From positions 1,101,148 to 1,165,147 of the forward strand of contig NW_004450582.1 of assembly GCF_000321225.1 (NCBI RefSeq): a stretch of DNA of 64,000 nt. The letters run 5' to 3'. A program made the translations under genes and the position numbers. Numbering within the stretch: position 1 is the first letter of the stretch; each line of letters begins with the position of its first letter. The notes beneath the pieces are model-generated. The model was not told the DNA's origin. It searched no databases and saw nothing but the letters and a program-made list of their open reading frames with translations. Below, one piece after another: positions 1 through 64,000 of the stretch. Source of the DNA: Odobenus rosmarus divergens. Taxonomy: Eukaryota > Chordata > Mammalia > Carnivora > Odobenidae.

Positions 1-295
1 AACCCGAGAAAGTCATGGAAGGACCCATGTAAAGAGAAACTGAGACCCCTGGCCACAGCCAACAGCTGAGCTCCCAGATGACAGCCTGCACCAACTTGCT
101 AGGTATGTGATGGAGCCATATTGAAATTGGATCCTTCAGACCCCAGTCAAGCCATTCCAGCTGATGGACACTATGCAGAGCAGAGATGAACCACCCAGGA
201 GAGCCCTGTGGATTTGTTAGCAAAATAATTGCCTTGTTTTAAGCCACCGTGTTTTGGTGCGGTTTGTCATGAGGCAAGAGATAACTGATATAGTA
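1..295 (+). mobile_element. MaLR/MLT1-type LTR, 3' portion
   Basis: The right part of an ancient mammalian LTR, cut by the window edge. Recognisable MLT1-like blocks are ccagtcaagcc, a ttgttttaagccaccgtgttttggtgc segment near 234-260, and the terminal agataactgata at about 280-292. The family assignment is from remembered consensus and the subfamily is uncertain. No LTR-retrotransposon coding sequence is attached. Confidence 0.6.
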
Positions 296-2790
296 ACCTG
301 AAATTTGCACGAGAAGATGAATCTGGAAAGGAGCTCTGCTTTTAGTCGCTGAAAATGGTAGCCAGTGAATATCAAGGAATTAAGTATTTCCCATGTAGAT
401 AATATTGTTTGGTTCTTAATATTTTGACAGTGATAAAGTGTTCAAGAATTTGCAGCCATATTTTAAAGTCTTCACATCCATGGGGAAGACAATGGAAACT
501 ACTGAAGAAGACAAATCACCTAAAGTGACAGGAATTTGTAAGAAAAGAAGACCTAGAAAAAGTCACAAGCAGCTTTTGTATTTGAGGGCTGGTGGAGGAG
601 AAGGAGTCAGCAAAGTTGGCGGAAAAGAAGCTGCCTGGGGAGTAGCAGGATGAGCAGAGTCTGGGGTAACCAAGAAGCCAATGGGAGAGTGTTTTAATGT
701 GAAGCATCTGTCCATGTTGATCATGTTTTATTTTTGTTAGATGTGAGAATTAAAAATAAAGAGGTTGTAAAGAAAATGTTATATATTACCAGGATCGAGG
801 TAAAATCAAATATTACCTAAGAGAGATCTAAAAAAAAATAGCATATAAGCATATATATCTTTTAAAAGTTTGCAAGTCTAGTTGAGAAATGAACTATACA
901 TAAAATGGCACAGAAGTAACAGGAGAATATAATTAGATTTGGGAATATATGATAGTTCAAAGACGATTAAGAATTAGTAAGTTTGGTTGGAGGTGGGGCT
1001 TAAGATATAGTAGTTAGAATGGCAGAGAGCAAGATAGGAATAGAAGGATGAAGGTGGGTATGAAATGCATGTAGACAAATAGCAATTGGAGCCAAGGGAG
1101 TTAATATTATCACCAAGAACAAATATAATAGTATAAGGAATAAAGATTTTCAGGGAATTGAAGAGCCTGTCGGAGATCACCTAATGGATGACTTGAAGAC
1201 AAGGTAGTCTACTGCATGGTAGTCTATTGAGTAACTGAAGGATTTAAAAAAAAAAAAACTAGAAAGAATTAAAACCTGGAATTTTACAAAGAGGTCATCC
1301 ACACTATCCAAACTAGTCTGCACTAGTCAGAGACACTTTATTTCTAGAAACGGTTATTTTAAGCATTTCAGTATCAAATATATTTATCAATAATTCCATT
1401 GCTAATGAACCATCAAGTTTGAGCAGTACAAGACCAAATATTTGGTTTTTTTCATGGCAGTTTTATATGATCCAAATTTTCCATGTAATCATTCAACCCT
1501 TTAATTGTGCATATATAAAATTTTACAGCCTTTCTTGCTAGCACTAATCTTAACTTTCCATTCATTTTAACTGTGAAAAAAAATCAAAGAATATTAATTT
1601 TTCTAAGTCTAGCATTTTCCCATGTGTTCCATTTTTTTTTCTAGATGTCAGAACTAATCTCATTGTCCTTAAATTTAGCTCAGAACTGGGCTATGATCCC
1701 ACAATCTGTCTGGCCAGGGAAACTCCAAATTCATTGGCTACTTTTCAAAAGATCAACAGATGTTCCCGCTAAGATTGTTTGTTGGTCTCATGAGTCAAAA
1801 GGCATCCAAAAGAGACAGAATTAACAACATACTAGATTTCTAAACCACAGCCTAACACAAAAGAGAAAGTAAACAATTCCTAAGAATGTAAAGAATACAA
1901 GTCCTTTGAGTAAAGGAAAACAATGTTTTCCTTAAAGTTAAATTCTAACATCCAAAGAGATACACTACCCATATCTGTAGCAACCAAAGCAACAATTTTC
2001 AATTTACATTGGCCTTTGGAATTCTCACATCAATAATCCTGAAAATCATAATAGCTTAAATGATTCAGATGCTAGCCTAATTATTATATTGATAAGCCAC
2101 TCGGTTTTGATTGATTCTAAACCATACCTTTTAAGAGAGCATGGATTTTCTTTTGAAACAATGGTGCAAGGGAAACCTTAAGATTATTTGCTGCCTACAA
2201 TCAAAAAACTTTCAGTGTCTGCTAAACCTACTATAATGCTAGAGTAGATGGTCAGTCAGATAATTTTTTAATGTATTTATTCATCTCATTTATGAAATAC
2301 ATATATTATCAGAACTTATTTGTTAATATTAGTAGCAGTAATGTTGCTCAAAAGTTTTAAAAAGTAGCAGAAGGGTACTGAAGAACATGAACAGATCTAC
2401 ATCTTTCTGAGTATCTGGAAAACAAAAAAAAATATTACTTACCTAAGTTTTGCATTGCTCAAAGGTCACCTTTATCTATGATTTCAGCTCAATGATTCAT
2501 AACTTGTGGATATTTCTTGAAGGTTAATATATCCACCAACTAGAATTTTTTCTAATGATTCCACCTTTCCATTTAAAATAATCTCTTAAAATATAAAGGC
2601 AAAACATCCTCACCTAAAGTTATAAACTACTAAACATAATTTTATAGTTTAGGAGTTAAATTTAACAATTTAATATTGCTTTAATGATTCAAGAGTTTAG
2701 AAAATTTTAGCATCAGTATTTTGAACATTAATTCTAATTATGCAAAGTGACATATGGACTATTTATCATTTCTTTTCAAATAACTGTTGT
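296..2790. other. AT-rich unassigned sequence
   Basis: About 2.5 kb without a recognisable gene, CanSINE or clear older repeat. Open frames here are short, and the one at 438-653 starts from a non-ATG codon and shows no family resemblance. It is probably decayed intergenic or intronic sequence. Confidence 0.5.
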
Positions 2791-3240
2791 GTTAATCTAG
2801 ATGCGCTGAGAATCAGATGCCGAGACAGCATTAAATGGGGAAATGTTTATGTTGGTGTGAAATGGAAGAGTCCAGAGAGGTTGAGAGACAGGTCTGATCC
2901 CAAGTGAAGGAGAGAGAAAGAGAAGATTAGGAAGAGGGAAGTTTGGGTGGGAGCCCCGTAGACTGTACCACAGTGGATAGATGGCTCAGCAAAGCCGTTG
3001 ATGAGGCCTTGAGCTCAAGTTGGCCGACAAAGAAGTCCTTTGTCTTCTTAGGCTGATCTTCCTTAGTATTCTGCTGCACCTGCTCATTGGCTGGAAGCCA
3101 CCGGTGAGGTGCATGTCCTCAGCTCAAACCCTGAGGGGAATTTCAACTTTAATAGCTGGAGCCCTCAGTTAACTACTTTCCCTGGAGGAGGAAGTTTGTC
3201 AGGCACATTCGAATGGCTCCCACAACCATGAAATCAGCAT
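2791..3240. repeat. possible LTR-like repeat fragment
   Basis: This block is richer in G+C than its surroundings and contains phrases such as ctgctcattggctggaagcc and ctggaggaggaagttt that resemble a dispersed mammalian LTR. I cannot name the family, and unique sequence is equally possible. Confidence 0.25.
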
Positions 3241-3574
3241 CTCCAAACCTGGTCTTCTTCATGATTTCTGCTTCTAAATTGTGAACCGCCTACTGGAAAG
3301 CTCCATCCGAATAATCTGGTGACATCTCAGATTCAGTAATTCAGTGCTTTCCAAAATGAATACATTAGTTCTGTCCTAACTTATACCACCATTCCCCCAA
3401 GTACCAAGGGCAACCTTTTGTCTCTTCTCTCCTTTGCCTTCCAGATTCAAATAACTAATGAATTTTGTTGGTTGAATCTCTACCCCATTTTTTCTTTCTC
3501 CCTTCTGTAGGCTCCCTATGTTGCTGCTATAGTTTAGACTCTCATTACCTTTATGCTACATTATCTGTACTGTT

Positions 3575-4200
3575 GGCCCCTCTGCAGGTGTCCCCAATCT
3601 CCCAGCTCTCCTTTCAAATACTCTTTGAGTGCTGCTGCCAGGTTAATCTTTTTGGAAGGACAGCCTTCATTGTATTATTAATATACCTAAACAAACAAAT
3701 GGGGCGCCTGGATGGCTAAGTTGGTTAAGTGTCTGCCTTTGGCTCAAGTCATGATCCCGGGATCCTGGGATCGAGTCCTGCATCAGGCTCCTTGCTCAGT
3801 GGGAAGCCTGCTTCTCCCTCTGCCTTGCCGCTCACCCTGCTTGTGCTTCCGCTCGCTCTCTCTCTCTCTCTGACAAATAAATAAGATAAAATCTTTAAAC
3901 AAACACTTTCAATGGCTTCTAATTTCTTACAACATGAACATCTACATCTATAGCCTGTAATTCAGGGAACTCCATGATCTGGCTCCAATCAGGCTTTTCA
4001 ATTTTACCTCCTAAAATTCCTTTTATACACACTGATCATAGTCTTCTTGAGTTACAGCAATACCACTATTATTCCCTTCATGAAATTTCCTCACAGACTT
4101 GCCTTCATTTTCTGTCAGTCTCGTCTGTGTTGCTTCCAAACCATCTATCACAGCCATGCTCAAATATTTCATCTACGGATCTTTCCCCAAATCCCTTAAC
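3575..4200 (-). repeat. unnamed dispersed mammalian repeat, antisense, split by a CanSINE
   Basis: The segments around 3575-3700 and 3905-4150 carry antisense versions of a commonly dispersed sequence (ctgctgccaggttaatctt, caatggcttctaatttctta, ccatgatctggctcc). The same family appears to recur on the plus strand at about 5560, 31260, 33490 and 46535. The CanSINE at 3701 interrupts it. I could not assign a family name. Confidence 0.4.
3701..3896 (+). mobile_element. CanSINE
   Basis: The full structure is present: head ggggcgcctggatggctaag, B-box-like gggatcgagtcc, CT-rich body and (AAATA)n tail. The flanks aaacaaaca at 3689-3697 and 3897-3905 are a plausible target-site duplication. Confidence 0.93.
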
Positions 4201-4736
4201 TAGAAGTACTCTATTTGTTGACATTTGTTGGTAGGTAAAATATACTACCAGTTTATAATAAAATTGGTGTTATGGGAGGTGGTGATGAGTGAACATTAGC
4301 AAACATGTTTTGAAATTGGTTTTGTGAGGAAACATGTATTATTTGGTTTATGTAAAAACCGAATACTATAATCAGCAGGAAGGCATAAATTTTGGGTAAA
4401 CAGAACTTTTAACCCTTAGCCCTGAAAAACGGAAATCATTTCAAAAGAAATGTTTTGGTGTTATGGAATACTGACGTGTGGTGAAAGGTACACAGTAAAT
4501 TTCCTGACAATTGGAAATCACACAATACAGTAAAAGCAATGTTACTACAGTATTTCAGTGAGTGTTTTAACTAAATATGAAACCACAATGAACGTAAATG
4601 TGGCTGAATTACTGTATAGATAGCTAAAGTATATGTAGAAAAAAATATTTCTTTAAGAACCAGAACAAAATATAAAACACAATAACAAACTTGAACAAAT
4701 TTCAAGATCATGTTGATAAATGAAGCAAGTATTTGT

Positions 4737-4944
4737 CGGGCACCTGGGTGGCTTAGTCGGTTGAGCATCAGACTCTTGATTTCAGCTCAGGTCATGATCT
4801 CGGGGTTGTGGGATTGTTCAGAGTCTGGCTCTGAGCTCAGCAGGGAGTCTGCTTGTCCTTCTCCCTCTGCTCCTCCCCTGGCTTACGCTCTCTCTCTCTC
4901 ACTCAAATAAATAAATAAATAAAATCTTTAAAAAACAAATAAAT
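4737..4944 (+). mobile_element. CanSINE, older subfamily
   Basis: The element is flanked by a perfect 19-bp duplication, aaatgaagcaagtatttgt, at 4718-4736 and 4945-4963. The body gttgagcatcagactcttga marks an older CanSINE branch than most copies in the window. Confidence 0.96.
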
Positions 4945-5179
4945 AAATGAAGCAAGTATTTGTTGAATATTAGCACCTAGCAGAAAACAGTAAAGAGAAT
5001 TAAGTAAATACATTAGCTTATACATGATGTTATGGTAATGCCTTTGTTTAATTTAGTTATGGTTTATGTTGGCAATAAATTTAAATATGAAATGTTTGGA
5101 GAATAAATGAAACACTACATTGGATCAGCCTGTGGTCTGTGGTCTTTACATTGTAGCTAAGAAAGATGCACAAAGATGC

Positions 5180-5340
5180 AAATGCAATTGCTGGATCGTA
5201 TGGTAGCTCTATTTTCAACTGTTTGAGGAACCTCCATACTGTTTTCCAGAGGGGTTGCACCAGCTTGCATTCCCACCAACAGTGTAGGAGGGTTCCCCTT
5301 TCTCCGCATCCCCGCCAACATCTGTCATTTCCTGACTTGC
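5180..5340 (-). mobile_element. L1 3'-region fragment, antisense
   Basis: About 150 bp match the typical L1 3' region read from the opposite strand: the segment from attgctggatcgtatggtag through ttttccagaggggttgcacc to tgcattcccaccaacagtg. It is short and truncated at both ends. Confidence 0.8.
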
Positions 5341-5559
5341 AATTTTATTTCCCTTCTCTGAACACTCTCTGTCCTAAACATCTTGCTGCTTGTACCCACC
5401 TCAGCTTATTATAGCTCCACTGAACTCCACTGGACTACAAGATTCTTGAGAGTAAGCTCTATGTTGATTCAGCTTTATATCTTCATAATTATTTGCACAT
5501 GGATGAATGAAGGAAGAAGCGATCCACCGAAAAGACAACTGGGACAAACAGAAGGAAAT

Positions 5560-6130
5560 GTAAAGGCTGATCCTATGGACCAGGGAGAAAAGAGAATTGA
5601 TGATAGGCTGAGAGAAGAGCATGTGAGAAAGGCATCAAAGTGTGAGAAGCACATTCTGCCTATGGAGAAACTGTGAGAAAAGAAGCTGACCTGGTCAAAG
5701 CCAAATCATGAAAAACCCACATGTCATGCTAAAGAGTTTGGACTTCATTCTTTAGGCAATGGGAAATCATTCAAGGAAGTGAAAAGACAAGACTTGTATT
5801 TTAGAAAGATCATTCTGGCACCATAGAAGTTGGCTCGGAGTGTGAGAGAGGGGTAGACACGTGACAATGAGGCCAGGGAGACCAATTAGAAGGAGGCTGT
5901 TAAGGGTTTTCGGACAAGACATGCCTGGGGTTGGTCTTAAAGCCAAAACAATGGGAATGAAGCAAAGGGGAGGGATCTGACAAATATCTGGAAGTTTTAA
6001 GCAATCGGAGCTGGTGATTGTACATAGGCAGTGAAAGAGAGAGAATCTAGGACAACTCTTAGATATTTGAGTGGCGGTGCCATCCATGACAGCAGGGCTT
6101 TAGGAAAGATAATGGATTCTGTTCTGGGAC
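5560..6130 (+). repeat. unnamed dispersed mammalian repeat
   Basis: This carries the recurrent phrases agtttggacttcattcttt, aggcaatgggaaatcattc, ttttagaaagatcattctgg and agggagaccaattagaagg. The same phrases recur in diverged form elsewhere in the window. The open frames across it (5383-5676 and 5767-6087) are not genes in my reading. Confidence 0.45.
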
Positions 6131-6754
6131 CCAAGAGGTGGGAAAATAATGGGGCTCGTAAAGCAAATAGAAGAAATTCGATTCAAGAGGTAGCTGGAGA
6201 ACCAAGAGAGAGTTGTTTATAGTACTGTACTTTCACTGTGCTTTATCTTTTCATAGCTAGGGCCATTATTCTTTCCTTCTAATCATTTGTTCAGGCTTTC
6301 AGAACCTTTTAATATTCATACTGTATGTGGAAGAGCCCAACAGAATCCTCTATTTTCCCTTATATATAAGGATCCCTTGATCTAGTGTATGTTTTACTGA
6401 TCCTGCAGAGCCCCTCCTCATCATAACTACTCCAAGGGTAAAATTTAAGAAGAGACCTAGTAGGCCCCTAGGTCATTCTAACAGGAAATTACTTTTCAAC
6501 ATGTAATAAGAACATCTTGGACATTCCAGAACCCTCAAAGAATAACACTTCCCTTATATTTTTTGTATCAAATTGTGAATGAGACTTTTTGGTGACCAGC
6601 AGTATAAAACTTTATAAAACTGAAGCTGTAAATTCTTAAGTACTAGTAGAAGCCCTGAAGATAATATTTTCATAGGCAAAAGACATCATGCTCCTTTAAA
6701 AAAAAAATGAATCTCTACTTTTCTACAGCAGTACATTGTCCTTCAAAACAGAGT

Positions 6755-6954
6755 GGGGCGCCTGGGTGGCTCAGTTGGTTAAGCGTCTGCCTTAGGTCAT
6801 GATCTCAGGGTTCCGGGATGGGGCCCCGCCTCAGGCTCCCTGCTCAGCGGGGAGTCTTCTTCTCCCACTTCCTCTACTCTTCCCTCCCTCACCAGCCCCT
6901 CTGCTCGTGCTTTCTCTCTCTCTCAAATAAATAAATAAAATCTTAAAAAAAAAA
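6755..6954 (+). mobile_element. CanSINE with a small internal deletion
   Basis: The head ggggcgcctgggtggctcag is intact, but ctgccttaggtcatgatc lacks the usual cggctc stretch, so about nine bases are missing between the A and B boxes. Short flanks aaaacag lie at 6745-6751 and 6955-6961. Confidence 0.93.
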
Positions 6955-7026
6955 AAAACAGTTATTTCTAAGGCCAGGACTACAAAGGTAGCAAAGGTAG
7001 TTGATGTTTAAAATTTAAAAAGGAAA

Positions 7027-7226
7027 GGGATGCCTGGGTGGCTCGATCGTTAAGCATCTGCCTTCAACTCAGGTCATGATCTCAGGGTCCGGGGATCGAG
7101 CCCTGCATCGGGCTCCTTGCTCCATGGGAAGCCTGCTTCTCCCTCTCCCACTCCCCCTGCTTGTGTTCCCTCTCTCGCTGTGTTTCTCTCTGTCAAATAA
7201 ATAATTAAAATCTTTAAAAAAAAAAT
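7027..7226 (+). mobile_element. CanSINE
   Basis: A complete copy with head gggatgcctgggtggctcg and the cccactccccctgcttgtgt body. A-rich flanks blur the duplication (aaaaaggaaa before, a similar run after). It lies only 70 bp downstream of the preceding copy, on the same strand. Confidence 0.93.
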
Positions 7227-7659
7227 TAAAAAAGGAGAAAGGAAAAAACACTTTTGTTTAACTGAATATCGAACTGTTTCTCCATTCAAAAGCAAAAGTA
7301 CCTGCTTTAAAAAATGAAATAAATATGATAAACTCACAACCAACATAAAACAGCTCACTGTCTCAAATAATTTACTTATCTTATTAAGGATAAATTTATA
7401 TCCATGGGGGGCATAAGTAAATTTTTTACATAAGTAAAAATTTGGGGACATCTTACCCCATACTTCCCCTTACCAGCACAAACTTTAAAAAGTAACTTTG
7501 TTCAGTGTTCAATGTGTTTCTAACAAAAAAAGAGCTCTTTTCTTTGCAAGGTACCTTCTTGTAGTGCTCAAATGTCAATTGTAACCTTGCTGAAATCAGC
7601 ATGTTACGTGCTGACTCTCTCTTCACTGTCAAAGAGTAATTTTTAAATGCACTCATTTC

Positions 7660-7856
7660 TTTTTTTTTTTTAAGATTTTATTTATTTATTTGAGAGAGAG
7701 AATGAGAGACAGAGAGCACGAGAGGGAAGAGGGTCAGAGGGAGAAGCAGACTCCCTGCTGATCAGGGAGCCCGATGTGGGACTCGATCCCAGGACTCCAG
7801 GATCATGACCTGAGCCGAAGGCAGTCGCTTAACCAACTGAGCCACCCAGGCGCCCT
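7660..7856 (-). mobile_element. CanSINE
   Basis: A minus-strand copy, poly-T at left and head gagccacccaggcgccc at right. A perfect 15-bp duplication, aaatgcactcatttc, lies at 7645-7659 and 7857-7871. Confidence 0.96.
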
Positions 7857-8765
7857 AAATGCACTCATTTCAATCATAATACTTGGAATCTTGAAATGGT
7901 CAGGATCACTCACAAATTTCAAAACCCAACAGGTTAAAATGGCTAACAGACATATACGTGAGAATCATTTATTTTTACCAGTGATATGAAACCGTGTCTG
8001 GGGCCATACAAGTCATCTCAAATTGTACCAACTCGTTGCATAACATCTCTTAATGCAGAAAGTGAAAAGCTTTAAACTGCAGGAGAATTGCTAAATTTCA
8101 GACAACACATATTTACACTGGAATCTATCCCCAAACCCTGGAACAGATACTCAAATTATCTATGACACATAGGCCAGAATTTAAGCATTTGAATTCTCAA
8201 CACAGAGATCTTCTTACAGAGATGACAAACGAATTCACAGCTGCCAAATTTTATGATTCAGTCAGAAGATGATTTGTTGAAAATTTTTTCCATGATCTCA
8301 ACATCTTCAGACTTTAGAGAGTGAATGGCTGGAAGTCAAAGAAATAAGAAGTAGTGTAATAACTAAAATATGAAATACTTCAAAATCTACTTTTAAGAAC
8401 CAGCACAGTAACTTGAATTCTTTGTACTCTAATTCTGAGATGTGCAGGTAGAATTTACGGACTTTTATTTTTTTTGTTTTGGTTTCTGAGTAATTATGGA
8501 TGTCCACAGGATAGTTTGGCTGTTCTGTGTTTCAATAGATGGTTGTATAATATTTTTCGCTTGTTCTTCATGGTGAATATTTTTTCTTGCAAATGTTACT
8601 GGGGATCACTCTGACAATGAAGGAAGAAATTCTGTATTTCAGAGGCTTACTAGGAAAAAAGTCCCACAAATATTCAGCATCTTCTGTATTTCAGGCACTG
8701 TACTGGGTGTTTTCACTTTTACTTACTCGAAATGCCCAATTTGTGTCAATTCCAAATACAGGCAG

Positions 8766-9595
8766 TGTATTAGTTTTCTACTGGTATGTAACAAATTAAA
8801 CAAATTACCACGAATTAGCAGCTTAAACCACCTGGCATTATTTAGGTCACTGTTTTATAGGTCAGAAATGTGGTCATGGTGTGACTGGATTTTCTGCTCA
8901 GAGTCTTTTTTTTTTAATTTTTTTTAAGATTTTATTTATTTATTTGACAGAGAGAGACACAGAGATAGAGCACAGGGGAGTGGGAGAGGGAGAAGCAGGC
9001 TTCCCGCCGAGCGGGGAGCCTGATGCGGGGCTCGATCCCAGGACTCTGGGATCATGACCTGAGCTGAAGGCAGACACTTAACAACTGAGCCACCCAGGTG
9101 CCCCTCTGTTCAGAGTCTTAAGTAATTAAAATGGAGATGTTGGTCAGGCTGCGTTCTCATCTGGACCTCAGGGTCCTCTTCCAAGCAGAATTCAATTCCA
9201 GTGACTATAGAAATGAGGCTTGCATTTCCTTGCTGGCTGTCAGCAGGGAGCTACTCTCAGTTCATGGGGACCTCCTGCATTCTTTGCCATATGGCCCCCT
9301 CCATCTTTAAAGCCAGCAGTGGAGAATCTACCTTGGGTTGAACACTCTCCACACTTCAGATCTCTCAAGGAAGGTCCTAGTCCCTTTTATAGACTCACCT
9401 GATGAGGTTAGGATATCTGATTATCTAGGATAATCTCCCTGTTCTAAAGTTAACTGATTTGAGATCTTAATTATATCCACAACATCCCTTCACAGCAGCA
9501 TGTAGATTAATGTTTGACTGAATAACTGGGAGAAAAGATGTGTACACCAGTGGATAGGGAGTCTTGGGGACAATCTTAGAATCCTGCTTATCACT
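8766..9595 (-). mobile_element. MaLR-like LTR, antisense, split by a CanSINE
   Basis: It opens tgtattagttttctactgg, followed by aacaaattaccac, and continues after the SINE with gcgttctcatctgg, tggccccctccatcttt and ggataatctccctgttct, ending near gaatcctgcttatcac. This is the typical order of an MLT1/MST-like LTR read in reverse. The subfamily is not determined. Confidence 0.65.
8908..9104 (-). mobile_element. CanSINE inside an LTR
   Basis: The duplication tctgctcagagtctt at 8893-8907 is matched at 9105-9119 with one mismatch. The copy lies inside the LTR, so it is younger than the LTR. Confidence 0.96.
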
Positions 9596-9596
9596 C

Positions 9597-9965
9597 TTAC
9601 AAGAATGTAATCAAAGTGTCTGCTAGGTTGTATTCTCATCTGGAGGTTTGACTGGGGAAGAATGTGCTTCCAAACTGACTCAGGTTGTTAGGATCCATTT
9701 CCTTGTGGCTGGCTGTATGACTGAGGACCTTGGATTTTTGTTAGCTGTTGGCTAGGCGCCACTCACCAGTGTTAGAGGCTACCCATCTCTCCCTGCCATG
9801 TAACCTTCTCCATAGGCAATTCACAACAGGGCTGTTTGCTTCTTGAAGGTCAGTAGGAGAATACCTTTCTCCAGTCTGTTAAAACAGAGTCTTCTATGAT
9901 GTAATCTAATCATGGGAGTGACATTACCTTTCCCATATTCTTTTGCTTTGGTGCAAGTTACAGCT
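9597..9965 (-). mobile_element. second MaLR-like LTR fragment, same orientation
   Basis: It repeats the internal blocks of the LTR just to the left: ttctcatctggaggtttgac, ggggaagaatgtgcttccaa, gactcaggttgttagg and ccatgtaaccttctcc. The tgtattag terminus is missing. It is either a second truncated insertion or a diverged internal duplication. Confidence 0.5.
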
Positions 9966-12900
9966 TTTGTCCAACACTTAAAGGAAGGAAATTATGCAAA
10001 GATGTGATTCACTGAGAGTCACCTTATGGTGTGTCTGCCAGAGAAAGTACACTCAGAATGACTATGGAAGAAGTTCAAATCAAAAAGGTTTTCAGTTTAT
10101 TTGAGTTCAGTGAACAGGGCCTGGGGTAGGGAGGGCAATTTTAAGTATGTTGAGTATACAGTAGTTGCCACTAGAATGTCAATCCAAATGGATAAAAGGA
10201 TGTCCTATCTTCAGATCCCAGACCCATGTCAAATTGTGTGGGTTTGAATCCCAGCTCAGTCATGGATTAACTATGCAACTTTACTTCTGTGCCTCAGTTT
10301 TCTCCTCTGAAAAATGAAGATGATAGTACGCCCACTTAAGGCTCATTATGAGGATTAAGAAGACACCATTTAAAATGGAGCCTGACATACCATAAGTGCT
10401 CAGTAAGTATTAGACATTATTTTATATTCCTTGTTCCCCTCTTGGTGATCTATCGTGCATCTGTCATTCATAAATTTATCTAAATCTAAATTCTTAATCC
10501 CATGTATTTTGTGTGATACAAGGATTTTGGTATACCCTGTCCAGTCTCCTCAACTTTAAGGGCTCCTCCTTACTTTTTTTCATGGATTTGATGAGGTTGT
10601 CTACATTGATTCTTGGTTCACATATTATGGTGCTGATTTACTTTAACAGACATGTTTCATTTGCAAACTATTAATAAGTCTCCTGAAGGAAGGAAATTTT
10701 AACATAAATTTCATTTAACATATTTGAATTTTTGTGTTGTATTCTTCAGTTGACGTTGAGTGGTAGATTACAGGTAAGAGCTGATAAAATCTGGTGAGTG
10801 CTGGTAGTTAAAAAAAGAAAAAATATATACAGTTTGTAGTGGTAGGTAAAGAGCTGTGTGTTGGGATGCTCACATACAAAGCCAAACATCCTGGGAATTT
10901 ACACAGTCTGTATGTTGGGGGGAAGCTTCAGATTTACTGAATTAAACTGAGTAGCATCAATTCTCTGCTCAGCTCTACACCAAACTATCTACAGGGACAA
11001 AAGTGAGATAAGCCTCATTTCCTATTCTGGGGCTTATAGTGTTGCTAAGGAAATAAAGCTCATACATATTAGACAGACATAATATAAGATTGCATTAAAA
11101 TGAGATAAATGAGTAAATGGGTATGAGTGATATAGGATCTCAAAGGAAGAAGGATCAGAGAGGGCTTCCTACAGGGAGGCTTGAGATTGGTTTGGATTAC
11201 AAGTAGAATTTGGATTACTGAAATGAGAGGTTATCATTGTTCTCATTTTGTCACAGCAGACCTTAGGGTAACAGGGATTAAAATACCCATTTGAAACATG
11301 GAAAACAAAATGCCAAAATATGAAGTGACATGATCCATGTGTTAACATAGGATCCTGTTGTCTAGTTTTTTTGTTTTAAACAGAAAACCCTACCATTAAT
11401 TTTTTTTAATATCTCACAACTTGAAAAAATGTGAGTAGCCTTACATGTGATTACATGTGAACATCAGAGACAACAAAACAGGATATTAATTTCTTGTCTA
11501 ATTAAAAGATGTCACAAAGTATAAAATGCTCCATCTTGTCTTACGGTTACATAAGTTGAAAAAGTACTTTCAGGTCTCCACTTTCTTTAGATTCCCACAA
11601 CAAATCTTTGACTAGAAAGCATGGTCATTTATAGCTACGTACATTCTATGTAATAACCTATCTACAAACTCATATTTCACTCTGTGTAACGGGAGAATCT
11701 ATTTTAAATGGCTACTTATAAATTGCATTAAATCATACAGGCAACATTATTAGTTGAGAAAGCTAGTAATTGATTGTTATCATCCAATTGTTTATGACCT
11801 TATCATTTTTCAGAGTCTCTCAGAAACCACTTTTCTACCGTGAGCTATTGGGGTAAGTAGAAAGATAGTTAGAAATTCTTATAAGCTGAAGTTTACTTCT
11901 CCCAACCATAAATTCTTTGTTTAGTAAATACAAGTTCATCTCGTGCTCGTAAAGCAGGGCACTACACTTCTTTTCAGCTATTTTAGTACATCTTGAATGT
12001 GTTTCCTTTTTAACTGAAAAAAGAATTGTGCTCATAAATTCTCCCTGAACTCCTGAAAGTCACAGTGAGCACTGCCTACAGGGAATCCATTCCAGTAGAT
12101 AGCCCTGGGATCAATATTGATAGTGACATTGAATAAATGGGTTGGATCTTCCCTTTTAAACACTCAAGGCTACAAGTAATGCAATCTCAAAGAAACGGAT
12201 GAGGAAAAATAGGTGTGGGGGTGGGGAATCCAGATTTATGTCTTACTGCACCAGAAAATAGATTAATATCATTTGAAACCTCTATCTTATTTTCAAGTCA
12301 GACAGGAGAGAGGGATGGGGCCTCCCACATTCACTTTAAAATAGCTAGAACCTGAGGATTGCTTGTCTGTTTGTTTTACTCCAGGGTATGTGCTACCCAA
12401 AGGTACCTAGGTAAGGGGGCAAGTGGGGTTAAATTCAGTTCTCACTTAGCTTGCCAATCTATGTGCCTACACAGGAATATATCTGCTTGGATGAATTGGC
12501 ATCCTTCTAGTAGATGGCCCTACTGAAGGCCACCCTATTGGTACCCAAGCAAATGTACTAATTGTACCTGGAGAACTTGAACCACTGGGATAAATGTCTT
12601 CACTCTGCTTATTCTAGTTAAAAGTGCATGCCTTCCTTTCTCTGTGTGAAGACCGTGTGAAGAAGAAAATTTTCAACTCATCAAGACAACTTTCAACTCT
12701 CTTCAGTAGAGAAAAATATTCCAGCTTCATAAAAGGCTATTGTTTGTTAATTCTACCCTTTTGTCATGACATTTAAAAAAAATATTTAGCTATGAGATAA
12801 AATACAATGTCACCAATCCCCTACATGAATTCTTATCACCTGCTAAACAGTTCTACGGTGTGACTCCCAAACACACGTTGTAATTCTATAGTTTATATTT

Positions 12901-14262
12901 TACCTCAAACTCTGGAAGCAAGCTCTCCTTTATCTCCTCTGCCCTTCAAAATTCCTCTTCCTCCATGTTTCAAAGTTCAGCACAAGGTTTACCTTTTCCA
13001 AAAACCATTTCATTTTTCTCTCTTCTATGCTAGAATATTCCTCTACTCTATCTGTTCATCCCCATAACATACAGTTGGGTTGACACAGCCCAGACTCCAG
13101 GCTGTAGCAAAAGACCTCATAACTCCTAAGCAGAGTGGCTTGTGTTTAGTGGGGGTGGAGTGGCATGCTCAGTAGGAAGACAGAGAAAAGGCAAAGTTGG
13201 CAGTAACAGCACTGGGCAATGCCATGGAGTTGAGGAGAGGAGGCATTCATCAAAAAGAACACCACCACTTCTATCTTTAGACTCCCAGCCAAGACTACTG
13301 TCATTAGCATGCTCATGGGCCAATTTAGAGAGCTCTTGATCCCTTCAATACTGCCTGAGAAAAGAAGGGAAATCTGGGTACTTAGGACAGCTTTCACCTA
13401 GTGAGTACTCATCCAGAGACTCTGTATAGTATCTACTATTTTATAATTCTGTTACTCAAAACCCCTTGACTGTCTTGCCTTACACCATTGAATGGGGAAT
13501 CATAGTATGCACAACCACCGACATGCCCAAATTGCCTTTTTGCAGCTCTGCTACCCGCTGGAGCTATTTCCTGCTTTATTTTACTGTGTATCTATTTCTT
13601 TCCCCATCTCCACACTGCCTTTTTCCAGCATATTAGTTCTTTTCCCTAATATCAGGATTAGTCTTTAAGTATGAGGATAATGCAGTCAAATAGTCCTTGT
13701 GAGTAGAGGAGTAAGTAAGTAACTAGGAACCAACTAAATGGAAGCACACCAGATTAACCTGCTACTTTTTCTGAAATGTGCCCTTAGGTTTCTTCTGGTG
13801 TCTTTGCTCATACCAGTCTTTCTACCTTAATTAATCTTCTCACTCTCTTGACCTATTAAAATCAAACCTATCCTTTAATAGTTAAGTCAAATACTACTTC
13901 TTAAAGTATTTCCTGAAATATAATGTTTTTTACTTCCTGTTGGCATATATCTTACAGATTTAGAGGCAACCTGAGGCAGGATGAGAGCATGGAAGGCCAA
14001 ATGGATGAGAGTCAGGATCCCAGTGGTCCTGGACAGCCAGTGGGGGTTTCGAGATCAGAGAGATAATATAAACCACCTCTAGCATGTTAATGCTAAGAAT
14101 GTGGAGCAAGTGGGAAAGCCAATCAAGGTCGAAAAATTGTAGCCAAAATTTTGGATATAATTAGAGCATTGACACCAATGTGAAGAATCAGTGGATGATC
14201 TGGTGGTAAACATGGAACAAAACATGTTGGTCTGCTTCCAAAGTTTGAAGTTCACGTCTAGC
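9966..14262. other. CanSINE-free unassigned stretch
   Basis: Apart from a MIR near 10.2 kb I recognise no feature in these 4.3 kb. The moderately AT-rich sequence has no long open frame. The overlapping frames at 13126-13397 on both strands are short and lack any known motif. Confidence 0.45.
10205..10430 (+). mobile_element. MIR SINE
   Basis: Old MIR core on the plus strand: gggtttgaatcccagctcag, tgcctcagttttctcctctg, aaaaatgaagatgatag and the 3' gtgctcagtaagtatt. The tRNA-derived B-box remnant belongs to the SINE and is not a tRNA gene. Confidence 0.85.
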
Positions 14263-14276
14263 TCTAGATGAATCTT

Positions 14277-14500
14277 CTTTTAAAGATTTTATTTATTTAC
14301 TTACTTATTTATTTATTTATTTAGAGAGTGCAAGCAGGGGAGGGGCAGAGGGAGAGGGAGAGAATCTCAAGCAGACTCCGTGCTGAGTGCAGAGCCTGTC
14401 CCAGGGGTCGATCTCAGGACCCTGAGATCATGACCTGAACCGAGACCCGAACTGAAATCAAGAGTGGGCCACTTAACTGACTGTGCCACCCAGGCACCCT
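14277..14500 (-). mobile_element. CanSINE, older long subfamily
   Basis: A perfect 14-bp duplication, tctagatgaatctt, flanks it at 14263-14276 and 14501-14514. The body includes the gaaatcaagagtgggccac block shared with other older copies. Confidence 0.95.
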
Positions 14501-14609
14501 TCTAGATGAATCTTTCTTCTTTCCCAAAGAGTTAGTGCTTGTGAGGTAGTTCCAGAATTTTCCATCCTTAGTTTGTACTTCTCTTACACTTATCATGCTA
14601 TACTTTGAA

Positions 14610-14745
14610 ATGCTCATCCCCCTTACTATCTTATAAGCTTCTTGAGGGTAGACACTGTGGCTTACTCTTATTCTTCTCACCTGCATTGTCTAGTGCAGTG
14701 CCCTTTATACAGGGATGTCAATAAATAACTTTTGAATTGTAGTTT
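14610..14745 (+). mobile_element. L2 3' end
   Basis: It shows the L2 3'-end order: ataagcttcttgagggtaga, ctagtgcagtgccc and the terminal tcaataaataacttttgaat. Confidence 0.7.
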
Positions 14746-15216
14746 TGAAGATGAGTTGAATTGGTGGAAACTATTAAGAATTTAATACATGTTGAGATTA
14801 CAGACTTCCAGGGCATCCAGTGGGAAATATCCTGCAATAAGTTGGAGTTGAAAGACTCAATGTTCGGAAGGAATGAATGATGAACAGATATATTTGGATG
14901 ATTTCCATATAAAGGTGAAAGCCAAAGAAGTGTGTGTAGAGATAAAAAAACATCTAAGTTGAGGACTAATTAGTCCTCATTTCATTTATTCAATCAATAT
15001 TTATTAATTATTTAGAATGTTCCAAACACTTAGGTATGCATAATTATACAAATATACTTAAGGAATCAGAAATAGTCTCTCCAATCAAAGATTTTCAGTC
15101 CTCCAGTGGTGGTGACAGACTGATAAGGAGATGATTGTGATATATATTAAGTGGAGAAAGAGTATTCAAAAAAGCAGATGTGACTAGAAACGTCTTCAAA
15201 AAATGAAGACAAAAAG

Positions 15217-15403
15217 GTGCGCCTGGGTGGTGGCTCAGTCAGTTAAGTGTCTCCCTTTGGCTCAGGTCATAATCCCAGAGTCCTGGAATGGAGCCCCGCA
15301 TCAAGCTCCCTGCTCTGTGGGGAGCATGCTTCTCCCTCGGCCCCTCTACCCACGTATGTGTGTGCACTCACTCTCTCTCAAATAAATAAATAAAATCTTT
15401 TAA
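15217..15403 (+). mobile_element. CanSINE with an extra triplet in the head
   Basis: The head reads gcctgggtggtggctcagtc, with one additional tgg near the A box. An imperfect duplication around aaaaatgaagacaaaa-gg lies at about 15199-15216 and 15404-15421. A gtatgtgtgtgcactcactc stretch replaces part of the CT-rich body. Confidence 0.94.
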
Positions 15404-15551
15404 AAAAATGAAGACAAAAGGAAAACAATTTTATTTGCCCGTAGCAAGATCACTGATCATCTTTGAAAATTCTGTTTCTAGGCAGATGTGAGACAAATCT
15501 GTTTAATGTTTGTCATACTGGTTATGTAATGACATAGAAAATACATATACA

Positions 15552-15764
15552 GGGGCGCCTGGGTGGCTCAGTCGTTAAGCATCTACCTTCAGCTCAGGTC
15601 ATGATCCCAGGGTCCTGGGATTGAGCCCAGCATCGGGCTCCCTGCTCTGCGGGAAGCTGCTTCTCCCTCTCCCACTCCCCCTGCTTGTGTTCCCTCTCTC
15701 GCTGTCTCTCTCTCTGTGTCAAATAAAATCTTTAGAAAAAAAAAAAGAAAGAAAGAAAAAAGAA
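15552..15764 (+). mobile_element. CanSINE 1 of a three-element stack
   Basis: A complete copy. Its flank gaaaatacatataca at 15537-15551 reappears at 15981-15995, after the next SINE, which sits in this element's A-rich tail. The tail carries gaaagaaagaaaaaagaa. Confidence 0.94.
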
Positions 15765-15963
15765 GGGCGCCTGGGTGGCTCAGTTGGTTGAGCGACTGCC
15801 TTCGGCTCGGGTCATGATCCCGGACTCCTGGGATCGAGTCCCATATCGGGCTCCCGGCTCGGCGGGGAGCCTGCTTCTCCCTCTGACCCTCTCCCCTCTC
15901 ATGCTGTTTCTCTCTCTCTCTCTCTCAAATAAATAAAATATATTTTAAAAAGTTAAAAAAAAA
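15765..15963 (+). mobile_element. CanSINE 2 of the stack, inserted in the tail of CanSINE 1
   Basis: It belongs to a different subfamily from its host (gttgagcgactgccttcgg, gaccctctcccctctcatgc). The A-rich string gaaagaaagaaaaaagaa occurs before it (15747-15764) and again after it (about 15965-15982), so the host tail was duplicated at insertion. Confidence 0.94.
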
Positions 15964-15995
15964 AAGAAAGAAAGAAAAAAGAAAATACATATACA

Positions 15996-16187
15996 GGGGC
16001 ACCTGGGTGGCTCAGTCGTTAAGCATCTGCCTTCGGCTCAGGTCATGATCCCAGGGTCCTGGGATCTAGTCCCACATCGGGCTCCCTGCTCCACTGGGAG
16101 CCTGCTTCACCCCCTCCCACTCCCCCAGCTTTTGTTCCCTCTCTCACTGTGTCTCTCTCTGTCAAATAAATAAATAAAATCTTTTAA
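15996..16187 (+). mobile_element. CanSINE 3 of the stack
   Basis: It starts directly after the second gaaaatacatataca (15981-15995) and is followed by aaaatacatataca at about 16188-16201. It therefore shares its target sequence with CanSINE 1. Confidence 0.94.
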
Positions 16188-16202
16188 AAAAATACATATA
16201 CA

Positions 16203-17388
16203 TTTTATAAAGTCTTGCATTATTATTTGGTACAACACCTTGGTGAAAATTCACCTATCTCCATGTTTCTTTTTCTTCCAATTTCTTCTTTTTCATACAA
16301 ATGCGATGCTCTGAATAATCTAAATGTTTTCTTTGGCATTCATTCATAAAGATGGGAATTTAAGGGTCATGTTAGTCCAAATCTTAGGGCTCCAGAATCC
16401 TATATAAGTGAATTGTTTAGAAAAAGAGGAGTGGCAAAAAAGTATAATGAGGTTAACTACAAAGTCCAATTTTATTCTCTCTTTGTAATAAAGTACTTTG
16501 CATCTTCAACATAATTTTAGACATTTAGAGAAGATTATGCAGGAAGATCATTTCAAGGCAATCACCATATTTAAAGATTTGGATTAAATATTGATGATCC
16601 ATTTTGCTCACTGAAGTTTTGTTCCAGTGTTATTTATGCCTCTGCTGGTGGCTTGCAGTTTCACATTATTCGAAATGAAAAGCAAGTTCTTTTCAGCTAA
16701 AACAAATTCTACAACATCTCACCAGGAAAAAAAAAAGTTGCCTTTCCCATAAATTACCAAGTATTTAGAAAGGTGTGAAGCCCACATGCAAAAAGGATTG
16801 CAACATATTGAGGAAAATACAATGAACCCGTTATGGAGACTTAACACTGCCCGTGTGTTGCAAAGAGATTATACATCGCTGTGGATATGAAAGTACAGAA
16901 CCCCGAGACTAGTACACACATGGACTGCAGATGCTAGTTCAAGTCTAAGCTGTTTTATTCTCTAGTATATAAGGGGATAAAGATTCAGTTGAAAGGTATC
17001 ATTAATCAATGGTTATTCATTTTATTGACAAATCAATTATAGACACAAGTGAGAGGATTATCCCTGAGGTCTTAATAGAAAATAGCCTCAGAGAATCTGA
17101 GAACAAAGCCTTTCCTTGGGTGAAGGGGAAAATGAAGTTGTTTATTTTTCTAAAGCATCCTATTATGAACTCTGGTCTGGATGCAATGAAAAATTAATGG
17201 TGAGAGATCTTTTTTTTCATTCCTTTATTAATTGTTACTCACTATCTTCATAAAATACATTTTTATATTAAACACATGAATTTAAAACATGATATGTAAT
17301 GTGACTTAATTAAGATTTTGATACTTTTTCTCAAGTATCTACAGTAACTGATGAGCACATGATTTGACAGATATTCAGAAATTGTTGA
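16203..17388. other. unassigned AT-rich sequence
   Basis: I see no recognisable repeat or gene between the CanSINE stack and the L1. The short open frame at 17009-17197 has no family signature. Confidence 0.4.
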
Positions 17389-17400
17389 CAGCATTTCTTT

Positions 17401-17490
17401 TCCCTTTCTTTCTTTCTTTCATTCTTTCTTTCTTTCTTTCCTTTCCTTTCCTTTCCTTTCCTTTCCTTTCCTTTCCTTCCCTTCTTTCTT
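17401..17490. repeat. CTTT/CCTTT microsatellite
   Basis: A run of tttctttctttc followed by cctttcctttcctttc. It is the expanded A-rich tail of the minus-strand L1 rather than an independent repeat. Confidence 0.9.
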
Positions 17491-18247
17491 AATTCCAATG
17501 TAGTTAACATACAGGGTTATACTAGTTTCAGGTGTACAATATAGTGATTCAACAGTTCCTTACTTTACTCAGTGCTTATTAAGCTAAGTGTACTCTTAAT
17601 CCCCATCACCTATTTCATCCATCCCCCTCCCTCCCTCCCTCTGGTAACCATGTTTGTTCTCTATAGTTAAGAGTCTGCTTTTTGGTTTGTTTCTTTTTTT
17701 TCTCCCCCTTTGCTCACCGTTTTGTTTCTTAAATTCCACATATGAGTGAAAGCATATGGGATTTGTCTTTCTCTGACTGACTTATTTCACTTAGCGTTAT
17801 CCTCTCTAGATCCATCTATATTGTTGCAAACGGAAAGATTTCATTCTTTTTTATGGCTGAATAATATTCTGTTGCATACATATACCACCTCTTCTTTACC
17901 CATTCATCTATCAGCACTTGGTCTGCTTCCAAAGTTTGGCTAATTGTGAATAGTGCTGCCATAAACAGAGGGATGCATGTATCCCTTCGAATTAGTGTTT
18001 TTGTATTCTTTGGGTAAATACCCAGTAGTGCATTAACTGAATCTTAGGGTAGTTCTATTTTTAACTTTTTGAGAAACCTCCCTACTGTCTTCCACAGTGG
18101 CTGCACCAATTTGCATTCCTCCCAGCAGTGCACGAGCCTTCCTCTTTCTCCACATCCTTGCCAACACTTGTTTCTTGTGTTATTGATTTTAGCCATTCTG
18201 ACAGGTGTGAGGTGATAGCTCATTGTGGTTTTGATTTGTATTTTCTT

Positions 18248-18432
18248 TTTTTTTAAGCTTTTATTTATTTATTTGACAGAGAGAGAGACAGCAAGAGAGG
18301 GAACAAGAGTGGGAGAGGGAGAAGCAGGCTTCCCGCGGAGCAGGGAGCCTGATGTAGGGCTCGATCCCCGGACCCCGGGATCATGAACTGAGCCTAAGGC
18401 AGATGCTTAATGACTGAGCCACCCAGGCGCCC
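18248..18432 (-). mobile_element. CanSINE, left member of a same-target pair
   Basis: It is flanked by tgtattttctt (18237-18247 and 18433-18443), which is also part of the duplication of the next SINE. It lies inside the L1 3' region. Confidence 0.94.
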
Positions 18433-18441
18433 TGTATTTTC

Positions 18442-18637
18442 TTTTTTTAAAAAAGATTTTATTTATTCATCCGAGAGAGAGAGCAAGGGAGCACGGGCAG
18501 GGGGAGGGGCAGAGGAAGAGGAAGAAGCAGGCTTCCTGCTGAACAAGGAGCCCAACATGGGGTTTGATCCCAGGACCCTGAGATCAGGACCTGAGCTGAA
18601 GGCAGACGCTTAACCAACTGAGCCACCCAGGTGCCCC
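18442..18637 (-). mobile_element. CanSINE, right member of a same-target pair
   Basis: The outer duplication tgatttgtattttctt lies at 18232-18247 and 18638-18653. This copy therefore probably landed first, and the left neighbour later used the same target. Confidence 0.94.
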
Positions 18638-19270
18638 TGATTTGTATTTTCTTGATGATGAGTGATATTGAGCATCTTTTCATGTGTCTGGTGGCCATCT
18701 GGATGTCTTCTTTGGAGAAATATCTGCTCATGTCTTCTGCCCATTTTTAAGTTGGATTATTTCTTTTTTGGGTATTGAGTTTTATAAGTTCTTTATATAT
18801 TTTGAGTACTAACTGTTTATCGGATATGTCATTTGCAAATGTCTTCTCTCAGTCAGTAGGTTGTCTTTTAGTTTTGTTTGTTGTTTCCTTTGTTTTACAG
18901 AAGCTTTTTATTTTGTAGTCCCAATAATTTATTTTTGCTTTTATTTCCCTTGCCTCAGGAGACTAGAAAGATGTTGCTATGGCCAATGTCAGAGAGATTA
19001 CTGCCTGTCCTCTCTTCTAGGATTTTTATGTTTTCAGATCTCACATTTATGTCCTTAATCCATTTTGAGTTTATTTTTGTGTATGGTGTAAGAAAGTGGT
19101 CCAGTTTCATTCTTTTGCATGTAGCTGTCCAGTGTTCCCAGCACCATTTGTCAAAGAGACTGTGCCTATTCTTGCCTCCTTTATTGAAGATTAATTGACT
19201 ATATAATTGTGGGTTTATTTATTTATTAATTGACTGTATAATTGTGGGCTCTCTATTCTGTTCCATTGAC

Positions 19271-19582
19271 CTATGTCTTGTGTGTGTGTGTGTGTGTGTG
19301 TGTGTGCACCAGTACCATACTGTTTTGATTACTACAGCTTTGTAATATAACTTGAAGTCTGGAATTGTGATGCCTCGTTTTGTTTTTCTTTTTCAAGATT
19401 GCTTTGGCTATTTGGGGTCTTTTGTGGTTCCATACAAATTTTAGTATTGTTTGTTCTAGTTCTGTGAAAAATGCTGTTGGTATTTTGATAGGGATTGCAT
19501 TAAATCTGTAGTTTGCCTTGTGTAGTATAGACATTTTAACAATATTTGTTCTTCCAATCCATGAGCATGGAATGTCTTTCAT
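19271..19582 (-). pseudogene. L1 ORF2 C-terminal fragment
   Basis: About 103 codons on the minus strand resemble the C-terminal part of L1 ORF2 protein, downstream of the reverse transcriptase domain: [28 protein letters not shown] and [18 protein letters not shown]. The endonuclease and reverse transcriptase domains are absent. A CA/TG microsatellite encodes a His-Thr run and ends the readable homology. It is a non-functional relic inside the truncated L1. Confidence 0.9.
19279..19307. repeat. TG microsatellite
   Basis: A nearly pure (TG)n tract of about 28 bp inside the L1 ORF2 remnant. Confidence 0.95.
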
Positions 19583-19773
19583 TTCTTTGTGTCATCTTCA
19601 ATTTCTTTTATCAAAGTTTTATAGCTTTCAGAATACAGGTCTTTCACCTTCTTGGTTTTGTTTATTCATAGGTATTTTATTATTTTTGGTGCAATTGTAA
19701 ATGGAATTGTTTTCTTAATATCTTTTTCTGCTGCTTCATTATTAGTGTATAGAAATTTTTAGCAGCATTTCTT

Positions 19774-21137
19774 AATGGAAGTCCCACTAACTCCATTTGA
19801 TTTGAATTTGAGCAGCAAACACCTAACATGATCTTTTAACCAGGAATAAATTATATGCCATGTGATTTCACAAGAATTTGTTGACTAATTTCGTGTTCAT
19901 AAATGAGGTTAATAGTGAGACAAACCAAATTCAAATCTTTATTAAGTAAGGGACTCATTTAACGAATGGAATGATCCCTCTTTGCTGGATATTATTCTGG
20001 GTGCTAGGACTAGAGCTATGAGGAACTGTGAAGGATCTGGAATTTTACTCTACTGTCAAGCTAGTAAGCTAGCCTGTTACTGCGTCATGATGCTGGCAAA
20101 AGACAGAGACTCTTGAGTCAGAGACACGGAACTTTATTGCTCATGGCATAGCAGGCAGAAGAAGCTTCCTGTTTGTTTGTGTCAATTTCTCACTCCCCCC
20201 AAATGCCACTGGATGACACGGGGGAAATATGTGAGTGCCTACACACCCATTGGATTGCATGACAGGGGAGGAACATCGTGCTTGGAAAATCTATCATTTT
20301 CAAAATGAATGGTAACAAGCCTGTCCTTTGTCTGGGAGATGTTACTTCTTCCTCCCAAAGTTGCTTGATACTAATGTGAGCCTGAAAAATGGCCCAGGTA
20401 AAGACCACTGAGGGTCTTGTTTTCTTGTCATATTTAGCAAGACTGTGCAGGGATTCTCAGGGCCCATGAGCAGATTGCCTCTCCTGACAAAAGCCCTAGA
20501 TCCTTGCCCTTACAGAGCTTACATTCTGAGGTTAGGATTCTTACTGGTTTAAGGGATTTCATCCGAGGCTGTTTTACTCCTGAACTACTGTCAGCATTAC
20601 CTTGAAACTGGCACTGGTCTCTTCCTCATTTTCAGTTTTTACACTCCCTTTTGCTCCACGGTCTGTGGTTATTTACATCTAAAGTCTCATCCATTTGTCA
20701 GATTTTGCCTATACCTATAACCCAGGAGCCACAGCTGTCATCAAGACTGGATTGAGTTCCTAAAGCTATTTTCCCAGGCAATTTCCTCAAAGCTTCACTA
20801 CCCATTCAAAGTATCTCTTTTGCCTAAAGCAATTGTCCCTTTTAGGCCTGAAGACCAGGTCAGTCAGGGTTTTGCCCAGGCCATTGTTTAACAGTCCTGA
20901 GCTGGGTCTCAAGACTGTGGGCCTCTGTATCTGGTATGTCCAGCTAGCTGTTACATATCTGTGGTGGGAGAGGGCTGCCTGTGCTTTGCCCCTTCTTCCT
21001 ATCCTCAGCTCTGGTTCTTCATAGCATGATTGTGCATTGAAATTTTGTTTTGAATAACGACCAGTATTAGAAAGAGAAGGGTTTGTTTGTGTTATAGTTG
21101 CTCTGCTCTGGAGAACCTGGAGAATCTGAAACATTCA
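19774..21137. other. unassigned stretch, possibly old LTR-derived
   Basis: No confident element is seen. The block 20085-20480 (ggaactttattgctcatgg, atggcccaggtaaagaccac) has an LTR-like feel but I cannot name it. The minus-strand open frame at 20787-21134 (115 codons) has no recognisable motif and lies over the same unassigned sequence. Confidence 0.3.
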
Positions 21138-21148
21138 AGTCTACTTTC

Positions 21149-21357
21149 TTTTTTTTTTTTTAAGATTTTATTTAATTATTTATTCAGAAAAAGAGAGTGT
21201 GAGTGGGGGGAGGGGCAGAAGGAGAGAGAGAATCTCAAGCAGACTCCATGCTGAGTGCAGAGCCTGACACAGGACTCGATCTCACAACCCTGAGATCATG
21301 ACCTGAACCGAAATCAAGAGTTGGATGCTTAACCAACTGAGCCACCCAGGCGTTCCC
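21149..21357 (-). mobile_element. CanSINE, older long subfamily
   Basis: Imperfect duplication agtctactttc (21138-21148) and agtcaactttc (21360-21370). The body has the gaaatcaagagttggatgct block of the older subfamily. Confidence 0.94.
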
Positions 21358-21370
21358 TGAGTCAACTTTC

Positions 21371-23778
21371 ATAAAGGACTGTAAAGAACCATAAATTCAT
21401 CTTTGGTCTCCCAAGATAGAACCAGTGTTATGCGGCGGTAGCAGCAATGCTGAGAAATAGAAAAGAAAGGTGGTTTCTTAGAAGAAAGGGTAACTTGATG
21501 ATGCCCATAGAAGGTTTATTGTGTATCCTCAAATGAGATGATATAATATAAAAGTAAAGAAATATTTTGCACTATCCTGTAAAGTCCAGTTATGTTTATT
21601 TGGGCACAAAGCCCTTCATCTGAATGCTCTTCCAAATAGTTTTGGGCACAGTAGTCAGGTTACCCATCAGTACACCATGGTCCTGGTGGTGACAAATATG
21701 GTTAAGGAGAAAATAGAAGTGTAAGAGATTATGGCTGTATGGGTAGGCCTGTGTTGTATTTCTAGATCAGCAACAGTTAATGTATATGTATGACTATGTA
21801 CGTGAATGGGTCTGTATATAATACATCGTTTAAAGGTGGGTGTGTATTGTAAGTATATCTATATATACACATACACATATGTATGACTGAACTAACTAGC
21901 TCGTAGTATGTTAGGTCCAAGATATTATCATGGTTTTAGAAGATTGAAGTAGTCGTCTCCTTACCAGTTTCATTATGTCTTATAGAAATACGTGTTCTGC
22001 ATAGGAAAGAAAAAAATGTTGTATAGGTGAGGGAATTTGTATGAAAAAGATACAGGATGTTTGAAAGAGACTTAAAATCTGTGACTAAATGAGAGAAGGA
22101 AATGATGTTTCGAATACAATGCCCTTGCCAGGATATATTAGAGAAAATTTATGTCATTGGCTAGCCAAAGAAAAAGGCATTTGGATGCTACTGACAGTTG
22201 ATAAAATACGTATGTGGAAATGAATTTCAGCGTGGGGTGAGGGGGGAAGGGAAAGAGAAAACTGAAAGAGAACAGACTATAGAGAGAAAACACCAATACA
22301 AAAAATAAAATGTTTAGCCATATGTAATGATTTTAAATATCATCACGTTAAATTCTCAGTGATGTATCTGTGCTGACATGGGATCTAGGATTTCCAAGCA
22401 AGTGCTCTATTCACTTGGGATTAAAATCATTACCCCAGACTTGTGCCAAGAGCTTCCCTCTGTCGTGGCAGCTCAGCTGTTAGTACAGTGGAGTATAGGG
22501 GTGTAAGTTGTTCAGGCAGAAGTCCTTCTGGTTTCAGACTAAAATGAGAAAGTCATGCCACCCCCATGAAGATGATGTTGTATTCAGAGCTGCAAATATT
22601 GGCTTAGGATGGTTTCAACAAAGAGTTGCAAGCAAAGAACCTAAGTGCTATTATGAGTTAACTAAATTAAGGAAATCTACAAATGTTTCATAAAATTGCA
22701 GGATGGGAATACATTTTTTTGTATTGCCCTCCACAGATGCCTAGTTTCTTAAGAAATTGCCCTTCCTTTTGGAAAATGAGACACGTTTGGATTCATTCAA
22801 GCCATTGCCTTGCCTGCTGGCCGCAGCTGAGTGCTCAGCTGCAGGGATATGGCTGTGACTGTATCTTGCCATGAAGTAGGCTTTGGGCCATTGCTAGGAA
22901 GAACTCCCTCCCAGAAACCAGAGAAATTTGAGAGGGATCTAAGAACTCTGAGTCATGTTTGGCACATACCGAAGAGTGCTGCTAAAAATTGGGCTCTGGA
23001 AGCCAAGAAATGAAGGAGATTAAGTGAGAGTCTCTTTCGTCCAGCATTAGGGATTATTTGAATAACATACACTGAGCTCAAGTGAGCTTTTGATATATAC
23101 TTGATTGATGAACTCATTGATTAAATCTTCTCTAAGTATTTCCTATCCCTCATGAATTGTGGAGGTTAAAACCAGATTTGGTGTGTTGATGTCATTATCA
23201 TATATGTATTCCAACACTGAGCAAACAAGTAACTTTTGTTGGTAAAACATAAAACTTTTTCTAGGTGGTGGGAATAAAAAGAAATATCAGAAATGACCCT
23301 GTTATTAAGGGCTTATACCTTGGGAGACAAGACATATCCGTAAAAAGAGAAATAATAATGCAAGATTGCCCCAGCTTTGTTCTGAACATATTTGTTTCCT
23401 CTCTCTCCAGAAACTTCAGAGGCAAAGCTTTGCTCCTTTGAACTAGTTTCTCTTTTCCTTTATTCCTCTTCAATCATCCTTTCACCATCAACCTGAGGAG
23501 CTGGAAAATTTAGATCATTTATAAGTTCTCATCATAATTTAAGAAACACGGTGTAGGCAGTAATTGAGGAAGAGGAGTAAATGTGGCAGTAAGTGTGGGG
23601 GGTGGTAGTTGCTGGGCCTCTTACAGAAGGAGCAGGGCTCAGATATCTCGGGAAGGGGGAAGAGCTCAAGCAGCCCATGTTTGAAGAATAAATGAGTAGA
23701 TATGTTTTGCTGAAATAGGTAGGATAACGTACTCTGGGAAAGAAAGAGAATGTTGGAGAGATGGGGCAGTAGGCAAAT
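21371..23778. other. unassigned sequence
   Basis: No gene or clear repeat in 2.4 kb. It includes a loosely repetitive TATG/CATA patch at 21775-21890 and a small palindrome at 22823-22842. The open frames at 22508-23013 are short and carry no family motif. Confidence 0.45.
22823..22842. repeat. 20-bp palindrome with paired E-boxes
   Basis: gcagctgag and ctcagctgc are 9-bp arms separated by two bases, and each arm contains CAGCTG. It could be a transcription-factor site pair or chance. Confidence 0.6.
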
Positions 23779-23789
23779 TGTGAAAGATC

Positions 23790-23955
23790 CTTTTTTTAAA
23801 AAAGATTTTATTTATTTATTTGAGAGAGAGAGAGAGCACAAACTGGGGAGTGGGCAAAGAGAGAGGGAGAAGCAGACTCCTCACTGAGCAGGGAACCCAA
23901 TGTGGGGCTCGATCCCAGGACCCTGCGATCATGACCTGAGCCACCCAGGCACTCC
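23790..23955 (-). mobile_element. CanSINE with a head-proximal deletion
   Basis: gatcatgacctgagccaccc joins the mid region directly to the head, removing about 27 bases, including the gccgaaggcagacgctta stretch with the A box. The deletion is bounded by ctgagc repeats in the normal element. Approximate flanks are tgtgaaagatc (23779-23789) and tgtgaaaaatc (23956-23966). Confidence 0.92.
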
Positions 23956-24066
23956 TGTGAAAAATCTTTAATAGGGACTTATTTAACTTGTAAGCAAGGA
24001 AAAGTCAATGCAAGTTGACATAAGTGTGTAATATATTCAAAGCAGGTTTTAAGAATTCTGCATTGA

Positions 24067-24263
24067 GGGCGCCTGGGTGGCTCAGTTGGTTTAAGCAACT
24101 GCCTTCGGCTCAGGTCATGATCCTGGAGTCCCGGGATCAAGTCCCACATCGGGCTCCCTGCTCGGCAGGGAGTCTGCTTCTCCCTCTGACCCTCTTCCCT
24201 CTCGTGCTCTCTATCTCTCATTCTCTCTCTCAAATAAATAAATAAAATCTTTAAAAAAAAAAA
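24067..24263 (+). mobile_element. CanSINE
   Basis: A perfect 16-bp duplication, aagaattctgcattga, lies at 24051-24066 and 24264-24279. The subfamily has gaccctcttccctctcgtgc. Confidence 0.96.
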
Positions 24264-24390
24264 AAGAATTCTGCATTGATATATAAGACGGAGTAAAGGT
24301 GTCAGGAGCTAAGAGGTAGACAGACTACCCTAACAAGAGCTAGAAATGAATTAAATAATCATATTATTCAACTTCCTCCTTTTCTGATAA

Positions 24391-24422
24391 GGTGAGTGTG
24401 TGTGTGTGTGTGTGTGTGTGTT
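24391..24422. repeat. TG microsatellite
   Basis: A pure gtgtgtgt tract of about 30 bp in otherwise unassigned sequence. Confidence 0.95.
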
Positions 24423-24688
24423 AGGGTGGAGGCTGAGAACATTTGGAACACAGGTTTTCTCTGGTCACAAGCTAATCAATAATAGCAGAGACAGACTGGG
24501 ACTTAGGTATCCTCACTCACAACTTAGGACTACTTCCCCTATATCATGATTAGGAATCTACTGCAATATCCAGAGCTAACAAATGAAGGCCTGAACTAGA
24601 TACTGCCATTTGAAATTGAGATGAAAAAGACATTTGAGAGGAAGTGTAAAGTAAGAACCAATGAAGGCGTGATTGGTGATTGGATAAC

Positions 24689-25214
24689 GTATTCGTTTCT
24701 TATTGCTGCTCTAACAAATTACCACAAACTTGATGGTTGGCCTAGAGCAACACAAATTTATTATCTCACCATTCTGAAAGGTCAGAGGTCCAAAATGGGT
24801 TCCACTGGGCTAAAATCAAGGTGTTGGCAGGGTTGCATTCCTTCTGGAGGCTCTGGGGGAGGGTCTGTTTCCTTGTCTTCTCTAGCTTCTAGAGGTTGCC
24901 TGCCTCTCTTGACTTGTGGCTCGACTTCCATCTTCAAAGCCAGACCTGGCCTGTTGAGTCTCTCAGAAACCAAGTCACTCTAACACTGACTCTTCTGTCT
25001 CCCTCGTCACCACTTAAAGGATCCTTGTGATTACATTTGGGCTCACCCATACAAACAGGACGATTTCCTTATTTTAAGGTCACTGATTAGCAACCTTAAT
25101 TCCGTTTGCAATCTTAATTTCCCCTTGCTATGTAACATAACATAGTCACAGTTTCCAGGGATTAGGACATGGACATCTTTTTGGAAGAGGGGTGTGTCAT
25201 TATTCTGCATACTA
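24689..25214 (-). mobile_element. MaLR-type LTR, antisense, nearly complete
   Basis: The full order of an MLT-like LTR read in reverse is present: gtattcgtttcttattgctg, aacaaattaccacaaacttg, caaggtgttggcagggttgc, cttctagaggttgcctgcct, atccttgtgattacattt, tagcaaccttaattcc and ggacatggacatctt, ending near ttattctgcatacta. The 120-codon open frame at 24621-24983 is read from it and is not a gene. Confidence 0.75.
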
Positions 25215-25440
25215 TGTGTAGATTATATAGAGGTAAAATCAATCAAGGATAACTCCAAGGTTTTGAACCTGGAAAAAAGTAAAGAAAATGATGCCAATGT
25301 CAGAAATAAGGCAGTTAAGAGGGGAAACTGACATGTGGGCAAATCATCTTGAGAAATGTTGAGTTTTAAATAATGCTATATTCAGGTGAAATTTCCTAGC
25401 AGGCTTTATTGAGAATTTTTATCAATAATAGAAAAGTTGC

Positions 25441-25643
25441 GGGGTGCCTGGGTGGCTCAGTCGGTTAAGCAGCTGCCTTCGGCTCAGGTCACGATCCCAG
25501 GATCCTGGGATTGAGCCCCACATCGGGCTCCTGCTCTGCAGGAGGCCTGCTTCTCCCTCTCCCACTCCCCCTGCTTGTGTTCCCTCTCTCGCTGCCTTTT
25601 TCTCTCTGTCAAATAAATAAATAAAAATCTTTAAAAAAATAAT
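25441..25643 (+). mobile_element. CanSINE
   Basis: A perfect 17-bp duplication, aataatagaaaagttgc, lies at 25424-25440 and 25644-25660. Confidence 0.96.
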
Positions 25644-25660
25644 AATAATAGAAAAGTTGC

Positions 25661-26214
25661 TGTTTGACTACTGCTATTTACTACTATGGCAAGACCTTTT
25701 CCATGTTCTTAATTTTTTAATTTTTATGTTTCAGTATATTCAATAATTTTTGCAGTAATATTTCAATATAAAGTATATACGGATATTTGTTATATACCAT
25801 AAAAACTCATATTATGATTAATGTGTCTTACTATTCCAGAATTTAGTTACTTTGCTTTTAAAATAATTTTCCCATGCATGGTTTTATATTATATATGAAA
25901 AACTGAAAACAAGGCTCTAATGTATTTCTCATAGATCCAGTGTTTTAATAGAGTTCTATGCATCTTCAGATGAAAATCCTTTGCCATAGTAGATACAATA
26001 TTCAAAGTCCAGAGGCAGTTGGCCATGATTCAAAACATGTTCAGATAGTTGCACATATCACTGACAGGTACCACTGTGAATTATTCCAAACAACATTCCA
26101 CAATCAATGCCAACATCTTATCATTTTGAGAAATTTATTTCCCCAAATATTTTGCCTACAAGTTTATAAGTTTATTATATGATTGGTCAAAGCAATGCTG
26201 GTAGGGTACGAGAA
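25661..26214. other. AT-rich unassigned sequence
   Basis: About 550 bp with no feature that I can name, between a CanSINE and the start of the plus-strand L1M region. Confidence 0.4.
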
Positions 26215-26623
26215 AAAATAGCAAGACAGCAAGACTTATATGCAATTAAAATGGCATTGTATTAACACAAGAAAAGACAAATAGACCAAGGGGAAAGAAT
26301 CAATAATCCAGAAATAGACAAAAATCTATATAGGGAACTTGGTGTATAACAGTTATTAATAAGTAAGAAAAGAGTTCTAGGATAAGTGGCCTTTAAAGAA
26401 AAGAAGAAAAATACCTTTCTATTTCACACAATACAAAAAATAAATTTCAGGAGGATTAAGATTCATATATGACAGGTGAAATCTTAAAATTTGTAGAAGA
26501 AAATATAGCACAGTACATGCATGTCACTAAAAGCACCAGCTATAAGGAAGCGGATTGTTACATTTAATGACATAAAAATTTAAAAACTGCATTTGACAAA
26601 GATGTTATTTAAAAACTTAAAAT

Positions 26624-26819
26624 GGGGCGCCTGGGTGGCTCAGTTGGTTGAGCGACTGCCTTCGGTTCAGGTCATGATCCTGGAGTCCCTGGATCGAGTA
26701 CCGCATCGGGCTCCCTGCTCAGCGGGGAGTCTGCTTCTCCCCCTGACCCTCTTCCCTCTCGTGCTATCTCTCATTCTCTCTCTCTCAAATAAATAAATAA
26801 AATCTTAAAAAAAAAAAAA
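26624..26819 (+). mobile_element. CanSINE, host of a tandem pair
   Basis: Its 5' flank aaaaacttaaaatg (26611-26624) returns only after the second SINE (27026-27039). The second copy therefore lies within this element's A-tail. Confidence 0.94.
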
Positions 26820-27025
26820 GGGCGCCTGGGTGGCTCAGTTGGTTAAGCAACTGCCTTCGGCTCAGGTCATGATCCTGGAGTCCCAGGATCGAGTCCCGCA
26901 TCGGGCTCCCTGCTCGGCAAGGAGTCTGCTTCTCCCTCTGACCCTCTCCCCTCTCATGTGCTCTCTCTCTCATTCTCGCTCTCTCAAATAAATAAATCTT
27001 TAAAAATAAATAAATAAATAAAAAT
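26820..27025 (+). mobile_element. CanSINE inserted in the tail of its neighbour
   Basis: It begins directly after the run of A that ends the preceding copy and belongs to a very similar subfamily (gaccctctcccctctcatg). The tail is a mixed AAATA repeat. Confidence 0.94.
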
Positions 27026-27271
27026 AAAAACTTAAAATGCAAACCAACAGTAAGATGTTTAAAATAGATCTAACTAACAAAGAATTACAATCCAGAATAC
27101 ATGAAGAGTCCTTGCAAGTCAGGAAGAATAAGACAAATAACCCAAGAAGAAAATAAGCAATGGATAGGGATAAAATATAGAAACAACATCCAAAAGGTAA
27201 TAAAGACACAGATGTTCAATCACACCCAAATTTAAGAAAAAAAATTGAAATACAATAATATATATATATGT

Positions 27272-27491
27272 ATTTTTTAAAGACTTATTTATTTATTTGA
27301 GAGAGAAAGAGAGAGAATGAGCACACGCACGTGCAAGCCAGCAGTGGGGAGGGGCAGAGGGAGAGAATCTCCAGCAGACTCCCCACTGAGCTCAGTGCCT
27401 GATGCAGCGCTCGACTTCACAACCCCACCATCATGACCTGAGCTGAAACCAAGAGTAGGATGCTCAATGCACTCAGCCACCCAGGTGCCCC
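27272..27491 (-). mobile_element. CanSINE, older long subfamily
   Basis: A perfect 15-bp duplication, aaatacaataatata, lies at 27248-27262 and 27493-27507. It sits in the L1M. Confidence 0.95.
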
Positions 27492-27707
27492 AAAATACAA
27501 TAATATACTATTTTACCACCATCACACTGGCAAAAATTTGAAATGATTGATAATTCCAAGTGATGGCCAAGGTGGGAGGAATTCATATTCTCAAATTCTG
27601 TCAGCAAGGATGAAAATTGATACAAATGCTTTGGAAATTAGCCTCGACTATACTTAAAGTGATCATAACCTCTAACCCAGAGACTTGCACCATTAAATAT
27701 ATACTTT

Positions 27708-27899
27708 TTTTTTAAAGATTTTATTTATTTGAGAGAGAGAGAGAGCACAAGCTGGGGAGTGGGCAAAGAGAGAGGGAGAAGCAGACTCCTCACTGAGCAG
27801 GGAGCCCGATGCGGGACTCAGTCCCGGGATCCTGGGTACACGGTTTCATTTTGCAGTGATAAAGGCAAACGCTTAACGACTGAGCCACCCAGGCGCCCC
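27708..27899 (-). mobile_element. chimeric CanSINE A with an L1-like internal segment
   Basis: Read on its own strand, it starts with a normal head and A-box region up to gcgtttgcctt. At 27833-27860 it then carries 28 bases unlike any other CanSINE here except the copy at 28589. It returns to normal SINE sequence at the aggatcc before the B box. The 28 bases match 29025-29052 of a nearby L1 fragment with one mismatch. Its 3' body (actccccagcttgtgctc) matches the subfamily of the copy at 23790, which has the ordinary segment. The duplication aaatatatacttt lies at 27695-27707 and 27900-27912. Confidence 0.95.
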
Positions 27900-28044
27900 A
27901 AATATATACTTTCTGATAAACATTTGTAAACATGCCCATTAGAAGCATGTTGAAAGAATGTTTGTTCCAGTATTTTTTATAGTAGTAAAAGTTTGGAAAC
28001 AACTTAAATTTTTATCGTTGGAACATTGGATAAATTAATTGTGC

Positions 28045-28241
28045 ATTTTTTTTCAAAGATTTTATTTATTTACCTGAGAGAGAGAGAATGGGAGATAGAG
28101 GGCACAAGAGGGAAGAGGATTAGAGGGAGAAGCAGACTCCCCGCCGAGCAGGGAGCCCGATGCGGGACTCGATCCCGGGACTCCAGGATCATGACCCGAG
28201 CCGAAGGCAGTCGCCCAACCAACTGAGCCACCCAGGCGCCC
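28045..28241 (-). mobile_element. CanSINE
   Basis: Duplication taattgtgc at 28036-28044 and 28242-28250. It lies between the two chimeric CanSINEs but has the ordinary internal segment (caggatcatgacccgagccg). Confidence 0.95.
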
Positions 28242-28588
28242 TAATTGTGCTATTTTAACACAGTGGAAGACTATATAGAATTTAAATGGATGAATTGTCT
28301 ACATATGTATATATGGAAACAGTTTTACATTTTAAACACCATGTTATGTGTAAAAAAGCAGGCTTTGAAAGCTATTTTTATTATATCATGCATGTAAAAT
28401 GTCCAAAACATTCAAAACAGATATTTAATTTATGGATATACACATAAGTAGAAAAGGATCAAATATGCATGGGAATGATGCACACCAACGTTATGACAGT
28501 GGCTATTTCTCAGCAAGGTGGCAAACGTGAAGTCCAGAGATTTCAACTTATTTTGTAGCCTTTTGTTTCTTAAAAAAAATTTGGCACA

Positions 28589-28780
28589 GGGACGCCTGGG
28601 TGGCTTAGTCAGTTAAGCGTCTGCCTTCATCACTCCAAAATGAACCCGTGTACCCAGGATCCTGGGATTGAGTCCCGCATCGGGCTCCTTGCTCAGCAGG
28701 AAGCCTGCTTCTCCCTCTGTCTGCTGCTCCCCCTGCTTGTGCTCTCTCTCTCTGACAAATAAATAAATAAAACATTTTTA
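28589..28780 (+). mobile_element. chimeric CanSINE B with an L1-like internal segment
   Basis: The head and A-box region are normal up to gcgtctgccttc. Bases 28629-28656 are the same L1-like 28-mer as in the copy at 27708, with one different mismatch. Normal SINE sequence resumes at aggatcctgggattgagtcc, keeping the B box. The 3' body (gctgctccccctgcttgtgc) is a different subfamily from copy A. The flanking duplication is imperfect (aaaaatttggcaca before, aaaaatttagtgcca after). Confidence 0.95.
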
Positions 28781-28894
28781 AAAAATTTAGTGCCAAAATA
28801 TCCAAACAACATATTTTGAAATCTTGAAGGTATGTTTGTGGGTCTACTACATACTATGTATAATATGCAGGGCTTTTTTCATTCTATATATTTT

Positions 28895-29700
28895 CTAACA
28901 GTTTTACTGAAATATAATTTGCATACCATATATATTCATCGATTGAAATTATACAATTCAATGATTTTTTAGTATATTCACAGAGTTGCATAACTATAAC
29001 TATAATCAATTCTAGAAAGTTTTCATCACTCCAAAATGAAACCGTGTACCCATTAGCTGTCATTAGCTGTCATTCCTCCCTTCCTCCCAACCCCCCATTG
29101 CCCAAGGCAAGCACTAATCTCCATCTTGTCTCTGTAGATAATTTGCCTATTCTGTACGTTTCACATAAGTGGAATTATACAATATGTGTTCTTTTGTGGT
29201 TAGTTTCTTTCACTTAGCATCATGTTTCCAAGGTTCATCTGTGTTGTAGCATGGATCAGTCCTGCATTTCTTTTTACGGCCAAATACTATTCTATTGTTT
29301 GGGCATATCATAATTTTTTTATTCATTCATCAGTTGTGGATGTTTGTAATGTTTCCACTTTTTGACCACTGTGAGTAATGCTGCTCTAAGCATCTGTGTA
29401 CAAGTTCTTCTTTGAACATATGTTCACATTATCTGGAAATGACGGCTGGGTCATCTGTTAACTCTGGATGCCACATTTTGAGGAACTGCCAAACTGCTTT
29501 CCAGAGCAGCTGCATCACTGTGCATTCTCACAAGTGATGGGTGAGGATTCCCATTTCTTCACATCCTCCCCAACATTTGCTATCATCTTTAGTTTTGAAT
29601 ATAGCCACTCTATAGGGTGTGAAGTGGAAGCTCACTGTGGTTCCAATTTGCGTTTCTCTAATGGCTAATGATATTGAGCATCTTTTCATGTGTTTATCAT
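28895..29700 (-). mobile_element. old L1M 3'-region fragment, antisense
   Basis: About 800 bp of L1 3' sequence read in reverse: ttttactgaaatataatttg, tcatcactccaaaatg, gtggaattatacaatatgtg, tttcacttagcatcatg, ttttccactttttgaccact-like blocks, ccaaactgctttccagagc and tgatattgagcatcttttc. Bases 29025-29052 match the segment found in the two chimeric CanSINEs. A 10-bp tandem duplication, cattagctgt, follows at 29051-29070. Confidence 0.85.
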
Positions 29701-30846
29701 TTCTCTGCCTTTTTGAATGTATGAAATATTTTATAACTAAAAAAAATTGACGACAATCCTTGCAAATTAAATCTTGATAGGGAGGCTGATGGCCTTTGAA
29801 GGCTGTTAACATTGATTTGGGTGAGTGTTGAAAAAAGAATAATGTTTTAAGTATTTTTTCAGATACATATTTGGGACAAAGCTGCACAGAACATAAAGCA
29901 AGAGCAATATTCAACCAGTGGTAGAGAGAAAAGCTGTTAGTTGAGTGTTAATGTAATTTTGTAAAAAGTATAAAACCTCCATTTCACAATTAGAAGAAAA
30001 GGGTGTAAAAGAGTGCCAACATGATTAATGAGTCATTATCTGTATCCATTTTTATGCCATAAAATACTAACAAAATAAATTGGAACACAGTGAGACAGAG
30101 AGGCTAGTGGGTGCTCTCCCTTGATAATTTAAAATAGAGGTATCATAACATCTGGGACAGAAACTTCTAGTGAAAACAGTCTGTTCGGTAAAAATAATAT
30201 TAAGTTAAAAAGCAGATTTTGATTTCTGTTACAGACTGTTGTAATTCACATTCATTTAAAAGTTTGATGAAATTTGATTATTAGGTCAAGGATCAGAGCA
30301 ATACATTCTTCTATTCCATGAATAGGATGACAGTGCCAGAAAAATGACAAGATGTGAAAAACTTATTTACAAGGAGCTGTGAAATCATATTTGGTATGGA
30401 TTGGGAGAATTAATCAAATCTTTGTTTCCTGAAGTACTCTCATTCATTTCAAATACTGCGCCTTGTTTAAGGGGAAAGTACATCTTTCTTCCCCTTCCCC
30501 TCCTCCTCCTTCCCCTCCTCCTCCTCCTCCTCCTCCTCCTTCTTCTTCTTCATGAGAAAGGAGCATTAGAAAGTGTTCATCGTGAGAAAATCTACTTAGC
30601 GAGCACATAAAAAGAAAGACCTCCTTTGGCAGTCATATTGGAAGGAAGAAGTAATATATCTATATTTTAAACATTTGGGCATGTTATAAGATTCATCAGT
30701 TTAATTCATACAATACATGGAAAAATCAGTAATAACTTCAGTGAACTTAACTAAGGAAGGAAAAGAAAATAGTGTTAACGTTTTCTTCTTAAGTCCTTTT
30801 CTGCTCTGCTCGCTAATTTCAATCTTGGTCAAACTTATTTGCACAT
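29701..30846. other. unassigned sequence with a CCT-rich tract
   Basis: AT-rich and mostly featureless, except for the CCT/CTT repeat at 30489-30551. The short frame at 30401-30610 is only a translation of that repeat (Leu/Pro run). Confidence 0.5.
30489..30551. repeat. CCT/CTT polypyrimidine microsatellite
   Basis: An uninterrupted pyrimidine strand of about 60 bp (tcctcctcctcctcct then tcttcttcttc). A mirror-repeat tract of this kind can adopt triplex structure in principle. Confidence 0.92.
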
Positions 30847-30861
30847 TAAAGGAAGAACCAG

Positions 30862-31069
30862 GGGCGCCTGGGTGGCTCAGTCGTTGGGCGTTTGCCTTCG
30901 GCTCAGGTCATGGTCCCAGGGTCCTGGGATCGAGCCTCACATCAGGCTCCCTGCTCAGCGGGAAACCTGCTTCTCCCTCTCCCACTCCCCCTGCTTGTGT
31001 TCCCTCTCTCGCTGTGTCTCTCTCTGTCAAATAAATAAAATCTTTAAAAAAAAATAAAAAATAAAAAAA
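30862..31069 (+). mobile_element. CanSINE
   Basis: A perfect 15-bp duplication, taaaggaagaaccag, lies at 30847-30861 and 31070-31084. The internal region reads gttgggcgtttgccttcgg. Confidence 0.96.
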
Positions 31070-31259
31070 TAAAGGAAGAACCAGCCTCCAGCTCACATGA
31101 CTTTCAAAGAAGAAAGGGCACATGCCAATGTCCTAGGATTAGAGCAGTGACTATACAGGACCAAGAGGATTACTGGCCGTTCATTCACTCAACAAATATG
31201 ACTGCATCCTACCTATGAGGCCGGTCACTCCAGGAGCACATGGTGTAAAAAGGAAGCAG

Positions 31260-31930
31260 GTAAGTAAACATCCTAACAGTTCAGGGTGATGAAGTATAAG
31301 GCTCTGTAGGGTTCTAAGAAGGAATAGAGGAAGCTAGGTACCTAAGCTGAATTCTAGTCAGGAAAGCCTTCTTAGAAAAGACAACTCTTGGGGGGGTGGG
31401 GGGATGGGTTAGCCCGGTGGTGGGTATTAAGGAGGGCACGTTCTGCGTGGAGCCCTGGGTGTTATACGCACACAATGAATCACGGAGCACTACATCAAAA
31501 ACTAGTGATGTAATGTATGGTGATTAACATAACATAATAAAAAAATTTAAAAAATTTAAAAAAAACAACGCTTGAGCTGCACCCCGAAGATTGAGTTTCA
31601 GAGACACAACCAGGTGAAGGATTTGGGAAAGTGAATTACACCCAGAGACAGTATCATGTGTCCTGAGGTAAAAGGGAGAAGAACACATCTGGAGAAATGC
31701 TCCTAATACAATATATTTGAGTTTGAGGGCCTGTTGTGTGGTGGCAAAAGGCTGGTAGGATAGGACGTTAGCGATAGGGCTGTTCATGGTTTGCCTTGTT
31801 TCTGCCATGCTAAGGAACTTGAGATGCCTTTTGAAGAGAGCAGGGAGGTACTAAAGGTCTTAAAGCAAGAGCATTAATATGATTAATGTGATTTAGAGGT
31901 CTCGGCCTTAACAGCTTATGGCTAAAAATA
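31260..31930 (+). repeat. unnamed dispersed mammalian repeat, split by an L1 tail
   Basis: It carries ttctagtcaggaaagccttc, gcttgagctgcaccccgaag, aaggaacttgagatgcctttt and gagagcagggaggtac in the order of the repeat also seen near 5.6 kb. The carnivore L1 tail at 31391 sits inside it. The family name is not known to me. Confidence 0.4.
31391..31564 (+). mobile_element. very short 3' end of a carnivore L1
   Basis: Only the last 150 bp or so of an L1 3' UTR and its A-rich tail are present: ggtgggtattaaggaggg, ggagccctgggtgttatacg, cacaatgaatcacggagcac and gtatggtgattaacataac. The flanks acaactcttg (31381-31390) and acaacgcttg (31565-31574) form a 10-bp duplication with one mismatch, showing independent target-primed insertion with extreme 5' truncation. 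Confidence 0.88.
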
Positions 31931-33489
31931 AGATCATACTTACTTTCAGTGATCAAATTATGCTGCTCATAATGACGAACATTCAGATGCTGTTGTCCGG
32001 GCGGCAGCTGCTATTCTTGGTACACACTGCCGTTTATTTCCTAAACCCAGCTTTCTCTATTTTGTAACCACAGGGCTGCTCCTGGTGCCTCGGACCCTCA
32101 TGAAATATCCAGCTTGCTGGGCACAGCTTCCTTCTGTTCAGTGCTTCTGCAACTCTTAGGAATTATGCACAACTTCTGTACAAATCCCTCTTTTTGTCCC
32201 CCTCATCTGATCAGGCAGACCCCTTGATGAAATTTATGTGCCAGGGGCAGTTCATCAATGTCCACCAAAGCCATTTCACATATTTCCTTTATTGGGAGAC
32301 AAAAATTATCTGCTTTCTAGTTTAAGAAATAGGAAACCTCTCTCCCGTCTCAAGCCATCACCTTCTGTCTGATTCTCAGATATGCACATGGGATTTACTT
32401 AGTGGATAGACGATTGATATGGCAAACATACAACCCCTTTAGAGAAAACACCATTCTCAACTCATGATCTCATGATCCCAAGACCATGATCACAAAATGT
32501 AGTCTAATCCAACTACTACAATTAAAAGGAAGTTTGGTTCTCATGTGATAACCTCATTTCTCCCCACTAAGGGACTAGAGAAACATGGTCAAACGTGGGT
32601 AAGAAATTCTCTCTGTTTTAGTGCAGTAGATAAGAGCTTGGCTTTCAAGTCAGATTTTAAGGCCCGACTCTGTTACTACACTAGGTGACTTTGATAATTT
32701 AAGTCTTGTAACCCCTGTAAGACAGAGGTTCTTCATCTGTAAAATGGCATAAATAGTAATATCTATATCGAAGATGGTTGTGAGGATAAAATGAGATAAA
32801 ATATACAAAGTTCTAGATAGTGCCTGGCATGTAATAAGCAATAAATAGTAGAGATTATTATTTTGATATATAATTCTTCTTTATAATTATTCCTTTCCTC
32901 CTGATATGTTTCACATTGTTCTTCTTATTTTCCTAATATCAAAGTGTTTATTCTATAATAAACAATTTTCCATCCTTTCTGCCTCTACAATTGTTTGGAA
33001 TATCAATTATTTTCGTTTGCTTTTTTTCTAATCATGTCTGCTTCTAAATTCTGACTTTGTTACATGGTAAAGCATCTGATACTATTTATTAAAATCTGAC
33101 AGACGGAATTTTTTTTGTTGTGACTGGATTTCAAAGTGTCACTTCTTCTGGATATTTGATTTTTATGCCTTTTCTCTCCTACAGTAGAATGTGGTTCTTA
33201 CTCCCTCAACATAATTTCAGGAATTAGTAAGCATTCCACATTTAGTGCAGTTTATCTTTACATTTTTCTTTCATTCATACTACACACAGTTTACTGGATA
33301 GATTTTGTGGAGGGTCCTGCAACTAGATGCTGCTGGTAAAAAGCCATGGTTCCTACCCTTAAAGGACTCATGCTTTTCTACAGAAGACGGACAGGCAAAA
33401 GATAATGGAAATACAATATTGTAAGTGTAATAATAAGAGTTAGGTGTGGTTTAGGCAAAATTGGTAATATAATGCATTTAATAATAAAC
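31931..33489. other. unassigned sequence containing one MIR
   Basis: No gene seen. Apart from the MIR at 32615 the sequence is unassigned and free of CanSINEs. The nearest CanSINEs are at 30.9 and 37.8 kb. Confidence 0.4.
32615..32870 (+). mobile_element. MIR SINE
   Basis: MIR order on the plus strand: agagcttggctttcaagtca, ggttcttcatctgtaaaatgg, tggttgtgaggataaaatg and tagtgcctggcatgtaataa, with the final caataaatagt. Confidence 0.9.
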
Positions 33490-34330
33490 CACCTGCAGCA
33501 GAGAAGGAGGGGTGAGGGAAAGCTTCAAAGAGAAGGCCATGTGTACACTAGATCTTGACAAATAGAGACACTATACCTATGAAGAGAGGGAAGGCATTCT
33601 ACTTAGGAGGTTGTGTGTGTGCGCATGTGCACACAAAGGCATGGAGGCATGAAACAACATGATGGCTCTTTCAGGAAACTGAATAGTTTGGGAAATCAGT
33701 GCAGGAAGAAGTTAATAGAGAAGAAGACAAGGGCCATATCATGGAGGCTTTATTGTATTTGATAACAGAGACTGGACTGTACTCTGTAAGCAACGAAGGT
33801 AGATATTTTAAGTCACATGTTCTTATTTGTATCTTGGGGACAGTCAGTCTGGCAGCAGTTTGTAGGATGGCCTGGAGTACTGGAAGTACTTTGCCCTATA
33901 AGGAGACCTTTGTAATAACCTAGGAAAGAAATGAGGGCCTGAAATATGTTAGTAGTAATGATGATGAAAAGGATCTGGAAAAGTTGAGTGTGTTTTAAGA
34001 AGAAATTGACCTAAGAACCCATTGAGCTAATGGATGTGGGTGAAGGGGAGAAACTCAATTATTTAGGGAGAAGGATGATGATTCTAATTTGGGACTGATG
34101 AGTTGAGATTCCTGTAAATTGTACAGATAGAAGTGTTGGCTTATAGGTGTGGAATTCAGTAGAGAAATTTGGGCTAGAGATATAAATATTGGGAGCTATG
34201 ATCAGGAAATGTAGAATTATAATGGAAGAGGACCAGGAGCAACAGTCTGCAGATACCAACACTCTTCAGGTAGAAAGAGGACACAAGACTGTCAGAGACT
34301 GAGAGAAGCAATAGAGACGGGGCTGGGGGG
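33490..34330 (+). repeat. unnamed dispersed mammalian repeat
   Basis: It repeats the general order of the elements near 5.6 and 31.3 kb: aaagagaaggccatgtgtac, ggaggctttattgtatttga, gactggactgtactctgtaa, ggagacctttgtaataacc and gaggaccaggagcaac. The 74-codon frame inside it is not a gene in my reading. Confidence 0.4.
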
Positions 34331-35809
34331 GTTGGCGGGGTGGGAGCAGCTATCATCAAAATGTTCAAGGAGGAAGTTGGGCTTCTGACTGACAGTACTA
34401 GAAACTCTGAATAGCTTATCCTTGGAAGGAAAGACACTACCAGTGCAAATACATACTCGGGTTTTTTTTTTTGTCTCTCATTTTATTGCTTTGACTGCTC
34501 ATGCCTAACCTTGCACATTGTTGTTGAAGAATAACTGACAAGCAATATTAATGATGCCTGTAAAACTAGAGAACATAGAGTTTTCTAACAAATTAAAAAA
34601 AAAGCCATTCTCTTCAGCAGCAAAATAATAAATAGAAGAAAAACCTGTAAGATTTGTCATTTAGTGTATCATGAAATCTTTCAATTTCTATAAAATCCAA
34701 CTATATCATCCTCATAAAAATAAAAAGTTAACTGAAAACTACCTCCGTGTGCCTTCTATTGAGTTAATACTATTCTCCCACCCTAAAATAATAATTTTCA
34801 TTTACTTATCATCAGAAGTTATCTGCAATGTTCCACATAACTCCATATAGATAAACTTCCCATTCTAGTTCACTTTCTTATAACTACATACCAAAATACA
34901 ATTTTAGAATATTTAACAGATTCCATAATTAGAATATTGCTTTTTAAAAGAAAAAACATCTTATCCAATTAAGAATTATTTAATTAAAATAATTATTTAA
35001 TTAAAAAGAATTATTTAAAACAAAGAAGTATAAGCAAGGAACTTTTTTTTAGTCATGATTACCATATTAAATATTGCTTCATGGTGAAAATTCGGCCAAT
35101 CTTCTGAGTAGAGTAGAAAAGTATCGGTTGGATATTAAAGTTGAGTCCTGATTCTGTTGCTAATATTTTTAATAAGCTTGAAAAAAATTAATTCACATAG
35201 GTAGGCTTTGGTTTTGTTGTCTAAAAAGTGTGATAAATATAACTTTCCCAATATATGTTGTAAGGGTAAAGGTGATACCACAAAAAAAAGACTTAGAAAA
35301 AAATTGGAGTTCTGTAATTAGAAATTGTTATTAATCTCAGTTCTAAATGAGCTAATATTTCCAAATACCTCACAAAGAAAATAGTCAAGTTATGACTCTG
35401 TAATACTCAAAACCCAAAGTAATTATCTAAAACAATACCTAGCATTAGCATAATTTATAAAATACAAAGTACATGATTTAATTTTAAATTAAATCGGAAA
35501 ATATTGCTGTTTCCAGTTAAAACTTTAATAGAGAATATTTTCAATCCCAAAAATTATGGTAGTTTGTATCCTTAAACTCTGCTATATTTTCATTGTGGTT
35601 TTTATTTACAAAACTGGTAATCTTCAAGCTTTGACTGTACTATATTATAAAAAATAGAGAATTTCCATAGGAATGAACCTTGAAAATAGAACCAGATTCT
35701 CCTTCTAGTCTATGGTAATTAAAGATCGCCACTTTTTTCTTCTCTTTGTTTTTTTTGGGGGGGGTGAAGGGACACTCCTTTCATTAAAAAGAGGAATTTA
35801 TGTTTGCTT
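34331..35809. other. very AT-rich unassigned sequence
   Basis: About 1.5 kb with long A/T runs and no recognisable repeat or gene. Short internal repeats such as aattatttaattaaa near 34975-35010 are low-complexity DNA. Confidence 0.45.
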
Positions 35810-36255
35810 GCTTTAAATCTGGGTCGGCTTTGTGTGACTAATAGAATACAGCAGAAGTGATAATGTGATAGTTTCTGAACCTAAGCTTTAAGATACTGAT
35901 AGTTCAACTTTCTTTTGAAATATTAACTTCTGGAATCCATTTGCTATTCAATGAGGAAGCCCAAGCAGTCCTGTGGTGTGGCTCACACAGAGAAGCTCAC
36001 GTGTAGAGGCCCCCAGCCAATAGCCCAGCTGAGTTTGAGCTAAGCAAGGGCAACTAGCTAGCTGTGTAAGTGAACCATCATAGAAGTACATTCTACCCCC
36101 GTTAAACTGCCTCAACTGATGCTGGTGTGAACAAAACATGCCATTCTGACAAAGACCTGCCCAAATTGTTAATTCATGAGCAAAATAAATGATTCTTTTG
36201 TTTTAAGTTACTAAGTTTTGGGTGGCTTGTTATGCAGTTATAGATGATTGGAATA
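35810..36255 (+). mobile_element. MaLR/MLT1-type LTR
   Basis: The plus-strand LTR order is visible: gtgactaatagaatacagc, ccagccaatagcccagctga, atgagcaaaataaatgattc and ttgttttaagttactaagtt followed by ggcttgttatgcagttatag. The end matches the terminal block of MLT1-like LTRs. Confidence 0.7.
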
Positions 36256-36834
36256 TAGTCTTGAAAATATCACAGTGTAAGTGAAGAAGAATCCTTAAAT
36301 AAAATACTTATATTGAAGCTTCAAAGTTACATGATGTTAAAACAAAGTTTTGTTTTTTGTTTTTTTTAAGGGCTGAAATGTTCTGTCATTCTACACATAG
36401 ATGATAGCAGGGTTGCCACTTCCGTGTTTGGTGTTTGGATTGAGTGATGTGGGAAGTTGGAACTCTGGGTAAATACAAGAAGTATAAGAAACTAGCACAA
36501 TAAATTCAAACCGAGTACTATTCTGACAGAAACAATGTTTTCAAATATGCTAGCAATGCACATTTCTCTGACTTTCCTGTAATGTCTTCACATGGACCAG
36601 TTTTTAATGCCTAGTTGCTAGTATGAACCCCCTCAGCAAAATGTTCAGGTCACAGGTTGGACCAAATGACAGAGGAATTAAGTAAAACTTTACCTAAATC
36701 ACTATTTCCATCTGTACAATACTTATTGTTTCCTGCTACTAAAATAAAACTAATGTGGGACTAAACTGTGGCCATGGTTGACAAATAGAAAAGTAGTGTA
36801 ATAATTCTATTAGGAGCAGTAATTATAAATTCTA
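36256..36834. other. unassigned sequence between two LTRs
   Basis: About 580 bp with no feature I can name. Confidence 0.4.
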
Positions 36835-37325
36835 TTATCAGTGCAAATGTACTGCTTATTTAAACGTGGTCTTGGGAGATAGCAAGGAGGCAGTTCATGG
36901 GGGGTTACTACATCATGGCAATCCTGTTGTCCATCATTGATTGCTCTAGGGTTGGTGGGCATGTGAACCAAGTCAGGCCAAAAAGATATGGGGGAGGTTA
37001 GCAGGGCCACTTGGAAAAGATTTCCTCCCCTGTAACAGAAAGTCCCTTAAGGAGGATTCCTCCTTTCTTATTGCTTTTGCAACTTTTGGGGGACTGCACA
37101 ATGCTGGAGAAGATCCTCCAACCATTGTTCCATCACATAATTGGCAGAGAGGAAAGGTGGGAAGAACCTGGGTCTTCCATGCTACTGAGACTCTTTCCCT
37201 ATTTTCAAATTGCCTACCTCCAGACTTTATTCTTGAGTGAAATAATGAAATGACTCGCTATTGTTTAAGTGAATTGTAATATGATATTTTACTCCATACA
37301 GCAAAAAGCAATCCTAATTCAATAA
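36835..37325 (+). mobile_element. MLT-like LTR
   Basis: The segment from about caggaggcagttcatgg-like sequence through agtcaggccaaaaagatatg and cttattgcttttgcaactt to the end cagcaaaaagcaatcctaat fits an old MaLR-class LTR on the plus strand. The match is looser than that of the LTR at 35810. Confidence 0.5.
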
Positions 37326-37554
37326 TGCTGTGAACTGTCTATATGGTACCTGAAAAATAGTATGTGTTTAAAAACTCTGGTTATTACTCCTGTAAGTAAA
37401 ATATTAGGCACAATATAAAGGTGATTTTTGACATAAATGTCAAAATCACCATTGATTCTCACTAGGTACTCATAATCTTTCCTCCTTCTGAAATGTTAAA
37501 TTATTTTGTCCTTTTTTTTTTTTTACGATAATCACATATGCCTTAAATTTGAAT

Positions 37555-37668
37555 CATTTGTGTGCATGGCTTATATTGTCTACTGGATTGTAATCTCTTT
37601 TGTACCATTGATAGCCTTATATTCAGTAGATACTCAAAAGCTATTTGTGTTGAATGAATTAATAATTA
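37555..37668 (+). mobile_element. L2 3' end
   Basis: tctactggattgtaatctc, agtagatactcaaaagctat and the terminal ttgtgttgaatgaatta follow the L2 3'-end order. Confidence 0.65.
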
Positions 37669-37781
37669 AGTCAATGTATTTGAATTATATAAGTTGAAAA
37701 GCAGGCATCTTAATTTCCAAGGAGAACTGTACCTTTGAGGTGTGTGTGTATGCAATTTAACAAAATAACACAATAATTACT

Positions 37782-37976
37782 GGGGCACGTGGGTGGCTCA
37801 GTCAGTTAAGCGTCTGCCTTCGGCTCAGGTCATGATCCCAGAGTCCTGGGATCGAGTCCCGCGTCGGGCTCCCTGCTCAACGGGGAGTCTGCTTCTCCTT
37901 CTCCCTCTGCCTGCCTCTCTGCCTACTTGTGCTCTCTATCTCTCTGTCAAATAAATAAATAAAATCTTTAAAAAAA
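37782..37976 (+). mobile_element. CanSINE
   Basis: A perfect 19-bp duplication, aaataacacaataattact, lies at 37763-37781 and 37977-37995. The head reads ggggcacgtgggtggctcag. Confidence 0.96.
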
Positions 37977-38240
37977 AATAACACAATAATTACTAAACTT
38001 CCTGGTGGTTTATTTCTGTTTTCACTTTGGGACCCTATCATTGAGTGTAATTTTAATCCTGACTTCAAGATGCAAATTACAAAAGAAAATTTAAAGCCAT
38101 TTGTGTGTCTCAACTAGGATTCCTCAGGAAATAGAGGATAGGTCAACTTAGTTTCCCAAAGTTTTATGGGAGTTGGAAACCAGGTTCCTGCAAAAGTGTT
38201 GCCCTAAACTTTTATTCAGCTCAATTTAAGTTCATTTCTT

Positions 38241-38447
38241 TTTTTTTTTAAATTTATTTATCTGAGAGAGAGAGAGAGTGAACATGTGCTCCTGAGCACA
38301 AGCAAGGGGAGGGGCAGAGGAAGAGGGAGAAGCAGACTCCCTGCTGTGCAGGGAGCCTTGTGCAATGCGGGGCTTGATTCCATGACCCTGAGACTATGAC
38401 CTGAGCTGAAGGCAGATACTTAACCGACTGAGCCACCCAGGTGCCCC
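38241..38447 (-). mobile_element. CanSINE, left of a microsatellite
   Basis: A minus-strand older-type copy with head gagccacccaggtgcccc. The left flank aagttcatttctttt (38228-38242) recurs as aaattcatttctttt at 38840-38854, to the right of the second SINE. The two copies and the repeat between them therefore form one compound block. Confidence 0.92.
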
Positions 38448-38455
38448 AAGCTCTT

Positions 38456-38466
38456 TTTCTTTCTTT

Positions 38467-38543
<77 letters not shown>

Positions 38544-38643
38544 TTTCTTTCTTTTTTCTTTCTTTCTTTCTTTCTTTTTCTTTCTTTCTTTCTTCCTTCC
38601 TTCCTTCCTTCCTTCCTTTTTCTTTCTTTCTTTCTTTCTTTTC
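38456..38643. repeat. long CTTT microsatellite
   Basis: About 190 bp of (CTTT)n with ttcc and ttttt interruptions, running directly into the T-rich tail of the minus-strand CanSINE at 38644. It is best explained as that element's expanded A-rich tail. The Ser/Phe/Leu open frame across it is not a gene. Confidence 0.97.
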
Positions 38644-38817
38644 TTTTTTGAAGATTTTATTTATTTGAGAGTGAGAGAGAGAGTAAGGGGAGTGGGAGAG
38701 GAAGAGGGAGGCTCCCCGCTAAGCAGGGAGCCCAACGAGGGGCTCCATCCCAGGACCCTGGGATCATGACCTGAGCCAAAGGCAGATGCTTAATCCACTA
38801 AGCCACCCAGGCGCCCC
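38644..38817 (-). mobile_element. CanSINE, right of a microsatellite
   Basis: A complete head (agccacccaggcgcccc) and shortened body. Beyond the head, a C-rich stretch (about 38816-38839) contains gacgcccc, which looks like a second SINE head remnant. Confidence 0.93.
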
Positions 38818-39329
38818 CCCCGCCGACGCCCCAACCACCAAATTCATTTCTTTTGATTACAACGACTGCAGTAACATTTTGGCCATAAAATTATGACCAG
38901 ATAATTCTAGACACTTCTAGCTTTCCATGTTAGGGAGGAATTGTTACCTAATAAGCAAGTTTTCAATCTCCAAATTGCAAGTATTATGAGGCAATGAGAT
39001 ACCACATTTGGTGAAGCGTAATCGGACGTTAATATGGCTGAAGATAGCTGGGGAAACAGATCAAGGCACATAGGCTCACAGTGAGGGAGGGAGTGTCCAC
39101 AGCAGAAGCTTTTCGGAGTTGGTTGAGATGGATAAATCAAAAGGTTTGGGCACCAAAATTTAGGTCTTGAGGGGAAAGAAAAGAATTGAAGATTGACTAC
39201 TCTATTATTAAAGTTTTCCTTAAGATCAGCCACAATAAAGAGAAATGGGAAAGAAAGGAGTTTGTCTAGGTCATGTTTATCTTTTATGTTATCCAAAGAG
39301 ACTATCTTTGGAGTTTAATAATTTGCAAC

Positions 39330-39525
39330 TTTCTACCTGTGTGAATGTGGAGAAATTACTTCCCTCCCTTTCTGAGTGTCTGTTTCCTTGATTGTAAAAT
39401 GGGGATAATAAGACTTCCTTCACAGAATTTTGAGAAGATTACATGAAATATATATGGGGTGCGTGTGTGTATTTTATATATATATGTAAAATTACTTAGC
39501 ATAGTGCCCTGCACATTATACCACC
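39330..39525 (+). mobile_element. MIR SINE
   Basis: Plus-strand MIR: ctacctgtgtgaatgtgg, gtgtctgtttccttgattgt, aaaatggggataataag and tagcatagtgccctgcac. Confidence 0.85.
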
Positions 39526-39668
39526 CCCATCTCCCCTCCAGAAATGTTAGACTTACTTGACCAATGGTAATTTCATGCCTACCAGCTGTTCTTCTTCAGG
39601 GACTGGTCATACAAAGGTGAACAAGATGAAGCCTACATCTAGGGGATGAATTTTAAAAGTGTTAATAA

Positions 39669-39861
39669 GGGGTGCCTGGGTGGCTCAGTCATTAAACGTC
39701 TGCCTTCAGCTCAGGTCATGATATCAGCGTCCTGGGATCGAGTCCCGCATCGGGCTCCCTGCTTGGCCGGAAGCCTGCTTCTCCCTCTCCCACTCCCCCT
39801 GCTTGTGTTCCCTCTCTCGCTGTGTCTCTCTCTGTCAAATAAATAAATAAAATCTTTAAAA
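39669..39861 (+). mobile_element. CanSINE
   Basis: A 12-bp duplication, aaaagtgttaat, lies at 39655-39666 and 39862-39873. Confidence 0.95.
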
Positions 39862-39908
39862 AAAAGTGTTAATTAGAAATGACATTAACTTTTGTGTTTA
39901 AAAGATAC

Positions 39909-40064
39909 TGAGCCTTTGGCTCATGGTCTCAGGGTCCTGGGATGGAGCCTGTGTCGGGCTTCCTGCTCAGCGGGGAGCCTGCTTCTCCCTCTGCCCCCCT
40001 CCCCCGCTCATGCTCTCTCTCTCTTTCTCCCCCCCTCAAAAATAAATAAAATCTTTAAAAAAGT
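39909..40064 (+). mobile_element. 5'-truncated CanSINE
   Basis: The head and A-box region are missing and the element begins at cctttggctcatggtctcag. It still has its own duplication, aaaagatac, at 39900-39908 and 40065-40073, so the truncation happened during insertion. Confidence 0.9.
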
Positions 40065-40073
40065 AAAAGATAC

Positions 40074-41967
40074 CCAAAACAGATTCTGGATGTTTGGAAA
40101 CTTATGTATAACATGAAATAAAGAAACATATAAAAGGTTAGCAAATCTTTATAAAGGGAAATGCATACTGAATTTTAATACACAATAGATTTGTTCTGTT
40201 TTATTTGGAAAATTTCCTTTTAAAACAATTGCATTTCTGGATTGTAGTGGACATGAGAGTATCATCTCCTGGAGAATTTTGTAAAGAAGGAAGGGGAAAG
40301 TTGAGTAGAACTCATAAATGAAACTAAAACATAGAGGATTTAGATTCAAACATGGTTAGGAAAAATAGCCCAGAGTGAAGTCAATAGGTATAATGAAGCA
40401 GAAAAAAGGAGTATTGTTAGATAGTTGATCATAGAAGAATAGGATAAAAATAGTCTATTTAAATCATGCAAATATTAAACAAACAAATCACACTAACAAA
40501 ACATAGCTGGAGGCTAACTGGAAAAAATGGCCAGGGTAGAAGTTGAAGAAGTCTGAATAGTATATAAAATACTTTTCATGCATTAGGAGGCCTTAAGGAA
40601 ATGCACATCAAATAGATGCTGGACATACTCATATCTTACCAGGATATCATTTATGCAAAGTCAACAGAAAAGCTGGGGAAATGACAAAGGCGCATAGTCT
40701 AGCAGTAACAATTAGTTGCATTGAGAAAAATGGGAATAATTTTCTATTCACACTCTAATCCCTTCAAAGAGATTATGTGGATAAATGCCTGTGTACATGT
40801 CTTAGGAAAAAAATCTATAGAATGTCACTAATCTGAGGCCATATCCAAAATATTTGGGTTTTATGGAGCGGTTAAGAGAAATATTTTTGTTTTCATTTAT
40901 GTCACAGACCCACAAGTTTTCTTAGTAAATCAATTTTTGGACCAGGGCTGATCAGAAAGTCTGCAGTTGTTTAGAGCTTTTAAAACATCTGGAAAGTTAT
41001 TCTGGCAAGTAGAGTCAAATCCATGAGCAAAACAGATGTTTTCCACCGCGGCGGGAAAACACAACTTCCTTATACGTACTGCACATGGTCCAAATCCATT
41101 TCAGAAATAAGAGTCTATCTTCTAAATGGTCTTGGTACCACAGGACTCTCCTAGACTCTGCGGATAAAAGCATGGCCAAGGCCATTTAGGTGTTTGAAAG
41201 TCAGTATTTTATGATAATCTTTTATCTCATGTTTCGTAGAACAAGAGAAACAAGTTATAAAAATGTAGGTTGCCTTTTCAAGAATGCAGTGAAAAAGTTG
41301 GAATTGGATTAAAACCAATTGGCAGGACCCCAGGGAGCTAAGAGTGGGGAAGGACAGTACGTCACTAGAGAACAGAGGGGAGCTGTGCTGGCCTTTTCCC
41401 CTAGAGAAAGCAAGGAGAAGCTTCTTCCCGCGGCTCATTAGGACAGAGTATCAGAAGCTCTAGGAGACGGGTCTTGTCAAAAAGTCAGAAATTGTTGTGT
41501 CCCAGGAATATAGGAAATGGATCCATGCAGAAACACATTTAGGGGAAATTGTTCCTTCCACAGATGAATCTTACATACTGATGAATCCTCATTATTGGTG
41601 GGCATAAAGCACATATTCTACGTTTCTTTTTTAGCCTTTTAAAAATGAACATAACATTTTAATAGACAGCATCTGCATTGGTTATTTGCCACTTAATTGT
41701 TTTAACCTAAAAAGTTCCATATTCCCAGCCAACATAACATTTCCCTGGTTTAACACTCGGTTTGTGCTTTTTTTTTTCCCTTTCAATCAAGAAAAATCAG
41801 AAATAAGGAAAAATAGAATGAAGGAATTATTTTTTATTGTATCAAATAATGTAAAAACTTTTTTTTTTTACCAAGAGTAAAATGAAGGAACACTCGCCCG
41901 ATCAAGCTAATTAAATTGGTTTAGAATCATCAGAGTTGTCAATATTTGAAAATGTTGCTTACTGTTT
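40074..41967. other. unassigned sequence
   Basis: Nearly 1.9 kb without a recognisable repeat or gene. The minus-strand frame at 41151-41438 (95 codons) lies over GC-moderate sequence with an unusual ccaccgcggcgggaaa patch at 41043-41058, but shows no protein family motif. Confidence 0.4.
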
Positions 41968-42043
41968 AAAAAAGTACTTGGGTTGCCCCAGATTATTGCC
42001 TGTATAAAAAAGTACTTGGGTTGCCCCAGATTATTGCCGACTA
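41968..42043. repeat. 38-bp tandem duplication
   Basis: The 33 bases at 41968-42000 are repeated without a mismatch at 42006-42038, a period of 38. Each unit contains gtacttgggttgccccag. Confidence 0.97.
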
Positions 42044-42057
42044 CTCTAAAATCTTTT

Positions 42058-42266
42058 TTTTTTTTAAAGATTTTATTTATTCATTTGAGACACAGAGATA
42101 CAGAGAGAAAGAGAGAGAGAGAATGAGCCGGGAGAGAGGCAGAGGGAGAGAGAGAAGCAGGCTCCCCGCCGAGCCAGGAGCCCGATGTGGGGCTCGATCC
42201 CAGGACCCTGGGATCACGACCTGAGCCGAAGGCAGACGCCCAACCATCCGAGCCACCCAGGCGCCC
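42058..42266 (-). mobile_element. CanSINE
   Basis: Duplication ctactctaaaatctttt at 42041-42057 and 42267-42283. It inserted at the right edge of the 38-bp tandem duplication. Confidence 0.95.
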
Positions 42267-42283
42267 CTACTCTAAAATCTTTT

Positions 42284-43321
42284 ACAGTTACAAAACAAAG
42301 CCTGTAAAGATAAAAAGTGCAAATCATGATTTGGCTTCAGAGCTATGAAGAGTTCTGCGATATCTAGAAAAGTATTGCCTGCTTGTCACAAAATATTGTA
42401 GGTCTCTTTATAATGAGGTGCTATCATGGGACAGCCTACAGTACTGACAGATCCTTTATCTGTGTTGCATTCATCTTTGCTAGGTGCATAAGCCTGCCAA
42501 AATACTATCGCAGATGATGGGATTTAGAATCACATGTGTCAGGGAAAATGTGAATAGAGTCGATCACCAATACTAGACAGACACTTCTTATTTTCAACTT
42601 CCTATTAACATTATAACCTGATTCACTTATGATATCATTGCCGTTTCTGTTTACCCACAGTCCCATCTGAAGCTAGCTCATCAGGAATTTTAGAGAGAAC
42701 GCCTTTGAACCTGAAACACTTTAATTATCACCTTGCTCCACGGAATTGTGAGCTAGAAAGATACCATATTTTAGAGGAGAAAATAAAGATCTCTCTAGGA
42801 AGATGATTTGCATTTGTTTAGGAGATAACGCTATTCATCCATTGTATGGAAGGGCACCCAGAATAGAAACGAGGAAGGAGCAAAGATTTGCTAAGTGGAC
42901 AGCTTTCTAATTCCTTTTGAGACATGTCTTCCAAGGATAGCTTTACTTTGTTTGAAGTGTTGTGATTTTTCCAAAAGTGGGGTATATACCAATTTTGGGA
43001 ACTGTGAAAACACATCGGAGAGCCAAAAAAGAAACGAGTTCTCTATTTTTTTACAGCCAATCTCTCCCCCATCTTACAGCCCTACTGGTGCATAATGGAA
43101 AACGGACATTGTATGGATAGGGCCAGGAGCAACTGGAGATAGAAAGGCTGTACAGAGGTATGAAACAAATAGGAATATGCGTAATTGAAGGATGTGTGCC
43201 GAGAAAGGGCTTTGTGCAAATGAGGGTAGAGACAAAATGAAGCGCTAGTATAATTTCTGAAATCGGCATATGTCCACCGCAGTCAGGCACAGGAGGAGAA
43301 GGAAAGGGGAAGTTTAGCGTT
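42284..43321. other. unassigned sequence
   Basis: About 1 kb with no recognisable repeat or gene. Overlapping frames on opposite strands at 42818-43095 carry no motif. Confidence 0.4.
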
Positions 43322-43337
43322 AAGAGTTAGGAGAAGA

Positions 43338-43509
43338 GGGGCGTCTGAGTGGCTCAGATGGTTAAGTGTCTGCCTTCGGCTCAGGTCATGATCCCGGGGT
43401 CCTGGGATCGAGCCCCGCATCAGGCTCCCTGCCTAGCAGGAAGCCTGCTTCTCCCTCTCCTTCTGCTGCTCCCCCTGCTTGTACTCTCTCGCTTGCACTC
43501 TCTGTCTCA

Positions 43510-43540
<31 letters not shown>

Positions 43541-43561
43541 AATCTTAAAAAAAAAAAAAAA
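43338..43561 (+). mobile_element. CanSINE, first of a same-target pair
   Basis: The head reads ggggcgtctgagtggctcag and the tail has a long (AAAT)n run. The duplication aagagttaggagaaga lies at 43322-43337 and 43561-43576. Confidence 0.95.
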
Positions 43562-43576
43562 AGAGTTAGGAGAAGA

Positions 43577-43760
43577 GGGCGCCTGGGTGGCTCAGTTGGT
43601 TAAGCGACTGGTCTTGATCCCGGAGTCCTGGGATCGAGTCCCACATCGGGCTCCCGGCTCAGCGGGGACCCTGCTTCTCCCTCTGACCCTCTCCCCTCTC
43701 ATGCTGTTTCTCTCTCTCTCTCAAATAAATAAATAAATAAAATCTTTAAAAAAAAATCTT
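43577..43760 (+). mobile_element. CanSINE, second of a same-target pair, internal deletion
   Basis: It starts right after the second aagagttaggagaaga, and ttaggagaaga appears a third time at about 43761-43771. The interval between gcgactg and tgatcccgg is shortened by about a dozen bases. Confidence 0.94.
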
Positions 43761-43773
43761 TAGGAGAAGAGCT

Positions 43774-44593
43774 GAGGTGTTTCAAGGGATATAGTGGAGA
43801 GGGAATGACAGGAAACCATACTTCATGATGACATTAGGACATATTGTGAAAGAAACAATATGGCTTTTCTATAACTTCCTGCACTTGAGTTTTTCCTGTG
43901 GAAGGAAGGGTAGATCACAAAAATGAAAGGCAATGGAGGAAAAGAATATGAACCCAGATGGCCTCGACTCCTTTTTTCCGGAGCTTAGAAAAGAAAGCAA
44001 AAAATATGTCATCAGGCCAAATCCAAAGACAGCAAAAACTTCAGGGCTCTCGCATCAGGACCAGCTGTGTCACAGACCAGGGTGGGAAAAAATTAAAAGC
44101 TCGTGACTTACAAGGAAACTAGAATAAATAGGCACTTAGGTTTCTATTTAAATCCATCTTTAGAAGTGTATGAGATTATTTTTCCAACTGATTTTATTGA
44201 GTGAAAGCTTCCATCTGGCTGCACTGAGGGAGACTCTCCGAGTTGTGGAGGGGGAGAATCAGGGCTGGAAGTAACTGGCATGTCTTTCCTTCCAACTCCC
44301 TCGTTTTTCTTCTAGCAATTCTGGAGTATGATGGAAACAGAATCTATCAAGTCCACATGCTCCAGACTTGCTCATTAAGCACAAAACAGCTTCTGCCACT
44401 CCTGTGTTCCCTTCTAGCTCTTACTCCATCCTTCTTCCCAGCTAAGCTTCTTGCAGACTGCAGTCTGTCTGCCTTTGTTCTCTCCACTTCCTCACCTTCC
44501 TTTTACCTCCCCAGGCCCTAGAGCTGCCACTGTTTGGAAACTGGCCTCACAGAGTGCGCTCATTAACCCCCCTTCCTCCATCCATGCGAACAT
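43774..44593. other. unassigned sequence
   Basis: No repeat or gene recognised. A perfect 14-bp palindrome, cagactgcagtctg, lies at 44454-44467. The 92-codon frame at 44243-44521 has no motif. Confidence 0.4.
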
Positions 44594-44797
44594 GGGCTTT
44601 GGAGCAGGATGGCTGAACTTTAAATCTTGCTTTTGTCACTTGCTTCCTGTGTAAGCCTGGGCAGCAAGTTCACCTCTCTCTGCTTCATTTTCTCATCTAG
44701 AAAGCAGGAATAATGATCATAATCTCTACTGCACAAGGGGTTGTGAGAATTGAAGGTATCAAGCCATGCAAGCTGCTAAAAATGGTCCCTGTCATGT
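44594..44797 (+). mobile_element. MIR SINE
   Basis: gaactttaaatcttgctttt, ctgtgtaagcctgggcagca, cttcattttctcatctagaa and ggggttgtgagaattgaagg are in MIR order. A CanSINE follows at its 3' end. Confidence 0.85.
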
Positions 44798-44805
44798 TAT
44801 AATTT

Positions 44806-45008
44806 TTTTTTTTTTTTTAAAGATTTTATTTATTTATTTGACACAGAGAGACACAGCGAGAGAGGGAACACAAGCAGGGGGAGTGGGAGAGGGAGAAGCA
44901 GGCTTCCTGCCGAGCAGGGAGCCCGATGCGGGGCTCGATCCCAGGACCCTGGGCTCATGACCTGAGCCGAAGGCAGACGCTTAACGGCTGAGCCACCCAG
45001 GTGCCCCC
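44806..45008 (-). mobile_element. CanSINE
   Basis: A perfect 13-bp duplication, catgttataattt, lies at 44793-44805 and 45009-45021. Confidence 0.96.
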
Positions 45009-45021
45009 CATGTTATAATTT

Positions 45022-45775
45022 CTTAATAAAATAAATCTGAGGTCTTAGGTATCATTATCTTTCTTGATCCTTTTGGAGTATTATTGTTAACCAAGTCTCT
45101 CTTTCCAAGCTTCCTTCCATCCCTCCCTCTTTCCTTACTTCTCATGGGCTCATCTCCTAACTGTCCTCTTTCACCCTATTACCTGCTTCTCTGTTTTCAG
45201 TGGAGACTCCTTTGCCTCTCTCTGCCTCTTGACCTCTTAAATTATCCTTAAAATTTGCCTTCTTACTCTAATACATTTTCCTAAAGATGAAGGCATCCAT
45301 GCTATTCCAAACCAGTCCTCTGCCTTGACTTCACTCATCGTTCTACACTTATAACTATGTAGTAGTTGTCTCCACCTATTACAAAGATACTTTACTCCCA
45401 AGATGTCCAACACAGAATGGATTATCTCCGTAGGGCAACTCCTTTCAACTGACCTGGTTTTACCTTGTAGTCAATGGCACCACCACCCGTCTGGACACTC
45501 ACATCAAAATTCTCTCCCTTCCTTGGCTTCTTCCACGTTCAATCATATGACAATCTATTTGTGTCCCAAGTGTGGTCTCTCTTCTCTATTGCCACTTTCT
45601 TAGTTCAGGCCTTCATTACTTTTCTCTCTACAGAAGACCAGACTTGTAACTTGTCTCCACTTCCTACCTTCTATTCCACCAACTACTGCTCACATATTTT
45701 CTAAGATTAAAAACCAGATCATTAATTCAATCATGTATTCACCCACTCTTTCATTACTCACTTACTTATTTACTT
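45022..45775. other. pyrimidine-rich sequence, possibly an old repeat
   Basis: The plus strand is CT-rich throughout and loosely resembles the antisense form of the unnamed dispersed repeat (cttggcttcttccacgtt, tcaggccttcattact). I do not see a confident match. The open frames here are by-products of low purine content. Confidence 0.3.
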
Positions 45776-45790
45776 AATAATATTTAATGA

Positions 45791-45990
45791 GGGGCGCCTG
45801 GGTGGCTCAGTCGTTAAGCGTCTGCCTTCGGCTCAGGTCATGGTCCCAGGGTCCTGGGATCGAGCCCCGCATCGGGCTCCCTGCTCGGCAGGAAGTCTGC
45901 TTCTCCCTCTCCCACTCCCCTGCTTGTGTTCCCTCTCTCACTGTCTCTCTCCCTCTCTCTGTCAAATAAATAAATAAAATCTTTAAAAAA
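45791..45990 (+). mobile_element. CanSINE
   Basis: A near-perfect duplication, aataatatttaatga (5') and aataacatttaatga (45991-46005). Confidence 0.95.
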
Positions 45991-46139
45991 AATAACATTT
46001 AATGAAAGCCCATGTGCGCCAAGTACAGATCATTGTACCCCACAACACATGCATGCTTGTGCATGAGTGTGAACACACATACACACATGCACACTGTTTC
46101 TCTCTTCATCCCCCCACAATTGCCTTGCATTGCCTCTTT

Positions 46140-46280
46140 TTCATAGCACTTAACACAGTCTGAAATCATCTTGTTCAATTATTTATTGTCTGTTTCCCTT
46201 ATGTAAATTCTGTAGAGCAGAGATTTGTAAGTTGTACTTGTTACAGCATCCCAAGTGCCTGAGCAGAACTGAATGAACTA
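46140..46280 (+). mobile_element. L2 3'-end fragment
   Basis: ttatttattgtctgtttccc, aattctgtagagcagagatt and catcccaagtgcctgagcag, then gaatgaactaatgagg, follow the L2 3' order with substantial decay. Confidence 0.5.
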
Positions 46281-46534
46281 ATGAGGAAAATTTGATCTGA
46301 GTTATGAAGAACATGCAGCAGTTTGTCAAGGGAACTTGGAGTCGGGGGGCTGGGGGAGTGGACACAGAACGTACATAGGCACAGGAGTCAAGGCACTTTG
46401 AAGAATTTAGAGGGAAATAAAATGAGCTGCCCTTGGCACACAGTGGGTTTTCATTATATGTTATTAAGTAAAAGTAAGTGAGCAAGCGAGTAAATGAGTG
46501 AGTGAATGCACGATTGAATCAACGATAGGTTTTT

Positions 46535-46835
46535 GTCTTAGAGAATGTGTGAGCACTGATTGGTGGAATAGAAGATAGAAAGTGGAGACAAGCTAGAAAG
46601 TGGAGACAAGTTAGAAGGTTTTAAATGGGGTAATTGGTCAGAGAAATCTTTTCTGATGAGGTAGCATTTGAGCTGAGCCCTGAATGAGGTGAAAGAGTGA
46701 ACCACGTAGATATCTGGAAGGAGAGCATTCCAGGGCTTGTGAACAGCAAGTGCTAAGGCACTGTGGTGGAAGTGTGCCAGGGTGCTTGAGCAAGGAAGTT
46801 GGAAGGTGGTCAGTGAAAGGCTACAGAGCAAGTCT
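46535..46835 (+). repeat. unnamed dispersed mammalian repeat
   Basis: This contains gatgaggtagcatttgagct, gagccctgaatgaggtgaaa, gagcattccagggcttgtga and agtgctaaggcactgtgg. It is probably the 5' part of the same family as the 5.6, 31.3 and 33.5 kb fragments. A 19-bp local repeat, gaaagtggagacaag-ta, occurs twice near 46577-46610. Confidence 0.45.
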
Positions 46836-46964
46836 CTATGATGCCAGCCTGATTTTGCAATTTGTGTTGGGCATCCATTTCTCTGTCCTCAGACAGTGCT
46901 TGGTATTACATTGTGCTGTTATGACATGGCATATGGTGGTCACTATTTATGTCTGTTTAATTGC

Positions 46965-47075
46965 TAATACTGCAAGCTTTCAAGGGTGGGGACCATTTTG
47001 TACTCCTTGTCATATCCCCAGGGCCTATTGCTGTGCTTGGTAGGTGTTTGAACCTTTGCTGAAAAGATGAATCAG
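46965..47075 (+). mobile_element. L2 3' end
   Basis: caagctttcaagggtgggga, tatccccagggcctattgct and tggtaggtgtttgaacctt match the typical L2 3'-end order. Confidence 0.7.
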
Positions 47076-47830
47076 AGGCCTTAAAGATGCTTTCTCATGT
47101 TTGAGTCACGTGACTGGGTTTCTGGGTTCCCATCGTTTTCAACACTCTTCTTTTCATCACCTCATTCTCTTAGCATCTGTTAGTAATCTGCCGGCTTTGG
47201 CTACTTCCCTCCTGGCACCTTGCATCATGGACATTCCTGTATTGATTTCTAGTCACGACCCTCTACTCCTTCCCAGTTTTCCGATGTATTGCAGTGATAA
47301 GTGTGGCCTGTGTGGCCAAAGAGCTCTGATTTTTGGAGCTGTGGAAATGCTCCCCAGGGCACTGATAAATGAGGATAAAAGTATAGGGTGGGGTCAGAAA
47401 ATGGAAGAATTTGCAAGGTGAGCAAAGACAGGAAACTGACTATGATTACTTAGAAATACCATCCTGCGATCGTACTTTTTTTATAAATACTTCGATATTT
47501 TTTATGCAAGAATGAATAAGCTCTAGACCTTAGCTTACTTTGAGATGACCAAAAGGACATGTTTGCATATATTAGAATAATATGGTTTCATAAGATATCA
47601 GTCCCTGTAAGTAGGTGACCTCTATAAAATGAAACTCTTTCCTTTTTTTTTTTTAGAGCAAGAAGTTGGAGTTAATTTTTAAAGGATAACAATCTCAAAG
47701 ATTGTGAATACAAGTAATAATCGTTAGCAAACAAAAAAGCCTTGTAATTGTCGAAAAGGTGTCATCAAGAATGTGAGCAAAATTTATGTATCTTATCATA
47801 AAGTAATTTTTGAGTTCCTTATGTAAAACC
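47076..47830. other. unassigned sequence
   Basis: No gene recognised. The 106-codon plus-strand frame at 47101-47421 begins at a non-ATG codon and has no motif. Confidence 0.4.
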
Positions 47831-47846
47831 TACTTAGTCAAATTTC

Positions 47847-48044
47847 TTTTTTTTTAGAGATTTTATTTATCTATTTGAGAGAGAGAGAGAATGAGAGATA
47901 GAAAGCACGAGAGGGAAGAGGGTCAGAGGGAGAAGCAGACTCCCCGCTGAGCAGGAAGCCTGATGCGGGACTCGATCCCGGGACGCCAGGATCATGACCT
48001 GAGCCGAAGGCAGTCGCTTAACCAACTGAGCCACCCAGGCGCCC
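47847..48044 (-). mobile_element. CanSINE
   Basis: A perfect 16-bp duplication, tacttagtcaaatttc, lies at 47831-47846 and 48045-48060. Confidence 0.96.
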
Positions 48045-48060
48045 TACTTAGTCAAATTTC

Positions 48061-48681
48061 ATACGCAATTATAATAATTTGGTTGCCCATTGTTTTAAGT
48101 CACAGCAGACTAAAAGTAATAAATTACCAAGGCAGAAGACGGTAGAGGAAGTTACAGCCATTAAGTAGATGGAGGGATGCCCAGCTGCCCAGAAAAGGCA
48201 GAAAGACTTAAAGAAGCAGACATCAGGGGCTCAAAATGATAGCTATTGAGGGAGATAATGCAGTTACCCTCTGTGGCACCCCCATACAGGTGTGTAAGAC
48301 TTAATCTGCAATGTTGAGTTGAAAGATTCCAATTTTTAAAAATAATTATTTGTTTATTTGTTTTTCAAATCTCATCTGCTGACAGAGCCTTACTTGCATT
48401 GCACTTGTTTGGCCCCAAATCTGATCTGAACTGATAGAAGTTTACTTACAAACTTTATTCTAATTTGTGTGAGTATCGTTTCTGCAGAAGCAATGTGTTA
48501 ATTACAGACCCTGCTGGGGGTGTTAGAAATATATGGAATAAGCCCCATGCAAGATCCTGTAAAGGTTACCATATCTTCAGAGTGCCTTCATAGGATTTAA
48601 ACGTCTTAGTTGCAAAAGCTTTGCATTAGGGGGATTGTAAAGTCATGAATGCACACAATGATACCTATGGTTAATAAGATC
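48061..48681. other. unassigned sequence
   Basis: About 620 bp with no recognisable feature. Confidence 0.4.
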
Positions 48682-48697
48682 AGAAATGTTCTGCTTA

Positions 48698-48878
48698 GGC
48701 ACCTGGGTGGCTCAGATGGTTAAGCATCTGCCTTCGGCTCAGGTCATGATCCTAGAGTCCTGGGATCGAGTCCCGCATCGGGCCCTTGCTCCTTGGGAGC
48801 CTGCTTCTCCCTCTGCCTCTCTCTCTCTCTCTCTGTCTCTCATGAATAAATAAATAAAATCTTTAAAAAAAAAAAGAA
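48698..48878 (+). mobile_element. CanSINE, shortened body
   Basis: A perfect 16-bp duplication, agaaatgttctgctta, lies at 48682-48697 and 48879-48894. Confidence 0.96.
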
Positions 48879-48894
48879 AGAAATGTTCTGCTTA

Positions 48895-49740
48895 ACGTGG
48901 TACGAAAGTGTGGGAAATGCTTTGAAAACTTAGTATTTGCAAGTGTTCATTAGAGGAAAGGAAAGTTGCCGTGCATTTGGAAAGTCAACAAGCCTTTGTA
49001 GTATATTTTAGAGGTTTTCCTCTGTGTGTGTGTATGTGTGTGTGTTTCCAAGTCTTTTAAGATGAAATTAGACATGGAATCTGGGGGATATATTTGCTCT
49101 TGCCCTGCTGAGACTTGGATTTACACACTTATCAGAGAAATTATCTTTAAGGTTGTTGGGGTTCTCTCAAGCACCAGGGCTATCTGAGTGAGAAAGTTAT
49201 TCAGAGATCTGAATTTGCTTTTTAAAACCTAAATTTGTAATAAGAGTTTTCTTTTGTTTTATCCTGTCCATTCCCCAGGATTCTACTGCCAAAGAAGAAC
49301 AAATTTTGGGTGCCAATTTAAGGAAACAGAGTCTGTGTTTGCAATGCCAATGAGCATACGGAAACGGAATTGTTAAATAGCTTGAGAGTTATTATAGCTC
49401 AGTAACGTAAAGACATAAAAACACAATTTTATATGTTGGGGCTGAATCTGGCTTAGTTATAGAAGGAGTAAAGAGTTCAGAAACACCCAAAATTCACAAT
49501 AGATAATAAAGTATTACTATGTTATTTTCTCTGCCCCCAAATAATATAGGTCCATAGTTAAAAATTCAAATATTATAGAAATATGTTAATTGAAAGACTA
49601 GAAGTAACTCCTAGCTACATTGTCACCTGTCTCCCCATAAAAATGCTATTAAAATGTTGGCTTGTAATTCTCTTACATTCTTTTTTATATGAATTAATTC
49701 ATACTGTATAGGGCATTGCAACTTGCCTCCCCCCCACTTC
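48895..49740. other. unassigned sequence with a short TG tract
   Basis: AT-rich, with an interrupted TG repeat at 49023-49048. From about 49560 rightward, including the far side of the next CanSINE to 50130, a weak L1M-like antisense signal is possible but I cannot establish it. Confidence 0.35.
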
Positions 49741-49755
49741 ACAATTATATATCTT

Positions 49756-49959
49756 TTAAAAAAATTATTTATTTGAGAGAGAGAGAGAGCGTGCACACAA
49801 ACAGACGGAGGGGCAAAAGGAGAGGGAGAGAGAATCTTAAGCAGACTCTGTGCTGAGCACAGAGCACTATGAGGCGCTTGATCCCAGGATCCTGAGATCA
49901 TGACCTGAGCTGAAACCAAGAGTCAGATGCTCAGTAGACTGAGCCACCCAGGCACCCCA
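49756..49959 (-). mobile_element. CanSINE, older long subfamily
   Basis: Duplication acaattatatatctt (49741-49755) and acaactatacatctt (49960-49974), two mismatches. The poor match fits an older copy. Confidence 0.94.
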
Positions 49960-49974
49960 ACAACTATACATCTT

Positions 49975-50705
49975 GATGTCCACCCAGGTTAGTCATTAAT
50001 TACCACCTCATTCTTTTCAATTCATAAGATAGAATTCCATTTCATGATAATACTGTAACTTAAAATTGATGATTATTACTTACTTTTCTATATATTTTAC
50101 TTTTTCCCATGGTTATTTTACTTTTCGCTTTTGAATCTCTTCTAGTTAGACACACGTAGAAAAATAAAAAGCCTAGTTTGACTAGAAAAAGTGGCAAATA
50201 GTGAAACAAGTGCTACTTTTGAATGGCAAATTTCCAGTTCTGTGGAATAAGCATACGATGATCTCAAAAAGATAAAACAAACGATGTCTGTTTTGAATTT
50301 TAAAGAAAATTCAGAAAAAATAAAAAATAAATAAAAATAAAAAATATTCAGGTGTTAGTAATAAATGGATCAATATCTCTCAGGTTCAAAAATTAAATTT
50401 CCCTCAATTGTAGAAGCAGAAGAATTTCTGGGAGAAATAAATTGTACTGTAAAAATAAACATTCACACTTAAAATTAGGGACAGAATATTGGTGGTCCTG
50501 CTTAGAAAGCAGTGTTATATCTACGGAGCTCATGAGTCGTTGAAAGGTCAGGGATAATAAGGAATGAGGCATTCTGATGACCTGTGTCCAGCTAAATAAA
50601 AGAATAGTAGCTGTATCACTTGCATCGACAATTGCCTTGTCCTTCTGCTGTCCTTCTGCCTCATCTCTTTCAAATTCTCCATAGCTAAAGCCATCTTCCT
50701 GCATT
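49975..50705. other. unassigned AT-rich sequence
   Basis: No named feature. The minus-strand frame at 50393-50704 (103 codons, with an acidic GEFERDEAEGQQKDKA stretch) is unassigned and ends at the CanSINE. I would not call it a gene without homology evidence. Confidence 0.35.
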
Positions 50706-50720
50706 AATGTCCTCCCTTCT

Positions 50721-50925
50721 TTTTTTTTTTTTAAAGATTTTATTTATTATTTGAGAGAGAGAGAGAGAGAATGAGAGATAGAGAGCACGAGGGGGAAGAG
50801 GGTCAGAGGGAGAAGCAGACTCCCCACTGAGCAGGAAGCCTGATGTGGGACTTGATCCCGGGACTCCAGGATCACGACCCGAGCTGAAGGCAGTCGCTTA
50901 ACCAACTGAGCCACCCAGGCGCCCC
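50721..50925 (-). mobile_element. CanSINE
   Basis: A perfect 15-bp duplication, aatgtcctcccttct, lies at 50706-50720 and 50926-50940. Confidence 0.96.
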
Positions 50926-51467
50926 AATGTCCTCCCTTCTCTATGCAATTCAACAATCTTTTCCTCTTGCAAGAGCAAGGACCGTGAGTAAGGCGAAGGC
51001 CTCTGGCTCACTATTGCAATTTATCTAGGCAACCTTGCTGGTCTATCTCCCTTCTTGTCCCTCAGAGGTAACCACTGTCTTGAATTTTATAATTAACATC
51101 CCCTTGTTTACACGCTAGTTTTAAACACATGTGTATGTGTTCCTAGATAACATATCGTTTAGTTTTGTTTGGGTGTAAGCTTTGTCAAAGGACAACTTGA
51201 ACAAAATCCGTGAACTCCAGTCAGTGTTATGTTTCTAAGAGTTATCTATGCTGCTGAACATACCTGCTGTTTCCTCATATTCCCCACTATAGAATATTTC
51301 ATGATCTGGATATATCAAAATTTATTTCTCTTCATTCAATTTGGAGTACTTTTAAATTTTCATTCTTGATTTCTTCTTGGATCCATGAGTTATTTAGAAG
51401 TCTATTTTAAAATCCCATTTATTTAAGATTACCTTTAGAAATTAAAATGTGCTGTTATATAGATTTT

Positions 51468-51641
51468 TTTTTAAGATTTTATTTATTTGTCAGAAAGAGG
51501 GAACACAAGCAGGGGGAGTGGGAGAGGGAGAAGCAGACTCCCCGCCGAGCAGGGAGCCCGATGCGAGACTCAATCCCAGGACTCCGGGATCATGACCTGA
51601 GCCGAAGGCAGTCGCTGAACCAACTGAGCCACCCAGGCGCC
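51468..51641 (-). mobile_element. CanSINE
   Basis: A perfect 16-bp duplication, ctgttatatagatttt, lies at 51452-51467 and 51642-51657. The GA-rich part is shorter than usual. Confidence 0.96.
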
Positions 51642-51741
51642 CTGTTATATAGATTTTAAGTTAAACTTAAATCCTCAAAAAATTAGTCTATTAATTTCTA
51701 AATCTATTGGGAGATTTTAGTAGAGATTATCGGGTCTAAAT

Positions 51742-52316
51742 CAGTGATCAACAAACCCAGCCTGCCACCTGTTTTTCTACACTAGTGAACTAAGAACGGT
51801 TGGCACATTTTAATTGGTTAAAAAACACAAAAGAAGGATAATACTTTGAGGCGGGTGAAAATTACAGAAAATTCAAAATCAGGGGGCACCTGGGTGGCTC
51901 AATTGGTTAAGCCAATGATCTGATTTCGGCTCAGGTCATGATCTGGGGGTGGTGGGGCTCCACCGAGTCTGGCTCCATGCTCAGCACAGTCTGAGCCTTG
52001 CATCTATCCCTCTGTCCCCCCACCTCTCCCCGCTGCCTGCTCTTGCACACGTTCTTTCTCTCCAAATAAATAAATAAAAATCTTTTTAAAAATTCAAATT
52101 TAGTGCTCCTAGATAAAGTTTTATTGGAAAAACAGTCATGGCCATTAATTTAATTACTATCTTTGCTCCTGCAGGAAAAGACAGCTGAATTGCATAAACA
52201 TATTTTCTATGGCAGCTTTCATGCTACAGTAGTAGAGTTAAGTAGTTGCAACAAAGACCTGCAAAGCCAATGTACTTACTATCTGACCCTTTACAGGAAA
52301 AGTCTTTCAACCCCTG
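51742..52316 (-). mobile_element. non-autonomous hAT-like DNA transposon, split by a CanSINE
   Basis: The ends are roughly inverted: cagtgatcaacaaac at 51742-51756 and gtctttcaacccctg at 52302-52316. The 8-bp flanks gtctaaat and gtctacaa agree at six positions, as expected for old hAT target duplications. Internal phrases gataaagttttattgg and gttgcaacaaagacc fit a familiar MER-class element in reverse. The CanSINE at 51882 separates the halves. Confidence 0.65.
51882..52087 (+). mobile_element. CanSINE, older subfamily
   Basis: The head gggggcacctgggtggctca is followed by gccaatgatctgatttcgg. Approximate flanks are aaaattcaaaatc (51868-51880) and aaaattcaaattt (after 52087). Confidence 0.92.
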
Positions 52317-52368
52317 GTCTACAAATTCTTTGAAATGTATTAAGTATGCTGGTTAATTTATGTAAATA

Positions 52369-52580
52369 TTTTTTTTTTTTAGATTTATTTATTTGAGAGA
52401 GTGTGCGCCTGCATGGGGGGGAGTGGGGGAGGGGCAGAGGGAGAGGGAGAGGAGGAGAATCCCAAGCAGACTCCCTGTTGAGCACAGAGCCCGACAAGGG
52501 GCTGGATATCACAACCCTGAGACCACCCCAGCAGAAACCAAGATTCAGAAGCTTGACCAACTGAGCCACTCAGGTGCCCC
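52369..52580 (-). mobile_element. CanSINE, older and diverged
   Basis: The head gagccactcaggtgcccc and the cagcagaaaccaagattcag block are recognisable. The flanking duplication is too decayed to define. Confidence 0.9.
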
Positions 52581-52907
52581 AATTTTTGGAAATATTTCTT
52601 ATGGGTTTGATGAGAATGTCCATTCTCTAAATGTTGTATTTCTATAGATCTACATCTATATATCCATATCTATCTATATATACATGGAATTATGAATAAT
52701 TTATCAACAGGTGAGAGGGTGTTGAAATATCCCCCCGTAATGGTGGATTTATCAATTTCTCCTATTGATTTATCATTAAGTGGTAACTTTGTCCATCTCC
52801 AATAATATTTTTTTATCTTAAGTCCACTGTGTGTGATATTAATATAGCTACACCAATCTTCTTTTCATTGTTTTATACCTGATATAGCGTATGTTTTTAG
52901 TTCCTGG

Positions 52908-53222
52908 AGCCTTACAACAATAACAATAGGAACATCAAAGATCACTGAGTACAGATCACCATGCCAAATATAATAATGAAAAAGTTTTAAATATTGCAAG
53001 GATTACCAAAATGACACACAGAGATATGAAATGAGCAAGTGCTATTGAAAAAAAAGGTGCTGAAAAAAAAAAGAAAAAAAGGTGCTGATACACTTGCTGG
53101 ATGGGAGGTTGCCACAAACCTTCAATTTGTAAAACAAACAAACAAACAAACAAACAAAAATCCCACCCAGTATCTTTGAAGTGCAATAAAGTGAAGTGCA
53201 ATAAAACAAGGGATGCCTGCAT
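52908..53222 (+). mobile_element. Tigger-type DNA transposon end
   Basis: The sequence aataatgaaaaagttttaaa, attgcaaggattaccaaaa, gttgccacaaaccttcaatt and gtgcaataaaacaagg, ending gatgcctgcata, follows the 3' end of a mariner/Tc1-class Tigger element. An (AAAC)n run (53133-53158) and a repeated aaaaaaggtgctga are internal. Confidence 0.85.
53133..53158. repeat. AAAC microsatellite
   Basis: Six copies of aaac inside the Tigger end. Confidence 0.9.
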
Positions 53223-53977
53223 ACATTTTCAAATTTATCTACAGATATGTTTTGCATTAGTTGCTTTAAAGACTGCCTATAAAGCTACACACAGTAGTCT
53301 CTAAATGATATTCAGGCATTAGATTGGGAGATTGGAATGGGGATGGGTATTTGAAGAATATATTTGACTCCTCAGTAATTTAGATATAGCTCGTAGTCTT
53401 CAGATTACATACATTCAGCCACTAAAATTTCTTCACATTTTCTATATATAGCTTTACACCCAGCTGTAGACTTACTCCGTTCCTCAAGTTTTGCAACCTC
53501 ACTCCACATCTGAAAGACCCTATTCATTCCGTATATCTTTCTTTGTTCTGTCCTGCATTATTTTCATCCCGTATACCAACATAAAAAATGAGATTTTTAG
53601 AAAGGGGACACTTGTATATGGTGTCACTATGAACAGGCAAGTTTGACCAATTCTCAACAAAAGTATAAAAGAGATTAACATTGGTTCTAAGCACTTAGAA
53701 AAGGTAATGGGGATCATTGATGCCAGAATGGGTTAATTTGAAAATGGATCCTGTTTAACTAGCTTTGCTTTGTTCCCCCCCACTTTCTTTAATAGGTACT
53801 TGGACTGATGTATTTAGGCTTGCTAGAGGCAGTGAATTTTCATTTCAGTAAAGCATTTAGAAAACCATTCATGAAATCCTTGTTGGTTATAGTATGATTG
53901 CATGAACTAAAGTGCTTGATATCAAAAAGTGTTGGTTCATAAATTATTATCTTGGAGTTTATTTTTGGTGGTGGGCT
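53223..53977. other. unassigned AT-rich sequence
   Basis: About 750 bp without a recognised feature. Confidence 0.4.
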
Positions 53978-53992
53978 AACAAGATTATTTTA

Positions 53993-54204
53993 TTTTTTTC
54001 AAAAGATTTTATTTATTTATTTGACACAGAGAGAGAGAGAGAGAGAGTACAAGCAGGCAGAGAGGCAGGCAGAGGGAGAGGGAGAAGCAGGCTGAGGGAG
54101 AAGCAGGCTCCCTGCCGAGCAGGGAGCCGGATGTGGGGCTTGATCCCGGACTCTGGGATCATGACTTGAGCCGAAGGCAGACGCTTAACTGACTGAGCCA
54201 CCCC
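53993..54204 (-). mobile_element. CanSINE with a clipped head and internal duplication
   Basis: The head stops at gagccacccc, lacking the usual aggcgcccc. agggagaagcaggct occurs twice in tandem near 54076-54108. Approximate flanks are acaagattatttta and acaagattctttt. Confidence 0.92.
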
Positions 54205-55600
54205 TACAAGATTCTTTTCTAAGCCTGTTTTATATAATTTTATTAGACTTAAGTGGAAACAAAGAAGCCAAGTTCATTAACTTCACAGATAACTATAAGT
54301 TAAAAGTGATGACTAATAAGATTTCAAAATCTCAAATTATGTCTTAAAACCAGATGAAATTTAATATGGATCAAAGGCAAAAATTGGGTTTAAACATGTA
54401 GAATTATAGAAACATAGACTATGTAAGGTGGAAGCTATGGTTTAATTGTAGTCCATGTAAAATAGACTTGGATGTTTTATTCGACTCTAAGTAATACATT
54501 TGCTAAAAGAAAAACCTAACACAAGTTTGGGATACCTTACTGACAGGGTATGCTTTGTTCAAGGGGCTACTGATCATTTTTTAACAAAGTTCTTAGCCCA
54601 CTGTATTTGAATGTTGTGTTCTCTTTTGAGTGCACAATTTAAGAAGGAAAAGGAAAAGTTGAAGAACATGCAAAGCAGGGTAAAAAGTGTGGTTATGACA
54701 GCTCACCATTCCATTTGACAAATAAAAGGACCTAAAAATTTTGAAAAATAGAAAAATATTAGATATTCTGATAGTTACTTAGTAGTTTGGTTCAAATATT
54801 TCAAGGCCTGCAATGTCTGTAAAGAGTGAGATTAATTAATTCCTAGGGGTCAGAATCAGCACCAGTGGTGTTAAGGGAAGGTGAATTGATGTTCACAAGG
54901 CAAATGATTATAGACATTTTAAGCAGACCTGGGCTTTAATTCTGGCATCAGTATTGGCTGTGGCAAAAGAGATGATACTTCTGAGCTTTACTTCCCTGTT
55001 GAATAGGGATAATAAGGCCTATCTCATTTTAAGGATTAGAAATAATAAAAATTGCTTAGTTCCTGACATAGGTAAATTGAATAATCATGATTATACATAA
55101 TACCAATAAATATAAAGATTTCCAACATTGTAAAAGTTTAAGAGGATGATGGTATGATGGAAATATTGCAGAGGATTTCTACTTAAGCTAGGGGACTGGA
55201 CTTAACATCTATTTGAACTTTTAGCATAATGGTTTCCCCTGACTGCGCTGTGCTTCTCCTTGTCTCACAAAGCAAGCAGGTCCACTCTGTTTTAACCAAG
55301 TTTATCTTCGTTGATTTCTGAGAGTCAATTGCCTTAAAAGAAGTTAGAACAGAAAGGGGGCATAGCTACGACCAATGAATGTTTTAAGAGTAGGAAAATA
55401 CAACGCTCGAAGACTACAGGGCTTCTCATTTAGTGGCTCAGTGAGCTACTCATGGAGCTACTCATTACGAGGGTTGGTTAAGTTACGAGAGGGATTAAGT
55501 GAAAGAATCTCCACTACTTCAAACCACATCAGGCTCTTGGCAAGAACTACGTGAAGAATGGGATCTAAGGCAGGCTTGCGAAGCGGGACTGGGCTTGCTG
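54205..55600. other. unassigned sequence upstream of the CpG island
   Basis: AT-rich and CanSINE-free, containing one MIR. A short direct repeat, gagctactcat, occurs twice near 55442-55468. G+C rises from about 55560. Confidence 0.45.
54915..55092 (+). mobile_element. MIR SINE
   Basis: cagacctgggctttaattct, tgagctttacttccctgttg, aatagggataataaggccta and attgcttagttcctgacata are in MIR order. Confidence 0.8.
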
Positions 55601-56114
55601 GCTGGAGCTAAGGACCGCACGGAGGCCCTTGGGTGCCACCAGTTGATGGCATGAATAGAAACAAAAAAGAGGAAAGAGACAAAAGGGGGAAAATAGGTGC
55701 CAGGGCCGCGAGAAGGAAGACGAAGGTTGGCGGGTGGTTGGGCGCGGCGAGCTTTCTGCGCGCGAGTTGTGCGCCAGGACCCGGGGCGCTGTAACTGGGC
55801 GCTCCTATGGCCAGGGGCATCAACCCTTGCCCGGGGGCGAACCTCTCCACACGCTCTGTTCTCCCTCCCGCGTCTCCCAGCTGCTAGTCGGTCCTGCTAG
55901 GGCACTTCTCGAAACCTGTCCGCAGCTAGGAACCTTGGCCCGACTTTGATGGCCTCGATAACTTAGCGCGGCACCCTGACCTCTTTTCTCCCGCCCCTCT
56001 CCCGCCCACCCGGCCCCACCACCCAGTGCACCTCCCGCGCTGGGGTCGACCAGATACTCTGCGGCTCGGCTGCCGGCAAGACCCGGAGACTGGAGCCGGC
56101 TCGGACCGAGCCGG

Positions 56115-56128
56115 GCGCGCGCGCGCGC
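56115..56128. repeat. (GC)7 alternating tract
   Basis: A pure gcgcgc run in the island core. Alternating GC is a classic potential Z-DNA sequence, here just upstream of the likely transcribed region. Confidence 0.9.
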
Positions 56129-56155
56129 CTTCTCACTCGCTCCTAGCAGGGGTAG

Positions 56156-56167
56156 TGGGCATGCGCG
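56156..56167 (+). promoter_or_regulatory. NRF1-like binding site
   Basis: tgggcatgcgcg matches the palindromic NRF1 consensus (YGCGCAYGCGCR) at all but one position. NRF1 sites are common in TATA-less CpG-island promoters. Confidence 0.55.
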
Positions 56168-56199
56168 GCGCGCGGCTGGCTTTGGCGGCGAGCGGGTGA
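56161..56199 (+). other. possible 12-codon upstream ORF
   Basis: An ATG at 56161 opens MRGARLALAASG and stops at 56197-56199. If transcription starts to its left, this would be a short upstream ORF in the leader of the predicted exon 1. The start overlaps the NRF1-like site, so transcription may equally start downstream. Confidence 0.25.
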
Positions 56200-56690
56200 G
56201 CGGGCGGGCGGCTCCAGACTTCACAGGCGGCGGCGGGCGCGGCGGTCTTGCCCAGCGCGAGGTCGGCGCTGTGCTCGCCCCGGAGATCGCTGCTCTCCAG
56301 CCGGGCGCAGACGGCGGCTTTGCGGCTCGCGGAGGATTGGAAGGGCGTGGTCCAGGTCGGGGGCTTTCTCCTGGGCGCCTCCGGGGAAAGCCACGGCCCC
56401 GAGGGCGGATCCGAGGTAAGAGCCCCTCGGGCGAAAGTCGCCGGCCGGGGGTCCAGCTGTTTGAACTCAGCCTCGATTTTTAAAAAATCCGCTTTTGTGT
56501 GCTTGGATGGAGCGGTGCCAGGCGCCGCGTCCGCTTTCATTCACTTTGACTGCTTTCAGCTGGTGTTGGGGGCCAGGTGTGCCGGGGCTCTGCTACCGGA
56601 GCGCGTCCGTGCGCCCGGTCGTGGGGCGCCGCGGAGCGGGTGCCGACCTTCGGCCGCCCAGCCGCCCGCCGAACCCAGGGCTCCGGGAGG

Positions 56691-57439
56691 GTGGGCACAG
56701 AAGATTATCAGTGTCCTTGTGATATTTCCTGGTAACCTGAGCTTCCGGACATACACCTGCGCTTATCTGGTCGGTGGGGCGACGTCGGAACCGGTATTCT
56801 CACAGCTTATTTTAGGCTTGGGGTTTCGAGAGCTACCCTCCCCACCCTCAAATGGAGGGGGGTCTTTTCAGATTGGTAGTTTGGGGCAAGGTCCCACCAT
56901 CGCATACCCTCTCAAATTAAGATAGCTCATTGTTTTTGAATAGTTGTCACTCCTGATTCCTGTTGACTTTCCGTTCTTAGTTTGTTCCACTTTACTCACC
57001 ATTTTACTTTTGGCAGATGGCCTTTCTGGTGTCTTTGTCAGTTAATGCCTTTGGAGTAGATTTCCCCACGTATGAAGACCCGGCTCGCTTCTCCTGGGGT
57101 CACTCTTCTTTCCTTTCAAGGACTATCTGTATGCAAAAATCTTTGCACGGATTGTTCTCTTCCTTTGCATTGTTTCTCATATCCTTATTTTCCCGTAGAC
57201 CCAGAGTACTGCTGGAATCTCTTTGGGGGTAAGACGCCTTTGGTATTAGGGTTTGAAAACCAGAGACGTCTAGGGCGGTAGAGCATTAAGAATTGGAGTT
57301 CTCCTTTACAAAATATATTTTAATGAAATGTATTACTGCTTTTCTTTTGAAGGTTTCGGTTTTTGTCTCATAAGAATAGGTAATATCTTAAGAGTTCAGG
57401 TAAAACTTGGTTTCAGATGCATATGAACAGCTTGATTTT
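56691..57439. other. predicted start of intron 1
   Basis: G+C falls back here and no repeat is recognised. It contains one pair of splice-site-like sequences described separately (57199-57228). The 71-codon frame at 57017-57232 follows a tttttggcag-like acceptor but shows no protein motif. Confidence 0.4.
57199..57228 (+). other. candidate 30-bp micro-exon
   Basis: A long pyrimidine-rich run ends in attttcccgtag at 57198, and gggg/gtaaga follows at 57228/57229. Both sites are strong by eye and bracket 30 bases (a multiple of three). No homology supports it, so chance is quite possible. Confidence 0.2.
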
Positions 57440-57454
57440 GGCTTTATTTATTTA

Positions 57455-57646
57455 TTTTTTTTAAGATTTTATTTATTTGTTTGCTAGAGAGAGCGAGAGA
57501 GAGTACAAGAAGAGGGAGTGGCAGGCCGAGGGAGAAGCAGGCTCTCCGTCGAGCAAGGAGCCCGAAGCGGGACTCGATCCCAGGATCCGGGGATCTTGAC
57601 CGGAGCCGAAGGCAGACGCTTAACGACTGAGCCACCCAGGCGTCCC
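57455..57646 (-). mobile_element. CanSINE
   Basis: A full element with head gagccacccaggcgtccc. Short flanks are ggctttattt and ggctttgtta. It is the first CanSINE to the right of the island. Confidence 0.94.
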
Positions 57647-57696
57647 AGGCTTTGTTATTCTTTAGGGAGATAGGAGAATTAGGCTTCCCAGATGAC

Positions 57697-57790
57697 TTTA
57701 TATGTAGGTGTATGTGTATATATAGTTATATTCATATACATATAGATATATGTGTGTATACATATGTATCCATACACAAACATGGATATA
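57697..57790. repeat. TATG/CATA low-complexity patch
   Basis: Alternating purine-pyrimidine AT-rich sequence with gtgtatgtgtatatata and gtatacatatgtatcc. Confidence 0.8.
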
Positions 57791-58198
57791 TACAGAAACA
57801 GCAAAGTAGCTGTGTTGTGTTTTGCTTCTAATTTATTTCTACTGAGAGGATACCATTCTAAAGGGACTTGGGTTTTGCAAAGTGTGCAGTAAATGTAGAT
57901 CCTGTGGTCATTGAAATTAAAGTCAATGTCATCCTCTCTCACCTAGTATAGATTTTCAGTTTGGAATTGGAGTTTTTTGGACAGGTTCTTATAGTTCTTA
58001 AGTTGCTAGTGTGAAAAAATTTTGGTCATGAGTTCACACTTTGACTTACAATTAGAAAAATAATGCACTTTATAGAACTGCCACTAAAAGGTATCACAAA
58101 TGTAATAACATTTTATAGAAAGCCTTTAGTGCAGACTTCATAGATTAAGACTTTTTAAAATGCCACAAGTCATTCACTCCACAGCAGAAAAAAAAAAT
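57791..58198. other. unassigned intronic sequence
   Basis: No feature recognised. Confidence 0.4.
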
Positions 58199-58212
58199 GA
58201 AAAGAAAACTTT

Positions 58213-58403
58213 TTTTTTTTTAAAGATTTTATTTATTTATTTGACAGACACAGTGAGAGAGGGAACACAAGCAGGGGGAGTGGGAGAGGGAGAAGCAGGC
58301 TTCCCGCTGAGCAGGGAGCCTGACGCGGGGCTCAATCCCAGGACCCTGGGATCATGACCTGCCGGAAGGCAGAAGCTTAACGACTGAGCCACCCAGGTGC
58401 CCC
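58213..58403 (-). mobile_element. CanSINE
   Basis: The duplication around aaaagaaaactttt (58199-58212) recurs as acaagaaaactttt (about 58405-58418). cctgccggaaggcag shows a few bases lost in the anticodon-region remnant. Confidence 0.95.
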
Positions 58404-58418
58404 AACAAGAAAACTTTT

Positions 58419-59384
58419 AATTCCACTATTCTGAAATAACTACTGTTCACAATATTTGGTACAGTCTCTTTGAAATCTTTTTTCTTCCCACTTTCCAGTG
58501 TCATTGAATATCAATAAATAGTAATTTTCACCCTTTTATTGATGATGGGAGAATACTTGAAGTTGTATTTGGGGTGATTTGTCAGCATGGTTTATTCTGA
58601 TTTGTTCTGTTGGGAGGCTAATGTCTAATTTTGAACACTTTGCTTGTTTCCGATCAAACGAAAATATTTTTTCATTTCTAATTTTTTCTGTTTTCAATTT
58701 TTTACTTATGCTGATACTTTTCAGGTATCAGTCCTTTTCTGTGCTATAACATAGGCTTCGTACTCTTTGCTTTCAGTTTTTATTTGACCCCAAATCCTAG
58801 ACCCTTCCTTTTCTTGTGTTACGCTACATACATGTTCACTCACTGCCTTTTTTTTTTTCCTGCTGACTCTCCTGTTTTCTTCATTTACCTATTTTGATTT
58901 TGCAAGAGCTCACTTAAACCATGGTTTGTATAAGAGAATATAGTATCCACAATAAGAGATGATAGTTTTCCTCAAGGTCTCTCTTTAGATGCTTGAAGTT
59001 TTGCTGGGTGAGTATTTTAGCACTGATTTCATTTATATAAAATTTAAGTTAGCTTTGGTGGGTTGTGTTAAACAGATTTGGATCATCACAGAACAACCTA
59101 AGTTAATGACAGGTTACAAACTTTCAGACATCTGCAATGGTATGTAAGGGGAAAAGTGGAATTTTAGTTAAAGTAGTTTAGCTATAGTACATCCCTGCTG
59201 GGAATTACTGCATGAAATTGTTTGCAGCTGTTAGTGATTGAAAATAGTTTCTTAAGGAAAATTCTGTAACAGCATAGTTGTCAACATTTTAACTTTAATG
59301 TATGCAGGGAAGGTGTTCAGTGCTTCACTACAGCCTTTTCAGTGATTTCTGGATATATTCTTAGATGGTATTAAAAATATATTA
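58419..59384. other. unassigned intronic sequence
   Basis: AT-rich, with no repeat or exon that I can support. Confidence 0.4.
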
Positions 59385-59684
59385 TTTTTTAGATCAGTTT
59401 TAGATTTACAGAAAAAGTGTAAAGATAGTGCAGTGACTTCTTATATACACTGTTACCCAACTTCCTCTCTTATTACATCTTATATTAGTATTTGTGATGA
59501 TTAATGAAGGAGTATTGGTACATCATTACTAACTGAAATTCACACTTTATTTAGCTTTCCTCAGTTTTTATCTGTCATTTTTCCTGTTTCAGGACCCTAC
59601 TATCTTAGATACCACATTACACTTAGTTGTCATGTATCCTTACGGTCCTTTTGGCTGTGACAGCTTGTTAGACCTTGTTTTTTT

Positions 59685-59856
59685 GTTTTTTTTTTTAAAG
59701 ATTTTATTTATTTCTTCACGAGAGACAGAGAGAGGCAGAGGGAGAAGCAGGATTCCCGCAGAGCAGGGAGCCCGATGTGGGGCTCGATCCCAGGACCTGG
59801 GATCATGATCTGAGCCGAAGGCAGACGCTTAACCATCTGAGCCACCCAGGCGCCCC
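59685..59856 (-). mobile_element. CanSINE, short GA-rich part
   Basis: Duplication tagaccttgttttt at about 59669-59682 and 59857-59870, inside the L1M. Confidence 0.95.
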
Positions 59857-61106
59857 TAGACCTTGTTTTTGATGACCTTCACAGTTGTGAGGAGTATTGG
59901 TCAGGTATTGTGTAGAATGCCCTTCAGTTGGAGTTAGTGTGACTTTGTTCTCATGATCAGACAGGCTTTTAGTCTTTTGAAAGGAAGATCACAGAAGTAA
60001 AATGCTGTTTTTATTACATCATATAAAAGGTATGTGCTATCAACATGACTTATCACTGCTGACAATGATCTTGATTACGTGTCCGAGTTAGTGTTTGGTA
60101 GGTTTCTGCCCTGAAAAGTTACTCTTCTTCTCTCCATGCTGTACTTTTAGAAGGAAGTCACTGTGCACAGCACACATTTAAGGAGTGGATAGTTTTACTT
60201 CTCCTCCCTGAGGGTGGGGTATCTAGATAGATTATTTAGATTTACTCTGCGTGGCAGATTTTTCTTTTCTCCCCATTTATGTATTTACTCAGTCATTTAC
60301 TTATATTGGTCTGTACTCATGGATATACATTATATACTTTGGGTTATAATCCAGTACTACTTTATTTTGTTGCTCAAGTTGTTTCAGCTTTGGCCATTGG
60401 GAGCTCTTTCAGTTGGCTCTTGTGTCCCTTTGACATGTCTCCATCAATGTGAGTGTTTTTTTTTTTTTTTTAATCATTTCCTTACTTTCTGGCATTAAAA
60501 GATGTTCCAGGGTCATCTTTTATATTTCCATTTCCTGTCCCAGTCCTAGAATCAGCTGGAAAGAATCTGTTTCATCTTCTTGGGAAATAGAAGCCAAGAT
60601 TTGCGTGCTGGGTTCTTGTTGCTACTGGGGTGTCATTGCCTCTAGACCCTCTTATTTGCAGAGCAGGAAACATATGTATGTATACAAACCCTGTATTTAC
60701 ACCCATCTATACATATTTCTCTATGTAGTCATATGTATCCATGTTAAGCAAAATATGAGTTCATATTTTGAGTCTATAACATAATATAAGTCTACAACTC
60801 TGCCTACCCCATTACCATTTGTATCATTCTGGCCTTCTCTTCTTGCTTATCTGTAAACTCATTGCAACCATGAAAAGAAACCTGGCTCCCACCGTCTGTC
60901 ATACATTTATGTAATTGTCAATCCGTTTATATACTTATAGCAGTATTGAAATTGGTAACTTATATTCTCTTTACAGAGAGTGAGAAACAACTTTATCAAC
61001 TAGAGTACAGTTCTTATGTCAGTTCCTTTTGCTTTTAGTTTAGATTCCATTCCTTTCTGTCCTATCCCACTTAGCGAAGTAGTTGCACACAGTAATAATA
61101 GTGTCA

Positions 61107-61301
61107 GGGGCGCCTGGGTGGCTCAGTCATTAAGCATCTGCCTTCAGCTCAAGTCATGATCTCAGGGTCTTGGGATCGAGCCCCGCATTGGGCTCCCTGT
61201 TTGGCGGGAAGCCTGCTTCTCCCTCTCCCACTCCCCCTGCTTGTGTTCCCTCTCTCGCTGTGTCTCTCTCTGTCAAATAAATAAATCTTCAAAAAAAAAA
61301 A
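61107..61301 (+). mobile_element. CanSINE
   Basis: Duplication aatagtgtcag (61096-61106) and aatagtatcag (61302-61312), inside the L1M. Confidence 0.95.
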
Positions 61302-62770
61302 AATAGTATCAGATCCTTTTGTTACAATTTTTGTTCCATCCTGGGATCCTTCTGACCTTCTAAATGATTTTTTTTTTTTAAAGTTTGCCTACATTAAAGT
61401 TCTCTCTTTGACCTGTAAAGTTCTCTGGGTTTTGACAAATGCATCATTTCATGTATCCATTACTAATAGTATCAAAGTATCATACATTAAAAAACCCCTG
61501 TTCTTCATTTATCACTCCCTTAATCCCCCCTCCCCTCTTCTCCCCCTCCCCCACAACCACTGATTTTTTTTTTTTAATTGTCCCTATAGTTTTGCCTTTT
61601 CCAGACATCATATAATTGGAATCATACAGCTTTTTCAGACTGGCTTCTTTCATTTATGAATATGCATTTAAGGTTCATTCATGTCTTCTTGTGACTAGAT
61701 AGCTCATTTCTTTTTATCACTTGATAATTTTGCATTATGTGGGTGTATCAGAGTTTGTGTATCTATTTATCGATGGACATCTTTGTTGCTTCCAGTTTTT
61801 GGCAACTATGAACAAAGCTGCTACAAATATTCATGGACAAGTTCTTGTGTAGACACAAGATCTCACATCTTTTGGGTAAATACCTAGGAACATGATTGCT
61901 GGATAATATGATAAGATTATTGTTAGCTTTATAAGATATTGCCAAACTGTTTTCCAGAGTGGCTGTGCCATTTTGCATTCCCATCAGCAATTAATGCAAG
62001 CTTCTGTTGCTTCTCATCCTTGTCAATTTTTGATATTGTCAGTTTTTTGGATTTTATGCATTCTAATAGGTATAGTAATATCTCATTGTTGCTTTAATTT
62101 GCCATTCCCTAATGACATTTAATGTTAAACATCTTTTCATATGCTGCTGTCCTTTGTATATTTTTCTTGGGGAGATACCTGTTCTGAACTTTTGCCCTTT
62201 TTTTAATAGGGTGGTCAGTTTTCTTATTGTTTTAAGAATTCTTTATATCTTTTTCATACAGTCGCTTTATCAGATATGTATTTTGCAGATATTTTCTTCT
62301 AGTCTGGCTTTTCTTTTTATTCTCTTATCTTTTCAGAGCAAATGTTTTATTTTTAATAAATCCCAACTTGTCAATTTCATGGATAGACTTTTGGTGTTGT
62401 ATTTTAAAAATGCATTGCCAAACTCAAGGCCATCTAGATTTTATCCTTTTTTTTTTTTTTTAGGAGTTTTATAATTTTACTTTTAGGTCTTTGATCCATT
62501 TTTAGTTCATTTTTACGAAAGGTGTAAAGTCTGTGTCTAGATTCACTTTATTCAGTTGTACCAGGACCAAGGAAATGAGATTTTTCAGTCAAGTAGATTA
62601 TAAATTGGGCTTAGGATTGAAAAGAAAGTGTTTTTATTTGATTTTTAAAAACCTTCTGCAAAATTCCTTAAGGGAAACAGTTGAGAAATGACTTGGAAAC
62701 TAAAATGTAGTAATTCATATAGACTGTGTGTTGAGATTGGTTTCTGGACATTTGTGGAAGATGGAATTGT

Positions 62771-62977
62771 GTTTGTTTTTTTTTTAAATAAAAGATTTTA
62801 TTTTTTATTTAAAAAAAGATTTTATTTATTTATTTGATAGAGAGCATAAGCAGGAAGGAGAGGGAGAAGCAGGCTCCCCACTTAGCAGGGAGCCTGATGT
62901 ATGACTCTATCCCAGGACCCTAGGATCATGACCTGAGCCAAAGGCAGACACTTAACCGACTGAGCCACCCAGGCACC
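62771..62977 (-). mobile_element. CanSINE with a duplicated tail
   Basis: Duplication tggaagatggaattgt (62755-62770) and tggaaggtggaattgt (62978-62993). aaagattttattt occurs twice, so the A-tail junction appears partly duplicated. Confidence 0.95.
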
Positions 62978-62993
62978 TGGAAGGTGGAATTGT

Positions 62994-63334
62994 TAATACA
63001 GAGTGATATCTATCAGTTCTTTCAGATTTAACCATAAGAAATAATTAATAAGGTTTTCTTTTTCGCAGAGAGGATCTGAAATAAGGGATTTGTAAGATGT
63101 ATGCTGAGAAGAGGCAGATGATGTATGTACCATCTAGAAACTTGAGACTTAACTGTATGGTCTTGAATCGTATCCCATGCCACTCTTCTTGCCAGAAAGA
63201 AGTGGTTTTTTCTAAGTACCTTTCTTTTGATATGTCAATAACACTGTTACTGACATTGGGGCCAGAATTTTTATATTGTTATGCTACGGGTAGAACCATT
63301 AGCTTCCAAAAAGCATCTAGTGAGGTCTGACATA
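62994..63334. other. unassigned intronic sequence with a strong acceptor-like site
   Basis: ggttttctttttcgcag ends near 63069, and an open frame of 77 codons starts with an ATG at 63097 (MYAEKRQMMYVPSRNL). I know no family with this sequence. A first coding exon is possible but weakly supported. Confidence 0.2.
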
Positions 63335-63545
63335 GTGAAAGTAGCAGCTTTGGTGTGGCAGGTGTTATATACATTATCTTTTTAAACTCTTAAAAGAGCT
63401 CTTTAAGGCAGTTCTCCTTGTTTCCATATTACAGGTAAGAAATGTGTTCAGAAAGATAAAGTGACTTGTCTGTGATCCATATGGAAAGAAAGGGACAGAG
63501 TTTGGATGGGAACTTTGATCTTTTTGACTCCAAAACTTTCCAGTT
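63335..63545 (-). mobile_element. MIR SINE, antisense
   Basis: The reversed MIR order is present: ggtgttatatacattatctt, ttccatattacaggtaagaa, gataaagtgacttgtctgtg and gacagagtttggatggga. The short frame at 63466-63648 overlaps it. Confidence 0.75.
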
Positions 63546-63869
63546 GGCTGTGAGATCTCTCATAAAAGAAAAAGTGCAAGGATTGTTACTATCAGGTGTC
63601 CTTAATTTTATTATTTTCTTTAAAATTGTACATAACTTAAATTACTGAGTTAAATGAGAATGGCTCAAAAATTGTGTTTTTGAGATACATGGAGATGATT
63701 TTAACCTTTTTCTTTTTTTCCTGTTGACTGATCTGCATCTTATTGGCCCAGAGGTGTGAATTATTAGAAAATGATTATAAAGAATGAAGTTCCTTTAAAG
63801 AGAGGAACTTGAGGGGTTTAGGAAAAATAAAACACATAATAGTAGAAGTAGCTAATTGTTTATACCTTT

Positions 63870-63972
63870 CTCCCACTGAATTGTAAGTTTCTTGAGGGCA
63901 GGGAACCAAACTCAATTATCTTTACACACAGTATATGATATACACTCACAAAATATTTGCTGAATGAAATAA
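63870..63972 (+). mobile_element. L2 3' end
   Basis: ccactgaattgtaagtttct, tgagggcagggaaccaaact and aaaatatttgctgaatgaaa match the L2 3' end. Confidence 0.85.
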
Positions 63973-64000
63973 CTGCTTACTAGCATACTCGTTACAGAAG

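Follow-up and report, generated by a model that had tools for sequence, protein, structure and literature searches.

An L1-like patch common to two neighbouring, inverted CanSINEs: probable local templated insertion followed by exchange

Two CanSINEs, here called A and B, carry the same replacement of 15 nt by 24 nt in their tRNA-like heads, and the replacing sequence together with the CCCA after it agrees, at 27/28 positions in each SINE, with an adjoining fragment that we take, following the first-pass annotation, to be antisense L1, presumably from its 3′ UTR. The probable explanation is a microhomology-flanked templated insertion from this local L1 into one of the SINEs, followed by a short conversion between A and B. 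We favour such a local origin because the donor is adjacent, microhomology is present at both ends, none of 43 other aligned CanSINEs is patched and copy A is a mosaic. Support for the reading is only partial: L1 to B to A is a proposed order, and with the patch masked the tract common to A and B is significant for the pre-chosen pair only. The features concerned are collected in Table 1; the window is the whole stretch of 64,000 nucleotides (64 kb) of Odobenus rosmarus divergens that was analysed.

Table 1. Coordinates of the CanSINE copies, the patches and the presumed donor in the window
Feature	Position	Strand	Basis
CanSINE, ordinary site, 3′ body as in A	23787..23955	-	69/70 with A in 3′ body
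CanSINE copy A, patched, 3′ body of the 23787 type	27708..27899	-	blastn, alignment, 13-bp target-site duplication
Part of A, to the right of the patch in SINE sense, that sides with B	27793..27836	-	masked alignment, approximate coordinates
24-nt patch in A, then CCCA at 27833-27836	27837..27860	-	28-mer search
Unpatched ordinary CanSINE lying between A and B, in A's orientation	~28045..28241	-	blastn, alignment
CanSINE copy B, patched	28589..28785	+	blastn, alignment, target-site duplication of at least 9 bp
24-nt patch in B, then CCCA at 28653-28656	28629..28652	+	28-mer search
Presumed donor stretch in antisense L1 fragment	29025..29052	+	28-mer search, blastn

The patched copies, the patch and its donor

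Copies A and B are both recognizable as CanSINEs by head and tail sequence, with an identity to a CanSINE consensus of 80.0% for A and 81.7% for B, and by their target-site duplications. That of A is a perfect 13 bp (AAATATATACTTT, 27695-27707 / 27900-27912), whereas that of B comprises at least 9 bp (AAAAAATTT) with the remainder diverged. The flanks of the two copies are unlike, the best flank match being 19 bases at 84%. A and B are separate insertions, inverted with respect to each other and 689 bp apart; they are 84% identical by blastn. A segment duplication carrying one chimeric SINE was rejected, as the flanks are unlike and the target-site duplications differ. The first-pass annotation had described an L1-like replacement common to these two opposite-strand elements, and both its coordinates and its description are right, apart from box B (see below); we add that an unpatched ordinary CanSINE with a 9-bp target-site duplication (TAATTGTGC) sits between them.

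A search of the whole 64-kb window for the 28-mer at up to three mismatches returned three matches only, all inside 1.3 kb, and 100 shuffled sequences returned none. The match is exact in the L1 fragment at 29025-29052 (+), whereas A (27833-27860, minus strand) and B (28629-28656, plus strand) each agree with the L1 at 27/28 positions, their single mismatches being at different positions, as had been claimed from the sequence at first pass. Apart from A and B, the window holds no other copy of the L1 stretch. Ordinary CanSINEs have the 15 nt GGCTCAGGTCATGAT between GCCTTY and CCCAGG, where A and B have 24 nt; the strict replacement, without CCCA, corresponds to 29025-29048 of the L1. Judging by the panel of CanSINEs described below, the 15-nt site would represent the state before insertion. 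Homology between the L1 and B extends over 29022-29052 (30/31). The end of B's 28-mer lies 368 bp from the L1 stretch, in the same orientation, and that of A's lies 1164 bp away, with A inverted. The local L1 presumably has bases of its own within the 28-mer that are common to both SINEs, which would argue strongly for it as the donor; the point is given no weight here.

The earlier proposal that both SINEs have the same breakpoints, placed on microhomology with the L1, holds for the junctions themselves, for CCCA at the right junction of both A and B, and for TTC at the left junction of B; the left junction of A now reads TTT, so that only TT is in common with the L1 today. Matching junction runs of 3 and 4 bases have chance probabilities of ~0.018 and ~0.005, respectively. 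The insert is a near-copy (27/28 in each SINE) of nearby DNA with microhomology at both junctions.

The reverse event, in which a SINE overwrote the L1, is unlikely: the match to the SINEs ends at both edges of the donor stretch, and the L1 presumably continues on either side. A DNA hairpin at the donor is weak (z -0.90; 41/200 shuffles fold equally well). The L1 also contains a 10-bp tandem duplication at 29052-29074 (ATTAGCTGTC twice, then ATT), whose first base is also the last of the donor 28-mer; it may have been left by the same copying slip or by a different one.

The frequency of the patch was judged from a panel of 45 CanSINE stretches, taken from blastn hits in the window and then aligned. 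Two hits (14269-14443; 52366-52580) and one tail piece (43527-43556) were excluded, and broken copies were retained, namely 39918 with a cut 5′ end and 6755, 23787 and 43576 with deletions at or beside the patch site. At position 3 of box B the panel copies read A (GGATCGAG), a state that available passages of PMC9599045 give as caniform, so that the host is probably a caniform by this mark. Only A and B, side by side, carry the patch (2/45). Since none of the other 43 aligned copies is patched, a subfamily making up more than ~7% of the copies here is unlikely. This count bears on the alternative that A and B belong to a chimeric CanSINE subfamily, whose master would have captured the L1 stretch and whose copies would owe their different 3′ bodies to template switching between SINE RNAs or to subfamily change. 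Such an origin would account for the identical junctions and for the target-site duplications on both elements. It would also make the adjacent exact L1 match a coincidence, or else require that a daughter landed 689 bp from its parent, and landing beside the parent calls for a very large subfamily, yet no other copy in the panel is patched.

The promoter boxes bear on the same alternative. The box A region is present in both copies, as the first-pass annotation had it and as a transcribed subfamily would have it, at least for the most part; box B was likewise said to be kept, but its CpG is lost in both (GGACTGAGTCC in A and GGATTGAGTCC in B, against GGATCGAGTCC in ordinary copies), which speaks against a subfamily, although later decay is possible. 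The patch adds 9 nt to the spacing between box A and box B. Scans of the window for tRNA and Rfam families at default settings gave no matches.

Two further observations concern the remainder of the window. An open frame at 38257-38718 (-) overlaps two CanSINEs and has a Pfam DUF913 match of 22.3 bits, below the cut-off of 24.7, that is probably due to chance. A G+C-rich island at 55500-57000 (0.58-0.72 per 500-base step, compared with 0.31-0.42 nearby) is a possible promoter island; the longest of the listed open frames lie in it, on both strands, and three of them are without a Pfam match.

Mosaic structure of copy A

With the patch masked, the agreement between A and B changes along the element, from 35/39 in the head and 34/36 right of the patch to 41/64 in the 3′ body. 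The agreement of A with the SINE at 23787 runs the other way, at 27/36 right of the patch and 69/70 in the 3′ body. The contrast between segments is significant for both pairs (Fisher p 0.0006 for A-B and 0.0002 for A-23787), whereas B against 23787 gives 29/36 and 40/64 (p 0.074); these segments were picked after the alignment had been inspected. A second alignment gave the same picture, with 34/36 and 50/65 for A-B and 27/36 and 66/67 for A-23787. The boundary to the 3′ body falls near 27793-27801 in A and 28688-28696 in B. Thus A shares a tract with B while its other part has a different relative, and the first-pass statement that A's 3′ body resembles the SINE at 23787 (placed there at 23790) and that B's does not is confirmed by the figures of 69/70 and 40/64. 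Members of one subfamily would be alike across the rest of the element, and the difference between the 3′ bodies of A and B in either alignment argues against the chimeric subfamily; mosaic SINEs are common in the panel, which counts in its favour. Taken with the copy count, we disfavour the subfamily and regard it as unlikely.

Among all 45 SINEs, the change of best partner between segments is largest for A (0.194), followed by two others at 0.167, one of which is 23787. With the patch masked, all 990 pairs were compared by a run test that used 300 shuffles. A-23787 ranks 2nd (corrected P 0.073) and A-B ranks 20 of 990, the latter being equalled in 1/300 shuffles when taken as a pre-chosen pair and giving a corrected P of 0.80. 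A tract outside the patch is therefore not significant after correction, and only two of the states common to A and B outside the patch are rare elsewhere (4/43 and 6/43). Right of the patch, A and 23787 differ at 9 sites; at 3 of these 23787 has a state held by at most 4/42 others, and at 4 it is A that has a state held by at most 7/42 others. As 3 of the 9 are rare states of 23787, part of the A-23787 contrast may reflect change in 23787. From the run test and these rare states together, it follows that the case for an exchange between A and B depends chiefly on the patch, with the flank as support. Local copying with A-B conversion, as first proposed, is the best-supported reading through its adjacent donor, its microhomology, the 0/43 count and the mosaic, but the masked tract adds no significance of its own once all pairs are corrected for.

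The pair formed by A (27708-27800) and 23787-23955 is an observation in its own right. Both lie on the minus strand, 3.8 kb apart, and agree at 69/70 positions in the 3′ body, yet differ at 9/36 upstream. Their 3′ body includes TTTGCCCACTCCCCAG beside GTGAGGAGTCTGC and a 16-mer found at no other position of the window at up to two mismatches; a second exchange or a minor subfamily would account for it. The SINE at 23787 is without the head segment between two GGCTCAG repeats.

A proposed order of events

The favoured local origin can be set out as two steps, whose order, direction and polymerase are inferred. The first would have affected one ordinary CanSINE, more likely B, while it was under repair or its replication was disturbed: a growing 3′ end would have left the SINE at TTC, paired with the TTC of the adjoining L1 fragment, copied 24-28 nt from it and returned to the SINE via CCCA. 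Copying of this kind with a return at CCCA would entail the loss of 15 nt and the gain of 24. B is suggested as the first recipient because it has the same orientation as the L1 stretch and lies 368 bp from it, which is not proof. In the second step, to which the mosaic trace points, gene conversion or template switching would have given B and the inverted A a short common tract. A would have gained the patch and probably the next ~36 nt as well, whereas its 3′ body would have stayed its own. A is taken as the recipient because it loses its likeness to 23787 right of the patch, again without amounting to proof. Later point mutations would have produced the one difference from the L1 in each patch. 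No function of the patch is needed.

The exchange step could be dispensed with if the same L1 stretch had been inserted twice, independently, into A and B, the ends being guided each time by common SINE sequence and microhomology. The TTC and CCCA junction bases do occur in ordinary copies, and three ordinary CanSINEs, 23787-23955 (-), 6755-6954 (+) and 43576-43757 (+), have deletions at or beside the same spot, so that the spot may be break-prone. Two events with the same two breakpoints are nevertheless less likely than one event and one exchange, and the agreement of A and B right of the patch (34/36) would be left unexplained; we hold independent insertions to be very unlikely. An assembly or read artefact is more improbable still. 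Inverted repeats are open to misassembly, but A and B differ at 5/66 sites across the patch with its flanks, the one difference from the L1 lies at another site in each patch and each SINE has its own target-site duplication, and it is these separate changes that disfavour an artefact. Taking the L1 28-mer as the starting state, 2/84 sites have changed over the three copies (2.4%, 95% CI 0.3-8.3%). At a neutral rate of 1-2.2 per billion years and site, these differences place the patch, very roughly, at ~10-40 million years of age.

Should L1 to B to A be the true order, the 1.3-kb stretch would record two successive events: a microhomology-flanked templated insertion, and an exchange between inverted SINEs in which the insertion travels as a foreign marker and makes the limits of the exchange readable. 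An odd insert common to two SINEs thus need not mean a subfamily. A wider version, in which copying jumps have occurred repeatedly between neighbouring repeats over 0.4-4 kb (L1 to B, B to A and 23787 with A), is a doubtful extension; were it true, inverted SINE pairs would pass on scraps of non-SINE sequence and so make SINE variants in place without transposition.

Comparison with known processes

In their general build, A and B share with the CanSINE described in available passages of PMC9599045 the tRNA-like head, pyrimidine-rich stretch, AAATAAA repeats, A-tail, target-site duplications and the A at position 3 of box B, and differ from it in the 24 nt of L1 and in the lost box B CpG. Gene conversion was not found under the name 'CanSINE'. 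In the available passages of PMC9599045 it is mentioned in the reference list only, those of PMC4524476 that speak of conversion concern ZFX/ZFY in bears, and the term is absent from what was available of PMC6230240 and PMC4084570.

The second step resembles partial gene conversion between Alu elements, in which neighbouring copies of a SINE family less than 10 kb apart have a short common tract and a hybrid element results. As far as the available text of PMC8230782 goes, Alu conversion acts within ~10 kb, falls with distance and in its partial form yields hybrids, and an optimum similarity of 89-100% is quoted there. The present case differs in that the tract includes a piece of L1 and that A and B are inverted and known from one genome; the A-B identity of 84% is below the optimum and counts against conversion. 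When a break is repaired in yeast, inverted repeats at a distance of 1 kb anneal and divert the repair from gene conversion to break-induced replication (PMC6103520, available passages), which likewise counts against conversion but would itself permit template switching.

For the first step, polymerase theta end joining also produces a small deletion with a templated insert and short microhomologies. Its templates are mostly short and, in the accessible parts of PMC5068794 and PMC11541566, mostly within 20 bp of the break, whereas here 24 nt would have come from a template no closer than 368 bp. Replication template switching is for this reason a better fit than polymerase theta. Template switching of the MMBIR type would likewise take an insert from a nearby template with 2-4 bases of microhomology at its ends. 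The human survey in PMC8421209, in the part available, reports microhomology of 2-12 bp (mean 3.7) at 80% of junctions, and differs in that it concerns inverted copies within 100 bp, whereas copying into B would be direct and from 368 bp. For short-range switches in great apes, available passages of PMC7954356 give a copied length with a median of 12 and a maximum of 128. A product of the present kind, in which a small deletion goes with an insert of nearby origin and with microhomology on either side, is what template switching would leave. The component processes are all known in kind, and the locus is a tidy natural example of them in combination, not a new genetic system.
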